Source of the DNA: an uncultured Helicobacteraceae bacterium
GTDB taxonomy: Bacteria > Campylobacterota > Campylobacteria > Campylobacterales > Helicobacteraceae
Length of the DNA stretch: 64,000 nt
Direction: 5' to 3'
Assembly: GCA_934668765.1 (NCBI GenBank)
Contig: CAKUOH010000003.1
Coordinates: 1 to 64,000, forward strand
Below the pieces are notes generated by a model. The model was given only the letters and a program-made list of their open reading frames with translations, ran no database searches and was not told where the DNA came from. Of this stretch, positions 1 to 64,000 are shown piece by piece. The translations under genes were made by a program, and so were the position numbers. Positions within the stretch are counted from its first letter, which is position 1. Each line of letters opens with the position of its first letter.

Positions 1-2
1 AA

Positions 3-80
3 CAAAGGCAAAAGAGCTATTATGGCAAGGCTTGTGATTTAGGGCATCAAGGCGCGTGTAATTTGTATAATGGTATGTAG
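3..80 (+). CDS. C-terminal end of a Sel1/Hcp-like cysteine repeat protein (5' truncated by window)
   Basis: The third forward frame is open from the window edge and ends at TAG 78-80, giving about 25 residues. It contains one half-repeat of the form YYGKACDLGHQGACNLY. This is the alpha/alpha pattern of Sel1-like repeats with two Cys about eight residues apart, as in Helicobacter cysteine-rich (Hcp) proteins, which are secreted TPR-like proteins. Only the last repeat and a short tail are visible, so total length and signal peptide cannot be judged. Family assignment rests on this one repeat. Confidence 0.6.
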   Translation, partial: QRQKSYYGKACDLGHQGACNLYNGM

Positions 81-93
81 ATTCGCTTGATTT

Positions 94-224
94 GGATTGT
101 TGCTTCACTTCGTTTGCAAATTCTGCGAATTGCCACGAATCGCTAAAGCGATGCAGGGCTTGCAAACAAATCTCGCAATGACGATTCGCCTTGCCTTGTC
201 ATTGCAAACGAAGTAAAGCAATCC
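94..224. repeat. Interspersed palindromic repeat, family A
   Basis: The stretch starts with GGATTG.TTGCTTC, contains CTCGCAATGAC near 172-182 and ends with GCAATCC near 218-224. The two ends are complementary, so it can fold into a long imperfect hairpin. The same cores recur at many other gaps in this window. It fills most of the 81-327 gap; a TAAAAT-like -10 element at 290-295 lies just before gmhB. Confidence 0.75.
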
Positions 225-327
225 AAAAAAATACTTTTAGATTCACGCAATAAATCCGCGCTTTTTGTAAAAATCTAGCAACTTTTCGCTAAAATTGCAC
301 TTTTATTTTGAAGTGGAGCGTAAGCAA

Positions 328-840
328 ATGAAAAAAGCCATTTTTTTTGATAGGGACGGCGTTGTGAATGTCAATAGCGAATATGTCTATAAAATCAGCG
401 ATTTTGTGTATATGGACGGATTTGTGGAATTTTTTCGCACAATAAAAGAGCGCGGATTTTTCGCATTTGTCGTTACGAATCAATCAGGCATAAATCGCGG
501 ATTTTACAGCGAGCGCGACTTTAAGATTTTAAGTGATTTTATGCAAAATGATTTGAAGCAAAAAACGGGATTTTGCTTTGATAGAATCTATCATTGTCCG
601 CATTTACCGAATGAAAACTGCATTTGTCGAAAGCCAAAAATTGGTATGATAGAAAACGCGCTCAAAGATTTTCCCATAGATTTGGGCGCATCATATCTCA
701 TCGGCGATAATGAAAGCGACATTGAGTGCGCAATAAATGCAGGGATAAAAACGCAGATTTTGCTTACAAAAGAGCAAAAATCTAGCAAAGCCACTCATAT
801 TATTGATAATTTTCAAAAAGCACATAGTATAATTGCGTGA
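328..840 (+). CDS. gmhB: D-glycero-D-manno-heptose 1,7-bisphosphate phosphatase
   Basis: A HAD-superfamily phosphatase of about 170 residues that removes the C7 phosphate from heptose 1,7-bisphosphate in ADP-heptose synthesis (cytosol). The N-terminal nucleophile motif DRDGVVN is at residues 8-14, the second motif VVTNQSG follows, and a zinc-binding loop has the pattern CPH...CICRKP. The third motif GDNESDIE is near the C-terminus. The start at 328 is chosen because GGAG lies just upstream and the HAD motif begins right after it; an in-frame ATG at 295 would add 11 unlikely residues. It is the first gene of the heptose cluster with hldD, hldE and gmhA. Confidence 0.93.
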   Translation: MKKAIFFDRDGVVNVNSEYVYKISDFVYMDGFVEFFRTIKERGFFAFVVTNQSGINRGFYSERDFKILSDFMQNDLKQKTGFCFDRIYHCPHLPNENCICRKPKIGMIENALKDFPIDLGASYLIGDNESDIECAINAGIKTQILLTKEQKSSKATHIIDNFQKAHSIIA

Positions 841-914
841 GAATTTATGCGTGAATCTTTCAGCGATTCGCGCTTCAAACCGCGCAATTTAGGCGAAAAA
901 TGGAGGCTTGAATT

Positions 915-1919
915 ATGAAATACATTTATGATGATTTGGACGAAAAGAGCGTTTTGGTTACAGGCGGTGCGGGATTTATCGGTAGCAATTTGGTAAAATA
1001 CCTAAATAAGCACCACCCACGCGCAAAAGTCGTGGTTTTTGATAGATTCCGCGATAATAGTTGCTTTGCAAATGGGAATCCTACAAGTTTGGGGCATTTT
1101 AAGAACTTGCTTAATTTTAAGGGCGAGATTATCATCGGCGATTTGGCAAGTAGCGCGGATTTAGCAAGGCTTGATGAATATAAATTTGACTACATTTTTC
1201 ATCAAGGCGCGATTTCGGATACCACCTGCCTAAATCAAGAGCTAGTTTTGAAAACAAATTACGAAAGCTTTGAATATTTCATCAAAAAGGCAAAAAATGA
1301 CAATGCAGTGCTGATTTATGCGTCAAGTGCGGCAGTTTATGGCAATAGTCCCGCGCCAAATGTCATAGGCGTAGGCGAATCGCCTGAAAATGTCTATGGC
1401 TACTCCAAGTGGCTTATGGATAAAAAACTCCGCGATTTAATCGCAAAGAGCGAAGAAAACGATGACGATGACAATGACTTGCGAATCATAGGATTGCGCT
1501 ATTTTAATGTCTATGGCAATGGCGAGTATTTCAAAGGTAGCACGGCGTCAATGATTTTGCAGCTAATTGAACAAATCAAGGCACATAAAAAAGTGCGCCT
1601 TTTTGAGTTTGGCGAGCAAATGCGAGACTTTGTCTATGTCAAAGATGTGATTCAGGCAAATATCAAGGCAATCGAAGCGCAAAAAAGCGGGATTTACAAT
1701 GTCGGTAGTGGCAAGGCGCGAAGTTTTAATGACATTGTGGCGATTTTAAAGTCGCATTTTGGGGAATTTGAAGTGGAATACTTTAAAAATCCTTACACAT
1801 TCTACCAAAATCACACGCAAGCCGACATTAGCGAAACACAAAAAGATTTATTTTATGAGCCGAGATATTCGCTTGAAGATGGCATAAGCGATTATATCGA
1901 ATTGTTAAAAGGGTTTTAA
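915..1919 (+). CDS. hldD: ADP-L-glycero-D-manno-heptose 6-epimerase
   Basis: An SDR-type epimerase of 334 residues that converts ADP-D,D-heptose to ADP-L,D-heptose using NADP. The Rossmann glycine motif VTGGAGFIGSNL is at about residues 15-26, the catalytic YGYSK at about 161-165, and YASSAAVYG precedes it. A strong GGAGG lies 8 bases before the ATG. Its stop overlaps the hldE start by one base (TAATG), which points to coupled translation within the heptose operon. Confidence 0.95.
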   Translation: MKYIYDDLDEKSVLVTGGAGFIGSNLVKYLNKHHPRAKVVVFDRFRDNSCFANGNPTSLGHFKNLLNFKGEIIIGDLASSADLARLDEYKFDYIFHQGAISDTTCLNQELVLKTNYESFEYFIKKAKNDNAVLIYASSAAVYGNSPAPNVIGVGESPENVYGYSKWLMDKKLRDLIAKSEENDDDDNDLRIIGLRYFNVYGNGEYFKGSTASMILQLIEQIKAHKKVRLFEFGEQMRDFVYVKDVIQANIKAIEAQKSGIYNVGSGKARSFNDIVAILKSHFGEFEVEYFKNPYTFYQNHTQADISETQKDLFYEPRYSLEDGISDYIELLKGF

Positions 1920-3295
1920 TGCCACGAATCTTAATCATCGGCGATTTGATGCTAGACCACTATGTGTGGGGCAGTGTGGAGCGAATCTCCCCCGAAGCTC
2001 CCGTGCAAATCCTAAAAATCACGCACGAAAATAATCGTCTTGGTGGCGCATCTAATGTCGCACTAAATCTAATCGCACTTGGCGCAAAGGCGCATATTTG
2101 CGGGATTGTAGGCGATGATAGCGATGGAAAAATCATTGTGGATTTGTTAGATTCGGCGGAGATTGAGCGCGATTTTCTTTGCGTGAAAAGTGATTTTCAA
2201 AGTATTAAAAAGACGCGATTTATCGCTTCAAATCAGCAGGTTTTGCGCGTAGATAGGGAGAGCGTGGATATGTCGCTTGATAGCACGATTTTGGAAAAAA
2301 TCAAAGATACGCTAGATGATTTTAATGCGATTATTTTGTCTGATTACGGCAAAGGTGCGCTTGGCGTGGATTTTACAAGGCAAATCATTGCACTAGCAAA
2401 TGAGCGCAAAATGCCCATTCTCTGCGACCCAAAGGGCGATGATTATAGCAAATACGCCAACGCCACGCTTTTAACGCCAAATAAAAAAGAAGCCCAAATC
2501 GCCACAAATATCCGCATAGATTCGGCTGAAACTTTGCTAGATTCGCTAAAAAAGCTAAAAAATGATTACAATCTAACCTACGCGCTTATTACTTTGAGCG
2601 AAGATGGAATGGCGATTTATGATGACAAAATGACACAGATTCCCACTCTTGCTAAAGAAGTCTATGATGTAACGGGCGCAGGGGATACTGTGATTGCCGC
2701 ACTTGCCTTTGGAATCTGCACAAATATGGACATTTATGAAAGTGCGAAGTTTGCAAACGCTGCTGCTGCTGTGGTTGTCGGCAAAATCGGCTCAGCTCAA
2801 GCAACTCGCGCAGAGATTTTTGGTGTGATGGGCGATGAGGCACATTTAGATGATTTGGAGCTAATTGCGGATTTGAAAAAAGATGGCAAAAAAATCGTTT
2901 TTACAAATGGTTGCTTTGATATTTTGCACTTTGGGCATATTAGCTATTTGCGCAAGGCAAAGAGTTTTGGCGATATTTTGGTGGTAGGGCTAAACTCAAA
3001 TGATTCTGTGCGGAGACTAAAAGGCGATTTGCGCCCCATTAACGACGAATCTGATAGGGCGCAGATTTTGCGTGAGCTTGAATGCGTGGATTTTGTGATT
3101 ATTTTTGATAAGGATACGCCAATAGAACTTATTAAAAAGATTCGCCCTGATATTTTGGTAAAGGGTGCGGATTATAAAGGCAAAGAGGTAGTAGGCAGTG
3201 AGATTGTGAAAGATGTGCGCCTTGTGGAATTTGCAAAAGGCAGAAGCACAAGTGGCATTGTAGAAAAGATTTTAAAAACGCAAGATTCAATCTAA
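1919..3295 (+). CDS. hldE: Bifunctional heptose-7-phosphate kinase / heptose-1-phosphate adenylyltransferase
   Basis: 458 residues, the usual size for the fused enzyme. Residues 1 to about 310 form a PfkB/ribokinase domain, with GGASNVALN near the start and the ATP-binding DVTGAGDTV at about 248-256. From about residue 325 the second domain is a nucleotidyltransferase with TNGCFDILHFGH, the HxGH class signature. It performs the two steps on either side of GmhB. It is joined to hldD by a one-base overlap and followed after 18 bases by gmhA. Confidence 0.95.
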   Translation: MPRILIIGDLMLDHYVWGSVERISPEAPVQILKITHENNRLGGASNVALNLIALGAKAHICGIVGDDSDGKIIVDLLDSAEIERDFLCVKSDFQSIKKTRFIASNQQVLRVDRESVDMSLDSTILEKIKDTLDDFNAIILSDYGKGALGVDFTRQIIALANERKMPILCDPKGDDYSKYANATLLTPNKKEAQIATNIRIDSAETLLDSLKKLKNDYNLTYALITLSEDGMAIYDDKMTQIPTLAKEVYDVTGAGDTVIAALAFGICTNMDIYESAKFANAAAAVVVGKIGSAQATRAEIFGVMGDEAHLDDLELIADLKKDGKKIVFTNGCFDILHFGHISYLRKAKSFGDILVVGLNSNDSVRRLKGDLRPINDESDRAQILRELECVDFVIIFDKDTPIELIKKIRPDILVKGADYKGKEVVGSEIVKDVRLVEFAKGRSTSGIVEKILKTQDSI

Positions 3296-3313
3296 AAAAC
3301 GGAGGTTTGAAAA

Positions 3314-3880
3314 ATGAATGATTTGATTCAAGGTGAGTTTTTCTCGCATATTGACACCGCTCAAGCAGCGTTAAAGGGACTTGTAGGCGATATTGAAAAT
3401 GCTAGTGCGATAATGATAGAAGCACTAAAAAATGGCAATAAGATTATGACTTGCGGAAATGGCGGGAGTGCGGCGGATTCGCAACATTTCGCAGCGGAAT
3501 TAAGCGGACGATATTTGGAGGATAGGGACGGAATCGCGTGCATTGCGCTAACCACCGATACTTCTGCGATTACTGCAATCGGCAATGACTTTGGATTTGA
3601 GTTTATATTCTCGCGTCAAGTGGAGGCTTTGGCAAAAAAAGGCGATGTTTTACTAGCAATCTCCACAAGTGGCAACTCGCAAAATATCATCAAAGCAATC
3701 GACACCGCAAAAAGCAAGGGTTGCAAGATTATAGGTTTAAGTGGGCGCGATGGTGGGGCGATGAATGAATGCGTGGATTTAAATATTATCGTGCCAAGCT
3801 CATCAACACCACGAATCCAAGAAATGCACTTGCTAATTGAACATATTTTATGCAATATAATTGAGAGAGAATGTAAGTAA
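3314..3880 (+). CDS. gmhA: Sedoheptulose-7-phosphate isomerase
   Basis: A SIS-domain isomerase of 188 residues that converts sedoheptulose 7-phosphate to heptose 7-phosphate, the first step of ADP-heptose synthesis. Visible family motifs are CGNGGSAADSQHFAAELSGR, the phosphate-binding LAISTSGNS, and the C-terminal EMHLLIEHILC helix. GGAGG is 9 bases before the ATG. All four ADP-heptose genes are therefore together, in the order gmhB-hldD-hldE-gmhA. Confidence 0.95.
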   Translation: MNDLIQGEFFSHIDTAQAALKGLVGDIENASAIMIEALKNGNKIMTCGNGGSAADSQHFAAELSGRYLEDRDGIACIALTTDTSAITAIGNDFGFEFIFSRQVEALAKKGDVLLAISTSGNSQNIIKAIDTAKSKGCKIIGLSGRDGGAMNECVDLNIIVPSSSTPRIQEMHLLIEHILCNIIERECK

Positions 3881-3904
3881 ATGATGGATAATTTATTTTT
3901 AGGT

Positions 3905-4085
3905 AAGCTTTTTGCGCATCCGTTTTCACGCGAAATTGCGCTCAATAGACGCCCAAGTCTTATATCACTTGTTTCGCGAAAAACGGCACAAAGCCACACC
4001 ACCATTATTTATATTGTGATTCGTTACACGAATCAAAGTGCAAAATATGCCATCTTTGCAAGGCTAATCGCAGATTTACACAAAG
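3905..4085. repeat. Interspersed repeat, family B (GACGCCCAAGTC core)
   Basis: Between gmhA and the next gene lies a stretch with CGTTTTCACGC, TGCGCTCAAT, GACGCCCAAGTC and a GATTCGT...ACGAATC inverted pair. Closely similar stretches occur at 38390-38700 and 47158-47330. An ORF of 75 codons (3881-4108) runs through it, but its sequence is explained by the repeat and it has no family resemblance, so it is not called as a gene. Confidence 0.7.
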
Positions 4086-4117
4086 CAATCCACAAAGACA
4101 ATCCATAAAGTAGCCCA

Positions 4118-4729
4118 ATGAAGCACTACAAATCGAACTTTGCGCGAGTTTTTCGCTTTGATAGCTTTGAATCTTTCGCACTTGATGAGTTTCACAATGG
4201 CATTGTGCTAAAATTTGCCGACATTGCGTTTGGCAAGTATTTTATTTATTTGCAAACACCGCAAAACGCGCTATATCCTTGCGTTATTTACAATGCACTG
4301 ATAAGCCACCGAGCGCACATAGAGCGACAAAAGCCCATCATTCACTTTACAAAATGCAAGTTTTTAAACGCGCTAATGCAAAGCAAAGGCGCAAAGGCAA
4401 AGATTATGAAAAGCAATGCTTTTAGCTATGCAGTGGGTAGCAGTGAGCGCGTTAGCGTGAAGATTTTTTATGACGCGAAGCTACCATTTTGCGCCGAGTG
4501 TGTCGAATCTTACAAGAAATTTTTTAGCATAAAAGATTTTGGCGTGGAAAATGCTACGAATCTTTGGGCAAATCTCTTTGCAAATGAGCTACTTTGCGCG
4601 ATAGAGCTGGAATCTTTACGGCGACACAACTTTGAGATTTTTAGGGCGCAGGATTATTTTTACTTGACATATAAGCGCGAAAATGGGCGCGATTTAGGCG
4701 ATTTACGCAAGATTCATAAGGGGGAATAA
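4118..4729 (+). CDS. Uncharacterised protein downstream of the heptose operon
   Basis: 203 residues with no family that I recognise. It has no signal peptide or membrane helix and is rich in Phe, Lys and Ala. A CAEC pair lies at about residues 127-130 (PFCAECVESYKKFF), which could bind metal but is not a known motif. The stop overlaps the next start by one base (TAATG), so it is probably co-translated with the YhcH-type gene. Shine-Dalgarno before 4118 is weak. It may be linked to sugar metabolism only by position. Confidence 0.6.
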   Translation: MKHYKSNFARVFRFDSFESFALDEFHNGIVLKFADIAFGKYFIYLQTPQNALYPCVIYNALISHRAHIERQKPIIHFTKCKFLNALMQSKGAKAKIMKSNAFSYAVGSSERVSVKIFYDAKLPFCAECVESYKKFFSIKDFGVENATNLWANLFANELLCAIELESLRRHNFEIFRAQDYFYLTYKRENGRDLGDLRKIHKGE

Positions 4730-5241
4730 TGGCGATTTTATTAGAGATTCCGCGTGATTTGGGTGCAATGGAAATGCTTTTTGTGAATTCAAAAATCGCA
4801 AAAAATGTGAGCGATTATTTTTTAAATTCGGCGACTTTGAATCGCATTTTATCCCTAGATTGTGGCGATTTGCGTGTTGAAAATAGTATAGATTTGGGAA
4901 GTGGGATTCGCGCTATCGAGCAAAGTTATGTGCTAAAAAATAGCGGGATTTTTGAAGCGCATAGAGCATTTGTAGATTTTCAGTTTGTAGCAAAAGGCAG
5001 TGAGATTATGAAAGTTGGCTTTGTGGGCGCATTTAGCGTGGTAAATGAATATGACGCGAAAAAAGATTGCCAAAATTTTGTGGCACTAAAATCGCCTTCA
5101 CAAATCGCACTTTATGAAAATTCGCTGTTGATTCTAACGCCAAAGGACATTCACGCAGGGGGATTTGAGCTAGATTCACGCGTGGTGTTTAAGTCTGTGC
5201 TAAAAGTGCCGACAAATTTGCTTAAAATCACAAAGGCATAA
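4729..5241 (+). CDS. YhcH/YjgK/YiaL family protein
   Basis: 170 residues that match the EbgC-like cupin fold family: HRAFVDFQFVAKGSE (family form H..VDiq....G.E), KDCQNF in the middle, TPKDIHAGG (P.D.H metal/ligand loop) and a final VVFKSVLKV strand. Members are linked to sugar and sialic acid use (YhcH) or to beta-galactosidase (EbgC), but biochemical roles are mostly unknown. It is directly joined to the uncharacterised gene before it and followed 2 bases later by a DUF2147 gene. Confidence 0.75.
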   Translation: MAILLEIPRDLGAMEMLFVNSKIAKNVSDYFLNSATLNRILSLDCGDLRVENSIDLGSGIRAIEQSYVLKNSGIFEAHRAFVDFQFVAKGSEIMKVGFVGAFSVVNEYDAKKDCQNFVALKSPSQIALYENSLLILTPKDIHAGGFELDSRVVFKSVLKVPTNLLKITKA

Positions 5242-5243
5242 AA

Positions 5244-5834
5244 ATGATAAAAAAACTTGTATTTTTGATGATTTTTATTTCAAGTCTTTTTGCCACAAGC
5301 AAATCTATTATCAATAAAACCGCACAAGATTCGAGCGATTCGCAAAATTTAAATACTTTGCAAGATTCGCAAGATTTACCAAAAAACCATTGCAAAAACG
5401 GCGATATTATGGGATATTGGCTCTCTCCACGCGACAAAGAGAGTGGGCGATATAGCATTGTGGAGATTTTTAAGAAAGATGGCAAATATTTCGCGTATCA
5501 GGTTGTTTTTATGGATTCGCAACCTAGCAAAAAAGATACACTAAATCAAAATTTTGCCCTGCGTGATAGGGAAGTTTTGGGTAGCGTTCATATTTATAAT
5601 TTAGAGCGCGAAGGGCAAAATTCTTATATAAATGGCAGGTATTATGATTTTAACAAAGGCAAGAGTTTTCATCTAAAAGCGCGTTTAGAGTGCGATAAGC
5701 TCATTTTGCTTGTGAGTGCGGATAATGTGGGCTTTTTGGGTAAGCAAAAAACCTATCAATTTATAGATATTAAGGATGCGGAATTTTATATCAAAGAAAA
5801 GCCAAATATCGATTTTAGCGGAGTGCCAGAGTAG
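5244..5834 (+). CDS. DUF2147 family secreted protein
   Basis: 196 residues. An N-terminal signal peptide (MIKKLVFLMIFISSLFA) is followed by a Ser/Asp/Gln linker made of GATTCG words, then a DUF2147-type beta domain starting at GDIMGYWLSPRDKESG and running to the C-terminus (YQFIDIKDAEFY). Such proteins are small periplasmic or exported beta-barrel-like domains, often of 140-170 residues, without known enzymatic role. The start follows AAGG. Confidence 0.75.
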   Translation: MIKKLVFLMIFISSLFATSKSIINKTAQDSSDSQNLNTLQDSQDLPKNHCKNGDIMGYWLSPRDKESGRYSIVEIFKKDGKYFAYQVVFMDSQPSKKDTLNQNFALRDREVLGSVHIYNLEREGQNSYINGRYYDFNKGKSFHLKARLECDKLILLVSADNVGFLGKQKTYQFIDIKDAEFYIKEKPNIDFSGVPE

Positions 5835-5893
5835 GTGATTTGCACGAATCTTAACAAATTCGCAGACTTAAAAAAAAATAGGGAGGCAACAAA

Positions 5894-6556
5894 ATGCGAG
5901 AGATTTTTTTAATCGGTTCTAAAGCCGAAGAGGGTGTGAAATCGCTAGTAGTTAGCGAAATTAAAATCCTGCCTTTTGAGGTAAATTTGCATAATATTGA
6001 CGCACTGATTTTCACTTCGCGCTATGCGATAAAATCGATAGCGCAAAATGCCGAGCGCATAGGCGATTTAAAATGGAAGCAAATCCCTAGCTTTGTCATC
6101 GGCGAAGGGAGCGCAGGATATTTGGAGAGTTTGGGCGGAAAGATTGAGTATATCGGCAAGGATTCGCACGGCGATGGCTTTGCAAAAGAGATTATCCCAT
6201 TGCTTAAAAACCGCCACCCGCTCTATGTTCACGCCAAGAAAATAGTCTCTGGCATTAACGAAAAGCTAATCCATCACAAAATCAAATTAAGCGAAGTTGT
6301 GGCGTATGAAAATAAGACACTGAAATTAGATTCGCGCCTAGCTCCGCCACCTAGCTCAATTTTGATTTTCACTGCGCCTAGTCATTACAAGGCGTTTTTA
6401 GCGAATTTCAAGTGGGATGGGAGCTATCTTGCGGTGGCGATTGGAATGACTACTTTTGGCGTGTTTGATACAGGTATTGACGCCTTTGTCGCGCCAAAGC
6501 AGAGCATTGCATCTTGCATTGAGTTTGCCAAAGAATTGCGTGTGCGATTGCCTTAA
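5894..6556 (+). CDS. hemD: Uroporphyrinogen-III synthase
   Basis: 220 residues. The protein shows the low-conservation HemD layout: LIFTSRYAIKSI in the first lobe, PSFVIGEGSAGYL in the hinge region, HGDGFAKEI in the second lobe, then LIFTAPSHYKAFL and AIGMTTFGV near the end. It closes hydroxymethylbilane with ring D inversion in haem and sirohaem synthesis. A strong GGGAGG precedes the ATG. HemE, the next enzyme, is in the same window at 11006-12037 on the other strand. Confidence 0.88.
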   Translation: MREIFLIGSKAEEGVKSLVVSEIKILPFEVNLHNIDALIFTSRYAIKSIAQNAERIGDLKWKQIPSFVIGEGSAGYLESLGGKIEYIGKDSHGDGFAKEIIPLLKNRHPLYVHAKKIVSGINEKLIHHKIKLSEVVAYENKTLKLDSRLAPPPSSILIFTAPSHYKAFLANFKWDGSYLAVAIGMTTFGVFDTGIDAFVAPKQSIASCIEFAKELRVRLP

Positions 6557-6617
6557 AAGCGTAAATGAATTTTTTAAGCTTCGTTGTGGCATTATCACGG
6601 ATTTTAAAGGACATAAA

Positions 6618-6839
6618 ATGCAAACTTACACTATAAATTTAAATGACACGCAGGCTTCTTATATTTTGCCTTTGCTTGATGATTTAAAGATTGATTACGC
6701 ACCAAAGGATTTTATAGAGCAAATTGAGCAAGACGCCAAGCTATATGAGAGTGGCAAATTACCCACCAAATCCATCGCAGAATGCGAAAAAGAAATGTGC
6801 GAATTTACGCAGGATTTAAAAGCAAAATATGCAAATTGA
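6618..6839 (+). CDS. Small antitoxin-like protein
   Basis: 73 residues, acidic and helical. It begins with MQTYTINLNDTQASYI, then a Glu/Lys-rich C-terminal part. AAGGA lies before the ATG. It overlaps the following ParE/RelE-type toxin gene by 11 bases, the usual antitoxin-then-toxin arrangement, and that is the main reason for the call. No ribbon-helix-helix or HTH motif can be named with certainty. Confidence 0.6.
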   Translation: MQTYTINLNDTQASYILPLLDDLKIDYAPKDFIEQIEQDAKLYESGKLPTKSIAECEKEMCEFTQDLKAKYAN

Positions 6840-7117
6840 ATTAAGCACTAGATTCATCGTGCAATTCAAAGAGGTGTTAGATTTTATTGCGCAAAATAGC
6901 ATAGAAAACGCGCTTAAATTTGAAAGCGATATTTTGGGGCAAATCAAAGATTTGGATTTAATACCATACAAATACCGCAAATCCGTTCATTTTAGCAACC
7001 CAAATATCCAGCGACTTTGTGTTTAAGGGCTATGTCGTGCCATATCTCATAGATAGCGCAAATGATAAGCTAGTGATTTTGGGGATTTGCAAGTGGAATC
7101 TTTGGAAAAACAAATGA
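6829..7117 (+). pseudogene. ParE/RelE-type toxin gene broken by a frameshift
   Basis: The first frame reads 65 codons (STRFIVQFKEVLDFI...YKYRKSVHF) and stops at 7026. The next frame continues from GAC at 7013 with DFVFKGYVVPYLID...VILGICKWNLW and stops at TGA 7115-7117. Joined, the two parts give a typical ParE/RelE toxin of about 95 residues with the conserved C-terminal I/V-L-GIxKxNLW ending. One extra base near 7009-7013 breaks it. The restored stop overlaps the xseA start by 4 bases (ATGA), which supports the original gene end. It is either a true inactivating mutation or a sequence error. Confidence 0.8.
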
Positions 7118-8334
7118 AATTTTTAAGCGTCAGTGAGCTAAACGCACAGCTAAAATCCGTCATCAAAGAGCATTTTCCAAGCGTCTTTGTGGAGGGTGAA
7201 ATTTGCAATTTGACAAAACACCAAAGCGGACATTGCTATTTTAGCCTAAAAGACGATGATTCGACTATTCGCTGTGTGCTTTTTAAAGGCACTCGCACAA
7301 GGCTAAAAATTGACATTGAAAACACGCAAAAAGTCCAAATCACAGGCGAAATCTCGCTTTATGAAAAAAGAGGCGAATACCAAATCATCTGCTCAAATAT
7401 CGCGCAATGTGGCACAGATGCAAATGCGCTAGAAAAATTAAAGCAAAAATTAAAAGCGGAGGGACTTTTTGATTCAAAGCACAAAAAGCCACTGCCAAAA
7501 TTCCCGCATAAAATCGCACTCATCACTTCAAAGTCTGGTGCGGCGTTGCACGATATTTTGTTTGTGGCAAATAAGCGGTGGAATTTAATTGAACTATCAA
7601 TCTTTGATACGCTCGTGCAGGGGGAAAATGCAAAGTTTCAAATCGCAGAATCTATCGCTTTGGCAGATAATGGCAAGTTTGATATTATTGTTTTAGCGCG
7701 TGGTGGCGGGAGTTTAGAGGATTTGTGGGCGTTTAATGAAGAGATTGTCGCAAGGGCGATTTTTAAAGCGAAAACGCCCATAGTTTCGGCGATTGGACAC
7801 GAAATCGACTTTTTGTTAAGCGACTTGGTGGCGGACATTCGCGCACCCACGCCATCGGCGGCAATGGAGCTGATTTTGCCTGATAAAAGCGAATGGTTTT
7901 TGAAATTAGCAGAGTTGCAAAATGAGCTTGATTCGGCGTATTTAGCGCAAATCTCGGCGTTTAATAATGCACTAGAGATTCTAAAATCTAAAATTTTGGC
8001 GTTTCGATTTGACTATAAAAAAGAAAACGCGAATCTAGCGGATTTAAGGGCAAATCTAGCAAAAGCAATGCAAAATATTTTAGCGCGAAAATTTGAAAGT
8101 GCAAATCAAAAAAATGCGCTAGATTCGGCATATTTGCGCTTTGTAGAATTAAAAAGTGCGAATCTAGCGCAACTAAAGGCACTTTTAGAATCGCGCAATC
8201 CCAAAAGATTAGTTGAAAAAGGATTCGTGCAGGTAACTAAAAATGGCGCAGTGGCGACTTTAAAAGACTTGCAATCAAATGATAGCGTCCTTTTAAGCGA
8301 TGGCGAATGCGCTAAAAATGCTAAAATTTTATAA
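7114..8334 (+). CDS. xseA: Exodeoxyribonuclease VII large subunit
   Basis: About 406 residues. The N-terminal OB-fold (LSVSELNAQLKSVIK, FVEGEICNLTKHQSGHCYFSLKD) is followed by the catalytic core with PHKIALITS, GRGGGSLEDLWAFNEE and SAIGHEIDFLLSDLVAD.RAPTPSAA, all diagnostic. The C-terminal part is long coiled coil. The start at 7114 is preferred over 7087 because the protein family begins at MKFLSVSEL and because it forms an ATGA overlap with the upstream toxin frame. xseB is not in the window. Confidence 0.94.
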   Translation: MKFLSVSELNAQLKSVIKEHFPSVFVEGEICNLTKHQSGHCYFSLKDDDSTIRCVLFKGTRTRLKIDIENTQKVQITGEISLYEKRGEYQIICSNIAQCGTDANALEKLKQKLKAEGLFDSKHKKPLPKFPHKIALITSKSGAALHDILFVANKRWNLIELSIFDTLVQGENAKFQIAESIALADNGKFDIIVLARGGGSLEDLWAFNEEIVARAIFKAKTPIVSAIGHEIDFLLSDLVADIRAPTPSAAMELILPDKSEWFLKLAELQNELDSAYLAQISAFNNALEILKSKILAFRFDYKKENANLADLRANLAKAMQNILARKFESANQKNALDSAYLRFVELKSANLAQLKALLESRNPKRLVEKGFVQVTKNGAVATLKDLQSNDSVLLSDGECAKNAKIL

Positions 8335-8340
8335 AAACAA

Positions 8341-8526
8341 GTGGATTGCTTCGCCTCTCTATCACAAGGACTTGCAATGATGAAATGTTTTGCCTTTATT
8401 TTTTTGTGGATTGCCACGATTTTGCGAATCGCAAAATCTCGCAATGAAGATTCGTGGTATAGATTGCTACGAATTGCTTTTGTAATGCAGGACTTACAAA
8501 GTAAGCCTTGCAATGACGAATCTGGC
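8341..8526. repeat. Cluster of family A palindromic repeats between xseA and a DUF411 gene
   Basis: Several copies of the GGATTGC...CTTGCAATGA and GATTGCCACGA...CTCGCAATGA cores lie in tandem, with complementary ends that can form hairpins between two convergent genes. Short ORFs on both strands here are repeat-derived. The rest of the 8335-8587 gap holds nothing else recognisable. Confidence 0.7.
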
Positions 8527-8587
8527 ATTTTTACACCTCACAACGACAAAAAAATAACACAATCCTTGCGAATTTACCCAAAACCCA

Positions 8588-9085
8588 CTACTTAATTTTA
8601 TCGCTTTTTACAATTTTATCGCCCTTAAAGATGCCTAGATTTTCAGCCTTGCCGTCCTTATAGAGCACCATCACAGGATATTCTTCAAATGTGCCTTGCT
8701 CCATTCCGGGACTGCCTTGTGGCATTCCGGGTGCAGAAATGCCGATTGCATTTTTAGGCGCGTTTGCGATTAACCACTCAATCGCAGATAGCGGCAAATG
8801 TCCCTCTAGCGCAAATTCCTTGTTGCCTACTTTAATTACACCTGTGTGGCAGCTCATAAATTCATCTTTAATACCAAATTTTTCCTTTATCTGCATAAAA
8901 TCATTGCTTTTATGGATATTGACTTTATAGCCGTTTTGGCTCATATACTCCGCCCAAAGCTCACAGCAACCGCAGGTGGGGCTTTCATAAAGCTCAATAA
9001 TTTTTTGTGATTTGGGATTTATTTTAGATTCATTCGCATTTAGGACACAAAACACCATCATTAAACAAATCAAAATTTTTCTCAT
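8588..9085 (-). CDS. DUF411 family exported metal-binding protein
   Basis: About 165 residues. A signal peptide (MRKILICLMMVFCVLNANES) is followed by a DUF411 domain: ESPTCGCCELWAEYM with a CGCC motif, MSCHTGVI, and VGNKEFALEGHLPLSAI. DUF411 proteins are periplasmic, often found in copper or heavy-metal contexts. Start 9085 is preferred over the ATG at 9097 because the GGAG of the upstream codons then lies at Shine-Dalgarno distance. A Met/Gly/Pro loop (GMPQGSPGM) before the final strands might also bind metal; this is inference. Confidence 0.82.
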   Translation of the reverse strand: MRKILICLMMVFCVLNANESKINPKSQKIIELYESPTCGCCELWAEYMSQNGYKVNIHKSNDFMQIKEKFGIKDEFMSCHTGVIKVGNKEFALEGHLPLSAIEWLIANAPKNAIGISAPGMPQGSPGMEQGTFEEYPVMVLYKDGKAENLGIFKGDKIVKSDKIK

Positions 9086-9220
9086 TTTTTGCTCCATTAT
9101 TGAAAATTTAAAGTCAAATTGTAGTGATTTTTTAAAAAGATTTATTGTGTATTTTGTTAAGATTCGGGGCGCATTTAGATTTACACAAATCCAAAGTCCC
9201 CAAATAATATTTAGCGAGAT

Positions 9221-9925
9221 TTAAGGCGTTACACTACGCTTTTGGTAGCCATTTGCTTCAATTTCTCCCAAAAACTTATATACTTCGCTATCAGGGCTGA
9301 TTTTGCCCTCTTGCTTCATAATATCAAATGCCGTCATTCCATTGTTGTCGCGGTGCATATAATCCGCACCATTATCAAGCAAAATCCGCAAAATCTCCAC
9401 ATTTTCGTTATTTAACGCCGCATAGATAAACACAGAACGCCCAAATTTATTGACAAAATTCACATCCGCACCCGCTTTGATAAGGCGAATCGTAAATTCC
9501 GGATTCGTATTATACGAAGAGGCATAGATTAGTGGTGTGAATCCTATGTCATTGACTTTATTTATCTTTGCATTTGCGTTAATCAGTGTCTGTAAAACTT
9601 CAGGGTTTTTGTTTTTCTGTGCCGCGCCCATAAGTGGCGTAGCACCTCCCTTTGTAGGATACTCCACAATCGCCCCTGCCTCTACAAGTGCCTTAATCGC
9701 GCCGGGGTCAGTATTTTCCTCAGCGGCAAACATTAGCGGTGTGCAGTTTGCTTCATTTTTCATAAACACATTTGCGCCTTGTTCTAGCGCAGCCCTAACT
9801 TCCGCTTCGCTTCCCCTACGCGCCACGGTAAAGAAATTGCCCTCATAGACTTTCTTTGGCTCGGGCTTCCACTCATTTTCTTCCTCTTGCGGTGCAGATG
9901 AAAACAATTTATCAAAAAATCCCAT
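9221..9925 (-). CDS. Ankyrin-repeat protein
   Basis: 234 residues with no signal peptide. After an acidic N-terminal stretch it holds five to six ankyrin repeats of about 33 residues, each with the TPLMFAA / TPLIYAS helix start and a GAxVxxxxxxGxT turn (residues about 35-210). It is probably a protein-protein interaction module in the cytosol; partner unknown. AAGG precedes the ATG. Confidence 0.85.
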   Translation of the reverse strand: MGFFDKLFSSAPQEEENEWKPEPKKVYEGNFFTVARRGSEAEVRAALEQGANVFMKNEANCTPLMFAAEENTDPGAIKALVEAGAIVEYPTKGGATPLMGAAQKNKNPEVLQTLINANAKINKVNDIGFTPLIYASSYNTNPEFTIRLIKAGADVNFVNKFGRSVFIYAALNNENVEILRILLDNGADYMHRDNNGMTAFDIMKQEGKISPDSEVYKFLGEIEANGYQKRSVTP

Positions 9926-9994
9926 TTTGTAGCCTTTTGTTTGAAGTTTTAAAAATAAGGCGCAATTATATCTTTTTTAATCATTAAATGCAAA

Positions 9995-10924
9995 TTAAAT
10001 CACATAAAATTCTATCAAACCCACGCGCTTTATTTGAATCTTGCGCGAATCTAGCAAATTTTGCAGACGCGCAAATGATTTGCCACTTAACATATTTTGC
10101 ACTTCATTTGCCTCCAAAGGACGCCGTTTTAGTAAGTCTAAAATCTCGCTATCATTTAGATTTAGGCGATTTGCGCTTAAATCCTTTGAATCTTGTGGCG
10201 CATTTTTGCGTTTTGGAATGCTAACACAAAGCCCACTAAAAAGCGTAGAAATACTAGAAATTTTATCAAAATCCACAGATTCAACATTATAAGCAGGTGG
10301 TCTATCAATCGTCCCTATATCCACTCTATCAACGCCTATTTTACGCAAAAAATCCGCTAGTGGCTTCATAGATTCGTCATTCTCATTGATATTTTTCACT
10401 AGCAAAATCTCACAAATAAGCAAATTACGCCGAATCTTTGCATAAGATTCAATCCCATTCATTATCGAATCCAAATTTAAACTCTTATGAATCCTATCGA
10501 TTTTTTTATAAGTTTTTTGAATACCTGAATCTAGGCTAAATTTTACCATATCAAAATACGCCAAAGCATCTTGCACAGCCTTTTTACCAAAGTGCGAACC
10601 ATTGCTTAAAATCAAACTTTTCACGCCACTAGGCAAAAATGGCTTAATTTCACGCATAAACGCCTCTAGGTGCGGATACAAAGTCGGTTCGCCATTTGCC
10701 GTAATCGTTAGCACATCGATATTTTTATGCTTTTTAAGTGCGGATTTTGTCGCTTCAAGTAGCAAATCTAGTGGCAAAATTTCGCTCATTTGCTCCACGC
10801 TTTTTGCGCCTTTTAGCTCACAATACACACAATCAAAATTGCATTGCTTTTTTTGTGGCGATAAATCCACGCCCAAAGAGACGCCAAATCGCCTAGAATG
10901 CACAGGTCCAAAGATGATATTCAT
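9995..10924 (-). CDS. Radical SAM family protein
   Basis: 309 residues. The radical SAM cluster motif CNFDCVYC is at about residues 28-35, preceded by GPVHSRRFGVSLGVDL. TANGEPTLYPHL is the GGE-like SAM-binding strand, and SLILSNGS and FSLDSG follow. The overall order fits the COG0731-type group of Fe-S oxidoreductases, whose substrate is not known. The last 70 residues carry a small helical domain (LDLLKRRPLEANEVQ). It lies downstream of hemE on the same strand. Confidence 0.82.
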   Translation of the reverse strand: MNIIFGPVHSRRFGVSLGVDLSPQKKQCNFDCVYCELKGAKSVEQMSEILPLDLLLEATKSALKKHKNIDVLTITANGEPTLYPHLEAFMREIKPFLPSGVKSLILSNGSHFGKKAVQDALAYFDMVKFSLDSGIQKTYKKIDRIHKSLNLDSIMNGIESYAKIRRNLLICEILLVKNINENDESMKPLADFLRKIGVDRVDIGTIDRPPAYNVESVDFDKISSISTLFSGLCVSIPKRKNAPQDSKDLSANRLNLNDSEILDLLKRRPLEANEVQNMLSGKSFARLQNLLDSRKIQIKRVGLIEFYVI

Positions 10925-11005
10925 TTTAGATTCGCACCCAAAAAATTACCTAAAATCCGCTAGATTCGCGCAAATTTTCACTAGATTCGCACCCAAAATC
11001 CATAA

Positions 11006-12037
11006 TCATCGCGCTGTTTTTTCTCGCACAAATCGCACCAATTCCGCCACATTTGTCCGTGGTAAATCTGGCAACATTCCGTGTCCCAAATTAAAAATAT
11101 GCCCTTCTTTTTTGCCCATAACGCTTATGATTTTGGTGATTCCCACTTTCATCGAATCCAAATCATACAAGCGCGAAGGCTCTAAATTCCCCTGCAAGAC
11201 AAATCTTTTGCCTAAAATATCTTTTGCATTTTTCAAATCGCAACCCCAATCAATCCCAAACACCTCAAAATTCGCCTTAATCTCTCCTAATTTCTGCAAA
11301 TATCCACCCACACCTTTGGGAAACACGATGATAGGCACTTTTGGATACTGCGACTTTAAATAATCCACAATCTCCAAAATGTATTTATACCCAAATTCCA
11401 AATACGCGCTTCCCTCCAGCGCACCAGCCCACGAATCAAATATCATCACAGCATCCGCACCAGCCTTAATCTGTCCCTCCAAATACGCGCTTAATTCATC
11501 TGTGATTCGCGCCAAAATGCTCCGCAAAAGCTGCGGATTTGTGTAAAGCATTTTTTTAGAATGTGCGTAAGTTTTGCTCCCCTGCCCCTCAATCATATAA
11601 GTGGCAAGCGTCCAAGGCGCACCGCAAAAGCCGATTAACGCCTTATCTTTGGGGAGTTTTGCGCGAATCGCACTCACAGCGTCATAGACATATTCTAACT
11701 TGTAAGAAATATTGCTTTTTAACGCGCTAAAATCGCGCTCATTGCGAATGGTGGCTTTAAAGCGCGGTCCTTCATTTGCCACAAATTCCAAATCTAATCC
11801 CATCTCAAGCGGGACAACCAAAATATCACTAAACAAAATTGCCGCATCTAAATCAAAAATTTCCACAGGTTGAAGCGTTACCTGTGTGGCTAACTCGACA
11901 TTTCTGCACAGCTCTAAAAAGCTCCCAGCTTTAGCGCGAACTTCCCTATACTCGCTTAAATATCGCCCAGCCTGACGCATAAGCCAAATGGGCGTGTATG
12001 GCGTGGGTTTTCGTTTGCAAGCGTCAATAAAAATCAT
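11006..12037 (-). CDS. hemE: Uroporphyrinogen decarboxylase
   Basis: 343 residues. The N-terminal signature TPIWLMRQAGRYL and the second signature GFCGAPWTLATYMIEG are both clear. The substrate Asp region AAILFSDI is present, as is GHGMLP near the end. It decarboxylates the four acetates of uroporphyrinogen III. GGAG precedes the ATG. It is transcribed away from the Sir2 gene and probably together with the radical SAM gene. Confidence 0.96.
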   Translation of the reverse strand: MIFIDACKRKPTPYTPIWLMRQAGRYLSEYREVRAKAGSFLELCRNVELATQVTLQPVEIFDLDAAILFSDILVVPLEMGLDLEFVANEGPRFKATIRNERDFSALKSNISYKLEYVYDAVSAIRAKLPKDKALIGFCGAPWTLATYMIEGQGSKTYAHSKKMLYTNPQLLRSILARITDELSAYLEGQIKAGADAVMIFDSWAGALEGSAYLEFGYKYILEIVDYLKSQYPKVPIIVFPKGVGGYLQKLGEIKANFEVFGIDWGCDLKNAKDILGKRFVLQGNLEPSRLYDLDSMKVGITKIISVMGKKEGHIFNLGHGMLPDLPRTNVAELVRFVREKTAR

Positions 12038-12258
12038 CTTTTTCTCCGTTAATGTTATGTGCTTAAAAATTTGGGATTATAGCAAAAATGCACCCCCGAT
12101 TTGCAAATATAATAATGCGGTGGAGCGGATTTGAATCGTGCTTAAAGCAAATAGATTTTATAAAATTTAATTCCAAGATTTTTGCCCTTTTTGCTAAAAA
12201 ATTTCGCAATTCTAATTATCTTTAATTTAATTCTGCCTTAAAAACGATAAATTTTTGC

Positions 12259-12264
12259 TACAAT
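12259..12264 (+). promoter_or_regulatory. Likely -10 element for the Sir2-type gene
   Basis: TACAAT follows TTTTGC, the extended form common for sigma-70 promoters in this group, 35 bases before the ATG at 12299. The 12038-12258 stretch upstream is AT-rich and holds no gene or repeat that I can recognise; it also carries the hemE promoter in the opposite direction. Confidence 0.45.
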
Positions 12265-12298
12265 GCGCCCCAAAAATCACAATAAGGGCGAATCGCAA

Positions 12299-13099
12299 AT
12301 GATAGATTTTAAAAATGGCAAAATTATCATTTTTAGTGGTGCGGGAATCAGCGCGGAGAGCGGACTTATGACTTTTAGGGACAGCAATGGACTTTGGGCA
12401 AACTATGACATAAATGTCGTCTGCAATTACCATTCGTGGCGACAAAATTACGAACTTGTGCATAAATTTTATAATTTGCGGCGCGAGGAATTAGCGCGTG
12501 TGCGCCCAAATATCGCACATACAATCACGCAAAAATTATCGCAACAATTTGAAGTCATAAATATCACGCAAAATGTCGATGATTTGTTTGAAAGGGCGTA
12601 TTTAGAGGTTTGTGGCGATTCTTTTGATTGCCACGACTTGCAAAGCAAAACTTGCAATGACAAAGATTTTGAAATTTTCGCGCAATATGAAAAGGCAAAT
12701 ATCTTGCATTTACACGGGAAATTATGGGAGATTCGCTGTGAGGAATGTGGGCATATCACAACTATCGGCTATGCACCCTATAACTTCGCGCCTTGCGAAA
12801 AATGTGGCAATGAAAAGCTAAAGCCAAATATCGTATTTTTTTACGAACAAGCTCCCAAATATGCGCAAATGTATGAGATTTTTAGTAAAGTGTGCGATAA
12901 TGATATAATCGTAGTAAGTGGCACTAGTGGGGAGGTTGTGAATATTTGTGCGATGATAAATAAGGGCTACAAAATTTTAAATAATCTGCAATCCGCGCGT
13001 GGAATCAATGAAAATCTCTTTGATAATGTGTATTTAGAGCCTAGCACAAGTGCGTTTCCAAAGATTTATGATGAGATTTGCAGGCTTAAAAATGGTTGA
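12299..13099 (+). CDS. cobB: Sir2-family NAD-dependent protein deacylase
   Basis: About 266 residues. FSGAGISAESGLMTFRDSNG is the NAD-binding start of sirtuins, ITQNVDDLFERA the catalytic-core motif, LHLHG holds the catalytic His, and a CEEC...CEKC zinc ribbon follows. The conserved spacing between NVDDL and the catalytic His is lengthened by about 28 residues that include a family A palindromic repeat (12626-12661). Start 12299 is chosen over 12263 because AAGGGCG precedes it. The C-terminal half is shorter in motifs than usual CobB, so substrate range is open. Confidence 0.85.
   Translation: MIDFKNGKIIIFSGAGISAESGLMTFRDSNGLWANYDINVVCNYHSWRQNYELVHKFYNLRREELARVRPNIAHTITQKLSQQFEVINITQNVDDLFERAYLEVCGDSFDCHDLQSKTCNDKDFEIFAQYEKANILHLHGKLWEIRCEECGHITTIGYAPYNFAPCEKCGNEKLKPNIVFFYEQAPKYAQMYEIFSKVCDNDIIVVSGTSGEVVNICAMINKGYKILNNLQSARGINENLFDNVYLEPSTSAFPKIYDEICRLKNG
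12626..12661. repeat. Family A palindromic repeat inside the Sir2-type gene
   Basis: GATTGCCACGACTTGC...CTTGCAATGAC has the same ends as the intergenic repeats and folds on itself. It is read in frame and encodes roughly FDCHDLQSKTCND, placed between the NVDDL motif and the catalytic His. Confidence 0.75.
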
Positions 13100-13158
13100 A
13101 ATTCGTGGCTTTTGGCGCGAATCTAGCGCGAATCCAAAACGCAAAGCACAAATCTAAA

Positions 13159-14055
13159 ATGCAAAAAACTTTCATTTTTTTATTATTTATCGCTATGTTT
13201 TTTTGGGGATTGTCGTGGCCCCTATCTAAAATCCTTTCATCGAATCACTCGCCTTTTATCGTGGCATTTGCGCGATTCGCCCTTGTGGCACTCTGTCTTT
13301 TGCCTATCATAAAATATCGCCATTTAAGCCTAAAAGTCCCGCGCTCTTGCTATTTGCGCCTTTGTGTTAATATCATTTCAAACGCACTTTATTCGCTCGT
13401 ATTTTTCTATGCGATAAATTTGGGCAACGCAGGGAGCGCAGGGGTGATTACCACGACTTTATCGCCCATTTTAGCGACTTTATTAAGCGTGATAATTTTT
13501 GGCGCAAAGCTTAGCCGAATAGAACTCATAGGACTTGCAATCGGGCTAGTATCGGGCGTTTTCTTTATCTCTGGCAAGGGGATGATATTTGATTTATTTA
13601 ATCTATTTTTCATTTTAGCGGCATTTTTGTGGGCGTGTGTAACTTTAAGTGTGCGCAAACTCCCGCTCCACCCGCTAATTATTAACTTTTACAGCGCGTT
13701 TTTTAGTGCGGTGCTATTTGTGCCATTTTTACAAAGCGCGGATTTTGGAATCTTTGCGGAGCGTGAATCGCTTGGATTCTTGTTAGTAATCGCGCTTTTA
13801 TCCACGGTATTTGGCACAAGTATTTATTACAAGGGCATTGAAGTCGTAGGCATTACCAAAAGTGCAAGTTTCACGCTATTAGTGCCGTTTTTTGCGGTGC
13901 TTTTGTCCTTTGTGATTTTGGGCGAAATGCCCGAATCTAGCACCATTATCGGCGGGATTTTGGCAATCATCGCTATTTATCTAATTAGCCTTTATAATAA
14001 AAAGCATTTTAGATTTTTGGGGCGATTTTTGCGTAATTTATACAAAAAATCATAG
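13159..14055 (+). CDS. EamA/DMT-family transporter
   Basis: About 298 residues with ten predicted membrane helices and the two-repeat EamA layout. FFWGLSWPLSKIL is at the start of the first repeat and LVPFFAVLLSFVILGE near the end of the second. It is probably an inner-membrane exporter of small metabolites; the substrate is unknown. A TTG at 13096 that overlaps the Sir2 stop would add 21 polar residues; the ATG at 13159 gives a normal first helix but has no clear Shine-Dalgarno, so the start is uncertain. Confidence 0.82.
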   Translation: MQKTFIFLLFIAMFFWGLSWPLSKILSSNHSPFIVAFARFALVALCLLPIIKYRHLSLKVPRSCYLRLCVNIISNALYSLVFFYAINLGNAGSAGVITTTLSPILATLLSVIIFGAKLSRIELIGLAIGLVSGVFFISGKGMIFDLFNLFFILAAFLWACVTLSVRKLPLHPLIINFYSAFFSAVLFVPFLQSADFGIFAERESLGFLLVIALLSTVFGTSIYYKGIEVVGITKSASFTLLVPFFAVLLSFVILGEMPESSTIIGGILAIIAIYLISLYNKKHFRFLGRFLRNLYKKS

Positions 14056-14071
14056 CCTTTTGTAAGAAAAT

Positions 14072-14431
14072 CTATCCTTTAAATGCAATGATTTCTATTT
14101 CAATCATCGCACCTTTTGGCAAATCTTTAACCGCTACCGCTGAACGCGCAGGGTATGGAGATTTGAAAAACTCGGCATAGACTTCATTCATCGCGCCAAA
14201 GTCGTTAATATCTGCCAAAAAAACGGTGGTTTTGATGACATTTGCAAATGTCAAGCCATTTTCGCTCAAAATGCCATTTATGTTTTCTAATACTTGCCTT
14301 GTCTGCGTGGTTATATCGCCATTGATAAATTCATTTGTGCTTGGATTAAGCGGGATTTGCCCTGATGCAAAAACAAAATCGCCCACCACTCTATACGCCG
14401 AATATGGTCCTATTGCCTTTGGATATTTCAT
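14072..14431 (-). CDS. ridA: RidA family enamine/imine deaminase
   Basis: 119 residues. Diagnostic motifs are AIGPYS at the start, FASGQIPLNP, TRQVLENI, KTTVFLADINDF, and YPARSAVAVKDLPKGAMIEIE with the Arg that binds the imine carboxylate. It hydrolyses reactive 2-aminoacrylate-type intermediates in the cytosol. The start at 14431 is set by a strong AAGGAG six bases before the ATG; the longer frame to 14479 is not needed. Confidence 0.93.
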   Translation of the reverse strand: MKYPKAIGPYSAYRVVGDFVFASGQIPLNPSTNEFINGDITTQTRQVLENINGILSENGLTFANVIKTTVFLADINDFGAMNEVYAEFFKSPYPARSAVAVKDLPKGAMIEIEIIAFKG

Positions 14432-14584
14432 AAAACACTCCTTAAAAAAATATGAAGTGCAATTATAGCGCATTTGCAAATATATTTTTTTCGTGTGAAT
14501 CTAATTGTGTGAATCTGTCGCATTTTATGGTAGGATTCGCAATTTAATTTTGCAAATCTTAAAAAATAAAGGATTAAAGAAAAA

Positions 14585-15340
14585 ATGGAATTTGACTTAA
14601 ATCTAACCACGATTTTAATTTTAAGCGCGGTGGCGTTGGTGGCGGGATTTGTCGATAGTATCGCAGGTGGTGGCGGAATGATAACGCTTCCTGCGCTAAT
14701 GTTTGCAGGAATCCCGCCACACGAAGTGCTTGGGACAAACAAATTTCAGGGCGTTTTTGGGACGCTATCAGCCACTTGGCATTTCTACAAAAATGGACAT
14801 TTGGACTTGCGAAAATGTGCGCTATTCACGGGCTTTGCCTTTGTATTTGCGCTAGGCGGAGTAGTTGCGGTGCAAATTATCAATGCAGATATTTTACGCA
14901 AAGCAATCCCATTTCTGCTAATATTTTTCGCGCTTTACTTCCTTTTCTCGCCAAAAGTCAGCGAAGATTCAAGCAAGGCGCGAATCTCACGAATCGCACT
15001 AGCCTTTGTCATCGGCGGAATTGGCTTTTATGATGGCTTTTTTGGACCGGGCACAGGCTCGTTTCTAATGATTGCACTTATATCGCTAGGTGGCTTTGGC
15101 ATAAAAGACGCCCTAGCACAAGCAAAACTCTACAATTTTGCCACGAATCTTGCCTCTGTGATTGCATTTGCGGTATTTGGACATATACTTTTTGCAGTGG
15201 GCGCGGCTATGGCGGTGGGGCAGTTTATCGGCGGGAATTTGGGCGCAAAAATGGCACTAAAATACGGCATAAAAATCATCAAACCCCTTGTTGTCATCAT
15301 CTCTTTGGCAATGTGCGCGAAATTATTATTTTTTAGTTAA
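14585..15340 (+). CDS. TSUP (TauE/SafE) family membrane permease
   Basis: 251 residues, about eight membrane helices, with the family motifs GFVDSIAGGGGMITLPAL near the N-terminus and GFYDGFFGPGTGSFLMI in the second half. These proteins export sulfite, sulfoacetate or related anions across the inner membrane. The substrate cannot be told from sequence. Confidence 0.88.
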   Translation: MEFDLNLTTILILSAVALVAGFVDSIAGGGGMITLPALMFAGIPPHEVLGTNKFQGVFGTLSATWHFYKNGHLDLRKCALFTGFAFVFALGGVVAVQIINADILRKAIPFLLIFFALYFLFSPKVSEDSSKARISRIALAFVIGGIGFYDGFFGPGTGSFLMIALISLGGFGIKDALAQAKLYNFATNLASVIAFAVFGHILFAVGAAMAVGQFIGGNLGAKMALKYGIKIIKPLVVIISLAMCAKLLFFS

Positions 15341-15410
15341 AGATTTGCATTGCGAATCACATAAATTTGATTCGCAAATTCGCACTCCAAAATAACTTTA
15401 AATTTTTTAT

Positions 15411-15424
15411 TTGATTTAAATCAA
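15411..15424 (+). promoter_or_regulatory. Consensus FNR/CRP-family operator upstream of the racemase-Dcu unit
   Basis: TTGATTTAAATCAA is a perfect palindrome and an exact match to the FNR consensus TTGAT-N4-ATCAA. Its centre (15417.5) lies 41.5 bases before a start site inferred 7 bases after the TATGAT element at 15447-15452, the standard class II activator position. It fits anaerobic activation of C4-dicarboxylate transport. Which regulator of this family the organism has is not visible here. Confidence 0.65.
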
Positions 15425-15446
15425 TATTTAAGCACTGCGATTGAGC

Positions 15447-15452
15447 TATGAT
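15447..15452 (+). promoter_or_regulatory. Likely -10 element of the racemase-Dcu promoter
   Basis: TATGAT preceded by GAGC. No good -35 hexamer is seen at 17 bases upstream; instead the FNR-type palindrome sits there, as expected for an activator-dependent promoter. Confidence 0.5.
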
Positions 15453-15493
15453 TCGCGCGTGGTTTTACAAAATTTACATTTTAAGGAGTTGCG

Positions 15494-16168
15494 ATGGGAA
15501 AAATTTTAGGCGTTTTGGGTGGTATGGGACCAGCAGCTACTGCGGAGTTTTTAAGGCTTCTAGCACTGCATACACCTGCTAAAACAGACCAAGAGCATAT
15601 TATTACCTATATGATAGGCGACCCTACAATCCCCGATAGGACGGAGTTCATACTAGGCGGGAGCGTGAATCCAGCCACAAAAATCAAGGCAAATTTAGAC
15701 AATCTCATTGCGATGGGTGCGGAAGTTTTGGCAAGTCCTTGCAATACGGCGCATTATTTTATCGATGAAATGCAGCTAAAAATGCCCTTGATTCATATCA
15801 TCAAAGAGACGATAAAAGCCACGATGGAGATTGATTCGCGGGCTTTTTTAATCTCTACTTTGGGCACGAAAAAAAGTGGGCTTTTTGAAAAGCACTCAAA
15901 GGCTTTGGGGCTTGAAATTATCACGCCTGATGAAAGCGTGGCAAATCTCGTGCAACAAAGCATAAACTGCATTAAGGCAAATGATATGAAAAAAGGCGGG
16001 GAGCATATCAAAAAGGCGATTTTAAGCCTTTGGGAACGCGAAGATTTGCCTGTGATTTTGGGTTGCACGGAGTTGCCTTTGGCATACACTGCAAGTGGAT
16101 TGGAGAGCCAAAGAGTAGTTTCAAGCCTAGAAGCACTTGCGAAAGCCTGTGTGAAGGCTTGTAGATAA
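15494..16168 (+). CDS. Aspartate/glutamate racemase family protein
   Basis: 224 residues. GVLGGMGPAATAEFLRLL is the family start, and the two catalytic Cys are in SPCNTAH and LGCTELP, so both acid/base residues are present. It most likely interconverts L- and D-aspartate. AAGGAG precedes the ATG. It is followed about 100 bases later by a C4-dicarboxylate/aspartate transporter, which supports aspartate as substrate. Confidence 0.88.
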   Translation: MGKILGVLGGMGPAATAEFLRLLALHTPAKTDQEHIITYMIGDPTIPDRTEFILGGSVNPATKIKANLDNLIAMGAEVLASPCNTAHYFIDEMQLKMPLIHIIKETIKATMEIDSRAFLISTLGTKKSGLFEKHSKALGLEIITPDESVANLVQQSINCIKANDMKKGGEHIKKAILSLWEREDLPVILGCTELPLAYTASGLESQRVVSSLEALAKACVKACR

Positions 16169-16272
16169 GAGATTTTGGGCTAGATTTGCGCAAGATTTGC
16201 ACGAATCTAAATGACAAATTCGCAGATTCACACAAATCTACGAATCTTAAATAAAAATTAAAAGGAGACAAA

Positions 16273-17628
16273 ATGGATTTAATGGTTGTTTTACAGATTA
16301 TCGTCCTATTTGGCGGTATCTTTTTAGGGATTAAAATCGGCGGTATGGGCGTGGGCTACGCAGGTGGGCTAGGCGTGATTGTGATGACGCTATTTTTAGG
16401 AATGGATACAAAAATGAGCTACATTCCGCTAGATGTCATTTTAATCATCGCGTCTGTGATTTCGGCAATCACGGCGTTACAAGTGGCTGGTGGATTAGAT
16501 TATTTGGTGCAGGTAACAGAAAAAATCATACGAAAGCACCCCAAACAAATCAACTATATTGCACCGATTGCGGCATATTTTCTTACGATTTTGGCTGGGA
16601 CAGGACACACGGCATATTCGATAATCCCTGTTATCGTGGAAGTGGCGAAGTCTCAAAATATCAAGCCTAGTGCTCCTTTGGCATTAAGCGTGGTTTCATC
16701 ACAAGTGGCAATCACGGCATCGCCCATTTCTGCGGCGTTTGTGGCGATGACAGGCGTTTGTGAGCCACTTGGCGTAAGCTATCCTATGCTACTACTTATT
16801 TGCATTAGCACGACTTTTGTAGCGATGCTAATTACTAGCTTTATCGTAAATAAATTTTATAATTTGGACTTAAACAAAGACGCGCTGTATCAAGAACGAC
16901 TTAAAAAAGGGCTTGTAAAAGAGATAAAAGATGTGCAGTATAAAGAATTGCAACCTTTTGCGAAACGGTCTGTGGCGGTTTTTTGCATAGGCGTGTTTGT
17001 AGTCGTGGGCTATGCGTTAGCTATTTCGCCTACAATCGGGCTAATAGACATTGATAAGGCGGGAATTTTGACGCGTGATAATGCGATTATCAGCTTTATG
17101 CTAACCGTGGGCTTTTTAATCGTTGTGCTTTGTAAGGTAGATTCAAGCAAACTTATCTCCACTTCGACATTCCAAAGCGGTATGAATGCTTGTATTTGCG
17201 TAATGGGAATCGCGTGGCTGGGTAATACTTTTGTAAATGGGCATTTGGATTCGCTAAAAGAATTTACTAGCCAAATCATCTCACAATACCCATTTGTCCT
17301 AGCGATTGCGCTATATTTTTTAAGCTGTCTGCTTTACTCGCAAGCCGCCACGGCAAAAGTCGTAATGCCAGCGGTGGTGTTAGCACTTGGTATGACAAGC
17401 CCCGAAAACTCACAGCAAGTTTGGATTTTGGTGGCAAGTTTTGCGGCTGCCTCTGGGCTATTTATATTGCCTACCTATCCTACGACACTTGCAGCCATTG
17501 CGATGGACGATACAGGAACAACGCGTGTGGGTAAATTTGTCTTTAATCATAGCTTTATAATCCCGGGAACTATTATGGTGGCGATTTCTGTGGCATTAGG
17601 ATTTATCGTAGCACCGATTTTGCTATAA
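16273..17628 (+). CDS. dcuA: Anaerobic C4-dicarboxylate (aspartate/fumarate/succinate) transporter, Dcu family
   Basis: 451 residues, about 10-12 membrane helices. Dcu motifs include GGIFLGIKIGGMGVGYAGGLG at the N-terminus, APIAAYFLTILAGTGHTAYS, VVSSQVAITASPISAA, and LYSQAATAKVVMPA near the C-terminus. It exchanges or takes up aspartate, fumarate and succinate during fumarate respiration. Length and pattern fit DcuA/DcuB; A versus B is not certain. Shares a promoter with an FNR-type box with the racemase and ends at a clear terminator. Confidence 0.92.
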   Translation: MDLMVVLQIIVLFGGIFLGIKIGGMGVGYAGGLGVIVMTLFLGMDTKMSYIPLDVILIIASVISAITALQVAGGLDYLVQVTEKIIRKHPKQINYIAPIAAYFLTILAGTGHTAYSIIPVIVEVAKSQNIKPSAPLALSVVSSQVAITASPISAAFVAMTGVCEPLGVSYPMLLLICISTTFVAMLITSFIVNKFYNLDLNKDALYQERLKKGLVKEIKDVQYKELQPFAKRSVAVFCIGVFVVVGYALAISPTIGLIDIDKAGILTRDNAIISFMLTVGFLIVVLCKVDSSKLISTSTFQSGMNACICVMGIAWLGNTFVNGHLDSLKEFTSQIISQYPFVLAIALYFLSCLLYSQAATAKVVMPAVVLALGMTSPENSQQVWILVASFAAASGLFILPTYPTTLAAIAMDDTGTTRVGKFVFNHSFIIPGTIMVAISVALGFIVAPILL

Positions 17629-17631
17629 AGC

Positions 17632-17670
17632 GATTCGTAGGGCTAAAAAGCCTTACGAATCTGCTTTTTT
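17632..17670 (+). terminator. Rho-independent terminator after the Dcu gene
   Basis: A 13-base stem GATTCGTAGGGCT / AGCCTTACGAATC (one G-T pair) with an AAAA loop is followed by a run of six T. It starts 3 bases after the dcuA stop. Confidence 0.85.
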
Positions 17671-17760
17671 GTAAATAGATTTGTGTTTGAAAATGTATGA
17701 TTAAATTTTGTAGAAAATTATGCGAATCTAGCGCAGATTTGCGCTAATGTTTGCATATAT

Positions 17761-18684
17761 TTAGCAGTTTGCCCTCAAAATCGCTTTTGCTTTTTTTATG
17801 TCCTTTGCAATCTGCTCTTTTAGTGCGGGGAGCGAATCAAACTTGCGATTATCGCGGATTTTTTCAATAAAAAAAATCTCTATTTTTCTGCCGATAATCT
17901 CACGCGATTCAAGCGCAAAATCCCCTAAAATGTGGCTTTCAATGGCAAAATTATTATCCGCACTTTCCCTTTTGCCAAGAAATGAAATCGAATCATAAAC
18001 CTTGCCTTTAAGGCGCGTTTTACTCGCATACACGGCACTTTGGGGGAGCAAGTAATTGCTAACGGCGATATTTATCGTAGGAACTACGCTTTTTGCCCCA
18101 AGCCCTTGTCCGCGCACAATGCGCCCTTTTATGCTATACATTCGCCCAAGTAATTTATTTGCTAATGCGACTTGCCCTTGTGCCAAAAATGCGCGGATAT
18201 TTTTTGAATGCACAGGGATATTATCCACTTTCATTTCTTTAAAAATACGAACTTTTAGCTTTGAAATTTTTGGAATATCTTGCGCACAAAAGGCGCGATT
18301 TTTGCCGAATTTAAAGTCCTCTCCGACAATGATTTCACGCAAATGTGGGAGTTTTTTTTGCAGGAATTTTATAAATTTTTTGCCATTTACATTTTTGATT
18401 TTGTTAAATTTAATAAAATAAATGGGGTGCGAAATATAGCGTTTTTTCTCGCTTTGTGGGAGAATTTGTGCGTTTTGATTCGCATATTTATGCGCCGAAT
18501 CATAAAATTTTAAATCGCCTAAATCGCCATTAAACGCCGAATTTTTAAATGCGATAATAATCACTGCACCATTTTTACCAAGTGCCGAAATTAGCCGCTG
18601 ATGCGCAATATGAATGCTATCAAACTTACCGATTGTAATGCTTGTGATGTGATTATTTTTGGATATAGATGAAAATTTCTTCAT
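17761..18684 (-). CDS. ribF: Bifunctional riboflavin kinase / FAD synthetase
   Basis: About 307 residues. The FAD synthetase part has TSITIGKFDSIHIAHQRLI (the G.FD..H.GH class motif in altered form, with HIAHQ) and VGEDFKFGKNR; the kinase part has VVRGQGLGAKS-type GRIVRGQGLG and VPTINI. Start 18684 is set by GGAAGG four bases upstream; the longer frame to 18768 lies inside tlyA. It overlaps the end of tlyA by 32 bases, the same gene order as in Helicobacter pylori. Confidence 0.88.
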   Translation of the reverse strand: MKKFSSISKNNHITSITIGKFDSIHIAHQRLISALGKNGAVIIIAFKNSAFNGDLGDLKFYDSAHKYANQNAQILPQSEKKRYISHPIYFIKFNKIKNVNGKKFIKFLQKKLPHLREIIVGEDFKFGKNRAFCAQDIPKISKLKVRIFKEMKVDNIPVHSKNIRAFLAQGQVALANKLLGRMYSIKGRIVRGQGLGAKSVVPTINIAVSNYLLPQSAVYASKTRLKGKVYDSISFLGKRESADNNFAIESHILGDFALESREIIGRKIEIFFIEKIRDNRKFDSLPALKEQIAKDIKKAKAILRANC

Positions 18685-19462
18685 TGCCTTCCTTTCCCTT
18701 AATTGCGCAGGATTCAGCACATAGAATCTTAAAGCCGCTAATTTGGAGCGTGGATTTAAAGGATTCAAACGAAGCTATAATCGCGTTTTTATCCACCACT
18801 ACGCCTTTTTTATTACGCCTTACATTTTTGCCTACTTCAAATTGTGGCTTAAAAAGTAGCAATGCCCTATCGCCTAAAAGTCGCTGAATGTCGGGCAAAA
18901 TATAGTGCAAAGAAATAAAACTCACATCGCACAGGATAAAATCAAATGTTTTGTCGCTCTTAAAGTCTGCAATCGCGCAGTTTTCGTAAAATCTAATCTT
19001 TGGATTTTGGCGCAACGCAGAATCTAGCTGATTGCTCCCCACATCAACGCAAACCACGCTTTTTGCGCCGTATTTTAACGCGACTTGCGCAAATCCGCCT
19101 TTCGCGCTACCAATATCAAGGATGCTTAATCCGCTAAAATCCACATTATGCGCCTTGATAAATAAATCTAGCTTTTCCCCTGCTCTGCTTACAAAAATGT
19201 CTTTTTTAAGAATCTCGATTCGTGAAATCTGCGCTAGGTTATGCGAATCCATTAAGCGCGAATCTACCAAAAAAGACGGCTTGTTTATTACGCGCCCATT
19301 TACGCACACAAAGCCACTTTTGATTAGCTCCACACTTTGATTGCGCGATTGCGTGAAGCCATTCTTACATAAAAAAATATCAAGGCGTTGCGAATCTTTT
19401 ATAGATTGCTTTGACAAATTAGAATTTGCCTCGCAATGATGAATCGGTGGCGAATCTTTCAT
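18653..19462 (-). CDS. tlyA: TlyA family 16S/23S rRNA 2'-O-ribose methyltransferase
   Basis: 269 residues. An S4 RNA-binding domain starts at RLDIFLCKNGFTQSR (about residue 26) and the methyltransferase has LDIGSAKGGFAQVAL, VCVDVG, CDVSFISL and LFKPQFEVGK. The first 20-25 residues are unlike the family and come from a family A palindromic repeat (19403-19445) that now provides the start codon region. No Shine-Dalgarno is seen before 19462; a TTG inside the repeat is an alternative. It follows prs by 20 bases, so coupling is possible. Confidence 0.9.
   Translation of the reverse strand: MKDSPPIHHCEANSNLSKQSIKDSQRLDIFLCKNGFTQSRNQSVELIKSGFVCVNGRVINKPSFLVDSRLMDSHNLAQISRIEILKKDIFVSRAGEKLDLFIKAHNVDFSGLSILDIGSAKGGFAQVALKYGAKSVVCVDVGSNQLDSALRQNPKIRFYENCAIADFKSDKTFDFILCDVSFISLHYILPDIQRLLGDRALLLFKPQFEVGKNVRRNKKGVVVDKNAIIASFESFKSTLQISGFKILCAESCAIKGKEGNEEIFIYIQK
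19403..19445. repeat. Family A palindromic repeat forming the tlyA 5' end
   Basis: AGATTGCTTTGACAAATT...CTCGCAATGATGAATC has the standard repeat ends. It lies within the first 20 codons of tlyA and is translated there as HHCEANSNLSKQSI. Confidence 0.75.
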
Positions 19463-19482
19463 ACAAAATCATTTATACAAAA

Positions 19483-20412
19483 TCATAAAAATAGCGAATT
19501 TACGCTCTCATTGTGGTAGATTCGGCGCATAACTTCTGCAAATAGCGGTGCTACGGACAAAACTTTGATTTTCTTGCTCGTATTTTCAAAAGGGATTGAG
19601 TTTGACACAGCGACTTCATCTAATGCGCCATTTTCGATTTTTTCAATCGCATTTCCGCTAAAAACTGCGTGCGTACCTAGTGCGATTACACTTATCGCAC
19701 CATTTTTCTTTAACACATCAGCCGCCTTTACCATAGTCCCCGCCGTATCGATAATATCATCAACCATAATCACACTTTTATCCTGCACATCGCCGATGAT
19801 ATTCATCACTTCGCTTTCATTTGCCCTCTCACGCTTTTTATCAACAATGACAAGTGGAAGCCCCAAATGCTCAGCAAAATGCCGTGCGCGCGCCACACCG
19901 CCAATATCTGGCGAAGCGATTATGGGATTTTTAAGATTTTTTGCCTTTACATAGTCATAAAATACGATTGAGCCATAGAGATTATCCACAGGAATATCAA
20001 AAAATCCCTGAATCTGCCCCGCGTGCAAATCCATAGTAATCACGCGATTAACCCCAGCACTTTGCAAGAGATTTGCCACAAGTTTCGCGCTTATAGGGAC
20101 GCGTGGCGCAGCCTTTCTATCCTGCCTAGCATAGCCAAAATAGGGAATGACGGCGTTTATATTGTTTGCAGAGCTGCGTTTAAAAGCATCTACCATAATC
20201 AAAAGTTCCATAAGATTGTCGTTTGTGGGTTTGCAAGTGGGCTGAATGATATAAATATCCTTGCCACGCACCGATTCGGTAATTTTGACATTTATCTCGC
20301 CATCGCTAAAACGATTTATATCCGCGCTTGAAAGCGCAATATCCAAGTATTTCGCCAACTCTTTGGCAAAGGCAGGATGCGCACTGCCTGTGAAAATCTT
20401 AAATCCTCTCAT
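19483..20412 (-). CDS. prs: Ribose-phosphate pyrophosphokinase
   Basis: 309 residues, the standard length. FTGSAHPAFAKEL at the start, QPTCKPTNDNLMELLIMVDA, the PRPP synthetase signature with DLHAGQIQGFFDIPVDNL, and the PRPP loop VDDIIDTAGTM are all clear. It makes PRPP from ribose 5-phosphate and ATP for nucleotides, His, Trp and NAD. First gene of a prs-tlyA-ribF run on the minus strand. Confidence 0.97.
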   Translation of the reverse strand: MRGFKIFTGSAHPAFAKELAKYLDIALSSADINRFSDGEINVKITESVRGKDIYIIQPTCKPTNDNLMELLIMVDAFKRSSANNINAVIPYFGYARQDRKAAPRVPISAKLVANLLQSAGVNRVITMDLHAGQIQGFFDIPVDNLYGSIVFYDYVKAKNLKNPIIASPDIGGVARARHFAEHLGLPLVIVDKKRERANESEVMNIIGDVQDKSVIMVDDIIDTAGTMVKAADVLKKNGAISVIALGTHAVFSGNAIEKIENGALDEVAVSNSIPFENTSKKIKVLSVAPLFAEVMRRIYHNESVNSLFL

Positions 20413-20485
20413 ATTTTGCTTTGAATCTCCGCTTTTTTGGAATTTTGTTTGAATCGGTGGAATTATAACAAATTTTCAAAAATCT

Positions 20486-21073
20486 TTACGCAAATACCCG
20501 ATAAAACGCGCAGTTTTCACTAGCTAATCCTAGCATTGCCTTATCGCCTTTTGTGTCGCCATACGCATAGATTTGCGTGAAATTAGCTAAATTATATCGT
20601 GCCTTTATGCGTGCGACTTTTTGCGTCCCATAGCAGTTTGGCGTGGCAAATCGCCCTGTGATTCGCAAATCTACCACTTCCATTTTTGTGGCAATTAAGT
20701 CTATTTCTAATTTTTGTGCCAAAAATCCCAAATATTCCTCAAAACTCGCACTTACGATTGCGACTTTATGCCCCTGTGCCTTGTGCCACGCAATTTTTTG
20801 GAGTGCTGAATCTTTGCAAATTGATTGCAGATTTGGCAAAAAATCCTTGCAATACGCGCTAAATTTGTCAATCTCCATTCCTTTTATGCAAGATGCTAAA
20901 ATCCGCTCTTTTACGCTACTATTGCTTATGAATCCAAGTTTGTAAAGTAATAAAATGGGTAGATTTTGCGCTAATTTTACATAAAATTTTCGCCCCAAAA
21001 TAAAGCGCAAAAATAGCGCGAAACTATCGCCTTTGCTGATTGTCCCATCAAAATCAAAAAATGCTATCGTCAT
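20486..21073 (-). CDS. HAD-IB family phosphatase (SerB-like)
   Basis: About 195 residues. The nucleophile motif FFDFDGTIS is at residues 5-13, the second motif AIVSAS in the middle, and the third motif YAYGDTKGDKAML near the end. A hydrophobic cap region (FLRFILGRKFYVKL) fits the HAD-IB subgroup that includes phosphoserine and phosphatidylglycerophosphate-type phosphatases. The substrate is uncertain. Start 21073 is preferred because AAAGGGG lies upstream. Confidence 0.85.
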   Translation of the reverse strand: MTIAFFDFDGTISKGDSFALFLRFILGRKFYVKLAQNLPILLLYKLGFISNSSVKERILASCIKGMEIDKFSAYCKDFLPNLQSICKDSALQKIAWHKAQGHKVAIVSASFEEYLGFLAQKLEIDLIATKMEVVDLRITGRFATPNCYGTQKVARIKARYNLANFTQIYAYGDTKGDKAMLGLASENCAFYRVFA

Positions 21074-21194
21074 TTGGAATCGCCCCTTTTGCTTGAATTT
21101 CACTTGAAACTCATAAGATTTTTGCGCGAACAAGTTTTTGCGCGAAAATCAAAAAATATCTTACCAAAAAGTCGCTAAAAGTAATACTATTCCC

Positions 21195-21279
21195 GTCATT
21201 TTGAAGGCTTTAGCCCGAAGCAATCCAAAAAAATACAATAGATTGCCACGAGAATCCTAACGGATTCTTTCGCAATGAC
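21195..21279. repeat. Interspersed palindromic repeat, families A and GTCATTTTGA type
   Basis: It begins GTCATTTTGA...GAAGCAATCC and ends GATTGCCACGAGAATCC...CGCAATGAC. The two halves are complementary copies, and an inner inverted pair AGAATCC/GGATTCT is visible. It lies between two minus-strand genes. Confidence 0.75.
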
Positions 21280-21289
21280 AAAATATTGC

Positions 21290-22807
21290 TTATAACTTCA
21301 ATGGCTTACTAATCGCAACTTTGTAAAAATATAGCAATGCGATTAGTAGTGCGATTCCCACCACATAGCCCACTAGCACACTGCTTAACGGCGCGATTAC
21401 AAAGCTCACCAACGATACCACCGCCACGCTACACACATAAGGCAACTGCGTGATAAAGTGGCTTTGCACTGAGCAACCCGCCCCTGTGGCTGATAAAATC
21501 GTAGTATCACTAATAGGCGAACTATGGTCGCCAAATACCGCACCTGCCAAAATCGCACTTATGCAAAGCGTAGTATCCGCGCCACCACTTGCGTTCACAA
21601 CTTCTATGCCAATAGGGATTAGAATCGCAAATGTCCCCCAGCTAGTCCCTGTGGCAAAGGCAATAAATGCCGCAATGCAAAACAAAATCGCAGGGGTAAA
21701 AATCACGGCATTTGAGCTAAAAAATTCACGCCCGACATTTGCCAAATATATGCCCGTCTGCATATCATTTGCAATCACGGGACCGATTCCCCACGCCAAA
21801 ATCAAAATTACAATCGCAGGGAGCATTCCTAAAAATCCCGCGCGGATTATAGGAAAATAGTAGGCGAATTTTAGCTGTTTATGCGAAATCACAAAGCTAA
21901 TAATAAGCGTGAAAAGTCCGCCCCAAAAGAGCGAAAAAGCTGTCCTTGTATTTGCCAAAATATCCATAATATCCCGCGAATCACTCGCCTTATAGCCACT
22001 ATATAAAATCATTGCGCCAATAGAAATCATCAAAAGCAAAATAGGCACGATTAAAAGCCAAATAGAGCTAATCTTGCTATGTATCCGCGCACTTTGAATC
22101 TCTCTCACGCCGACATTGACATTGCGCTGCATTGCGCGTAAATTTATCTGCCACAAAATCGTCCAAAACACAAAAATTAGCGCAAACCACGCATAATAAT
22201 TGCTCCAAATGCTTTGCACTAGCACAAAAAAGCTATCGCCAAAATCTTTGGGGACATTTTTATCCATCACACCCAAAATATACGCGCCCCAGCTTGAAAT
22301 CGGCATTAGAATACAAATAGGCGCGGAAGTCGAATCAATGATATATGCAAGTCTCTCGCGCGATGATTTATTAGCGTCATTTAGCGATTTGCTGATTTGC
22401 CCAACGGTTAGGGCGTTAAAATAATCATCGATAAAAATCACGATTCCTGCCACAAATGCAATAAACTCCGAGCCTTGCGGAGAAGATACGCGCTTGTGCG
22501 CCCACGCGACAAAGGCATTTACCGCACCAGAATACAAAATGAGCTGACTTAAAATGCCAAGCAAAATCAAAAATCCAAAAACATAAATGCTATTTAGATT
22601 CGCGCTAATTGCGCCATTTTCCGTGCTATAAAACACGGCAGAGAGATTTTTATAAACATAAATCAAAATCTGCAATGGCTCATTATAAAAAAGCAAGATT
22701 CCGCCAAGTGCGATTCCACAAAGCAGGGATAATGCCACCCTGCGCGTGATAAACACAAGCGCGATAACGACAAGCGGGACTAGTAGGCTTAAAGGCGAAT
22801 CGCTCAA
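21290..22807 (-). CDS. NhaC-family Na+/H+ antiporter-like membrane protein
   Basis: 505 residues with about 12 membrane helices. Family motifs are LCGIALGGILLF near the start, FIDDYFNALTVGQISK, RLAYIIDSTSAPICILMPISSWGAYI, ATGTSWGTFAILIPIG and GAVFGDHSSPISDTTILSATGAGC. These are typical for NhaC/antiporter proteins that can move Na+, lysine or malate-lactate. The start is TTG at 22807 with AAGG upstream. Confidence 0.88.
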   Translation of the reverse strand: MSDSPLSLLVPLVVIALVFITRRVALSLLCGIALGGILLFYNEPLQILIYVYKNLSAVFYSTENGAISANLNSIYVFGFLILLGILSQLILYSGAVNAFVAWAHKRVSSPQGSEFIAFVAGIVIFIDDYFNALTVGQISKSLNDANKSSRERLAYIIDSTSAPICILMPISSWGAYILGVMDKNVPKDFGDSFFVLVQSIWSNYYAWFALIFVFWTILWQINLRAMQRNVNVGVREIQSARIHSKISSIWLLIVPILLLMISIGAMILYSGYKASDSRDIMDILANTRTAFSLFWGGLFTLIISFVISHKQLKFAYYFPIIRAGFLGMLPAIVILILAWGIGPVIANDMQTGIYLANVGREFFSSNAVIFTPAILFCIAAFIAFATGTSWGTFAILIPIGIEVVNASGGADTTLCISAILAGAVFGDHSSPISDTTILSATGAGCSVQSHFITQLPYVCSVAVVSLVSFVIAPLSSVLVGYVVGIALLIALLYFYKVAISKPLKL

Positions 22808-23011
22808 AACTATACCTTGTGATTGCAGTGATTTAAATCATAGTATTTTATAACAAGCATTCTTAAAGTTGTGTGGTTGTTTGTAAGTGCTTACGAATCG
22901 TGCTATGATTCTCACAATGGCGAAATATAGCGATTTGCGTTGTAAGTGCCAAGTGCTTTGTTTTTTTTTAAAATCTTTGATGAAAATCAACGAAAAATTT
23001 GCGTTTTAAGA

Positions 23012-23017
23012 TATAAT
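23012..23017 (+). promoter_or_regulatory. Likely -10 element for nrdB
   Basis: TATAAT preceded by TTTTAAGA, 37 bases before the ATG. The 22808-23011 stretch before it has no gene; a GTAAGTGC word is repeated twice (near 22885 and 22942), meaning unknown. Confidence 0.55.
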
Positions 23018-23053
23018 CACAAATTTATTTTATCTAAAATATAGGAGTGCAAA

Positions 23054-24091
23054 ATGAGCGAAATTATCGCAAAGCGCAAGAAAATCTACAATCCCGAATC
23101 AAATGAATCTGTCAATGAACGCAAAATCTTTAATGGCAATCCCACTAGCATTTTTGACTTAAACAAAATCAAATATCAATGGGCGTATAACTTATGGAAA
23201 GTTATGCTTGCAAATACTTGGTTTCCTGAGGAAGTGGGTATGGCTCAAGATAAGCGCGATTATGTAAGCGGTTTGACAGAGCAAGAGAAATTAGGCTATG
23301 ATAGGGCGTTAGCACAGCTTATCTTTATGGATTCGTTACAGACAAATAATCTCATCGACAATGTCAATCCATACATTACAAGCCCAGAGCTAAATTTGAT
23401 TTTGGTGCGTCAGGCTTATGAAGAGGCACTGCATTCGCAAAGCTATGATGTGATGGTGCAAGCCATTAGCGATAATACCGATGAGATTTATGAAATGTGG
23501 CGCAAAGATGTAGAGCTTCGCAATAAAAACGACTATATCGCCGATGTTTATATGGATTTAGCGAAAAATCCCACCGAGACAAATCTACTCAAAGCATTTT
23601 TTGCAAATCAAATTTTGGAGGGCATTTATTTTTATTCGGGCTTTTCGTTTTTCTACACTTTGGCAAAGAGTGGCAAAATGTTAGCGTCCGCAAATATGAT
23701 TCGCTTCATACAACGCGATGAGGTTACGCATTTGCTATTATTTTCAAATCTTATCAATTCTGTCCGCAAAGAGCGCAGTGATTTATTTACGCCAAGTTTG
23801 GAGGAAGAAGTTATTGAGATGTTTAGAAAAGCGGTCGATTTGGAATCTAATTGGGGCGATTATATCACACAAGGGCAGATTTTGGGGCTTACAAGCGAGA
23901 TTATCCGTCAATATATCGAATATTTGGCAGATGAAAGGCTAGAGCGCGTGGGATTTGCAAAGCTATATAACGCAAAGCACCCGATAAAGTGGGTCGATCA
24001 ATTTAGTAGTTTTAATGAGCAAAAGACAAATTTCTTTGAATCAAAGGTTACAAATTATTCCAAAGGGAGCATAACTTTCGATGATTTCTAG
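23054..24091 (+). CDS. nrdB: Ribonucleoside-diphosphate reductase, beta subunit
   Basis: 345 residues. The diiron/tyrosyl-radical core is visible: Asp in FMDSLQTNN, then EEALHSQSY, which has the E..H...Y spacing of the iron ligands and radical tyrosine (about residues 122-130), and later ligands in [12 protein letters not shown] and RDEVTHL. It generates the radical for deoxynucleotide synthesis with NrdA, which is not in this window. A GGAG precedes the ATG; nrdB next to pcm is a Helicobacter-type neighbourhood. Confidence 0.95.
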
Positions 24092-24821
24092 GGCGAATCT
24101 AAAAAAGCGATTTTACGCACTGCAAATAAAAATCAGCACTTCTTTTGCGGACAATCTAGCGCGAATCGAATCTATCGCAAAAGAATGTGGCGAGGGCGCA
24201 ATCATTTTGACGCCAGAAGTAGCGATTAGCGGATTTTGCTATCAAAAGATGAATGAAGCAAGTGAGTTTAGCAAAATCGCCACCGAGCGACTTTTAGAAG
24301 CTAGTATCGATAAAACAATCATTACCACAATGATTGAAAAAAATCGTGGAAAATTTTACAATAATCTTAAAGTTTTTTCGCGTGGCGTGATGATTCATAA
24401 GCAATCAAAACATAAACTTTTCCCACTAGGCGATGAGCATAATCACTTTGCGGCAGGGGAAGAGGGCGAATTTTGCGATTTTGAAATTGATGGCATAAAA
24501 TGCGCTGCGATAAATTGCTTTGAAGTGCGATTCCCAAAAATCTGGGATTTAGTGCGTGGCGCAGATGTGATTTTTGTCCCTGCACAATGGGGTAAAGAGC
24601 GCAAAGAGCATTTTGAGACGCTAACTCGCGCCCTAGCGATTGCAAATCAGGCATTTGTGGTTTGTGCGGACGCTGCAAATGTGAATTTGGCAAAGGGAAG
24701 CGCGATTATTTCGCCCTTTGGCGCAGTGATTAAAAACGACAAGCGCGAAGTGGTAAGCGCGGAAGTGGATTTGAGCGAAGTAGCAAAAATGCGAAAATAT
24801 GTGCAAGTAGGGTTATTATAG
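24081..24821 (+). CDS. Carbon-nitrogen hydrolase (nitrilase superfamily)
   Basis: 246 residues. The Glu-Lys-Cys triad can be assigned: Glu in LTPEVAISG, Lys in [14 protein letters not shown], Cys in [11 protein letters not shown]. It is likely an amidase acting on a small omega-amide or carbamoyl compound; the substrate is unknown. The ATG overlaps the nrdB end by 11 bases, so it is probably co-translated. Confidence 0.87.
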
Positions 24822-24878
24822 AGTTTTGATTGCAATATAGTTGCAATAAATTAGTCTTTTAAGTGGGGTGCGTGTGTT

Positions 24879-25514
24879 TTGAGTATAGAATTAGAACGAA
24901 TGTTAGATTTAATCAGTAAGCAATTTAATATCACTCCAAATGTGCGGAGCGCGATGAGTGCAATTCCGCGTGAAGTCTTTATGACAGAGGCTTTGCGCCC
25001 CCTTGCATATCGAATCGATGCCGTCTCTATCGGCGCAAATCAATTCATTAGCTCCCCGCTAACGGTGGCAAAAATGACGCAATATTTGGAGATTGATAAA
25101 AGTTGCGATTCGGTGCTAGAAGTGGGCTGTGGCAGTGGCTATCAAGCGGCGATTTTAAGCAAACTTTTTCGGCGCGTTTTTAGCATTGAGCGAATCGAGC
25201 GATTACGCGAAGAGGCGATTGTGCGATTCAAACGACTTGGCATTATGAATGTCAATACAAAAGTTGATGATGGCAACAATGGTTGGGAAAAATACGCACC
25301 TTTTGATAGGATGTTATTTTCTGCATCGCCTAGTGAAATCGCGCCAAAAGTCGTTGCGCAGTTAGTTGAAGGTGGAATCTTAGTCGCACCGATGGCGCAA
25401 AATGACGGTTCGCAAATAATTACGCGATTTATAAAAAGGCACGGACGATTAGAGATTTTGGATACAAAAGGCAAATGCGAATTTGTGCCTGTGAAGCGCG
25501 ATATTGAGCGATGA
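24879..25514 (+). CDS. pcm: Protein-L-isoaspartate O-methyltransferase
   Basis: 211 residues. The SAM-binding motif VLEVGCGSGYQAAIL is clear, preceded by the substrate motif ISSPLTVAKMTQYL, and followed by FSIERI and VEGGILVAPM. It starts the repair of isoaspartyl residues in damaged proteins. The start is TTG at 24879 with GGGG a few bases upstream. Confidence 0.92.
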   Translation: MSIELERMLDLISKQFNITPNVRSAMSAIPREVFMTEALRPLAYRIDAVSIGANQFISSPLTVAKMTQYLEIDKSCDSVLEVGCGSGYQAAILSKLFRRVFSIERIERLREEAIVRFKRLGIMNVNTKVDDGNNGWEKYAPFDRMLFSASPSEIAPKVVAQLVEGGILVAPMAQNDGSQIITRFIKRHGRLEILDTKGKCEFVPVKRDIER

Positions 25515-25532
25515 ATCTAGCATTATATGCTA

Positions 25533-25622
25533 TCATTTTGAGCGTAGCGAAAAATCCACGAATCATTAGTGATTTGTTTAGTTTCTTCGTGCTGTCGCGC
25601 TTAATAATCAAAATGAAGTGAG
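25533..25622. repeat. Interspersed repeat of the TCATTTTGAGCG type
   Basis: TCATTTTGAGCGTAGCGAAAAATCC at one end and CAAAATGAAGTGAGG at the other can pair. The stretch fills the gap between pcm and the prepilin peptidase gene and lies just before its start codon. Confidence 0.6.
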
Positions 25623-25630
25623 GCAAAATT

Positions 25631-26392
25631 TTGGATTTTATACTAAATAGCATTGAGATTGTTACAGCAATCATCTTTGGGCTTTGCTTTGGCTCATTTT
25701 TAAATGTGCTGATTTTGCGAATCCCGCGTGGCGAATCCATCGCATTTCCTGCTTCGCATTGCTTTGCTTGTGGCAAAAAACTGCGCTTTTATCACAATAT
25801 CCCGCTTTTGTCGTTTATATTTTTGCGTGGCAAATGCGCCTTTTGCGGGGCAAAGATTGCGATTCAATATCCGCTAATTGAAACGATTTCGGGCATTATC
25901 GCGCTTTTTATCTACCTAAAATTTGGTTTTAGTATCGAATCTATTTGCATTGGCATTGCGATTTTGCTACTTTTGGCATTAAGTGTGATAGATTTTCGTT
26001 TTAGCGAAGTGCCTGATTGCTTAAATTTCTCCGCTTTTATTTTTGCGATTATTGGCGGTATTTTTTGGCACAAGGACTTTTTATTTGTCATTGGCAGTGC
26101 GTTTGCGTTTGCTGGATTTTTCACGCTTTTGCGATTTGCATTTCAAAGTTTTGCAAAAAAAGAAGCATTAGGCGAGGGTGATATAATCATCGCTGCCACA
26201 ATAGCTGCGATTTTAGGGTGGCAAGTGGCATTTGTGGCGATTTTTTTGGGTGCGGTTTTTTCGATAATCCCACTTTTAATGCTTGGCAAAAATGCAAAAA
26301 TTCCATTTATTCCATTTCTCTACACTGGGCTTTTGGTGTGCTTATTTGGCTATGAGTTTGTCAAATCTTTTCTTAAAAATTACCCGATATGA
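25631..26392 (+). CDS. pilD: Prepilin leader peptidase / N-methyltransferase (type IV)
   Basis: 253 residues, about eight helices. The N-terminal domain has FGSFLNVLILRIPRGES and two zinc CxxC pairs (CFAC, CAFC). The two catalytic Asp are in SVIDFRF..VPD and in GEGDII. It cleaves type IV-pilin-like or competence pseudopilin leader peptides in the inner membrane. No pilin gene is in the window. TTG start; the stop overlaps the next ATG (ATGA). Confidence 0.9.
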   Translation: MDFILNSIEIVTAIIFGLCFGSFLNVLILRIPRGESIAFPASHCFACGKKLRFYHNIPLLSFIFLRGKCAFCGAKIAIQYPLIETISGIIALFIYLKFGFSIESICIGIAILLLLALSVIDFRFSEVPDCLNFSAFIFAIIGGIFWHKDFLFVIGSAFAFAGFFTLLRFAFQSFAKKEALGEGDIIIAATIAAILGWQVAFVAIFLGAVFSIIPLLMLGKNAKIPFIPFLYTGLLVCLFGYEFVKSFLKNYPI

Positions 26393-27462
26393 ATCTTGCC
26401 ACTATGAATCTAACAAATCTAAAACTTGCAGATTTTTTTCACAATAGCATTCGCAATTATCTATTCTTGTCCTTTGGACGGCTATTTTTTATATTTTTTA
26501 TCATTTTGTTTTTTATTTCATCAATCGTCATTCTAATTGGCATAGCGCAAGTAACTTTTGTGGTTAAAATGAGCTTTGCGGACTTGTTTTGGCTGTATTT
26601 ATATTCACTGCCAAATAGCATTTTATTTATTTTGCCCATCACATTTTTGGCAACGGCGATTTTATCGCTTTCAAAGTTAAGCTATGATTATGAATTGCTT
26701 GTATTTTTTTCGCTTGGCATTAGCCCAAATCAAATCATAAAGGTTTTTTTGCCTTTGTGCGCCTTTGTAAGCCTAACGGTGCTTGTATTTTCACTTGCCA
26801 TTATCCCACTATCAAAAAGCGCATATATCAATTTCATCGCCGAAAAACGCGCAAATATCGATGTCAATATCAAATCAGGCGAATTTGGGCAAAAGCTAGG
26901 CGATTGGCTTGTGTTTGTAGATAAGGCGCAAAATCGCAATTATGAAAATTTGGTGCTTTTTTCAAGCAAAGGCTTGGGGTTTGAGAGTTTTATCTTGGCA
27001 AAAAATGGCAGTGCAAACAATGCGGAGGGCATTTTTGAGATTGCGCTAAAAGATGGCGTGGCATATTTTGCGGAGGTGGCAAAGATTCGTAATATAGTTT
27101 TTGAAGATATGATAGTCCGCAATGCTATTGGCGAAATTAGTCTGCGGAGCTATGATTTGATAGAGTATTGGGGAAGTGCATTTAGCGAAGATTCAAAGCG
27201 CAGAAAGGTTTTCTCGCAATATGTGCTATTTTCGCTATTTCCTATATTTAGCGTGTTTTTATTGCCACTTTTTGGCGTGGCAAATCCGCGATTCAATAAA
27301 AATCTTTCATATCTCTACATTATCGCAACTACGGGGATTTATTATACGCTGGTGTATTTTGTGATGGAGTATTTGCCACTGCTAGGCATTCCACTGCTTT
27401 TAATCGTATGGCTTGGCGGCTCTTACGCATTATATAAGCGATTTATTTTGAGATTTTATTAA
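26389..27462 (+). CDS. LptF/LptG family LPS export permease (YjgP/YjgQ)
   Basis: 357 residues. Three helices at the N-terminus (FIILFFISSIVILIGIAQV; LPNSILFILPITFLATAI), a periplasmic beta-jellyroll middle (GEFGQKLGDWLVFVD...), and three helices at the C-terminus match the LptF/G layout. It would form half of the LptB2FG transporter that moves LPS to the periplasmic bridge. F versus G is uncertain. ATGA overlap with the prepilin peptidase gene. Confidence 0.87.
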   Translation: MNLATMNLTNLKLADFFHNSIRNYLFLSFGRLFFIFFIILFFISSIVILIGIAQVTFVVKMSFADLFWLYLYSLPNSILFILPITFLATAILSLSKLSYDYELLVFFSLGISPNQIIKVFLPLCAFVSLTVLVFSLAIIPLSKSAYINFIAEKRANIDVNIKSGEFGQKLGDWLVFVDKAQNRNYENLVLFSSKGLGFESFILAKNGSANNAEGIFEIALKDGVAYFAEVAKIRNIVFEDMIVRNAIGEISLRSYDLIEYWGSAFSEDSKRRKVFSQYVLFSLFPIFSVFLLPLFGVANPRFNKNLSYLYIIATTGIYYTLVYFVMEYLPLLGIPLLLIVWLGGSYALYKRFILRFY

Positions 27463-27471
27463 GGATAATAC

Positions 27472-28182
27472 ATGAATCACAATATGTTAATTGAAAATGC
27501 TGACATTATTTCGCTGTTTGTAATCGCGCTTGGCGCGTCATTTTCACATTGCTATGGAATGTGCGGAGGCATAGTTCTAGCGTATTCACAAGGTTTGCAG
27601 GGCAATTTTGGGCGCAAAATGCTAGGGCATTTACTCTATAATCTCGGGCGAATTACTACTTACACGCTTATAGGCGTGGCGTGTGCGTATCTTGGCGCGA
27701 AGTTTTCGGTGAATAATGCCACGCGTGGCGGGATTTTTATCATTGTGGGATTTTTGATGATTTTTTTTGGAATCGGCTATTTGTGGAAGCCAAAAATCCT
27801 CTTTTTTTTAGAGCCAAATATAGGCAATTTTGGGCTTTTTAAAAAATTATTTGGCTTTATAATAAAGCGCAAAAGCATTATTTCTGTGTATTTTTTGGGT
27901 ATTTTAAATGGCGCGATTCCTTGTGGAATCGTGTATTTTTTTGCGATGAATGCGGCGGTTATGGCAAGTAATTTGCGTGGTGTGGCGATGATTGCAAAAG
28001 GTGCGGAAATTATGCTAATTTTTGGCATAGCCACAATGATTCCTATGCTGCTTTTGGGCGCATTTAGTTCGATACTAACGCTTACAAAATTTAAGGGTGT
28101 GATTATGAAAATCTCTGCATTTTTGATTGTGCTTTTTGGAATCTATACGATTATGAAAGGCTTTGGGATTTTGTTTCGATGA
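27472..28182 (+). CDS. TauE/SafE-like membrane protein (COG2836 type) with Cys motifs
   Basis: 236 residues, six to seven helices. The N-terminal motif SHCYGMCGGIV and the mirrored GAIPCGIVYFF in the second half are typical for the UreH/DsbD-like group often found near cytochrome oxidase or copper maturation genes. The paired Cys suggest metal or thiol handling. Exact role unknown. It follows the LptF/G gene by 9 bases. Confidence 0.8.
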   Translation: MNHNMLIENADIISLFVIALGASFSHCYGMCGGIVLAYSQGLQGNFGRKMLGHLLYNLGRITTYTLIGVACAYLGAKFSVNNATRGGIFIIVGFLMIFFGIGYLWKPKILFFLEPNIGNFGLFKKLFGFIIKRKSIISVYFLGILNGAIPCGIVYFFAMNAAVMASNLRGVAMIAKGAEIMLIFGIATMIPMLLLGAFSSILTLTKFKGVIMKISAFLIVLFGIYTIMKGFGILFR

Positions 28183-28207
28183 GTTAAAAATGCTAACATT
28201 CTACGCC

Positions 28208-28285
28208 GTCATTGCGAGATGATTTATCGCCAAAGCAATCCAAAAAGCAATAAAAAATCAATTAGCGAAATATCCAAGCAATGAC
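28208..28285. repeat. Family A palindromic repeat
   Basis: GTCATTGCGAG...AAGCAATCC at one end and CAAGCAATGAC at the other; it lies between two convergent genes. Confidence 0.75.
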
Positions 28286-28292
28286 AATAAAA

Positions 28293-29318
28293 TCAAAACA
28301 TTATCTCTAATCGTAAAGAGCCATATTTATGATGTCCATTTTGTCCTTTAAAGCGCAGAGATTCATTGCTCCAAATATAGCCAAATGATAGATATTTCCA
28401 CCCAATCATCGCGCCAAATTCGATTTCATACAAAAAGCGATTGAGTTTCACGCCACTTTTGGGCGCGTTTTTGCCTGTGTTGCCCTCCACAAACATATCG
28501 CGCCCCACAATGCTACCATTTATCCCAAAAACCGCATAGATTTTTAGTCCGTCATCTACGATATTTTGGGCGAATCTTGATTTTAGCTTTTGCAATCCAA
28601 AGTCATTGCGTATTCCATAGCCCACGCGAAATCTTGCTCCCACATTTAGCGCAGTGTAGGCATTGCCAAGTGAGATTTGAAAATATGGCAAGACATCAAA
28701 AAAATCCTCAATAAACACCCACCGATAGATAAATCCATAATGTAAATTCACTAAAATTTCGCTTTTTAGTCCGTGATAATCCCAGCCTTTTGCCTCGCCA
28801 TTGTTTGTAAGCCTATGGACGCCATTTTGCACTTGCTTACCAAAGGCTTTTGGTCCCACTAGCCCAATATCAAGGCTAAATTGCTCCATAAAATCGCGCG
28901 TCCTGCTTAAAAAAGATAGATTCGCATATAGCCCCGCGCCAAACAAAATATCATCGCGCAAGGGCACTGCGCGGTCATTGTAATCATATTTTTTATCAGG
29001 CGTATATAGCTCTTGATTTAGCGAGATAGCAAAGCGCGTGAAATGCGTATCGTAGAGATGGGCGAATCCTGCGATTTTATTTATCCACGAATCTACTTCA
29101 AATTCAGGGCTAAGATAGCTTATAAAATGTCCTGCGGTGTAATATTCATCGCTTTTTATGAATGGCTCGAAATATGCGTCATTTTCGCTAACGATATTTA
29201 TGGCGTGGTTTTTGTTTGGGGCAAATTCGTTGGCGTGGGTAAGATTTGAAACAAAAAGAAACGCAAAAAATATTTTTGTAAAAATATTTATGTTGATTTG
29301 TGTTTTGGATTCGCGCAC
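28293..29318 (-). CDS. lpxR: LpxR-like lipid A 3'-O-deacylase (DUF2219 family) outer-membrane protein
   Basis: About 341 residues from a GTG at 29318. A signal peptide (FTKIFFAFLFVSNLTHA) is followed by NIVSENDAYFEPF and DEYYTAGHFISY, which match the active-site N-D and the T-region of LpxR. A His in QNGVHRL and a GW motif come later. The C-terminus ends in an aromatic residue (LEIMF), as in outer-membrane beta barrels. It removes the 3' acyloxyacyl chain of lipid A. The frame is open upstream to ATG 29456, but those 46 codons are repeat-derived and would put the signal peptide inside the protein. Confidence 0.8.
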   Translation of the reverse strand: MRESKTQININIFTKIFFAFLFVSNLTHANEFAPNKNHAINIVSENDAYFEPFIKSDEYYTAGHFISYLSPEFEVDSWINKIAGFAHLYDTHFTRFAISLNQELYTPDKKYDYNDRAVPLRDDILFGAGLYANLSFLSRTRDFMEQFSLDIGLVGPKAFGKQVQNGVHRLTNNGEAKGWDYHGLKSEILVNLHYGFIYRWVFIEDFFDVLPYFQISLGNAYTALNVGARFRVGYGIRNDFGLQKLKSRFAQNIVDDGLKIYAVFGINGSIVGRDMFVEGNTGKNAPKSGVKLNRFLYEIEFGAMIGWKYLSFGYIWSNESLRFKGQNGHHKYGSLRLEIMF

Positions 29319-29321
29319 TTT

Positions 29322-29455
29322 GGATTGCTTCGGCGATTCTGTTGAATCGCCTCGCAATGACGATTTTTTTGCAATTTGATTCGTGCAACGAATCACAATC
29401 GAAGTTTTATGCGAAAACGGCGCAAATCGCATACCCAAAGACGAATTGCTTTTCA
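29322..29455. repeat. Family A and B repeats at the lpxR-like 5' end
   Basis: 29322-29361 is a family A hairpin (GGATTGCTTC...CTCGCAATGAC). 29370-29455 holds GATTCGTGCAACGAATC and AAGTTTTATGCG...CAATTGC words that recur at 38540-38690 and in family B copies. The whole lies between the mltG stop and the likely lpxR start. Confidence 0.65.
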
Positions 29456-30400
29456 TTAGAAATTGCTCTTATGCTCTTTATAGGTTTTTGAAAATGTATG
29501 CTTCCCTGTGCTTCTATCGCGGACAAAGTAGAGATAATCCACGCTCGCAGGGCGAATCGTAGCCAAAATCGCATCTAAACTCGCGCTCCCCACAGGATAT
29601 GGCGGAATCCCACGATTTAGATAGGTATTATACACGCTCTTATCTTTGCGAATCCGCTCGGGCGTTACTTTTGAGTGCGAAAATTTGCCGTAATTTAGTG
29701 AGCCGTCCATTTGCAAGGGCATTTTTGCCTTTAATCGATTATAAATCACAGCGGAGACTAATGGCATTTCATCGATATTAGCGGCTTCTTTTTGCACGAT
29801 TGAGGCAATCGTTACGAAGTTAAACCACTGCTTTTCATCATATCGCCCCAAAATCTTAATCGCATTTTTTTTATGCTCCCGCATTGATTGAGAGATGAGA
29901 TGATTCATCAAATAGCGCGGACCGATTTCAAGCGGGACTTTGTAAGTATTTGGGTAAATTACGCCATCGGGATATTTGGCAAATTCATTATAAGCGTCCC
30001 AAAGGGCTTGTTTGTCTAACCCCAAAACTTCATTTATATGCTCGATAAAAAAGTGCATAGTCTCCCCGGGCAAAAGCGTGATAGTTTTTAGTGCGGCTTT
30101 GTTTGTGGTGAGCTGATAAAGAAAGCTACCTTTGGTAGTCGTGCGATTTATCGAATCACTTGGCGTAATCTCAATCCACCCACTTTGCGGATGCCCAAAA
30201 AAACGCAATAAAAATTTATCAAATCGATTTATATCTAAATTGTTTTTTTTAAAATGTGCTATAATTGCACTCACATCGCCTCTTGGCACATTTATGACGC
30301 TAGGATATGATGATTCCAAACTTAAATAATAAAAGATTGATATGAAAAAAAACGCCAAAGCATTAAAAAAAATATATAGTAAAGTCGCAATTTTACTCAT
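29456..30400 (-). CDS. mltG: MltG-type endolytic peptidoglycan transglycosylase
   Basis: 314 residues. One N-terminal membrane helix (ATLLYIFFNALAFFFISIF), a LysM-like region, then the YceG core: PDGVIYPNTYKV, the catalytic Glu in ASIVQKEA, LQMDGSLNYG, and YNTYLNRGIPPYPVGSASLDAI. It cleaves nascent glycan strands at the inner membrane. Its 5' end overlaps that of the divergent AsmA-like gene by 59 bases. Confidence 0.92.
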   Translation of the reverse strand: MSKIATLLYIFFNALAFFFISIFYYLSLESSYPSVINVPRGDVSAIIAHFKKNNLDINRFDKFLLRFFGHPQSGWIEITPSDSINRTTTKGSFLYQLTTNKAALKTITLLPGETMHFFIEHINEVLGLDKQALWDAYNEFAKYPDGVIYPNTYKVPLEIGPRYLMNHLISQSMREHKKNAIKILGRYDEKQWFNFVTIASIVQKEAANIDEMPLVSAVIYNRLKAKMPLQMDGSLNYGKFSHSKVTPERIRKDKSVYNTYLNRGIPPYPVGSASLDAILATIRPASVDYLYFVRDRSTGKHTFSKTYKEHKSNF

Positions 30401-33182
30401 TGTCGTGCTGTGCTGCTCCCTAATTTATAAAGTCCTTAGCGATGGATTCAAAATTGATAACATTTCAATCGCTAATGTAAAAATTAGCGGATTATATCTA
30501 AAATTAAACAAAAAACTAATTTTAGAAGTGAAAAATATCGACTTACGCGCATTTAAGCGCGAATCAAGCGAAATAAAGCCACCAAAAATTAGCGATATAA
30601 CGCAGATTGTGCGCTATGCGGTAGGATTGTCGTCATTTTTTGAGAGATTAAATTTGCCTTTGATTCAAACAAAAAATGAAAAATATTTCGTCCTTTTTGA
30701 TGGCGAATCTTTTAAAGTGGATATTCCCTACATTTTGGCGGACTTTTCGCTAAAAAACGAAGAAAGCGACATAATGCTAGATATAAAAACACTCAAAGTC
30801 AAGCAAGAGCAGCTTGATATAAAAGGGCGGATTTTGTATTTGGAGAGAGGTGGAATCTTTGCCTTTGACTTGGAATCTTATATAAACAATCGCAAGGATA
30901 ATATCATAAGCTATCAAGGCGAGACAAATTTCAAATATCTAAATGTAGTGCTTGATTCTACGCGCCTTGATTCGATTGACATTCTAGCACCCTACATAAA
31001 AATGCTTGATAGCAATGTCTATGAGTGGATGTATGAAAGGGCGGATTTTAGCGCGATAACGATAAAACGCGCCTATCTTTATACTAAAAGTTTGGATAAT
31101 ATCAACAAAGCAGTAAATGACAATCTTTATGCAAGTGGTGTGCTAGAAAATGTAGTTTTGAATTTTGATGATAATTTGCAAAATATCACTACGCCCGAAG
31201 TGGCGGTGATTTTTGATGGTGGCAAACTTAGCTTTTTGGTGCAAAATGCGGAATACGGAGCAAATCAAAAGGGCGAATTTGGCGAATCAAAAATGCGCGA
31301 ATCTAAAAAAGATTCAAGCGAATTTGGCGAATCAAAAAGCGATTCGCCCAAAAACGCCCAATCAAATATCACAAATCTTGCAAAACATACAAATCTAACT
31401 CAACCTAATGCAAATCGCCCCACAAAAATCTCCAAAGCCACCGTTGAATTAAGCGGTTTTCTCGCTCCACAGACACTTTTAAGCATAAAGCTAAATTTAA
31501 ATGGCGCACTTTTGGATTCTAATGTGTTAGAGATTTTAGAAAACTACGACATTGCTTTGCCACTGCGACAAATAGATGGCACAAATAGCGGAAATCTCAC
31601 GCTAAATATCTTGCTCCCCACAGGTAAAATAGAGACAAAAGCCACAGCAGAGGGCAATATCAACATAAAAAATTCGCTTATAAATATTGCAGGAATTGAT
31701 ACGCTTATAAAAAACGCGCTTATTGCAATTACGCCCGATTCAGTTAGCATAAACAAAGCGCAAGTGGAGATTAGCGACATACTAAAAGGACAAGCAAATG
31801 CCAAAATCGATACAAACGCACTTAAAATGGACTTGCAACTACAACCCAGCGTTTTTGCCATAAAAAGTGGCGATATGAAAATAATAGATTTTAGCGACAC
31901 TGCAATTAGTGCGACTATGGATTTTAGCGACAAGTTTAGTGCAAAAATCGCACCGCTTGATATGCGCGTAAATACAAACGAAAATGGCACAATCATAATC
32001 GGCGCAAATCTCGCTAAACTCGTGCCTTACGCACCGATTTTAAATCTGCTTGATATGAAAAATGGCTTTATTGCGTTAAAAATCCCGCAAAATGGCGAAT
32101 CGCTTTTATTAAACGCAAAGATTGACAATCTCAACTATCCGCTTTATTATCTAAACAAAAATCGCGTAACCACGCTACAAATTGATGGCAAAATCAGCGA
32201 TAATGAGCTAAATTTTAGCGATAAGGCAAATAAGATTGACTTAAAAATCGCGCTTGATGACAATGACATTGATTTAAAAATAAATGATAAATTTATAAAT
32301 ATTGATGAATTGCTTGATTCGCAAATCCCACTTTTTGCAAGTATGCGCAAAGATTCGCCAAACGATTCGCACAAAAATACCACCACAAATTTGCTAATCA
32401 ATGGCGAAAATCTCGCATTTGGGCTTTTTGGCTATGATGTTCCTTTTGATGAATCTATGCTAAAACTCACCAAAAATGGCTTTATTGCAAATGGCAAAAA
32501 TAAAAATGGCATCGCTAATATTATCCTTGATAGCGGGACTTTGAGCGTTGAAGCAAATAATTTTAACGCGGATTTTGTAAATGCCGTGTTTAAAAAGGAC
32601 ATTGTGGATGGCGGGACTTTTGGCGTATTTGGAATCTACCGCGACAAGCGATTCGTAGGCGATATAAGCGCGTTTGATACAAGCGTCAAAGAAATGGCGA
32701 CTTTGCAAAATATTTTGACATTTATTGACGCGATTCCGTCCTTGGTGGTGTTTAAACTGCCCGGTTTTAGTGCAAGTGGCTATGAAGTGGAGGAAGCAAA
32801 GGTGCGCGTGGGGATTGATAGTGATTTCGTGGCGATTGAAAATATCGATATTAACGGCAGTTCGGTTGATATTACGGGTAATGGCGTAGTGGATTTGAAA
32901 ACGCAGGAATTAAATGTGCGATTAGAGCTATCCACGATAAAATCTTTGAGTTCGATTCTAAATAAAATCCCTATCATAGGCTTTTTGCTACTTGGCGAAG
33001 ATGGCAAAATCACTACGGATTTAACCATTACAGGGACGCTTGAATCGCCAAAGACGGAGATTTCGCTTTTAGAAGACGCCGCAAAAACTCCGCTAAATAT
33101 CCTAAAACGCGTCTTTTCGCCATTCCAAATCTTAATAGATGAATTACAAAAGGAAAACAAAAAACGGCGCGGAGCTAGGTAA
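30342..33182 (+). CDS. AsmA/YhdP-like large envelope protein
   Basis: 946 residues. An N-terminal helix (VAILLIVVLCCSLIYKV) is followed by a long run of beta-rich, amphipathic repeats and an AsmA-like C-terminal part (VVDLKTQELNVRLELSTIKS, GKITTDLTITGTLESPK). This is the architecture of AsmA/YhdP/TamB proteins, thought to move phospholipid between membranes. About residues 300-365 are a Ser/Glu/Lys/Asn-rich linker made of GAATC words. Promoter and start overlap mltG on the other strand; the Shine-Dalgarno is weak. Confidence 0.82.
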   Translation: MKKNAKALKKIYSKVAILLIVVLCCSLIYKVLSDGFKIDNISIANVKISGLYLKLNKKLILEVKNIDLRAFKRESSEIKPPKISDITQIVRYAVGLSSFFERLNLPLIQTKNEKYFVLFDGESFKVDIPYILADFSLKNEESDIMLDIKTLKVKQEQLDIKGRILYLERGGIFAFDLESYINNRKDNIISYQGETNFKYLNVVLDSTRLDSIDILAPYIKMLDSNVYEWMYERADFSAITIKRAYLYTKSLDNINKAVNDNLYASGVLENVVLNFDDNLQNITTPEVAVIFDGGKLSFLVQNAEYGANQKGEFGESKMRESKKDSSEFGESKSDSPKNAQSNITNLAKHTNLTQPNANRPTKISKATVELSGFLAPQTLLSIKLNLNGALLDSNVLEILENYDIALPLRQIDGTNSGNLTLNILLPTGKIETKATAEGNINIKNSLINIAGIDTLIKNALIAITPDSVSINKAQVEISDILKGQANAKIDTNALKMDLQLQPSVFAIKSGDMKIIDFSDTAISATMDFSDKFSAKIAPLDMRVNTNENGTIIIGANLAKLVPYAPILNLLDMKNGFIALKIPQNGESLLLNAKIDNLNYPLYYLNKNRVTTLQIDGKISDNELNFSDKANKIDLKIALDDNDIDLKINDKFINIDELLDSQIPLFASMRKDSPNDSHKNTTTNLLINGENLAFGLFGYDVPFDESMLKLTKNGFIANGKNKNGIANIILDSGTLSVEANNFNADFVNAVFKKDIVDGGTFGVFGIYRDKRFVGDISAFDTSVKEMATLQNILTFIDAIPSLVVFKLPGFSASGYEVEEAKVRVGIDSDFVAIENIDINGSSVDITGNGVVDLKTQELNVRLELSTIKSLSSILNKIPIIGFLLLGEDGKITTDLTITGTLESPKTEISLLEDAAKTPLNILKRVFSPFQILIDELQKENKKRRGAR

Positions 33183-33202
33183 GGATAAATCGCAAATATT
33201 TC

Positions 33203-33306
33203 GTCATTGCAAGCAAGCAAAGCAATCCACGAATCCCACGCCCTCATTGCGAAAGTTATGCTTTTTTGTCATTGCGAGTCCTTGCGATAGCAAGGCGAAG
33301 CAATCC
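33203..33306. repeat. Tandem family A palindromic repeats
   Basis: Two copies: GTCATTGCAAG...AGCAATCC and GTCATTGCGAGTCC...GAAGCAATCC, between the AsmA-like gene and the convergent pseudouridine synthase gene. The rest of the 33183-33463 gap holds no supported gene. Confidence 0.75.
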
Positions 33307-33463
33307 ACAAATCATTTTTTTATAGATTACCACAATTTTGCCACGCAAAATAAAAAAGCATTTTTTATACGCGCCCTATTTTTAGCATATCACGCCCATT
33401 TATGAATCGCTTAAAAATGCAGAACGCAGGATTTGGCATTGGCGCAAAGAGATTTTAAAAAAG

Positions 33464-34498
33464 TTAAAATCCATTTTTGGAGCAAATCAAAAATTCATTG
33501 TCATTGTAAGCAAAGCGCAAACTTTGGGCGTGTAACATTAGGCGATTTGCCCCAAATATTTGCGTTCGCACTTCGCTACTAATTTTGCCGTCCAAAAAAT
33601 CCCGCGCATTTTTATCCTCCACACCATACAAGGTTTCGCCCAAAATTCTATGCCCGATATGCGCCAAATGGGCGCGAATCTGATGCGTCCTGCCCGTTTT
33701 TGGCATAACTTTTAAGTGCGTGATATTTCGCGCCGAATCGTAATGCAAAATTTTTATCGCGCTTTGAGCGAATCTGCCATTTTTATCAATGATTGAGCGA
33801 ATGCCTAAATCCGTGCCTTTTTGCCCCTCTTTTAGTGGCAAATCGATGATAAAATCCATTTCGTCATTGCGAGACTTTTGCAAAAAGTCGTGGCAATCCG
33901 CAGGATTTACGAGTGAAGCGAAGTAATCATCCATTTGATTTTGTGTGTATTGCTTTGATTTACTGCGTAAATTGCGCAATGACGATTCGCCAAATTTTTG
34001 CGCTAAATTGTCAATATCGATTCGTCCAAAAACCACCGCAAGGTAGGTTTTTTCCACTTCGCGCATTTCAAAACGCCGCTTTAACACAACTTCACTTTTT
34101 TTATTTTTTGAAACAAGCACAAGCCCACTAGTCTCGCTATCAAGGCGATTTATGGGATTTGCATTTGCACCCAAATAAAAGCGAATACTATCAAGCAAAC
34201 TTGCGTGAGAAAATCGCCCCTTTGGGTGGCTCAAAAGTCCCGCAGGTTTGTCAAAGGCTGCAAAATCTGGCGTTTCAAAAATGGGCTTTATCTCTGTCGC
34301 CTCTGCCCTAAAATAATTTACAATCACTTCGCCACTCAAAAATCCCGCTTTTTGGCTAAATGTCGCACCATTACACTCAACTCTGCCTTTGTCAATCATC
34401 TTTTGCGCTTCTTTGTGCGTGATTTTTAGCGTTTGTTGCAAGAAAATTGTCGCCTTTTTGGGCGAATCTAGCGTGAATCTTTCGCGGACAAAGGGCAT
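33464..34498 (-). CDS. RluA/RluD family RNA pseudouridine synthase with in-frame repeat insertion
   Basis: 344 residues. An S4-like N-terminal domain (residues 20-65) is followed by the RluA core: FAAFDKPAGLLSHP, NRLDSETSGLVLVSKN with the catalytic Asp, KTYLAVVFG, and GRTHQIRAHLAHIGHRILGE. Between KTYLAVVFG and IDLPLKEG about 40 residues (about 172-213) derive from a family A repeat at 33863-33983, where relatives have a short loop. RNA target not certain. Start overlaps the rdgB stop by one base. Confidence 0.88.
   Translation of the reverse strand: MPFVRERFTLDSPKKATIFLQQTLKITHKEAQKMIDKGRVECNGATFSQKAGFLSGEVIVNYFRAEATEIKPIFETPDFAAFDKPAGLLSHPKGRFSHASLLDSIRFYLGANANPINRLDSETSGLVLVSKNKKSEVVLKRRFEMREVEKTYLAVVFGRIDIDNLAQKFGESSLRNLRSKSKQYTQNQMDDYFASLVNPADCHDFLQKSRNDEMDFIIDLPLKEGQKGTDLGIRSIIDKNGRFAQSAIKILHYDSARNITHLKVMPKTGRTHQIRAHLAHIGHRILGETLYGVEDKNARDFLDGKISSEVRTQIFGANRLMLHAQSLRFAYNDNEFLICSKNGF
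33863..33983. repeat. Family A palindromic repeat inside the pseudouridine synthase gene
   Basis: GTCATTGCGAGACTTTTGC...GTGGCAATCC and, reversed, GATTGC-like...TTGCGCAATGAC frame a 121-base element. It is translated without stop in the gene frame. Confidence 0.8.
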
Positions 34499-35214
34499 TA
34501 TTTTAGCAGTAATCGCATTAAATCTAGCGCGTTTTTGCGATGTGAAAGTGTATTTTTGATTTCGCTTGACAGCTCGCCTAGCGTCTTTTGAGAGCCATTT
34601 GGCATAAAAATCGGGTCATAGCCAAAGCCATTGTCTCCGCGAACTTCGCAAATGACTTTGCCATTTAAAAAGCCGTGAGTGGTGAGAATTTGTGCATTGC
34701 CTTGTTTTGTCGAATCTGCGGAATGATTACCTAAGAACGAATTACCTACCTTGTAACACGCTACACACGACACAAAATGCGCCTTTGATTCGCTTAAACT
34801 TTGTGCTTGTAATTCACTAATCAAACGCGTAATATTGTCCTTATCGCTTGAATCCGCGCTATGAATCGCCTCCAAAGATTCGCCGTTTTTTAGTGGGGGC
34901 AAATTCGCAAATCTAGCCGAAAAAATATTTGGCAAATTATCTAGCGATTCCACGCAAATCCCGCTATCTTCAGCCATTAAGACAATCTTTTCGCTATTTA
35001 TTTCGCACAATTTTTCATTTGAATCTAATTGCGATTCAAATGCACCTTTTATCGCATTTAATTTGATTTTCGCATTTTCAGCAAAACTTTTGCCATATTC
35101 TACCACTTCAAAAGCGTCCATAACATCCGTGTAGATTCGCACTTTTGCATTTGTAAAAATCGCTTCAATCTCTTTTGCTTTGTGGCGATTTCCGCTAAAA
35201 AATATAATTGTCAT
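34498..35214 (-). CDS. rdgB: XTP/dITP pyrophosphatase (RdgB/HAM1)
   Basis: 238 residues, longer than the usual 190-205. FSGNRHKAKEIEAIF at the start, SFAENAKIKLNA, VLMAEDSGICVE, FSARFA, and GDNGFGYDPIF with LSSEIKNTLSHR are all conserved. It removes non-canonical purine nucleotides. Extra residues come from GATTCG-rich linkers and from a repeat-encoded stretch (about 34697-34753, VGNSFLGNHSADS) close to one in HypF. Divergent from the MFS gene. Confidence 0.92.
   Translation of the reverse strand: MTIIFFSGNRHKAKEIEAIFTNAKVRIYTDVMDAFEVVEYGKSFAENAKIKLNAIKGAFESQLDSNEKLCEINSEKIVLMAEDSGICVESLDNLPNIFSARFANLPPLKNGESLEAIHSADSSDKDNITRLISELQAQSLSESKAHFVSCVACYKVGNSFLGNHSADSTKQGNAQILTTHGFLNGKVICEVRGDNGFGYDPIFMPNGSQKTLGELSSEIKNTLSHRKNALDLMRLLLK
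34697..34753. repeat. Family C repeat inside rdgB (AATTCGTTCT...ATTCCGCAGA core)
   Basis: On the minus strand GGTAATTCGTTCTTAGGTAATCATTCCGCAG is almost the same as the element at 54440-54475 in hypF, and a worn copy lies at 38660-38690. In both genes it reads in the same frame as GNSF-x-G-x-HSAD. Confidence 0.7.
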
Positions 35215-35304
35215 AAGCTAATCCTAAAAAATTCAAAAATTTTTTGTAAAATTATGCGATTAAAATTATTAAATTTTTACACTCAAATTTCACGGGAGAT
35301 AAAA

Positions 35305-36675
35305 ATGTTTAAAATCACCGCTGCACTCGCATTTATCGCAGGATTTCGCTTTTTTGGATTATTTGTAGTGATGCCGACTTTGGCACTTTATCTTACCACG
35401 CTCTCCGTAAATGACGGCATATTAAGCGTATTGCAGGGTTTTGGTATAAGCAAAATGACGCTCTTTGGCTTTGCAATCAGCGCGTATGCCATTAGTCAAA
35501 TCGCCTTTCAAGTGCCTTTTGGCATTTTGGGCGATAAATATTCTAAACGCGCCGTAATTACCTTTGGGCTGGTGATTTTTGCGCTTGGCTCACTTATCTG
35601 CGCTTTTGCTACAAGTATTGAAATGATGATTGTAGGGCGAATCTTGCAAGGCTCTGGAGCGATTGGGAGCGTGATTAGCGCGAAAATCACAGATTTAATC
35701 CCCGAAGAAAAGCGTGGCTCTGCAATGGCATTTATGGGAATTTGCATTTTTATTAGCTTTATTGTGGCGATGATTGTAGGACCGCTTGTAGGCGCGTCCT
35801 TTGGCACAAATAAGCTATTTTTACTAACGGCATTTTTAGCGATTTTGGTAATAATCCCACTTTGGACTATTGTCCCAAAAGCTCCGCATTTGGAGTATTT
35901 CGGAGGCGATTCGCAAAGCTATTTCAAACTTTTTGCAAACAAAAATCTTGTGATTTTAAATGTGAGCGTGGCGGTGCAAAAATTTTTAATGACTTTTGTC
36001 TTTGTGCTAATTCCTATCGTGCTGGTGCGACATTTAGGAATGGCGGAGGGCAAAATTTGGATAGTTTTCACGCTCTCTGCGATAGCTGGGCTATTTTCGA
36101 TTGCGCCAAGTATGATAATTAGTGAGCGCAAAAAACTGCCAAAAGAAATGCTACTGCTTTCAATCGCGCTTTTTGGCGTGGCATTCACGCTAATGGGCTT
36201 TGGCGATAGCAATAAATCGCTAGTGCCTTACACGCTTGGCGTAGTGGTGTTTTTCTGTGCATTTTGCATATCTGAGCCCATTTTGCAAAATTTAGCCTCC
36301 AAATACCCCAAAATGCGCGAAAAAAGTTTGTCGCTAGGAATCTTTACGACATTTGGATTTATCGGCTCATTTTTGGGTGGAATTATCGCAGGATACACTT
36401 ATGAAGCCACATTCGCAAAAATCGAATACATTGTAGCAGTTGCGATGATAGCGTGGTTTGTGCTAATGTTTGCACTAAAAAATCCAAGGGCGCAGGAAAA
36501 TTTGTATTTGAAATTAGATTCGGGTGCAGATTCGCACTTTAAATCAATCGCTGAAATAAACGCGATTGATGGCGTAATAGAATCCTATATAAACAACAAC
36601 GAAAATCTTTTGATTGTGAAGTTTGATAATACGATGATTAACAAAGAAGCGGCTGAAAAAGCAGTGCGAATCTAG
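35305..36675 (+). CDS. MFS transporter
   Basis: About 456 residues. Twelve helices, the MFS loop motif GDKYSKRAVITFG between helices 2 and 3, and GRILQGSGAIGSV in helix 4. The C-terminal 50 residues (SHFKSIAEINAIDGV...) form a small soluble domain with alpha/beta pattern, as seen in YceL/YajR-like exporters. Start 35305 is set by GGGAG; the longer frame to 35182 would overlap rdgB. Substrate unknown. Confidence 0.88.
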   Translation: MFKITAALAFIAGFRFFGLFVVMPTLALYLTTLSVNDGILSVLQGFGISKMTLFGFAISAYAISQIAFQVPFGILGDKYSKRAVITFGLVIFALGSLICAFATSIEMMIVGRILQGSGAIGSVISAKITDLIPEEKRGSAMAFMGICIFISFIVAMIVGPLVGASFGTNKLFLLTAFLAILVIIPLWTIVPKAPHLEYFGGDSQSYFKLFANKNLVILNVSVAVQKFLMTFVFVLIPIVLVRHLGMAEGKIWIVFTLSAIAGLFSIAPSMIISERKKLPKEMLLLSIALFGVAFTLMGFGDSNKSLVPYTLGVVVFFCAFCISEPILQNLASKYPKMREKSLSLGIFTTFGFIGSFLGGIIAGYTYEATFAKIEYIVAVAMIAWFVLMFALKNPRAQENLYLKLDSGADSHFKSIAEINAIDGVIESYINNNENLLIVKFDNTMINKEAAEKAVRI

Positions 36676-36681
36676 GCGAAT

Positions 36682-37389
36682 CTACATTTTCTCTAATATA
36701 GCTAGGACGAATTTCGCACTTTTTTGGGCGGAATGCTCCAAAAACTCATCAAAGCTAATATTCGCACTATCATCGGCACTATCGCTGATTGAGCGAATCA
36801 CACAAAATGGAACGCTTAGAAGCGAAGCTACCACAGCGATACTAGCACCCTCCATCTCCACCGCAGCGGCGTTAAACTGCTCCATAATCCACCCTTTTTT
36901 GCTATTATCAGAGATAAAACTATCGCCACTTGCCACAATGCCCTCTTTTAAATCAATGCCCTGCTCTTTTGCAATGCCCTGCGCAATTGCGTTAAGATTC
37001 GCACTTGTTTTTATGTAGATTTTGCTTTCAGGTATGAATCCAAGCGGATGCCCAAACGCACTAATATCCACATCATATTGACAAAGCGCAGTCGCCAAGA
37101 TAATGTCGCCCACTTTCAAATCAGCGCGAAGTCCGCCAGCTACACCGCTAAAAATAATGCACTCCGCGCCAAAATGCAAAATCATCGTAGCACAAGTTAG
37201 CGCGGCGTGAATCTTGCCTATTTTGCTGTAAGCGATGATAATGCTGTGGCTTTTGTGCGTGATTTTGTAAAATGTGTTGCCACCTTTTTCAATGCTCTCA
37301 TAATCCTTGAAATGCTCTAACAAAGGCGTTATTTCCTCGCGCATTGCGCCTATTATTGCGATAGTTTTGAATTTTTTGGATTCTGCCAT
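36682..37389 (-). CDS. mtnN: 5'-methylthioadenosine/S-adenosylhomocysteine nucleosidase
   Basis: 235 residues. IGAMREEITPLLEHF is the typical start, SGVAGGLRADLKVGDI the ribose/phosphate-site strand, and AAAVEMEGASIA and RSISDSAD hold the catalytic Glu and Asp. In Campylobacterota this enzyme also acts on aminodeoxyfutalosine in menaquinone synthesis and in autoinducer-2 formation, so it can be essential. It follows fabD by 23 bases, as in Helicobacter pylori. Confidence 0.94.
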   Translation of the reverse strand: MAESKKFKTIAIIGAMREEITPLLEHFKDYESIEKGGNTFYKITHKSHSIIIAYSKIGKIHAALTCATMILHFGAECIIFSGVAGGLRADLKVGDIILATALCQYDVDISAFGHPLGFIPESKIYIKTSANLNAIAQGIAKEQGIDLKEGIVASGDSFISDNSKKGWIMEQFNAAAVEMEGASIAVVASLLSVPFCVIRSISDSADDSANISFDEFLEHSAQKSAKFVLAILEKM

Positions 37390-37412
37390 TTCGCGCTCCC
37401 TTAAAGATTATC

Positions 37413-38348
37413 TTAATTTTGCCCTAGCTCTTTAAGCGTGGCATTTAGGCTTTGAATCGTGCCGATAGAATGCGTGGGCTTTGCGCTTAAGCGTTTATTT
37501 AGCCCTTTTAGCACTGCGCCATAGCCAAACTCCACAAAACAATCCACTTGCGATTCAATTTTTTTGATACTTTGCTTGTAAAGCACGGGCAAAGTTAGCT
37601 GTTTGGTTAGCAGATTCACAGCTAAATCTTTATCACGGTAGGATTCAAGCGTGGCATTTGCGATAATTTCACACTCAAAATTATCCTCCAAATACTGCTT
37701 TGCTAGTGCAAAAAAATCCTTGCTCATCGGCTCTAAAAGCGGACAATGACTAGCAATCGACATTGGCAAGAGCAAAAATCGCTTCGCACCAAGATTTTTA
37801 ATATCGCCCTCAGCAATCATCAAATCGACTTTATAACCCGCCAAAACGCACTGCCCATCGCCATTAAAATTCGCACACCAAATCTTGCCACTTGCGTTTT
37901 CCTCGCGCTCATCGCAAAATTTCTGCAAAGATTCATCGCTAAGTCCAAGCACGACAGCCATTCCCGCGTCCTTACCTTCGCAGACTTTTTGCATTAGCTT
38001 TCCGCGCTCATAAACTAAACGAAGCGCGTTTTCAAAGCTAAGTGAGCCTGAGATGAGATTCGCAGTGATTTCGCCAAGCGAGTGCCCTAGCGCAAATGTG
38101 GGCTTTATATCGCAACTTTGGGCAAAAAGGCGATGGGCGATATAGCTTACAAGCAAAATCGCTGGTTGCGTGAATTGCGTGAGATTTATATCGTCATTTG
38201 GGTTAAATAACAGATTTTTCATATCTAGCTTTAAAATATCACTTGCATTGTCAATTAGCTCTTTGGCAAGGGGAGATTCATCATAAAAATCCTTGCCCAT
38301 TCCTATCGCTTGTGAGCCCTGCCCGGGAAAGATGAAAGCATATTTCAT
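37413..38348 (-). CDS. fabD: Malonyl-CoA:ACP transacylase
   Basis: 311 residues. FPGQGSQAIGMG at the start, the serine nucleophile in LGHSLGEITA, the catalytic Arg region ALRLVYERGKLMQ, and the His in SIASHCPLLEP are all present. It loads malonyl onto ACP for fatty acid synthesis. AAAGGA precedes the ATG. Confidence 0.95.
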   Translation of the reverse strand: MKYAFIFPGQGSQAIGMGKDFYDESPLAKELIDNASDILKLDMKNLLFNPNDDINLTQFTQPAILLVSYIAHRLFAQSCDIKPTFALGHSLGEITANLISGSLSFENALRLVYERGKLMQKVCEGKDAGMAVVLGLSDESLQKFCDEREENASGKIWCANFNGDGQCVLAGYKVDLMIAEGDIKNLGAKRFLLLPMSIASHCPLLEPMSKDFFALAKQYLEDNFECEIIANATLESYRDKDLAVNLLTKQLTLPVLYKQSIKKIESQVDCFVEFGYGAVLKGLNKRLSAKPTHSIGTIQSLNATLKELGQN

Positions 38349-38389
38349 TTTAAATCCTTTAAATTAAAATAAGCAATTCGTCTCTTGCG

Positions 38390-38700
38390 CAATCTTTGTG
38401 GGAGATAGAAAAATTCTCGCTCAATGGACGCCAAAGTCCTATTTTCGCTCGAATTTTTCGTCGCAACCCACAAATCTTACGCAAGATACTAGAATTGCAG
38501 AAAGCGAATCATATTCAATTTTACTTTAACGCATACACGAATCGCACAACGAACAATCGAAGTAATGGCGGTAGTGCTTTGCATTATTTTTTGCGTGAAA
38601 CAAGTGAAATAAAACTGATTTGTCTATCAAACGCAGTTTTATGCAAAAATAATGCAAATGATTACCCCAGAACAAATTGCACCCACGCAAAACTAAAAGC
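38390..38700. repeat. Family B/C repeat composite
   Basis: The gap between fabD and slyD holds TCTCGCTCAATGGACGCC.AAGTCCTATTT (family B), an ACGAATCGCACAACG inverted stretch, ATGGCGGTAGTGCTTTGCATTATTTTTT with its partner AAAATAATGCAAATGA, and a worn family C core (ATTACCCCAGAACAAATTGC). No gene is supported. Confidence 0.65.
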
Positions 38701-38703
38701 GAC

Positions 38704-39267
38704 TTAATGTCCGCAACCACAGCCTGATTCGGTATGGTGCGCTCCCCCACAACACCCTTCTCCACCACCGCAATGATGATGGTGTGCCGAATCGTGATGC
38801 GATTCTAATGCTAAAATCTCATCATCGCTTGGCAATTTGCTATCCAAAACCTCCACTTCAAAAAGCAAAGTTTTTCCAGCCAAAGGGTGATTATAGTCGA
38901 TAATCACAGAGTTTTCGCCGATTTCTGCGACTACTACCTGCGCCGTCTCGCCGTCCTCTGTTTGCCCATATAGCGTCATTCCTTTAACTAGCTCAATCCC
39001 ACTAAATTGCTCTTTTGGCACTTCTTGCAAAAAATCGCTATTTTTATCGCCGTAAGCGTCCTTTGGCGCAACTTCGACTTTGAATTTATCGCCGATTTTT
39101 TTATCAATTAGTGCGTTTTCTAGTCCCACTACGACTTGATTGCGCCCAATGATAAAGCTAAATGGCTTTTCATTTTTATCCAAAACCTCATCGCTATCCT
39201 TGTCCGTAACGACATAATTTATGCTCACCAAGTGATTATTTTCAACTTTTTTTGTCTTTTTTGGCAT
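38704..39267 (-). CDS. slyD: SlyD-type FKBP peptidyl-prolyl isomerase / nickel-binding chaperone
   Basis: 187 residues. The FKBP core with IF insert shows VSINYVVTDKDSDEVLD, FIIGRNQVVVGLENALI, VAPKDAYG and NHPLAGKTLLFEVEVL. The C-terminal 35 residues are a His/Cys/Gly tail (HHHHCGGGEGCCGG...CGCGH) that binds Ni and other metals, as in SlyD, which supplies nickel to hydrogenase. HypB, HypC and HypF are in this window. AGAGGA precedes the start. Confidence 0.93.
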   Translation of the reverse strand: MPKKTKKVENNHLVSINYVVTDKDSDEVLDKNEKPFSFIIGRNQVVVGLENALIDKKIGDKFKVEVAPKDAYGDKNSDFLQEVPKEQFSGIELVKGMTLYGQTEDGETAQVVVAEIGENSVIIDYNHPLAGKTLLFEVEVLDSKLPSDDEILALESHHDSAHHHHCGGGEGCCGGAHHTESGCGCGH

Positions 39268-39277
39268 TTTGTCCTCT

Positions 39278-40162
39278 TTATTTTAGATTTTTAAGTTGCG
39301 TTTTAGCATCCTTTGCCTCTGCACTACTTGGGAATCGCGCAATTAGCGAATTATAAAAATTTTTCGCATCCTCGCTTCGCTCTAGCACTCGCAAAGAATT
39401 TGCACAATTTAGCAATAATCGTGGCATATATTTCGCCTTGTCATCTAAAATCGCACTCTCTTTGTAGTGATAAATCGCGTCATTGTATTTATTTTGCTCA
39501 TAGGCGATATTGCCTAGCATATAGTGCGATTCAGCCTTTTTGTAGTCGATTTCGATAAACCAATTATACCGCGCAATAGCTTCATCAAATTTCTTTGAGT
39601 AAGTCAGCCTCCGCGCCTCTTTGAAAATCTCTCCCCTACGCGCCTTATCCTTTTTAAACTCCACTTTTTTGGCAGTTTTTGCTTCCTGCACTTCTTTTAG
39701 CTTATCAACTTCCACTTGCTGAATCTCGCCTAGCAAACCCTTTATCTGTGCAATCGAATCACTCAAACTTTTCAGACTCTCTGTGAGCGTTTGTATATTT
39801 TGCGTGTTATTTGCGACTTGTGCTTCAAGTTTCGATAAGTTATCGCTACTAGGCTTCGTCAAATCTAGTGCATTCATTTTATTTGTCAAATCATTGATAT
39901 TTTTTGCTTGACCTTCATAAATGCTTTTCAAGCCATCAACGGAAGTCTCTAATGCTTTTATTTTAGTTTGTAATTCAAAAATCTTATCAGATTGCGTTTC
40001 AGTTTTACCTTTGAGGTTTTGCATCTCTTTTTTGGTAGAGCCACTTTGTAGCTCGAATGCAGAGGGTTCTGCCTTGAGATTCACAGCGTGAATCATCAAG
40101 CCAAATACCAAAGCCCCTAATCGAATCATAACATCACGCACACGACTAGAGAGATTTAGCAT
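39278..40162 (-). CDS. cpoB: CpoB/YbgF-like Tol-Pal associated protein
   Basis: About 294 residues. A signal peptide (IRLGALVFGLMIHAVNLKA) is followed by a long coiled coil (residues 40-150, heptads such as LEAQVANNTQNIQTLTESLK) and a C-terminal TPR domain with AKNFYNSLIARFPSSAEAKDA. It coordinates Tol-Pal with cell wall synthesis. The start is uncertain: TTG 40183, ATG 40162 (AAGGGA just upstream) or ATG 40126. It lies directly after pal. Confidence 0.85.
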   Translation of the reverse strand: MLNLSSRVRDVMIRLGALVFGLMIHAVNLKAEPSAFELQSGSTKKEMQNLKGKTETQSDKIFELQTKIKALETSVDGLKSIYEGQAKNINDLTNKMNALDLTKPSSDNLSKLEAQVANNTQNIQTLTESLKSLSDSIAQIKGLLGEIQQVEVDKLKEVQEAKTAKKVEFKKDKARRGEIFKEARRLTYSKKFDEAIARYNWFIEIDYKKAESHYMLGNIAYEQNKYNDAIYHYKESAILDDKAKYMPRLLLNCANSLRVLERSEDAKNFYNSLIARFPSSAEAKDAKTQLKNLK

Positions 40163-40202
40163 TTCCCTTAAAATGTCCCTCAAAGTGTATCACTGCCCTC
40201 GC

Positions 40203-40760
40203 TTATTGTGCAGGTGTTGTAGGTGCTGCCGCAGGTGTTAGAACGAAGTCAGCTCGTCTATTTTCTTGCCAACAAGCGCGAGTTTTCTCAACGCAAAGCG
40301 GTTTGCTTTCGCCATAGCTTACCAAGTCGATTTTCGCTTCTGCTACGCCATTACCTATAAGCGCGTCTTTTACAGACGATGCTCTTTTTAGCGCAAGTGC
40401 GTAGTTATATTCATCGCTACCCCATTCATCGGTATTGCCTTCGATTCGCACATTTGCACCACTGCTGATGATTAGCTTTGCATTGTTTTTAACCACTTCG
40501 ATATTTTTGCTACCTTCAATGATAAATCTATCAAATCCAAAATACACAGAGTAAAGCGAATTATCACCACCGCTACCATAGGCATTGCCACGACTAGAAA
40601 GTTCGCCATTGATTATATTTCCACCAATGCCATCTAGCCCACCATTGCCACCTTGTCCGCTTGTCGCTTGAGTATCTACCTCAACATCATTCTTATTACC
40701 ACAACCTGAAATTACCATAGCCAATACCAAAGAACCTGCTACTAATAATCTTTTTACCAT
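40203..40760 (-). CDS. pal: Peptidoglycan-associated lipoprotein Pal
   Basis: 185 residues. Lipoprotein signal with lipobox VISGC (residues about 15-19), a Gly/Asn-rich linker, and an OmpA-like domain: VYFGFDRFIIE, VRIEGNTDEWGSDEYNYALALKRA and KPLCVEKTRACWQENRRADFVL. It ties the outer membrane to peptidoglycan. The start 40760 follows AAGGAG. A TAGAAT element on the minus strand (40795-40800) is a possible -10. tolA/tolB are not in the window. Confidence 0.95.
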   Translation of the reverse strand: MVKRLLVAGSLVLAMVISGCGNKNDVEVDTQATSGQGGNGGLDGIGGNIINGELSSRGNAYGSGGDNSLYSVYFGFDRFIIEGSKNIEVVKNNAKLIISSGANVRIEGNTDEWGSDEYNYALALKRASSVKDALIGNGVAEAKIDLVSYGESKPLCVEKTRACWQENRRADFVLTPAAAPTTPAQ

Positions 40761-40904
40761 AATCCATTCTCCTTTTATGATTTTAAAAATGCCAATTCTA
40801 GCCAAAACACTATGCGAATGTCAATAATTACACCAAAATTTTTGCGAAAATTTGCAAACAATCAAAAATATCATACATTAAACAATATTTTAATAAAATA
40901 ATTA

Positions 40905-40933
40905 TTGACTTTAAAAATATTTTAGCTTATAAT
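40905..40933 (+). promoter_or_regulatory. Sigma-70 promoter of tRNA-Asn
   Basis: TTGACT (40905-40910), a 17-base spacer, and TATAAT (40928-40933), 13 bases before the tRNA 5' end. One of the cleanest promoters in the window. Confidence 0.85.
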
Positions 40934-40946
40934 TCCGCTTTTTTAT

Positions 40947-41021
40947 TCCGGATTAGCTCAGCGGTAGAGTAGGTGGCTGTTAACCACTTGGTCGCAGGTT
41001 CGAATCCTGCATCCGGAGCCA
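40947..41021 (+). tRNA. tRNA-Asn (anticodon GTT), CCA encoded
   Basis: The acceptor stem TCCGGAT / ATCCGGA closes with discriminator G and CCA at 41019-41021. D-arm AGCTCAGCGGTAGAGT, anticodon loop CTGTTAA, and T-arm GCAGGTTCGAATCCTGC are all normal. Confidence 0.97.
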
Positions 41022-41085
41022 CTCTTTAGCTCAATCTACGAATCGATTTTAACCCAAAACTTTCAAACCTTTAAGCAAATTTTGC

Positions 41086-41091
41086 TATAAT
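41086..41091 (+). promoter_or_regulatory. Likely -10 element for asd
   Basis: TATAAT preceded by TTTTGC, 46 bases before the asd ATG. Confidence 0.6.
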
Positions 41092-41136
41092 CCGCGCACT
41101 TTTTAAACATAAATCCCAAATAATAAGGACAAAAAA

Positions 41137-42156
41137 ATGAGAGGTTATATCGTAGCAATAGTTGGTGCAAGTGGCGCAGTGGGCGAAGAAATCGCAAAAG
41201 TTTTAGAAGAGCAAAATTTCCCTGTAAAAAAATTAGTCCCACTAGCAAGTTTGCGAAGCGCGGGGAAAACTATGCGTTTTAGGGGCAAAGATTACACGAT
41301 ACAGGAATGCACGGATGAAGTTTTTGCGCAAGAGGGCGTGGAGATTGCATTTTTTTCGGCGGGTGGAAGCGTGAGTGAGCGATTCGCACCAAGCGCGGTT
41401 AATGCAAATGCCATTGTGATTGACAATACGAGCTTTTTTAGAATGCAAGATGATGTCCCACTAGTCGTGCCTGAAGTAAATAGTGATGATATTTTCACGC
41501 ACAAGGGTATAATCGCCAATCCAAACTGCTCTACTATCCAAATGGTGCAGGTTTTAGCACCTTTGCATAAGGCTTTTGGCATAAGGCGCGTAGATGTGGC
41601 GACTTATCAAGCGGTTAGTGGTGCAGGTAAAAAGGGTATGGACGCCCTACTCCGCGAGACAAAAGAGCAATTAGATGGCAAAAATGCGGAGCATAAAAGT
41701 AGCGTTTTTCCTTATAGTATTGCCTTTAATCTTTTCCCACACATCGATATTTTTTTGGATAATGACTACACAAAAGAGGAAGTCAAAATGATAAAAGAAA
41801 CGCAAAAGATAATGCACAGCGACTTTGAAGTCAGTGCGACTTGCGTGAGAGTGCCTGTGCTGCGTTCTCATAGCGAGGCGATTAGCATTAAATTTGATAG
41901 CGAAGTGAGTGCGGAGTCTGCCCGAGCCGTGCTGGAAAAAGCCGAAAATGTCGTGGTAATCGATAATGTAAAAAATCTCAAATATCCTATGCCGATAATT
42001 GCGTCAAATACGGACAGCACTTTTGCGGGGCGGATTCGCAGTGATTGCTTTGATAAGAAAATATTGCATCTATTTTGCGTGGCAGACCAGATTCGCGTGG
42101 GAGCAGCGACAAATGCCGTGCGAATCGCACAAAAACTAATAGCAGAAATAAAGTAG
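41137..42156 (+). CDS. asd: Aspartate-semialdehyde dehydrogenase
   Basis: 339 residues. VGASGAVGEE is the NADP-binding start, ANPNCSTIQMV holds the catalytic Cys, ATYQAVSGAGKKGMDAL and VPVLRSHSEAI (catalytic His region) are conserved, and DQIRVGAATNAVRIAQ ends the protein. It makes aspartate semialdehyde for lysine, diaminopimelate, threonine and methionine. An AAGGA lies before the ATG. Confidence 0.96.
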   Translation: MRGYIVAIVGASGAVGEEIAKVLEEQNFPVKKLVPLASLRSAGKTMRFRGKDYTIQECTDEVFAQEGVEIAFFSAGGSVSERFAPSAVNANAIVIDNTSFFRMQDDVPLVVPEVNSDDIFTHKGIIANPNCSTIQMVQVLAPLHKAFGIRRVDVATYQAVSGAGKKGMDALLRETKEQLDGKNAEHKSSVFPYSIAFNLFPHIDIFLDNDYTKEEVKMIKETQKIMHSDFEVSATCVRVPVLRSHSEAISIKFDSEVSAESARAVLEKAENVVVIDNVKNLKYPMPIIASNTDSTFAGRIRSDCFDKKILHLFCVADQIRVGAATNAVRIAQKLIAEIK

Positions 42157-42198
42157 AAAATATTTCATACTTGTCATATGGCGGGTGTTTATTTTTTT

Positions 42199-42345
42199 AG
42201 ATTGCTTTGGGGCTTTTCAAAAAGCCCTAGCAATGACGGCACTTTGGCGATTCGTTCGAATCTACCCACCCCCTAGCCCCCTCCGCAAGGGAGGGGGAAT
42301 CAAATGCGAAACTCTCCGCAAGGGATGGGGAATTGCAAGGTTTAG
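42199..42345. repeat. Family A hairpin followed by family D (CCCTCC-rich) repeats
   Basis: 42199-42237 is GATTGCTTTGGGGCTTTTC...CCCTAGCAATGAC. 42263-42345 holds ACCCACCCCC.AGCCCCCTCCGCAAGGGAGGGGG and a second CTCTCCGCAAGGGATGGGGAA unit. The same C-rich unit occurs in reverse inside the GT25 gene at 52386-52525. It lies between two convergent genes. Confidence 0.75.
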
Positions 42346-42379
42346 ATTCGCACCTTAAAAAAGCACCGCGCAAAGTGCC

Positions 42380-45323
42380 TTAAAACTTCCCTGTCCTGCC
42401 ACCACTTCTTGTATTTTTCGCGCCACCTGTATCTACGCCATAGTTGCGTCTCTCATCACTTACATTGCCACGCACATAGATAAATGAGCTTGTATTCCAG
42501 CGCACATTACTATCTGCCCAATAGGCGTTATATAGCAAAAATTCAGGCATTGAGATAACCTGCCCATTTTCCATATATGAGCCGTGCAAAATGTTTAGCT
42601 TGTGCGTTCCTACGCCTAGATTTTGGTAGCTGATTTCTTGTAAGCCTTGCGTTATATTTGTTATGCCTTTTATAAAGTTATTGCTATTGCTACTTTCTAT
42701 GCGTGGAATCCTTTGGGTAATTTTATTATTATTGTTTTCGCTAAATGTCCTATCAATCCACCAACCTTGCTGTGTAGGACTTCTGTCGGCATTTGTGTAT
42801 CCTTTGCCATTATTTGCGCCCGTAATTTCTGCGACTTTATCGATATTGCAGTATTCGCATTGAAATTCATACCATACTTTCGTAGGCGTGATAGTGCTAC
42901 CTATATTGCCACTGCCATTATCGGTGTCTATGGAGTTGATTCGCGCACGAAGTATTAGCATAGGCAAGTTAGGATTTAGCCTTACATTATTATAGCTAGG
43001 ATAGTATGAATTTGCAGGTGGGAATTTAGCAAACTCCATTTTCGCTGGGATTCCATTGGCATTTTTGTCGCCTGTGAATACAGGCTCACTTTTCATATTT
43101 GGTCTAAATGGGACATCTTTATCTTTTTCTACTTTGATGATTGCCTCTGTATCAGCCACGCCGTTTTTGAAATCTGTTGATTTTACTTCGTAAGGTTTGC
43201 CATCTTTATTAAGAATCGTTACAGAAAATCCACTGCCCTGCATTCCGTCCATATTGATTAGCATATTTTCCGCAGCACAGCCACTGCTAAAAGTTTTTGC
43301 AGTGATTTTATCTCTATTAGCCGTGTCGCCTGTTTTTACTGCTGTTAAGTCTGGCGTATTTAGTGCCGTTACGCGTAGCTTTGTAGTTGCCTCCACTTCT
43401 GGCGTATTGCCCATTCCAAAATACAGCACTTTTACAGGATTGCCGTTGTTGTTTAATGCTTCGATTATGAAGTTCGCAGGGACGATTTCATACTCGAATT
43501 TTAATCGTAGCACCGTAGGATACGGACAGGGAAATGCCGATTGGTCATTGCATTTCTTTTCAGCCTTTTCCTCATCTGCTATTTTTTCATACAATGCGCG
43601 GTCATAAATATCCACACTCCCCGTAACTAGCATTGAATTCTTCTCATTTATGACTATGATAGATTGAGTATTAGCAGATAAGCCATTTGTCATAGGAATC
43701 GCCATCATAGTAGCAGGGAAACTAGGTTTTATACCTTGACAGCTACCACTTGAGCTTTGTGCAGGTGGGACAGAATCGCCATTAGCTATGGAATTTACCA
43801 CAGCCTTGAAATTTAATGCTTGCAATGAACCCAAACGATTATTTTTTGTGTTATCCACGCCTGTATCAGTCCTGCCTTCTTTGTTTTTTGCTTCAACTAT
43901 GGACATATTTACGCTCAAATTCTCGCCGATTTTTACCACAGGCTTCCTAGCCCAATTATTATTAGAGTGCGTTAATTCTTTAACGGTGTTGTTTTTGGTG
44001 GAATACTCTAGCGTAAGCGGAAGCGATATATCCTTGCCTTTTTCATCTTTGGCTTTTAGTAGATTCTCTCTTACTTCGCCTTTGTTTGATTGCGCATAAG
44101 TGCTATTTTGAAAGATTGCATCAATTTGGCTATATTGATAAGCGTGTGGCGCAGTAAAAAACTCTGTCGAAGCACTCACTTCTTTGCCATTTTTATCCGT
44201 GCCAGTGCATTTGATATTATATGTGCCACTATAAGTCGTTTGATACGAATCATTTGCAGGAAAGCGAAATGTCCCGCCACTACGCAAAAGTGAGCGAATC
44301 GCAGTGTCAGATTGCGCATTGCCACTAAAGACATTACCGCTAGGGTTGGTTATCTCACACGATAGCTTATCAAGCGAAGTAGTCAATTTACCCGCATCAT
44401 CATAAGCATAAATCTTAAAGATATAGCTATTGCCAGAGATTTTCGTATGGATTTTAGAGCCTGTCTGTCCGCTCTTACTATCCTTTCTATCTAAAATCAC
44501 CAAACTCCCAATCGGCTCGACTTCCTTATCGGGCGGATTTCCGCCATTTGGCGAGGTAGAGCGTTGTTCGCAGGGTCCGCTTCGATTTGTGCCTGTAATG
44601 TCAGTAGAGACAAATTCCGCGAATCGCACGGTTTGTCCGCCTTGATTGGTGCTATATGACCTTACATTGCCACCCTCTGGCGGTTGATAGCACATTCGCA
44701 AACCAAATTTTAAGCTTTGGCTAATATTTTGCAGTTTATTTTTGCATTGCTCTTTGGTATCCGTCTCAGTGCATTTGGGTTTATAATAATACCTTGCGCC
44801 TGTTGTATCATTATCACAAAAGCTAACATCGGAGAGTTCTTTGCCTGTTTGCTTATCTACGCATTTAGCAAGTTTAAGCCATTCATTTTCCGCGCCATAT
44901 TTCGTATCTCTTTCAAGTGCGCAGTAGAAGTAAGTCTCCACAGGTGTCCCGCGTCCTACACCATAGCTAAATACATGGCAGTCGGTATTACAGCCACCAT
45001 TAGGGCGACATTCGGTAATATGGCAATTTTTGCTTGCAGCAGTTTCGGAGGCGGAATCAACTTTATTGCTTAAGCTCCAATCCCAATCTTTAGAGCAATT
45101 TTTTGGGGGTAATTTAGGCAAACAATACTCTGCGATACCGCTCCACCTACTATCATTTTTCGCGGTGCTTAAGGTATGCCCAATATTTGCAAAGCAACGA
45201 TAATGCTTACCACTTATAAAAGTTTGGTTTGTCCCCTCGCCTTCAGGGCGACTACCTGCAAAAGCATCGGGGGGGGGGGAATCCAAATAAAATCAAAAAA
45301 ATAAAGAAATTAAATAAACGCAT
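42380..45323 (-). CDS. Large cysteine-containing secreted/surface protein, probably phase-variable (currently out of frame at a C tract)
   Basis: About 980 residues if in frame. From ATG 45323 (AAGGAG upstream) the first codons read MRLFNFFIFLILFGF, then a run of 11 C. With 11 C the frame ends soon after; with 10 C it would enter the long frame as PPPDAFA|GS, which completes a signal peptide with an AFA cleavage site. The long frame itself opens at a TTG (45286) without Shine-Dalgarno. The mature part has many Cys in the first 250 residues, an Ig/Big-like stretch near 280-400, and beta-rich modules to the C-terminus. I recognise no family. The protein is probably exported and surface-linked. 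Confidence 0.75.
45269..45279. repeat. Homopolymeric tract G11 (C11 on the coding strand)
   Basis: Eleven G on the plus strand, within the signal-peptide region of the 42380-45323 gene, 14 codons after its ATG. Ten or thirteen C would put start and long frame together. Such tracts vary by slippage in Helicobacter and Campylobacter contingency genes. Confidence 0.85.
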
Positions 45324-45436
45324 TTTTCACTCCTTATCTTAAATAAAATGCGACATTATATCTTTTTTTTTTGATAAACGCAATAAATTTTAAATAAATT
45401 TGGGGAAAATTTTTGGATTTTTTTGGATTCAAATCA

Positions 45437-45530
45437 GTCATTGCGAGATAAATTATAGATTCGGCGTGGTAATCCAAAGCAAAATAAACCTAATCATTGC
45501 GAGAATCGCGTAAGCGGATTCGTGGCAATC
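45437..45530. repeat. Family A palindromic repeat pair
   Basis: GTCATTGCGAG...GTGGTAATCC and TCATTGCGAGAATCGCG...GTGGCAATC in tandem, between the promoter of the surface protein gene and that of the lpp20-like gene. Confidence 0.7.
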
Positions 45531-45578
45531 TGCAAAATTTATCGCAAATTTCTTAACCCAAAAATTAAAAATATAGGA

Positions 45579-45584
45579 TATAAT
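45579..45584 (+). promoter_or_regulatory. Likely -10 element for the LPP20-type operon
   Basis: TATAAT following AGGA, 33 bases before the ATG at 45617. Confidence 0.6.
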
Positions 45585-45616
45585 ACGACTTTATTTTAAC
45601 TTACAAGGAGAGAGTG

Positions 45617-46159
45617 ATGAAAACAATCACAAAATTAGCATTTGGCGCGGTAATGGGACTTTTGGTAATGAGTGGATGTGGAACTAGCAATGTAGCTACG
45701 GACAATGCAGAAATCAATGCTGCATTAGATGGCGCACCTGAATGGGTTTTGGGGGAGACTAGCGGTTTAAGTGCAAGTGGTAGCGCAAAAATTAAAAGCA
45801 ATAACATTAGCTTTGCCGTTACACAAGCAGAAGCGGACGCTAGAAACAAACTAGCAGGGCAAATCGCTACACAGGTTGAAAGTAAATTAAGGACGCTAAT
45901 AACTAGCACAAGCGATAGCGTAAGCGAAGAGACCGTTCAAGCGATTCGCCAAAGTGTAAGTCAAGTCATAGCTGGCTCAAAATCCACTAAAAAATGGATT
46001 AGCAAAACAAATGATATGTGGGTTTTGGTGGAAGTTAAAGAGCTAAATACAAGTTTGCTTGAAAAAAATCTAGCAAAAGCAAAGGGCGTGGATAAAGCAG
46101 CGGCAAAGGCGTTGGCAAAATCTGTCGATGAGCTAATTGACGGATTTAAAAATGATTAG
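45617..46159 (+). CDS. lpp20: LPP20 family lipoprotein
   Basis: 180 residues. Lipoprotein signal with lipobox LVMSGC, then an LPP20 domain: GAPEWVLGE, ASGSAKIKSNNISFAVTQAEADARNKLAGQI and WVLVEVKE. Similar in size and motifs to Lpp20 of Helicobacter pylori, an outer-membrane surface lipoprotein. Start 45617 rather than the GTG at 45614, with AAGGAG upstream. Followed by a second LPP20-type gene. Confidence 0.9.
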   Translation: MKTITKLAFGAVMGLLVMSGCGTSNVATDNAEINAALDGAPEWVLGETSGLSASGSAKIKSNNISFAVTQAEADARNKLAGQIATQVESKLRTLITSTSDSVSEETVQAIRQSVSQVIAGSKSTKKWISKTNDMWVLVEVKELNTSLLEKNLAKAKGVDKAAAKALAKSVDELIDGFKND

Positions 46160-46179
46160 ATTTTAGGGCGTTTGAAGCG

Positions 46180-47136
46180 ATGATAGCAAAAAAGATGATT
46201 AGGAAAATCCTGCCATTTTTGGCGCAGGTGGCGATTTTGGGCGTTGCGCTAATTTTTAGCGCGTGCGGTGGCATTGGCGGGAATTACCCTGATTGGTATT
46301 TGGATAATGACGAAGATTCAAGCTATCTTTATGGCGTGGGCGATGGCGAGACGCTAAATATGGCAAAAAGCGCGGCTTTAAATGACTTAAGCTCACAAAT
46401 CTCCACACGAATCGAATCTGTCGTTACAATCGAGCAAAGCCAAATCGATGAAAGGCAAAGCACTAGGGCGGATTCTAAAATCGACTTGAGCGTTTTAGAT
46501 ATTCAGCTTGATAGCATTGAATACATATTGCAAGAGGAAATTGAGGGGCATTTTTTTGTCAAGGCGCGAATCGAAAAGGCAAAAATCATTAGTCAAATAA
46601 ATAACGACATTGATAACATAAATATTGATGTTAATTCGATTTTAGGCGAGATAAAGGCAATGAAATGCGCTACCATTTCTCCGCAAAATAAAAGGACGCT
46701 AATAAGGCTCTATAATAAAGCATTGCGAAAGGCAAATCAAGTCTATGCGCTAGATGGCAAGGTAACTAGCCAAAAAACGCTAGATGGCGTTCGCACGGTA
46801 GTATCGCAGCCATCACGCGCCTACTACTCAGCATTTGCAAATGGCGGTAAAAAGGGCGATTACGCAAAAATAAATAGCGGACTTACGGCGGAATACAAGA
46901 AATTTTTTAGCCTTGAGGCGCAGGGCAAGGATAAATTTGTGATTGAGAATGAATATGGCATTTCAATCGGCAAAGATTCTCTTATACGAATCACGCTAAA
47001 TGCAAGTATCAAGGACTGCGTGGGCAATACGATTTTTGATACATCGCTAGTCGGCAAGGATTCGACTTATGCGGGTGCGTTAAATAGGCTAAAGGTGCAG
47101 TTGTATAAAAAGCTAAAAGTGTGGCAAGATTCGTAA
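46180..47136 (+). CDS. Second LPP20-domain lipoprotein
   Basis: 318 residues. Lipobox ALIFSAC at about residues 23-29, then YPDWYLDN...YLYGVGDGETLNMAKSAALNDLSSQISTRI, the LPP20-type start, followed by an extra C-terminal domain of about 150 residues with VYALDGKVTSQKTL. Likely an outer-membrane partner of the preceding protein; role unknown. Starts 20 bases after it. Confidence 0.82.
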   Translation: MIAKKMIRKILPFLAQVAILGVALIFSACGGIGGNYPDWYLDNDEDSSYLYGVGDGETLNMAKSAALNDLSSQISTRIESVVTIEQSQIDERQSTRADSKIDLSVLDIQLDSIEYILQEEIEGHFFVKARIEKAKIISQINNDIDNINIDVNSILGEIKAMKCATISPQNKRTLIRLYNKALRKANQVYALDGKVTSQKTLDGVRTVVSQPSRAYYSAFANGGKKGDYAKINSGLTAEYKKFFSLEAQGKDKFVIENEYGISIGKDSLIRITLNASIKDCVGNTIFDTSLVGKDSTYAGALNRLKVQLYKKLKVWQDS

Positions 47137-47157
47137 TTTGTTTTGGGTATTCATTTG

Positions 47158-47380
47158 CGCCGTTTTCACGCAAAACTGCGCTCAATTCGCAGAATCTACT
47201 AGCGAAGCGAAGTAGCCATTGACGCCCAAGTCCTATTTCGCTTGTTTTGCATAAAAATGGCGCAAAGCAACACTGCAATTACTTTGATTATTTTTCGTGC
47301 GATTCGACAATTTGGTGCAAATCTAAAAAATTTAAAAATGCCGTCATTGCGAGACTTGCGAATGCAAGTCGTGGCAATCA
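47158..47380. repeat. Family B repeat and family A hairpin next to a truncated gene
   Basis: 47158-47330 holds CGTTTTCACGCAAAACTGCGCTCAATTC and GACGCCCAAGTCCTATTTCGC (family B). 47343-47379 is GTCATTGCGAGACTTGCG...GTCGTGGCAATC (family A). The truncated Na/Pi gene begins about 60-80 bases further on. Confidence 0.7.
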
Positions 47381-47440
47381 CAAATTTTTGCGATTCGCAT
47401 AAATGTAACGATAATTCAAAAATCTGATAAAATCTACTAA

Positions 47441-48484
47441 AAATATAATTTCCCAAAATATGCGCAATTTGGTAGCTCCATTACCACAGGGCTTGGCGCG
47501 TTAAATGCAAATATCGATGGCAAAAGGCTAGCAGTGGCGCATATATCTTTTAATCTCATTACCGTGCTTATTGCGGTGATTTTATATGAGCCGTTTTTGT
47601 GGGCTACAAATATCTCATCAAATGCACTTGGAATCGAAAATATAAATCTTAAAGTTGCAATGTTTCTTACGATTTTCAATGTCCTTCGTATCGGGCTTAT
47701 GATACCATATTCAAAGAAATTTGTGTATTATCTTGTGCGCTTTATCAAAGAGCGCAAAAGTGGCGATTTGGATAGCCCGATTTATTTAGATGAATCCAAA
47801 GTCGAGTTTGCAAATGCTTCGCTAGAGGGGATTCGCAATGAAACAAAGCATTTATATGACAATGCACTAGGCATTATTTCACGAAGCATTGGCTTTGATA
47901 GAGAGAGGATTCGCTCTTTTGAACCCATTGAAAATTTACTGAAAAACAAAAAGCGACTAAAAGATGAAATCGATATAGATTCGCTTTATGAATCCAAAGT
48001 CAATGCACTTTCAAATGCCATTATGGAATTTACCGCACGAGCAAAAACGCGTATGGGCGATGAAAATCAAATGAAAGAAGTCTTTGCCCTGCAAATGTCT
48101 GGGAAATGTATCGTGGAGGCAACACAGCAAATGCGCCTAGTGCAAAAGAATTTGCAAAAATATTCGCTCTCACGCAATGAATCGCTATCAAACGAATATA
48201 ATCAAATGCGCGGAACAATGGCAAATTTGCTTCGTGCTATGGAGGAATTGCGCATTACAGATATTGAAGAAAATATGCAGGTTGCCAAAAATAAAATCGC
48301 TAAATATAAGGCGTTTTTCAAATACGATGATTTTGATATTATCAACAAAATTGACGCGCTTGTATCAAGCAAAGCCATAAGCATTGCGGAGGGCACTTCA
48401 ATGCTAAATGATTTAAGCTTTATGCGACAAATTGCCATTTCGCTTGTGGAAGCTATCGGTTATCTTTATGGCGTGAAAATTTAG
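47441..48484 (+). pseudogene. 5'-truncated copy of the Na/Pi cotransporter-PhoU gene
   Basis: The frame is open from 47441. From about 47462 it matches the second half of the intact neighbour (48673-50406): AQFGSSITTGLGALNANIDGKRLAVAHI, then the last helices and the whole cytosolic PhoU-like helical domain to the C-terminus. The first 240 residues with the transport helices are missing, and a GTG at 47534 is the only start. Several stretches of over 40 bases are identical to the intact copy while others differ, which points to gene conversion. Whether a short protein with the PhoU domain is still made is unknown. Confidence 0.8.
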
Positions 48485-48576
48485 CTTAATTTTATGACAT
48501 TAAATTACTAGACTTTTCTCATACAAGAATTTTGCAAAAAAAATAAATTTTTGCAATTTTTGCTTAAATAAAATGC

Positions 48577-48582
48577 TATAAT
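48577..48582 (+). promoter_or_regulatory. Likely -10 element for the intact Na/Pi gene
   Basis: TATAAT after AATGC, about 90 bases before the ATG at 48673. The leader between them has TTTACGCGCTTTAACGCG, a small inverted stretch. Confidence 0.5.
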
Positions 48583-48672
48583 CGCAATTTTTATTTTCAG
48601 GGCATTTTTGGGATTTTATAAATCTAAAATTTACGCGCTTTAACGCGTTATTTTTACTAAAAAAGGCAAAAT

Positions 48673-50406
48673 ATGCAAAAGGCAATCATTCCCATAGCAA
48701 TCCTTGCGCTATGCTATATATTCTACAAATTCAGTGCGACTATTGAAATCATCTCTGGCGCGGCAATGTTCCTTTTTGGAATGCTTGTAATGCAAGATGG
48801 ATTCAAAATGTTAAGTGGCGGTTTTTTGGAAAAAATGATGAAATCCGTTACAGGTAATACCTTTAAAAGTATCGTCTTTGGCGCGGTTTCTACAACGGTA
48901 ATGCAAAGCTCTACGCTCGTATCGCTCTTTGCGATTTCATTTGTGAGTGCTGGAATCATCTCACTTCTGCAAGGCGTGGGAATTATTTTTGGGAGCAATT
49001 TGGGCAATAGCACGGGCGCGTGGCTAATTGCAGCCATTGGCAATAAGGCAAATATATCAGCATTTGCGCTCCCTATCATCGCATTTGGCGTAATTTTCAT
49101 TTTCTACAAACTCAAAGCTGTCAAAGGATTTGGCTATGTTTTGGCAGGAATTGGCTTTATATTTTTAGGAATCGCCTACATAAAAACGGGCTTTGATAAA
49201 TACAGCGAAATCATTGACTTTGGCAAATACAATATCGCTGGAATCAAAGGAATGGTTGTATTTATGGGCGTGGGACTTTTGGCAACACTTATTATGCAAT
49301 CTACTCACGCCACGCTAGTGCTAATTATGGCAGCATTAAGCACAGGGCAAATCGACCTTGGCAATGGTATGGCACTCACAATCGGCGCACAGCTAGGTAG
49401 CTCCATTACCACAGGGCTTGGAGCGTTAAATGCGAGTATTGATGGCAAAAGGCTAGCAGTGGCACATATCGCCTTTAACACGCTAACCGCGGCAGTGGCG
49501 ATAATCTTTTACATTCCCATACAAGAAGTCGTAGAGCTAATCGCCAAAGCCGTAGGAATCGAAAATATCAATTATAAAATTGCGATTTTTCACACGCTAT
49601 TTAACTGCCTTGGAATCGCCCTTATGCTCCCTATATTAAAGAAATTTGTCTATTATCTTATCAAATTTATTGCCGTGCGAAAAAGTGGCGATTTGGATAG
49701 CCCGATTTATTTAGACCCATCAAAAATCGACTTTGCAAACGCTTCGCTAGATGCGATTCGCAATGAAACAAAACATTTATATGACAATACGCTAGGCATT
49801 ATAAGCCATAGCATTGGTTTTGATAGGGGACAGATTCGCTCTTTTGAGCCGATTGACAATTTGCTAAAAAATAAAAAATTGCTAAAAGATGAAATCGATA
49901 TTGACGCGCTTTATGAATCCAAAGTCAAATCGCTTTCAAATGCCATAATGGAATTTACCGCGAGTGCCAAAACGCATATGGGTAAAGAAGAGCAGATGAA
50001 AGAAGTCTATGCCCTGCAAATGGCAAGCAAAAGCATTGTCGATGCGGCAAAGCAAGTGCAGCTAGTCTATAACAATCTTAAAAAATATTCACTCTCTGAA
50101 AATAAAGTTCTATCCGATGAATATAGCAAAATGCGCGGAACTTTGGCAAAACTCTTGCGAAGTATTGAAGAGCTGCGAATCACAGATAGCGAAGAAAACG
50201 CTCAAATTGTGAAAAAAATCGCCAAATACAAGGCATTTTTCAATTATGATGATTTTGATATTATCAACAAAATTGACGCGCTTGTATCAAACAAATCCAT
50301 TAGCATTGCGGAGGGCACTTCAATGCTAAATGATTTAAGCTTTATGCGCCGAATCGCGCTATCGTTGGTAGAAGCGATTGATTATCTTTATGGCGTGGAA
50401 GTGTAA
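48673..50406 (+). CDS. Na/Pi cotransporter II family protein with C-terminal PhoU-like domain
   Basis: 577 residues. About nine helices with the two QSS-type repeats of the family (VMQSSTLVSLFAISFV; IMQSTHATLVLIMAA) and GAQLGSSITTGLGAL, then a helical PhoU-like domain from about residue 340 to the end. It probably imports phosphate with Na+ and self-regulates through the PhoU-like part. A truncated copy lies directly upstream in the same direction. A terminator follows. Confidence 0.9.
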   Translation: MQKAIIPIAILALCYIFYKFSATIEIISGAAMFLFGMLVMQDGFKMLSGGFLEKMMKSVTGNTFKSIVFGAVSTTVMQSSTLVSLFAISFVSAGIISLLQGVGIIFGSNLGNSTGAWLIAAIGNKANISAFALPIIAFGVIFIFYKLKAVKGFGYVLAGIGFIFLGIAYIKTGFDKYSEIIDFGKYNIAGIKGMVVFMGVGLLATLIMQSTHATLVLIMAALSTGQIDLGNGMALTIGAQLGSSITTGLGALNASIDGKRLAVAHIAFNTLTAAVAIIFYIPIQEVVELIAKAVGIENINYKIAIFHTLFNCLGIALMLPILKKFVYYLIKFIAVRKSGDLDSPIYLDPSKIDFANASLDAIRNETKHLYDNTLGIISHSIGFDRGQIRSFEPIDNLLKNKKLLKDEIDIDALYESKVKSLSNAIMEFTASAKTHMGKEEQMKEVYALQMASKSIVDAAKQVQLVYNNLKKYSLSENKVLSDEYSKMRGTLAKLLRSIEELRITDSEENAQIVKKIAKYKAFFNYDDFDIINKIDALVSNKSISIAEGTSMLNDLSFMRRIALSLVEAIDYLYGVEV

Positions 50407-50418
50407 ATTTATACGTAA

Positions 50419-50450
50419 GATTTGGCAACACGCCAAATCGCTATTTTTTT
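50419..50450 (+). terminator. Rho-independent terminator after the Na/Pi gene
   Basis: Stem GATTTGGC / GCCAAATC with AACAC loop, then CTATTTTTTT. It lies at the convergent end with the ATPase gene and its T run touches that stop codon region. Confidence 0.8.
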
Positions 50451-51573
50451 AATCTAACGCAAAATTTATAAAGCTAATTAGTGGGATTGTCTTACCATTT
50501 ATTACAATCTCATCATTTAAATCAATCGTAAGCACCGCGATTTCAAGCCCCATAAAATCCACGCCTTTTAGCAAATCCACTATCATTTCCTTGCTTTTAA
50601 ATGGCATTAAAATATAGCCATTTTTGCCACAAATTAGCGGGATTTTCTCGCTGTAAAAAATCTCTGCACCCTTTTTTTGTGGACTAGATTCGCGCTCCAA
50701 AGATTCGCCACTAGATTCGCGCTGATTTGCGCTAGATTCACGCCCCAAAAGCTCCAAAAACACCATATTTTCAAAACTTGCCATAAAATTGCGCTCATAA
50801 CTTATTGCACTTCGCAAACTAAAATCAAACAAAAACGCCTTTTTGGGGGCTTTTGGCTTATTACAATGCGCCACAAAGCGCACGATTCTACGCTCTTCAA
50901 ACTCATCTATCACGCCATAAATCCTATTTTTTGACATTTTGCTATCTTTTTTTAAAATATTATAGAGCTGAAAAATGCTTACAGGGCTTGATTGAAAGCG
51001 CACTAGCTCCAAAAAAATATCCATATTTTCCCGCATTATCGCAATTAGCATTTTTTGCTTTGCCTCTAATTTGGCAAAATCGCGCAATGACAAATACTGC
51101 GAGTTAAGCATAATAGGGAGATTCCCAAACTTTATAAATTTCTCAAAAAGCTCTTTTAGATTTAGCTCTTGCGCATCAAAACTGATAAATTCCTCAAAAT
51201 TTAGGGGCAAAATCTCTAATCGCTCAAATCCGCGTAAATTTGCGCTAGATTCGCTTATAGTGATGATGTTTGCAATATTTGGCAGGTTTGGAAAATTATT
51301 AGCAAAATCGTGCGGAATATTATCCAAAATAAGCAAATCGCATTTTTTTTCAAAGGCGATTTTTAGTAGTATCTGCCCTATCAAATCCCGCGAATTGCGC
51401 AAATCTGCAAAGTCGATATAAAGCGGATTTTTAAAATTTCTTGCATAATTTAGCGCGATGCTACTCTTGCCACTTTGTGGCGCACCAAAAATATGCACTT
51501 TTGGCGCACCAATCCCAAATCTACGCGGATTTAGATGTTGCTTTAATTTTGCGTTTGAAATCTCAAAAATCAT
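50449..51573 (-). CDS. P-loop ATPase, AAA_14/DUF4143-like
   Basis: About 374 residues. Walker A GAPQSGKSSIALNYA (residues about 29-43), Walker B LLILDNIP, LNFEEFISFDAQEL, then a winged-helix region (SVSIFQLYNILKK) and a DUF4143-like end. A linker of repeated RESS units comes from AGATTCGC words at about 50690-50745. Such ATPases lack a defined role. ATG 51571-51573 overlaps the GT25 stop by 4 bases (ATGA); this is why the TTG at 51618 is not used. Confidence 0.8.
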   Translation of the reverse strand: MIFEISNAKLKQHLNPRRFGIGAPKVHIFGAPQSGKSSIALNYARNFKNPLYIDFADLRNSRDLIGQILLKIAFEKKCDLLILDNIPHDFANNFPNLPNIANIITISESSANLRGFERLEILPLNFEEFISFDAQELNLKELFEKFIKFGNLPIMLNSQYLSLRDFAKLEAKQKMLIAIMRENMDIFLELVRFQSSPVSIFQLYNILKKDSKMSKNRIYGVIDEFEERRIVRFVAHCNKPKAPKKAFLFDFSLRSAISYERNFMASFENMVFLELLGRESSANQRESSGESLERESSPQKKGAEIFYSEKIPLICGKNGYILMPFKSKEMIVDLLKGVDFMGLEIAVLTIDLNDEIVINGKTIPLISFINFALD

Positions 51574-52676
51574 CTGCGATTTTGCTTTGCCCAAAAATTT
51601 GCGCGAATCTCCACGCAATTTAGGGCAAAATATAAGGCTTTGCGAATCACAAAAAAGTAGATTCGCGAGAGTTCGCGGGTGAGTTTTTGGTAGAATTGCA
51701 TTTTGGGCTTTTCGCGCCCTGAAATGGTGCTTTGCGTGGCATTTGCCGAATCTTCAGTGATGATAAAGGGCAAAAAAATGATATTTTTAACGCTGTGAAT
51801 AAAAAACATATCCATATAATCATCAACGCAAAATAGCCAAAATCTTGCATTTTTGATAAATTTTTGTGCAGCTTTTGGCGTGAGATAATAGCCCTGTCCT
51901 CCGCTAACATTACCAAAAGAAATATAAAAATTATTGCAAATCTGCGACATTTTTCGCTCAAATAAATAATATAAGCGCACATATTCAAATGGTGATTTTA
52001 TAATTTCTACGATTTGGCAAAAATCTTGCATAAAATCTATGTCGTCCTCCAAAACTACGATAGGTAAATCTAGCGCAACGCACTTTTCCCACAAGCGATA
52101 ATGTGAGCTAAAACACGCAATTTCGCCAAAACTCAAATCCTTACCCTTTACAAAGCGCGTGAGCTTGGAGCTGTATTGCTTGGGGATATTTGCGGAGTTT
52201 ATTTTAAAATCGTTTGCATCAGTGGCAGGAAAAAAGTGAAAATGCAATGCAAATTCCGTGCTTTGCGTAGAAATTAAAAAAATATCATCATTGCGAGATT
52301 TTGGATTCGCAAAATCGCGGCAATCCATTTGATTTTTTTGGATTGCTTCGTGCGAATCTGCGATTCGCCCTCGCAATGACGATTCGGATTCCCCCTCCCT
52401 TGCGGAGGGGGTTGGGGGGTGGGTAGAGTCGCTATTTGAAAATTTAATGCTACTATTTGTTTGTGAATTTACCCACCCCCTTAATCCCCCTCCGCAAGGG
52501 AGGGGGGGATAATCTTTTCGCAATGACGGGGCGGAGCGGAGGGGGCGGATAATTTTCTCTCCATCAATATAAATCGCACTAAATCCCCTAATCTTAGCGA
52601 TTTTGCGCCTCATAGATTCATATCTATCCTTTGAACGCGCCAAATTTATGATAAAAATCTCTATATTTTGCACCAT
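51570..52676 (-). CDS. Glycosyltransferase family 25 (LPS-type) with a large repeat-derived insertion
   Basis: 368 residues. The start EIFIINLARSKDRYESMRRKI is the GT25 N-terminus. The next expected part, FFPATDAND, comes only after about 90 extra residues (about 45-135) that are translated family A and D repeats (52288-52557). GEIACFSSHYRLWEKCV, VVLEDDIDF (the DxD-like acidic motif) and GGQGYYLTPKAAQKFI follow as in normal GT25. Probably adds galactose or a related sugar to LPS. Whether the insertion is tolerated is not known; the frame is intact. Confidence 0.85.
   Translation of the reverse strand: MVQNIEIFIINLARSKDRYESMRRKIAKIRGFSAIYIDGEKIIRPLRSAPSLRKDYPPLPCGGGLRGWVNSQTNSSIKFSNSDSTHPPTPSAREGESESSLRGRIADSHEAIQKNQMDCRDFANPKSRNDDIFLISTQSTEFALHFHFFPATDANDFKINSANIPKQYSSKLTRFVKGKDLSFGEIACFSSHYRLWEKCVALDLPIVVLEDDIDFMQDFCQIVEIIKSPFEYVRLYYLFERKMSQICNNFYISFGNVSGGQGYYLTPKAAQKFIKNARFWLFCVDDYMDMFFIHSVKNIIFLPFIITEDSANATQSTISGREKPKMQFYQKLTRELSRIYFFVIRKALYFALNCVEIRANFWAKQNRR
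52288..52557. repeat. Family A and D palindromic repeats inside the GT25 gene
   Basis: 52288-52380: TCATTGCGAGATTTTGG...CTCGCAATGAC. 52386-52425: CCCCCTCCCTTGCGGAGGGGG.TTGGGGGGTGGGTAGAG, mirrored at 52470-52508 by ACCCACCCCCTTAATCCCCC and TCCGCAAGGGAGGGGG. Then CGCAATGACGGGGCGGAG. All of it is read through in the gene frame. Confidence 0.85.
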
Positions 52677-52699
52677 TTTCTACACTTCAAAAAGCGAAT

Positions 52700-52942
52700 C
52701 TAAACTTCCTCATTTTCCATTTCGTGCACGATTTCATCATAGATTTTTAGCGATTCTATCGCGCTTTGCTCATCGATTTTGCTTATCACAAAGCCGATAT
52801 GCAGCAGCACAAATTCGCCCTCACACACTTCCTCGCCCATCAAATCCAAACTCGCCTCGCGTTTAACGCCCATAGTATCAAGCATTGCGGTATTTTTGTC
52901 CTTGTCGATGGATATGACTTTTGATGGGATTGCTAGGCACAT
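52700..52942 (-). CDS. hypC: Hydrogenase assembly chaperone HypC
   Basis: 80 residues. Begins MCLAIPSKVI with the essential Cys2, then VKREASLDLMGEEVCEGEFVLLHIGFVISKID, the full family pattern. It escorts the Fe(CN)2CO unit to the nickel-iron hydrogenase large subunit together with HypD, which is not here. GGGAGG precedes the ATG; 1 base after hypB. Confidence 0.95.
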   Translation of the reverse strand: MCLAIPSKVISIDKDKNTAMLDTMGVKREASLDLMGEEVCEGEFVLLHIGFVISKIDEQSAIESLKIYDEIVHEMENEEV

Positions 52943-52943
52943 T

Positions 52944-53600
52944 TTACGCCTCCCTTATTGATTTGATATGCGCTAATAGCGCGGATACGTTATCTTTGTC
53001 CTTGCTATTTAGCGTGAAAAGCGTAGCTTTGGGATTTAGCTTCGCCAAATCGCTTTTAACTTGCGCAATTTTAAAGCCAAAAAGTGCGCCAATATCGCTT
53101 TTGCTAACCACCACAATATCGGCGATTAGAAACATACTAGGATATTTTAGCACCTTGTCATCGCCCTCTGGCGTGGATAAAAGCACGATTTTTAGAGATT
53201 CGCCCAAGTCATAGCTAGCAGGACAGACTAAATTGCCGACATTTTCAATGATAAGGTAGTCGATATTTTCTAGCGCACCCGCGCTTTTTAGGCTAAAATA
53301 CGCCTTTTCTACCATACTCGCCTCCAAATGACAAGCCTCACCTGTGGTGATTTGGTAAGCGTGAATCCCACGCTTTTGCAAACGCTCGGCATCGCGATTC
53401 GTCTCCAAATCCCCCTCAATCACGGCAAATCTAAAATCGCTATCCTCGCTAAATCTCTCTAACATTGTCGTTTTGCCACTGCCGGGCGCACTCATAATAT
53501 TTATCACAAAAAGATTATCTTTGGCAAAAGATTCGCGCAACTCACGCGCCTTTAAGTCATTTTTGCTTAAAATTTTTTGTGCTACTTCGATATTTTGCAT
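52944..53600 (-). CDS. hypB: Hydrogenase nickel-incorporation GTPase HypB
   Basis: 218 residues. P-loop MSAPGSGKTTML, EGDLETNRDAERL, the metal-site TTGEACHLEASMV, ENVGNLVCPASYDLGE and SKSDIG are all conserved. It lacks a His-rich N-terminus, so SlyD with its metal-binding tail may be the nickel store. In Helicobacter HypB also supports urease; no urease genes are in this window. Placed between hypF and hypC. Confidence 0.96.
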   Translation of the reverse strand: MQNIEVAQKILSKNDLKARELRESFAKDNLFVINIMSAPGSGKTTMLERFSEDSDFRFAVIEGDLETNRDAERLQKRGIHAYQITTGEACHLEASMVEKAYFSLKSAGALENIDYLIIENVGNLVCPASYDLGESLKIVLLSTPEGDDKVLKYPSMFLIADIVVVSKSDIGALFGFKIAQVKSDLAKLNPKATLFTLNSKDKDNVSALLAHIKSIREA

Positions 53601-53603
53601 TTT

Positions 53604-56135
53604 TTACCTTTCAAAGTCTCCGCGCAAAAATGCCACGATTTGCCCAACTGCGATTCCGCCGTCATTTGTGGGAATTTCGCGATTAAAATAGTGCAAAATC
53701 TTATGCGCTTGAAATTTGCGCGAAATTTTATCACAAAGAATCTTATTTGCAAACACGCCACCGCTAAAAATCACTTTTAGATTCGGCGCATTTTGACGCA
53801 AATCAAGCGCGATTTGCAGAATAATTTGCGCAAGAGTGTTTATAAATTTTGTAGCGATAAGCGCAGGATTGCCGTAATCGCGCACAATTCCACGAATGAT
53901 TTTATCAATGCAAATCTCGCCATTTTTAATCTCAAAATTATAATGCGCCCATATTTTAGGCGTATAAAGAGACTCGATATATCCGCCACTCTCGCCCTCA
54001 AAACTCTGCGATTCTAATCCGCACATAAATGCCACAAAATCAAAGATTCGCCCCACAGAGCTTGTTTTTGGCGTATTTAGATTTTTTTGAAACATTTGGT
54101 AAAAAAGTGCGACATTTTGAAATTGCGATTCAAGTGGAATCGCCCTACCATACACGCTAAAAAGAACGCCAAGCGCGATTTTGCGAATATCTTTTATAGC
54201 AGATTCGCCCCCTAACAGCGCAAAACGGCTAAAATGGGCGATTCTATATAATTTATGTGCGTTAGCACACCGAATCTCGCCCATTTCGTTAGCTTTGCTT
54301 TCTCGAAATGACAGATTTTTCGATTCTAGATTCGCAGAATCTACAACGGAAGGAATCGCAGTAGTGCTTTCGTAGTTTTTTGGGATTTTTGGGGTGGAGA
54401 CTAGACTTGGAGTCTGCGACACCCCAAAAATCCCAAAATCTGCGGAATGACTACCCGAGAACGAATTGCCCAACCAAAAAAACTCCCCACCCCAAATTGT
54501 GCCATCTTCGCCTAATCCCGTGCCATCAAAAACCACACCCAAAATATTTTCATCATTTTTGTGCGCCAAATTATTATCAAATAGACAGCTATAAAAATGT
54601 GCGCGGTGGTGGTAGATTCGCGCTATTTTCACACTAAAATCTTGTCCGCCCCATTTTTGCACCAAAGATTTTGCGATTTTGCTACTCTCATAGCCACTAT
54701 GACAATCGCATAAAATCACACTAGGACGCACATCATAGAGTTTTAGCAAAAACTCAATCTCGCGCCTATAAGATTCTATCACGCTAATATTATCCAAATC
54801 CCCTATATAGCGCGAAATTAGCATATAGCCATTAAAAAATAGTGCAATTTGGCTCTTTTGGTGCGCACCTAATGCTAAAATCACTTCATTGCTCTTAAAT
54901 TTTATCTGCCTTAAAAATGGGTAATCGCCCCGCCCTGCGCGGAGATTCATCACTACTCCATTACGCAAGATTCGCTTTAAACTATCATCGATGGGATTTA
55001 TAATCGCGCGATTATAATCAAGCAAATAATCATAAATATGCGCTATTTTTGCCTGTGCTACGCTCTTATCGATGATAATAGATTCGCCACTCAAATTTGC
55101 CGAAGTAAAAATCAAAGGTTTATCGCAATCTTTAAAAAGTAGCTTATGAAGCGCAGAATAGGCGATTATAACGCCATAAGTATTTAAATGGCAACTCAAA
55201 TTTTGTGGCAAAGCGACTTTTGGGCGATTTAGCAAAACAATGGGCGCGGATGGCGATAGAAGCGCGGTTTCCTCAACCTTTGAAATGTGAAAATATTTTT
55301 TGGCACTTTTTATGTCGCTAAACATTATCGCAAAGGGCTTTCGTGGGCGGGATTTTCGCGCTCTTAACTCTGCAATCGTGCGCTCCCTAACCGCGCAAAT
55401 AAGATTAAATCCGCCAATTCCTTTAAAACAAATGATTTTGCCCTGCTTTATTTTCTCACGCACAAAGGCAAAAATCGCGCTTTGATTCGTAAAATCCACG
55501 CTAGATTCGCGCAAAATCATAGTGCCGTTTTTATCAAAAACCGCAAGTTTTATCCCGCAATCACTGCAACTATTTGGCTGTGCGTGGAATCGGCGATTTT
55601 TGGTATCGCTGTATTCTTGTGCGCACGATTTACACATTTTAAAGCCACTCATTGCCGTTCGCTCCCTGTCATAAGGCAGATTTTGAATGATTGTCCATCT
55701 TGGACCGCAATTTATGCAGTTTATAAAAGCATAGTTAAAACGCCTATCTTGCGGACTTTGTAGCTCTTTTTGGCAATCTTTGCAAAGTGCCAAATCACGC
55801 GGAATCGCAGAATAAAAATCTTTAAGATTCGCGCTTTTTTGGTTTTTTTGATTTGTTTTACTCGCCAAAATACAAAAATTGCTAAAAACTTTACTTTTTT
55901 CTACATTGCGAATCGAAATGCGCGAAATTATCGCATTTTGCGGAGGTTTCGCCTTTAATATTGCCACAAAATCTGCAATTTTTTGCGAATCTTTTGCCTG
56001 TATCAAAATACTTATATTAGAATTTGTATTTTTTACATAACCATTTACTTGTAATTTTCGCGCTAAATTATACACAAAAGGGCGAAATCCTACGCCCTGC
56101 ACGAGTCCTGTGATAAAAATTTTTTTGGTTATCAT
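53604..56135 (-). CDS. hypF: Carbamoyltransferase HypF with repeat-derived insertion
   Basis: 843 residues, longer than the usual 740-770. Acylphosphatase domain at 1-95 (GLVQGVGFRPFVYNLA), two zinc fingers CKDC...CINC and CKSC...CSDC (118-193), a YrdC-like domain (about 205-390), then the Kae1-like carbamoyltransferase with VFDGTGLGEDGTIWGGEF and FSGGVFANKILCD. About 72 residues between WGGEFFWL and YRIAHFSRF are repeat-derived (54262-54490), where other HypF have a few residues. It makes the CN ligands of NiFe hydrogenase. First gene of hypF-hypB-hypC. Confidence 0.95.
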   Translation of the reverse strand: MITKKIFITGLVQGVGFRPFVYNLARKLQVNGYVKNTNSNISILIQAKDSQKIADFVAILKAKPPQNAIISRISIRNVEKSKVFSNFCILASKTNQKNQKSANLKDFYSAIPRDLALCKDCQKELQSPQDRRFNYAFINCINCGPRWTIIQNLPYDRERTAMSGFKMCKSCAQEYSDTKNRRFHAQPNSCSDCGIKLAVFDKNGTMILRESSVDFTNQSAIFAFVREKIKQGKIICFKGIGGFNLICAVRERTIAELRARKSRPRKPFAIMFSDIKSAKKYFHISKVEETALLSPSAPIVLLNRPKVALPQNLSCHLNTYGVIIAYSALHKLLFKDCDKPLIFTSANLSGESIIIDKSVAQAKIAHIYDYLLDYNRAIINPIDDSLKRILRNGVVMNLRAGRGDYPFLRQIKFKSNEVILALGAHQKSQIALFFNGYMLISRYIGDLDNISVIESYRREIEFLLKLYDVRPSVILCDCHSGYESSKIAKSLVQKWGGQDFSVKIARIYHHRAHFYSCLFDNNLAHKNDENILGVVFDGTGLGEDGTIWGGEFFWLGNSFSGSHSADFGIFGVSQTPSLVSTPKIPKNYESTTAIPSVVDSANLESKNLSFRESKANEMGEIRCANAHKLYRIAHFSRFALLGGESAIKDIRKIALGVLFSVYGRAIPLESQFQNVALFYQMFQKNLNTPKTSSVGRIFDFVAFMCGLESQSFEGESGGYIESLYTPKIWAHYNFEIKNGEICIDKIIRGIVRDYGNPALIATKFINTLAQIILQIALDLRQNAPNLKVIFSGGVFANKILCDKISRKFQAHKILHYFNREIPTNDGGIAVGQIVAFLRGDFER
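54262..54490. repeat. Composite repeat insertion in hypF, with a 16-base perfect inverted repeat
   Basis: Three parts: a TCGTTAGCTTTGCTTTCTCGAAATGAC-like unit (54289-54314); the arms TGGGATTTTTGGGGTG (54381-54396) and its exact complement (54420-54435) around a small AGACT/AGTCT hairpin; and a family C core (TGCGGAATGACTACCCGAGAACGAATTGCC, 54440-54469), also found in rdgB. Confidence 0.8.
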
Positions 56136-56202
56136 AGCAGATTTGCTTTAAGATAAAAATTCAAAATACTTGTATTTAATCGCATTTTTGCCACCAAAAA
56201 AT

Positions 56203-56232
56203 CCCTTTATAAAGGGCAATCTTTAAGATTGC
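56203..56232. other. Two adjacent hairpins in the hypF-RRM intergenic region
   Basis: CCCTTTATAAAGGG (perfect, 56203-56216) followed at once by GCAATCTTTAAGATTGC (56216-56232). They lie between the divergent hypF and RRM genes, so they are unlikely to be terminators of either; a regulatory or repeat role is open. Confidence 0.55.
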
Positions 56233-56328
56233 TTTAATCTTACTTTGCCTAAAATTCGCCATTTTTTACAATTTTTAAAAAATGTAAATGGGATTTTATC
56301 CTAAAAATTTTTAATTTGGAGTTTTGAC

Positions 56329-56577
56329 TTGAAAAGTATTTATGTAGGAAATGTGCCTTACAGCGCGACAAAAGAGCAGTTGAGTGAATTATTTGAAAGA
56401 TTTGGCAAAGTGCATTCAGTGAAAATTATCCTTGACAAAGAGAGCAAACGCCCAAAAGGCTTTTGCTTTGTAGAGATGGAGGATAAAGAGGCTTTGGAAG
56501 CGATTGCAAAGTTAGATAATGAGGAATTTTTGGGCAGACGCCTAAAAGTCAATGAAGCAAAGGTAAGAAAGCCTTAA
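56329..56577 (+). CDS. RNA recognition motif (RRM) protein
   Basis: 82 residues, one RRM only. RNP2 is IYVGNVPY at residues 4-11 and RNP1 is KGFCFVEM at about 43-50, both with the aromatic residues needed for RNA stacking. Single-RRM proteins of this size bind single-stranded RNA in several bacterial groups. TTG start with GGAG upstream. It is probably monocistronic. Confidence 0.9.
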   Translation: MKSIYVGNVPYSATKEQLSELFERFGKVHSVKIILDKESKRPKGFCFVEMEDKEALEAIAKLDNEEFLGRRLKVNEAKVRKP

Positions 56578-56682
56578 AGACAATTTGTATCTTGGGTAGC
56601 TATGTGGCAATCCAAAGATTCGCATAAAATTAAGAATGCTTATTATAAAATATCGCATTTTTAATGTTAAGGAATCTAAAAA

Positions 56683-58653
56683 ATGAGCAAATCCAAAGCC
56701 CACGAATCTAGCCCACATAACCATAAATCGCATTCGTGTGCTTGTTGCGATTCAAGCGACATTACGCAGACAAATGATGATAATTTCAGCACAAAAAGGG
56801 AATTAGCATTTCTTTTGTCTTTAATCGCGGTATTTTTAGGCGCAGTGGCGGTTTTGCATTTTGTCGAATCCCAAGTCATAAAATATATATCAATCGGCAT
56901 TTTAGTCATCATCTATCTAATCTCTGGCAAAGAGATTTTTGCAAATGCCTTTGCTAATTTCAAAAAAGGCGATTTTTTTGACGAAAACGCGCTAATGTTT
57001 AGTGCCACAATCGCAGCATTTTGCATAAATGCTTATGAAGAAGCGGTGGCAGTTATGCTATTTTTTCGCACGGGTGAGTTTTTTCAAGAAATGGCACTAA
57101 ATAATTCTAAAAAATCCATAAAATCCCTGCTTGAAATCGCCCCAAATATCGCACATTTAAAGCGCGAATCCCAAATCATCGACATTGCACCCAAAGACTT
57201 GCAAATAAATGATATTTTTATCACTCGTCCGGGCGAAAAAATCCCGCTTGATGGCGTTGTGATAAATGGGGAGAGTTTAGTGGATACAAAGGCACTCACA
57301 GGCGAACCTATCCCCGTTTTGGCAAAAAAAGATAGCAAGATTTTGGGCGGGACGCTCAATCTAAATGGCGTTTTGGAAGTCCGTGCCACAAAACTTTACG
57401 CAGATTCAAGCATTGCAAAAATCATTGATTTAGTCCAAAATGCCACGCAAAACAAAGCAAAGGCAGAGAGTTTCATCACAAAATTTGCAAGAATCTACAC
57501 GCCTATCGTGTTTTTCTTTGCGCTTTGTGTGGCGATAATCCCACCACTGCTTGGATTTGGCGATTTTAGTGAGTGGATTTACCGCGCACTTGTGGTGCTA
57601 ATGGTTAGCTGTCCTTGTGCGCTTGTGATTTCCGTGCCACTCGCATATTTTGGCGGAATCGGAGCTGCGTCTAAAAACGCGATTTTAATCAAAGGTGCGA
57701 ATTATTTAGAATCGCTTGCCGAAATTAGCCATATCGCCTTTGATAAGACGGGGACGCTCACAAAGGGCATCTTTAAGATTGTAAAGATTGAAGCGCAAAA
57801 TGGTTTTAGCGAAGATGAAGTGTTGCAGTCCGCCTTTTGTGCGGAAAATTTCTCAAATCACCCCATTGCTTTGGCAATCAAGGCAGAATATGAAAAACGC
57901 ATAAATAATCACACTATTTCACATTCTTGCACTCACACAACGCACGAAAATATAAGCGGTATGGGCATAAAAGCCACTTGCAATTATCAAAATATTTTGG
58001 CTGGAAATGATAAGATTTTACATAAATTCAATGTCCCTCACGATAATTGCCACATTCAAGGCACGGTGGCGCATATCGCGGTAAATGACAAATATGCGGG
58101 CTACATAATGATAGCCGATGAGTTAAAAGATGATAGCGTGTCGGCGATTCGCGCCTTGCGCGATTTGGGCGTGAAAAAAATGGCAATGCTAACAGGTGAT
58201 AATGAATTTGCTTCAAAAGAAATCAGCGCGAGTTTGGGGCTAGATTGCGTGCATTATAATCTTTTGCCTGAAGAAAAGGCGCGAATCTTTAGCGACTTTG
58301 CAAGTGGCGCGAAAGGCAAAAGCGTCTTTGTGGGCGATGGTATCAATGACGCACCAAGTATCGCAGTAGCCGATATAGGCATAAGTATGGGTGGCGTGGG
58401 AAGCGATGTTAGCAAAGAGAGTGCGGATATTTTGATAGTCGATGATAGCATTACCAAAATCGCTACCGCCATAAAAATCGCACGCAAGACAAAGCGCATA
58501 ATTTGGCAAAATATCGCCTTTGCATTAGGCGTGAAAGTGGTGTTTATCGTGCTAGGGCTTTTTGGAATCGCAAATATTTGGGAAGCGGTGTTTGGCGATG
58601 TGGGGGTGGCGTTAATAGCACTATCAAATGCAATGCGAATCTTAAAAGTGTAA
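56683..58653 (+). CDS. cadA: Heavy-metal P1B-type ATPase (Zn/Cd/Pb exporter type)
   Basis: 656 residues. The His/Cys-rich N-terminus (HNHKSHSCACC) stands in for a full HMA domain. Eight helices, the phosphatase motif TGEPIPV, the metal site SCPCALVIS (about residue 310), the phosphorylation site DKTGTLT (about 352), and GDGINDAPSIAVADIGISMG. SPC/CPC type with zinc/cadmium-type sequence; copper is less likely but not excluded. AAGGA precedes the ATG. In Helicobacter CadA also affects nickel supply. Confidence 0.92.
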   Translation: MSKSKAHESSPHNHKSHSCACCDSSDITQTNDDNFSTKRELAFLLSLIAVFLGAVAVLHFVESQVIKYISIGILVIIYLISGKEIFANAFANFKKGDFFDENALMFSATIAAFCINAYEEAVAVMLFFRTGEFFQEMALNNSKKSIKSLLEIAPNIAHLKRESQIIDIAPKDLQINDIFITRPGEKIPLDGVVINGESLVDTKALTGEPIPVLAKKDSKILGGTLNLNGVLEVRATKLYADSSIAKIIDLVQNATQNKAKAESFITKFARIYTPIVFFFALCVAIIPPLLGFGDFSEWIYRALVVLMVSCPCALVISVPLAYFGGIGAASKNAILIKGANYLESLAEISHIAFDKTGTLTKGIFKIVKIEAQNGFSEDEVLQSAFCAENFSNHPIALAIKAEYEKRINNHTISHSCTHTTHENISGMGIKATCNYQNILAGNDKILHKFNVPHDNCHIQGTVAHIAVNDKYAGYIMIADELKDDSVSAIRALRDLGVKKMAMLTGDNEFASKEISASLGLDCVHYNLLPEEKARIFSDFASGAKGKSVFVGDGINDAPSIAVADIGISMGGVGSDVSKESADILIVDDSITKIATAIKIARKTKRIIWQNIAFALGVKVVFIVLGLFGIANIWEAVFGDVGVALIALSNAMRILKV

Positions 58654-58806
58654 GCACAGGCAATTTGTATTTACTAAAGAAACCGCGCTCCGCTTGTTTT
58701 GGGTGTGCAATTTCGTGGATTCCTGCACAAATCACGCTAGATTCCACGACTCCAAACTTACTATGATTCTACACATTTCTTTTTCATTTAAGCTAAAATT
58801 AAAATA

Positions 58807-58815
58807 GGGGGGGGG
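58807..58815. repeat. G9 tract in the promoter region of a two-gene unit
   Basis: Nine G directly followed by TAAAATACAAT (-10 candidates TAAAAT 58816-58821 and TACAAT 58821-58826), about 36-44 bases before the start codon at 58851. Slippage would alter the -35/-10 spacing and so could switch expression. Confidence 0.75.
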
Positions 58816-58850
58816 TAAAATACAATCCTATAAAAATTAAAAGGGCATAA

Positions 58851-59960
58851 ATGCAAAGCAATAATTCAAACAAAAATGACAATAACTACAAAGCACAATG
58901 TGAATCTTTTATCAAAGAATGGCTAGGCAAAAATACTTTTCATAAATGCGAAACCATTGCTTTGGAAAACTACGAAGAGCGTAATGTTGAGTTTAAAGCC
59001 AAAGTTTGCAATGTATTTAAAATAGAAATCATAAAAAAGAAAAATGTGGCACAGATAAACGCATTTACAAACAACCTTAAACACAATAAACCACAATTTA
59101 AAGATGAGACATTTTATACAAGGCAGGATTACGAATTTGCATTAAAGAAAAATCTCGCTATTGCAAATGAAGTAGGTTTTCAAAAGCTATTTAATAGAAT
59201 AAAAGATGGCGATTTTGGCATATTTAAAAAAGAATGTTATTTTTATATAGATGAAGCACGAATCACATATCAATATAAATGCCATAAATGCAATGGGTTA
59301 GGGCATTTGCGATGTGAGTGCAAAAATGGCAAGGTAAAATGTGGCTCTTATGGCTGCAAAAATGGCAGGATTAGACGCACTCAAAGCAAAAGCGGTTCGC
59401 CATTATTTTTTGTGAATACGCGTGTATCATCAAACTTTAATGTCGCACTGCCACTTTTACACAACAAAAAAGAGCAGGTATATTATGATGATTGCGATAA
59501 TTGTCAAGGCACAGGATTGCAAACCTGCTCTAAATGCAATGGCAGTGCTATATTAAAGTGCGGTGCGTGTGATGGCAGTGGATTGCAATATGAAGTTGTA
59601 ATTTTTGCGTGTAGCACGAATCCAAAATACAATTTTATCTACCCTGAAAATATCAATAAAAAAGAACGCAAAATCTTAAAAAACATAAATAATTTGCCTA
59701 AAATAGCGCATTTTGTGCGAGAATCTATCGAATCACAAAATAACACAATCTTTGAAAAATACAAAATTTCCGTGCCTTTTGCGACATTTAGCACGACTAC
59801 AAATGGCAAAAACAGCGATTGGACTCTCTATGGCAAAAATATAAAGATTTTTAAGAAAAATATTTTTGCATTTAAAAAGTATGTGATTTTCGGTGGTATT
59901 TTTGTGCTTATCGTTGTTTGCGCCATCGCGTGTATATTATGGCTAAAATATATAAAATAA
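58851..59960 (+). CDS. Uncharacterised tail-anchored protein with DnaJ-like Cys fingers
   Basis: 369 residues. No J domain. Residues 144-171 and 215-244 hold CxxC pairs of the DnaJ zinc-finger form (CHKCNGLG, CECKNGKVKC, CDNCQGTG, CSKCNG, CGACDGSG), probably binding two or more zinc ions. One membrane helix at the extreme C-terminus (VIFGGIFVLIVVCAIACILWL) anchors it. No known family matches the rest. AAAGGGC precedes the ATG. It ends 12 bases before the next gene, which makes the pair a likely operon behind a G9 tract. Confidence 0.8.
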   Translation: MQSNNSNKNDNNYKAQCESFIKEWLGKNTFHKCETIALENYEERNVEFKAKVCNVFKIEIIKKKNVAQINAFTNNLKHNKPQFKDETFYTRQDYEFALKKNLAIANEVGFQKLFNRIKDGDFGIFKKECYFYIDEARITYQYKCHKCNGLGHLRCECKNGKVKCGSYGCKNGRIRRTQSKSGSPLFFVNTRVSSNFNVALPLLHNKKEQVYYDDCDNCQGTGLQTCSKCNGSAILKCGACDGSGLQYEVVIFACSTNPKYNFIYPENINKKERKILKNINNLPKIAHFVRESIESQNNTIFEKYKISVPFATFSTTTNGKNSDWTLYGKNIKIFKKNIFAFKKYVIFGGIFVLIVVCAIACILWLKYIK

Positions 59961-59971
59961 AGGATTTAACA

Positions 59972-61663
59972 ATGCAAAATTTAGAAAATAATGATTTTAT
60001 TCATAGTGAAACTTTAAGCGCATTCTTATCGCGTGAAAAACTCCAAAAAATAGATGGCAAATACAAGCCAAATCATAATCAGCTTAAAAGTCTCGTGTGC
60101 TATGATGAAGTGAATCTAGGCGAGATTGATACAAGCGAAATCACAAGTTTTAGAGAGCTATTTAAAAACTCCACTAGGCGCGATTTTAGCGGGATAGATT
60201 CTTGGGATACAAGCAAAGTAACGACATTTATGAGTTGCTTTGAAAATGCCGTGTATTTTAATGAAAATATTAACGCGTGGAATGTTAGCAATGGCACAAA
60301 CTTTATGCAAATGTTTTATAATGCAAAGTCCTTTAATCAGCCACTTGATGGCTGGAAAATGAGCAGTGCGACAAATACCATTAGAATGTTTTTTCAAGCA
60401 AAAGAGTTTAATCAAAACATAGAATCTTGGGATATGTCTAATGTCGTTTGGGCGTGGGAAATGTTTCGTGGGGCAGAGAATTTTAATAGCCCACTAAATA
60501 AATGGAATGTCTCTAGCGTAACCAAAATGCAGGGAATGTTTCTTTACGCTAAATCTTTTAATCAGTCGCTTGATAAATGGAATGTCGGCAATGTAGTGGA
60601 TATGCAGGGGATTTTTAGCGGAGCGCAATCTTTCAATCAAAACTTAAGCGCGTGGGGCGACAAACTAGGCAAAGTGCGCAATGCCAAAAGGGCATTTGCC
60701 GATACCAAATCGCTAACAAAAGATTTTTTGAAGGATTGGAAATTTTCTAGTTTTTGCGATAAAGAAAATATCATCAAAGGTAGCGCATTAGAGGCTAAAA
60801 CAACAAGCACCGCAACAAAAAGTAAAAATCTTTATAATTTTGCCATTAGTCAAATTAACAAAAAAGAGATTCCAAACAAAATAAGGACATTTGAATCTAA
60901 CACATTTAAGGAATCTTATATTAAATGGCTACCCAAAAATATCAAAGATGAAACTAAAATCTATCTAGCAAAGTGCGATGAAAACGACAATCTAATAAGT
61001 GGCGATGAAAAATCGTGGGATTTTGCTTATTATGAAATTTTTAATCGTTATTTTATGATAGAAAAGTATGAATCAAGCAACCAAAGCAATGAAATTCAAT
61101 TAGAAAATCCTGCTTTTTACATTATCCAAAAGCGTAAAATTAGTGATTTGCAAAAAGATGAAAATTTTAGAGCAGATGAAGTCAAAGATATTTATGAAAG
61201 CAGTGATTTAAGCATAAAAATAGATTCACAAAATATGTGGATAGCAAATAGTGATTTGACAGATAATAGTGAGGCTATTTTGGGATTGCTAAATATTTTC
61301 ATATTAGCACAAAGCTACATAATTCAAATGCAAACGCTAGAAGAAATAGCGCGCGACAATAGCGACAATTCAAAAGAACTGCAAAAATGCTATAAAAAAA
61401 TATGCGAATTTGACTTGCGACATTACCGAAATCAACCCATTTTACAAAATACATTTTTGCAACATATTTGGCAAAAAATCTCTGCGGTTTATATGGTGGC
61501 ACAAACACACGATGAGTTAAAAGAAGTTATCACGCAAATGGCTGGGCTTGTAAATGAGCGCAAACAAACGCTATTTAATTGGCTTATGTTTGCGGTGGCG
61601 GTATTTTCCGCGCTTGGTGCGATTTTGGCTGCGATTCCTGTGGTGGAAAAGTGGGTAAATTAG
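59972..61663 (+). CDS. DUF285 (BspA-type) repeat protein with C-terminal membrane helix
   Basis: 563 residues. Residues about 61-240 are seven repeats of 25 residues with the pattern MFxxAxxFNQxLxxWNVSxVT, the DUF285 repeat known from Mycoplasma and Campylobacterota surface or effector proteins. A middle domain (about 270-450) is unknown; the last 110 residues are helical and end in one membrane segment (LMFAVAVFSALGAILAAI). No signal peptide, so the repeats are probably cytosolic unless exported another way. Start 59972 has AGGA upstream; the frame from 59918 overlaps the previous gene. Confidence 0.8.
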   Translation: MQNLENNDFIHSETLSAFLSREKLQKIDGKYKPNHNQLKSLVCYDEVNLGEIDTSEITSFRELFKNSTRRDFSGIDSWDTSKVTTFMSCFENAVYFNENINAWNVSNGTNFMQMFYNAKSFNQPLDGWKMSSATNTIRMFFQAKEFNQNIESWDMSNVVWAWEMFRGAENFNSPLNKWNVSSVTKMQGMFLYAKSFNQSLDKWNVGNVVDMQGIFSGAQSFNQNLSAWGDKLGKVRNAKRAFADTKSLTKDFLKDWKFSSFCDKENIIKGSALEAKTTSTATKSKNLYNFAISQINKKEIPNKIRTFESNTFKESYIKWLPKNIKDETKIYLAKCDENDNLISGDEKSWDFAYYEIFNRYFMIEKYESSNQSNEIQLENPAFYIIQKRKISDLQKDENFRADEVKDIYESSDLSIKIDSQNMWIANSDLTDNSEAILGLLNIFILAQSYIIQMQTLEEIARDNSDNSKELQKCYKKICEFDLRHYRNQPILQNTFLQHIWQKISAVYMVAQTHDELKEVITQMAGLVNERKQTLFNWLMFAVAVFSALGAILAAIPVVEKWVN

Positions 61664-61714
61664 ATTTGGCACTAAATCGCAGAATTTATCATAAAATTTT
61701 AAACCATTGTTTCC

Positions 61715-61720
61715 TATAAT
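61715..61720 (+). promoter_or_regulatory. Likely -10 element for purB
   Basis: TATAAT preceded by TTTCC, 31 bases before the ATG at 61751. Confidence 0.55.
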
Positions 61721-61750
61721 TCCACGCAAATTTTAATCAAAGGCAAAATT

Positions 61751-63085
61751 ATGGTTAAACGATATGCGCGAGATGAGATGAAAAAAAAGTGGAGCAAAAA
61801 GGCGAAATTTAGCGCGTGGCTTGAGGTAGAAAAGGCTGTCGTGCGCGGATGGAATGAGCTAGGATTCATCGATGATAAGACGGCGGATAAAATCTGCAAG
61901 GACGCGAAATTTGATATTGATGAGATTGAGGAAATCGAAAAGGTTACAAAGCACGATTTAATCGCCTTTACGACTTCGGTGGCACACTCTTTGGGGGAAG
62001 AATCGCGCTTTTTTCACTATGGAATCACAAGTAGCGATACCATTGATACGGCGGTGGCACTGCAAATTCGCGATAGTCTTTTTCTAATTATTGATGATTT
62101 AAACGCACTTTTGGCAACTTTGGAGCAAAAGGCGATGGAGCACAAAGATACGCTTATGGTGGGGCGAAGCCATGGGATTCACGGCGAACCCATTACCTTT
62201 GGGCTTGTGGTGGCGATTTGGTTTGATGAGATTAGGCGACATTTGGATTGCTTAAAACGCACTCTGCAAATAGTATCGGTGGGTAAAATCAGCGGTGCTA
62301 TGGGCAATATGGCGCATTCGCCCATTGAGCTAGAGGAAATTGTATGCAGAGATTTGGGGCTAGATTGCGCCAAAGTTAGCAATCAAATAATTCAGCGCGA
62401 CAGATACGCAAGACTAATGTGCGACATTGCGCTTTTAGCAAGTAGCTGCGAGAAAATCGCCGTCTCTATTCGCCACTTTCAGCGCACGGAGGTTTATGAA
62501 TGCGAGGAATTTTTCGCAAAAGGGCAAAAGGGCAGTAGCGCAATGCCACACAAACGCAATCCCGTGTTAAGCGAAAATATCACGGGACTTTGCCGAATCC
62601 TGCGCTCTTATGCGATTCCTGCGATGGAAAATGTCGCTTTGTGGCACGAGCGCGATATAAGCCATTCAAGTGTCGAGCGATTTATCCTGCCTGACGCATT
62701 TATAACGCTTGACTTTATGCTAAACCGCCTAAATGATTTGCTAAAAAATTTAGTCGTTTATCCCAAAAATATGATGAAAAATTTGGAGCTCACAGGTGGA
62801 TTAGTCTTTTCGCAACGAATCTTACTAGAACTCCCCAAAAAGGGCTTATCACGCGAGGAATCTTACGCTATCGTGCAACGAAATGCAATGAAAGTGTGGG
62901 AAGCACTGCAAAATGGCGAAGCGTCTAAAAATGCCAATAAAGAGAGTTTGTTTTTGCAGTATTTGCTAAATGATAGCGAACTAACCGCCAAAATGTCGCC
63001 TGAATCAATCACGGAGTGCTTTGATTATGGCTATTATTTAAAAAATGTCGATAAGATTTTTAAGCGTGTGTTTGGCAAGCAATAG
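61751..63085 (+). CDS. purB: Adenylosuccinate lyase
   Basis: 444 residues. FHYGITSSDTIDTA, the catalytic His region GRSHGIHGEPITFG, and the fumarase-superfamily signature GSSAMPHKRNPVLSEN are all present. Acts twice in purine synthesis (SAICAR and adenylosuccinate cleavage). AAAGG precedes the ATG. Convergent with murE, with 6 bases between. Confidence 0.97.
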   Translation: MVKRYARDEMKKKWSKKAKFSAWLEVEKAVVRGWNELGFIDDKTADKICKDAKFDIDEIEEIEKVTKHDLIAFTTSVAHSLGEESRFFHYGITSSDTIDTAVALQIRDSLFLIIDDLNALLATLEQKAMEHKDTLMVGRSHGIHGEPITFGLVVAIWFDEIRRHLDCLKRTLQIVSVGKISGAMGNMAHSPIELEEIVCRDLGLDCAKVSNQIIQRDRYARLMCDIALLASSCEKIAVSIRHFQRTEVYECEEFFAKGQKGSSAMPHKRNPVLSENITGLCRILRSYAIPAMENVALWHERDISHSSVERFILPDAFITLDFMLNRLNDLLKNLVVYPKNMMKNLELTGGLVFSQRILLELPKKGLSREESYAIVQRNAMKVWEALQNGEASKNANKESLFLQYLLNDSELTAKMSPESITECFDYGYYLKNVDKIFKRVFGKQ

Positions 63086-63091
63086 GGGCAT

Positions 63092-64000
63092 TTAGTGCGT
63101 TGTGGCATAAAACTCTCGCACGATTTGCCTATCATCAAAGGGGATTTTTTTATCGCCGATGATTTGATAAGTCTCATCGCCCTTGCCTAAAATTAACAAA
63201 ATCTCATCGCTTTGCAAATCTTTTAGCGCGGAGATTATGGCATTTTTACGATTCGCCTCCACGATGACTTTTTCTTTATTTGTGATTCCGCCCAAAATCT
63301 CATCAATTATATCCTCCGCCCTTTCATTGCGCGGATTATCGCTTGTAATATAAATCTTTTGTGCGTAAATTTCTGCGATTTTGCCCATTTTGGGGCGTTT
63401 TGTCTTATCGCGATTCCCACCTGCGCCAAAAACTACCACGATTTTCGCGCCCAAAAATGCCTCAAAAACATTTTGCATTCCCTCCGCCGTGTGGGCAAAA
63501 TCCACCACCACAAGCGGATTTCTATGCACTACCTGCATTCGCCCCTCCACGCCACCAAATTCGCCCAAACTCTGCGCGATTTGCTCTAGCGATAAATCAG
63601 GCAAAACCAACCGCACTGCCGCAATCGCCGCAATTATATTATAGAGATTGTATTTGCCTGTGAGCGCGGATTCAATGCTTATATGTTCACTTTTTTTAGC
63701 GCGAAAATCATTCCATAATATTAGTGAGTGAATATTTGGACGCGCCGAATACGCCTCCACTTTAAGATTCGCAACATTTTCAATGCCGTAAGTGTAGGTA
63801 TTTTCGACATTAAATCTTGCCAAATCGCAGTCCTTGTTGATTAGCTTTAAGCCACTATCTGCGAAAAACGCATTCTTTGTGTCAATGTAATTTTGTATAG
63901 TTTTGTGAAAATCCAAATGGTCGCTTTGGATATTTGTAAGAATCTTTAGCGCAAATTCTAACCCCTCAATGCGCTTTTGGGCGATTCCGTGTGAGCTAAC
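63092..64000 (-). CDS. murE: UDP-N-acetylmuramoyl-tripeptide synthetase, 5' part cut by the window
   Basis: The frame is open to the window edge and begins in VSSHGIAQKRIEGLEF, the end of the MurE central motif (EVSSH), followed by TNIQSDHLDFHKT. The C-terminal domain has GVEGRMQVV, VVDFAHTAEGM, VFGAGGNRDKTKRPKMG, TSDNPRNERAEDI (the DNPR motif for diaminopimelate) and LGKGDETYQ. It adds meso-diaminopimelate to UDP-MurNAc-dipeptide. About the first 130-150 residues lie outside the window. Confidence 0.96.
   Translation of the reverse strand, partial: VSSHGIAQKRIEGLEFALKILTNIQSDHLDFHKTIQNYIDTKNAFFADSGLKLINKDCDLARFNVENTYTYGIENVANLKVEAYSARPNIHSLILWNDFRAKKSEHISIESALTGKYNLYNIIAAIAAVRLVLPDLSLEQIAQSLGEFGGVEGRMQVVHRNPLVVVDFAHTAEGMQNVFEAFLGAKIVVVFGAGGNRDKTKRPKMGKIAEIYAQKIYITSDNPRNERAEDIIDEILGGITNKEKVIVEANRKNAIISALKDLQSDEILLILGKGDETYQIIGDKKIPFDDRQIVREFYATTH

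What the first reader, a model, noticed from the sequence alone, without database searches (positions are those of the whole stretch)
45269..45323. C11 tract switches a large secreted protein on or off
An ATG with AAGGAG and a hydrophobic start lies out of frame with a reading frame of 968 codons only because the tract has 11 C. Ten or thirteen C would restore a complete signal peptide with an AFA cleavage site. This is the hallmark of a phase-variable surface antigen.
Basis: partly seen in the sequence, partly recalled or inferred. Interest (0 to 1): 0.85.

Follow-up and report, generated by a model that had tools for sequence, protein, structure and literature searches.

The report
C-tract switch in exported-protein signal peptide
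A run of eleven Cs inside the export signal of a large, little-known secreted protein of a Helicobacter-like bacterium puts the gene out of frame here, while a near-identical public copy is in frame, so this looks like a random on/off switch of a kind known from other bacterial surface proteins.

Summary
Observation confirmed. A C11 run on the minus strand (45269-45279) separates a well-placed start (ATG 45323-45321, AAGGAG six bases upstream) from a 968-codon open frame; as it stands the ATG frame ends after 23 aa. About 0.001 G or C runs of 11 or more are expected. A public relative, P0002 (980 aa), starts with the same 15 residues, reads through PPP into DAFAG, and matches the rest at 940 of 962 positions without gaps. 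So, on the sequences as deposited, in-frame and out-of-frame copies of one gene exist; variation within a clone was not testable. 36 of 38 homologs have a hydrophobic N-terminus, so export looks like a family trait. The protein has a Cys-rich N-domain without a PDB match, an Ig-like domain, and a C-terminal half distantly like DUF6701 (suggestive only). Of 121 genomes of the same family as L001 (Helicobacteraceae by its title), 5 hold this family or a sister family. Best reading: a translational phase switch, like oipA or pilC, of a new exported, adhesin-like protein. New member of a known kind.

The parts
45355..45360 (-). TATAAT, probable -10 element
   Evidence: sequence; not reported as part of a -35/-10 pair by the consensus scan
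45363..45372 (-). A10 run two bases upstream of the -10 element; possible second tract
   Evidence: not beyond chance (3.3 A runs and 3.4 T runs of 10 or more expected in the window, one run in all seen)
45330..45335 (-). AAGGAG Shine-Dalgarno, six bases before ATG
45321..45323 (-). ATG start of the signal-peptide frame
   Evidence: same first 15 residues as P0002
45280..45323 (-). first part of the signal peptide, MRLFNFFIFLILFGF; its 15th codon takes the first C of the tract
   Evidence: hydropathy of the same stretch in P0002
45269..45279 (-). C11 homopolymer tract
45252..45254 (-). stop that ends the ATG frame after 23 aa as the sequence stands
42380..45268 (-). body of the exported protein (962 codons and a stop after the tract): end of the signal peptide, Cys-rich N-domain, Ig-like and C-terminal beta-rich parts
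45284..45286 (-). TTG, formal start of the 968-codon frame, without Shine-Dalgarno

Best explanation
A simple-sequence contingency locus with translational control. The gene is transcribed from its own promoter and ribosomes start at ATG 45323. Slippage of the C run during replication changes its length; depending on the frame, translation either ends within two dozen codons (the state in this window) or continues through a complete Sec signal peptide into a roughly 960-residue exported, Cys-rich, multi-domain beta protein, most likely a surface- or pilus-associated adhesin-like protein. Shown: tract, start signals, out-of-frame state here, an in-frame public copy, hydrophobic N-terminus in nearly all homologs. 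Inferred: promoter, slippage as the cause, reversibility, surface location, adhesion.
For: Run far beyond chance and placed between a good start and a long conserved frame. P0002: first 15 residues identical, PPP, then 940 of 962 identical without a gap. FPPP written wholly as TTC and CCC would be rare by codon use (TTC 0.14 of Phe, CCC 0.24 of Pro in 19 chosen window ORFs; product about 0.002). 36 of 38 homologs carry a hydrophobic stretch near the N-terminus, against 0 of 39 interior stretches (residues 300-370) at the same threshold. The frame after the tract is conserved to its last residues in the 39 rows of A1. G or C runs of 10 or more occur in 120 of 120 genomes searched of the same family as L001 (counts there overlap and no chance expectation was computed). 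The same arrangement is in print: oipA CT repeats in the signal-peptide region (PMC10564699, passages), sabA repeats in the 5' coding region and promoter (PMC2715451, passages), pilC homopolymer tracts in the reading frame (PMC5953494, passages).
Against: No reads and no DNA of sister strains: P0002's tract is inferred from its protein. The gene copies with DNA (G001, G112, G114, G115) and the sister-family copies show no G/C run of 7 or more in the 13 loci scanned, so the tract is a trait of this lineage, not of the family; a G10 run lies about 2.8 kb upstream of the gene in G112 (L025), outside it. In H. mustelae only 2 of 12 intragenic tracts varied in shotgun reads (PMC2846917, passage), so a tract does not prove variation. 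No homolog of known function was found.
Confidence: 0.8

Rival explanations
1. Sequencing or assembly miscounted the homopolymer, and the gene is in frame and constantly expressed in this organism.
For: Long homopolymers are error-prone (recalled); the one close relative seen, P0002, is in frame.
Against: A C run of this length is itself exceptional and would be expected to be unstable in any case; A/T runs of 10 or more are rarer than the same model expects in this window.
Confidence: 0.1
2. The gene is a pseudogene fixed in the off state.
For: Out of frame here; tracts can prove static (PMC2846917, passage).
Against: 962 codons stay open after the tract, 940 of them identical in residue to P0002, with no second lesion; start, Shine-Dalgarno and leader are intact.
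Confidence: 0.06
3. Translation starts at TTG 45286 and gives an unexported protein, alone or beside the exported one.
For: The 968-codon frame formally begins there.
Against: No Shine-Dalgarno before it; the next in-frame start within the first 100 codons is TTG 45121. A hydrophobic N-terminus is the family norm (36 of 38), and the first 270 residues hold 14 Cys, which suits an oxidising place.
Confidence: 0.03
4. Polymerase or ribosome slippage on the C run makes some in-frame product without any DNA change. This is not exclusive of the main reading.
For: Homopolymer runs can slip during expression (recalled).
Against: For sabA the authors held in-frame transcripts from an out-of-frame CT repeat unlikely to matter (PMC2715451, passage); that is a dinucleotide repeat and concerns transcripts only.
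Confidence: 0.05

Closest known systems
Neisseria PilC (pilC1/pilC2)
   Same: Homopolymer tract in the reading frame (text: polyC; table: G 9-20) that switches a large pilus-associated protein on and off (PMC5953494, passages). That the tract lies in the signal-peptide region is recalled, not read.
   Different: No PilC/PilY1 match in Pfam at E up to 1; the protein here is another family, and no pilus link is shown.
Helicobacter pylori OipA and SabA
   Same: oipA: CT repeat in the signal-peptide region sets the frame by slipped-strand mispairing (PMC10564699, passages). [quoted passage not shown]
   Different: Dinucleotide repeat there, C run here. Those are Hop-type beta-barrel proteins (recalled); this protein has no such Pfam match.
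DUF6701 proteins (PF20419), including MshQ (that link is recalled)
   Same: Distant profile similarity of the C-terminal half, aligned at the F..xCxA.N and F.NG.A motifs, and through an intermediate family. MshQ is called a putative MSHA adhesin (PMC7096442, passage).
   Different: No Pfam hit for the window protein or the 39 alignment members; no prepilin motif near it. The passages seen say nothing of phase variation of mshQ.

Membership tests
Simple-sequence contingency (phase-variable) locus | Repeat tract longer than chance in a coding or promoter region | tested here: met
Simple-sequence contingency (phase-variable) locus | Tract length sets the reading frame between the start and the gene body | tested here: met
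Simple-sequence contingency (phase-variable) locus | Natural variation between copies of the same gene | tested here: inconclusive
   P0002 is in frame through PPP, the window is not; only protein, not DNA, was seen for P0002
Simple-sequence contingency (phase-variable) locus | Reversible variation within a clone | not testable with these tools
   no reads or colonies
DUF6701 / MshQ | Pfam PF20419 match over its cut-off | tested here: not met
   no hit at E up to 1; 0 of 39 alignment members at E up to 0.01
DUF6701 / MshQ | Remote homology of the C-terminal region | tested here: inconclusive
   hhalign probability 94 against 4 sequences, 62 against 35; bridge family of 3 sequences 98.8 and 96.9
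DUF6701 / MshQ | Neighbouring prepilin genes | tested here: not met
   no prepilin motif (recalled pattern) among ORFs of 90 aa or more in the window, L001, L024 or L025
PilC / PilY1 | PilC domain in Pfam | tested here: not met
   no such hit at E up to 1
H. pylori Hop outer-membrane proteins | Hop beta-barrel domain in Pfam | tested here: not met
   no such hit at E up to 1
Autotransporters | C-terminal autotransporter beta-barrel domain in Pfam | tested here: not met
   no such hit at E up to 1

The most novel reading that the evidence does not exclude
Some Helicobacteraceae have a new family of exported adhesins: a new-fold, Cys-rich receptor-binding N-domain on an MshQ-like stem that docks on a pilus or pseudopilus. 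One lineage has put it under a C-run switch in the signal peptide, arriving independently at the PilC design.
Probability: 0.2. Interest if true: 0.65.

Novelty: new member of a known kind. Interest (0 to 1): 0.45.

Why it matters
It brings to light a large exported protein family (38 homologs found; no Pfam family over its cut-off for the window protein, and no NCBIfam match) in little-known Helicobacteraceae, and suggests that at least one lineage controls it by a frame switch. On/off control of this sort often marks proteins under changing selection by host, phage or immunity (recalled). The N-domain, confidently modelled but without a match in the PDB, is a good target for structure work.

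Tried and rejected
Co-occurrence with a type II secretion/type IV pilus platform (PF00482): a first sample looked perfect (5 of 5 with, 0 of 7 without the gene), but over all 121 genomes it is 86 of 121, i.e. 5 of 5 against 81 of 116, so it says nothing; the hits may be the CtsDEF-type system described for H. mustelae (PMC2846917, passage). Of the 5 genomes, G001, G112 and G115 have the family proper, G114 a copy cut by a contig end, and G113 only the sister family A3; in the first four the profile match begins only at position 174 to 234 of 915, so their N-domain is too divergent to be matched by this profile.

Promoter A10 as a second tract: not beyond chance. Poly-G tracts in homologs: many have Gly runs after the signal peptide, and P0007, P0009 and P0020 have GGG just before the likely start, but no DNA of them was available. 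PF20419 in the five related genomes: 0 of 5, but the control rang in 0 of 14 as well, so no conclusion. Viral contigs: 24 pattern matches, none a relative. Genome contigs: 53 pattern matches, 1 relative (L001). PHROGs: one match at E 0.26. PDB by sequence: none at E up to 1. Pfam Filamin on the window protein lies below its cut-off (19.1 against 26.9 bits). N-domain alone against proteins: 6 hits, all of them already among the 38.

Paper searches: 'MshQ or DUF6701' gave 192 papers, of which the 20 listed were clinical papers, most of them with a questionnaire of that name; MshQ with MSHA and pilus 22 papers, 12 listed; DUF6701 alone 0; Helicobacter with type II secretion, type IV pili and enterohepatic 0. 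Passages were seen in six papers (PMC2715451, PMC7096442, PMC5953494, PMC2846917, PMC10564699, PMC3960869); the others are listings only.

Rows dropped: P0014, P0036, P0037 and P0038 were left out of alignment A5 (34 of 38 homologs used).

Full report
What is there. On the minus strand the sequence reads, in order: a TATAAT element (45360-45355), AAGGAG (45335-45330), ATG (45323-45321), a hydrophobic leader of 15 codons, eleven C (45279-45269; the first belongs to the 15th codon), and then a long open frame to 42380. The run is the longest G/C run of the window. A first-order model expects 0.0007 G runs and 0.00025 C runs of 11 or more; of 9 or more, two are seen (the other at 58807) and 0.027 expected. 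In the same window A/T runs of 10 or more are fewer than the same model expects (one against about 6.7).

Frame. From the ATG as it stands, translation gives 23 residues and stops at 45254-45252; the body lies in another frame, whose only starts within the first 100 codons are TTG 45286 and TTG 45121, the former without a Shine-Dalgarno-like sequence. The next gene downstream, asd, is convergent, so the gene appears to be transcribed alone.

A public in-frame copy. A search of 5.8 billion proteins gave 38 homologs. The nearest, P0002 (980 aa; listed with 57 member sequences, of which only the representative was seen), begins with the same 15 residues as the leader here, continues through PPP to DAFAG, and matches the body at 940 of 962 positions without a gap. 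The leader and the body thus belong together, and the two sequences as deposited show two frame states of one gene. The DNA of P0002 was not seen, nor switching in a clone.

Export is a family trait. 36 of 38 homologs have an 11-residue stretch of mean hydropathy 1.8 or more near the N-terminus (a threshold of my choice); the exceptions are P0004 (1.75) and P0014, which lacks the N-terminus. None of 39 interior stretches reaches that value. By a loose pattern 33 of 38 have a possible x-Ala cleavage site after it. The C run lies in the last part of the signal peptide, where P0003 (70% identical) has GFSSAFAS instead of GFPPPDAFAG, so the tract looks like an acquisition of this lineage. Phe-Pro-Pro-Pro written as TTC CCC CCC CCC would have a probability near 0.002 from codon use in 19 ORFs of the window.

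Where it occurs. The alignment finds the family or its sister in 5 of 121 genomes of the same family as L001 (Helicobacteraceae by the title of L001). In a sample of 398 genomes of the order it finds two of these again and weak matches in 4 others. One homolog is named, from Helicobacter sp. MIT 14-3879 (P0037). The window's purB is closest (79%) to three of the five genomes (G115, G001, G113); the other two gave only distant purB matches. So the window comes from the neighbourhood of that group. A platform gene of type II secretion or type IV pili is present in 86 of 121 genomes, 5 of 5 with the family or sister and 81 of 116 without, which is no association.

Mechanism. The best explanation is slipped-strand change of the C run with translational on/off control at the signal peptide. 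Comparable systems were seen in passages: oipA (PMC10564699), sabA (PMC2715451), pilC (PMC5953494). Caution comes from H. mustelae, where only 2 of 12 intragenic tracts varied in shotgun reads (PMC2846917, passage). Rivals are a homopolymer miscount, a fixed pseudogene, and start at the TTG; none can be excluded without reads, but each is less likely.

Verdict. The switch is a new member of a known kind; the protein family, above all its N-domain, is the newer part.

Noticed in passing
58807-58815 (+): G9 run 35 bases upstream of ATG 58851 and just before a TACAAT element; the next gene (59918-61663) has three DUF285 stretches (BspA-like leucine-rich repeats, recalled). Possible second, promoter-type contingency tract.
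   Followed up: partly
47534-48484 (+): Partial duplicate of the Na/Pi cotransporter gene 48673-50406: 72% identical to its residues 263-577, without the first 262 residues.
   Followed up: partly
45614-47136 (+): Two LPP20-type lipoprotein genes in tandem, divergent from the switch gene; the first also has a below-cut-off match to Tip-alpha, the second passes the cut-off of the HP1454-like C-terminal domain.
   Followed up: partly
P0007, P0009, P0020 (homologs): Predicted N-termini extend upstream of the likely start with a GGG triplet, and many homologs have Gly runs right after the signal peptide; these may hide poly-G tracts at the DNA level.
   Followed up: no
L003, L007, L008: A second family of exported-looking proteins of about 620 aa in three of the five genomes, related to both this protein and DUF6701 by profile.
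   Followed up: partly
L025:3467-3476: G10 run about 2.8 kb upstream of the family's gene in G112; the gene it lies in or near was not examined.
   Followed up: no
family C-termini: AKNTR near the end is invariant in the 39 rows of A1, and each row ends in F or Y; many DUF6701-like proteins also end in a short conserved tail (INW or VKxFR), as if the C-terminus were a docking or sorting signal.
   Followed up: no
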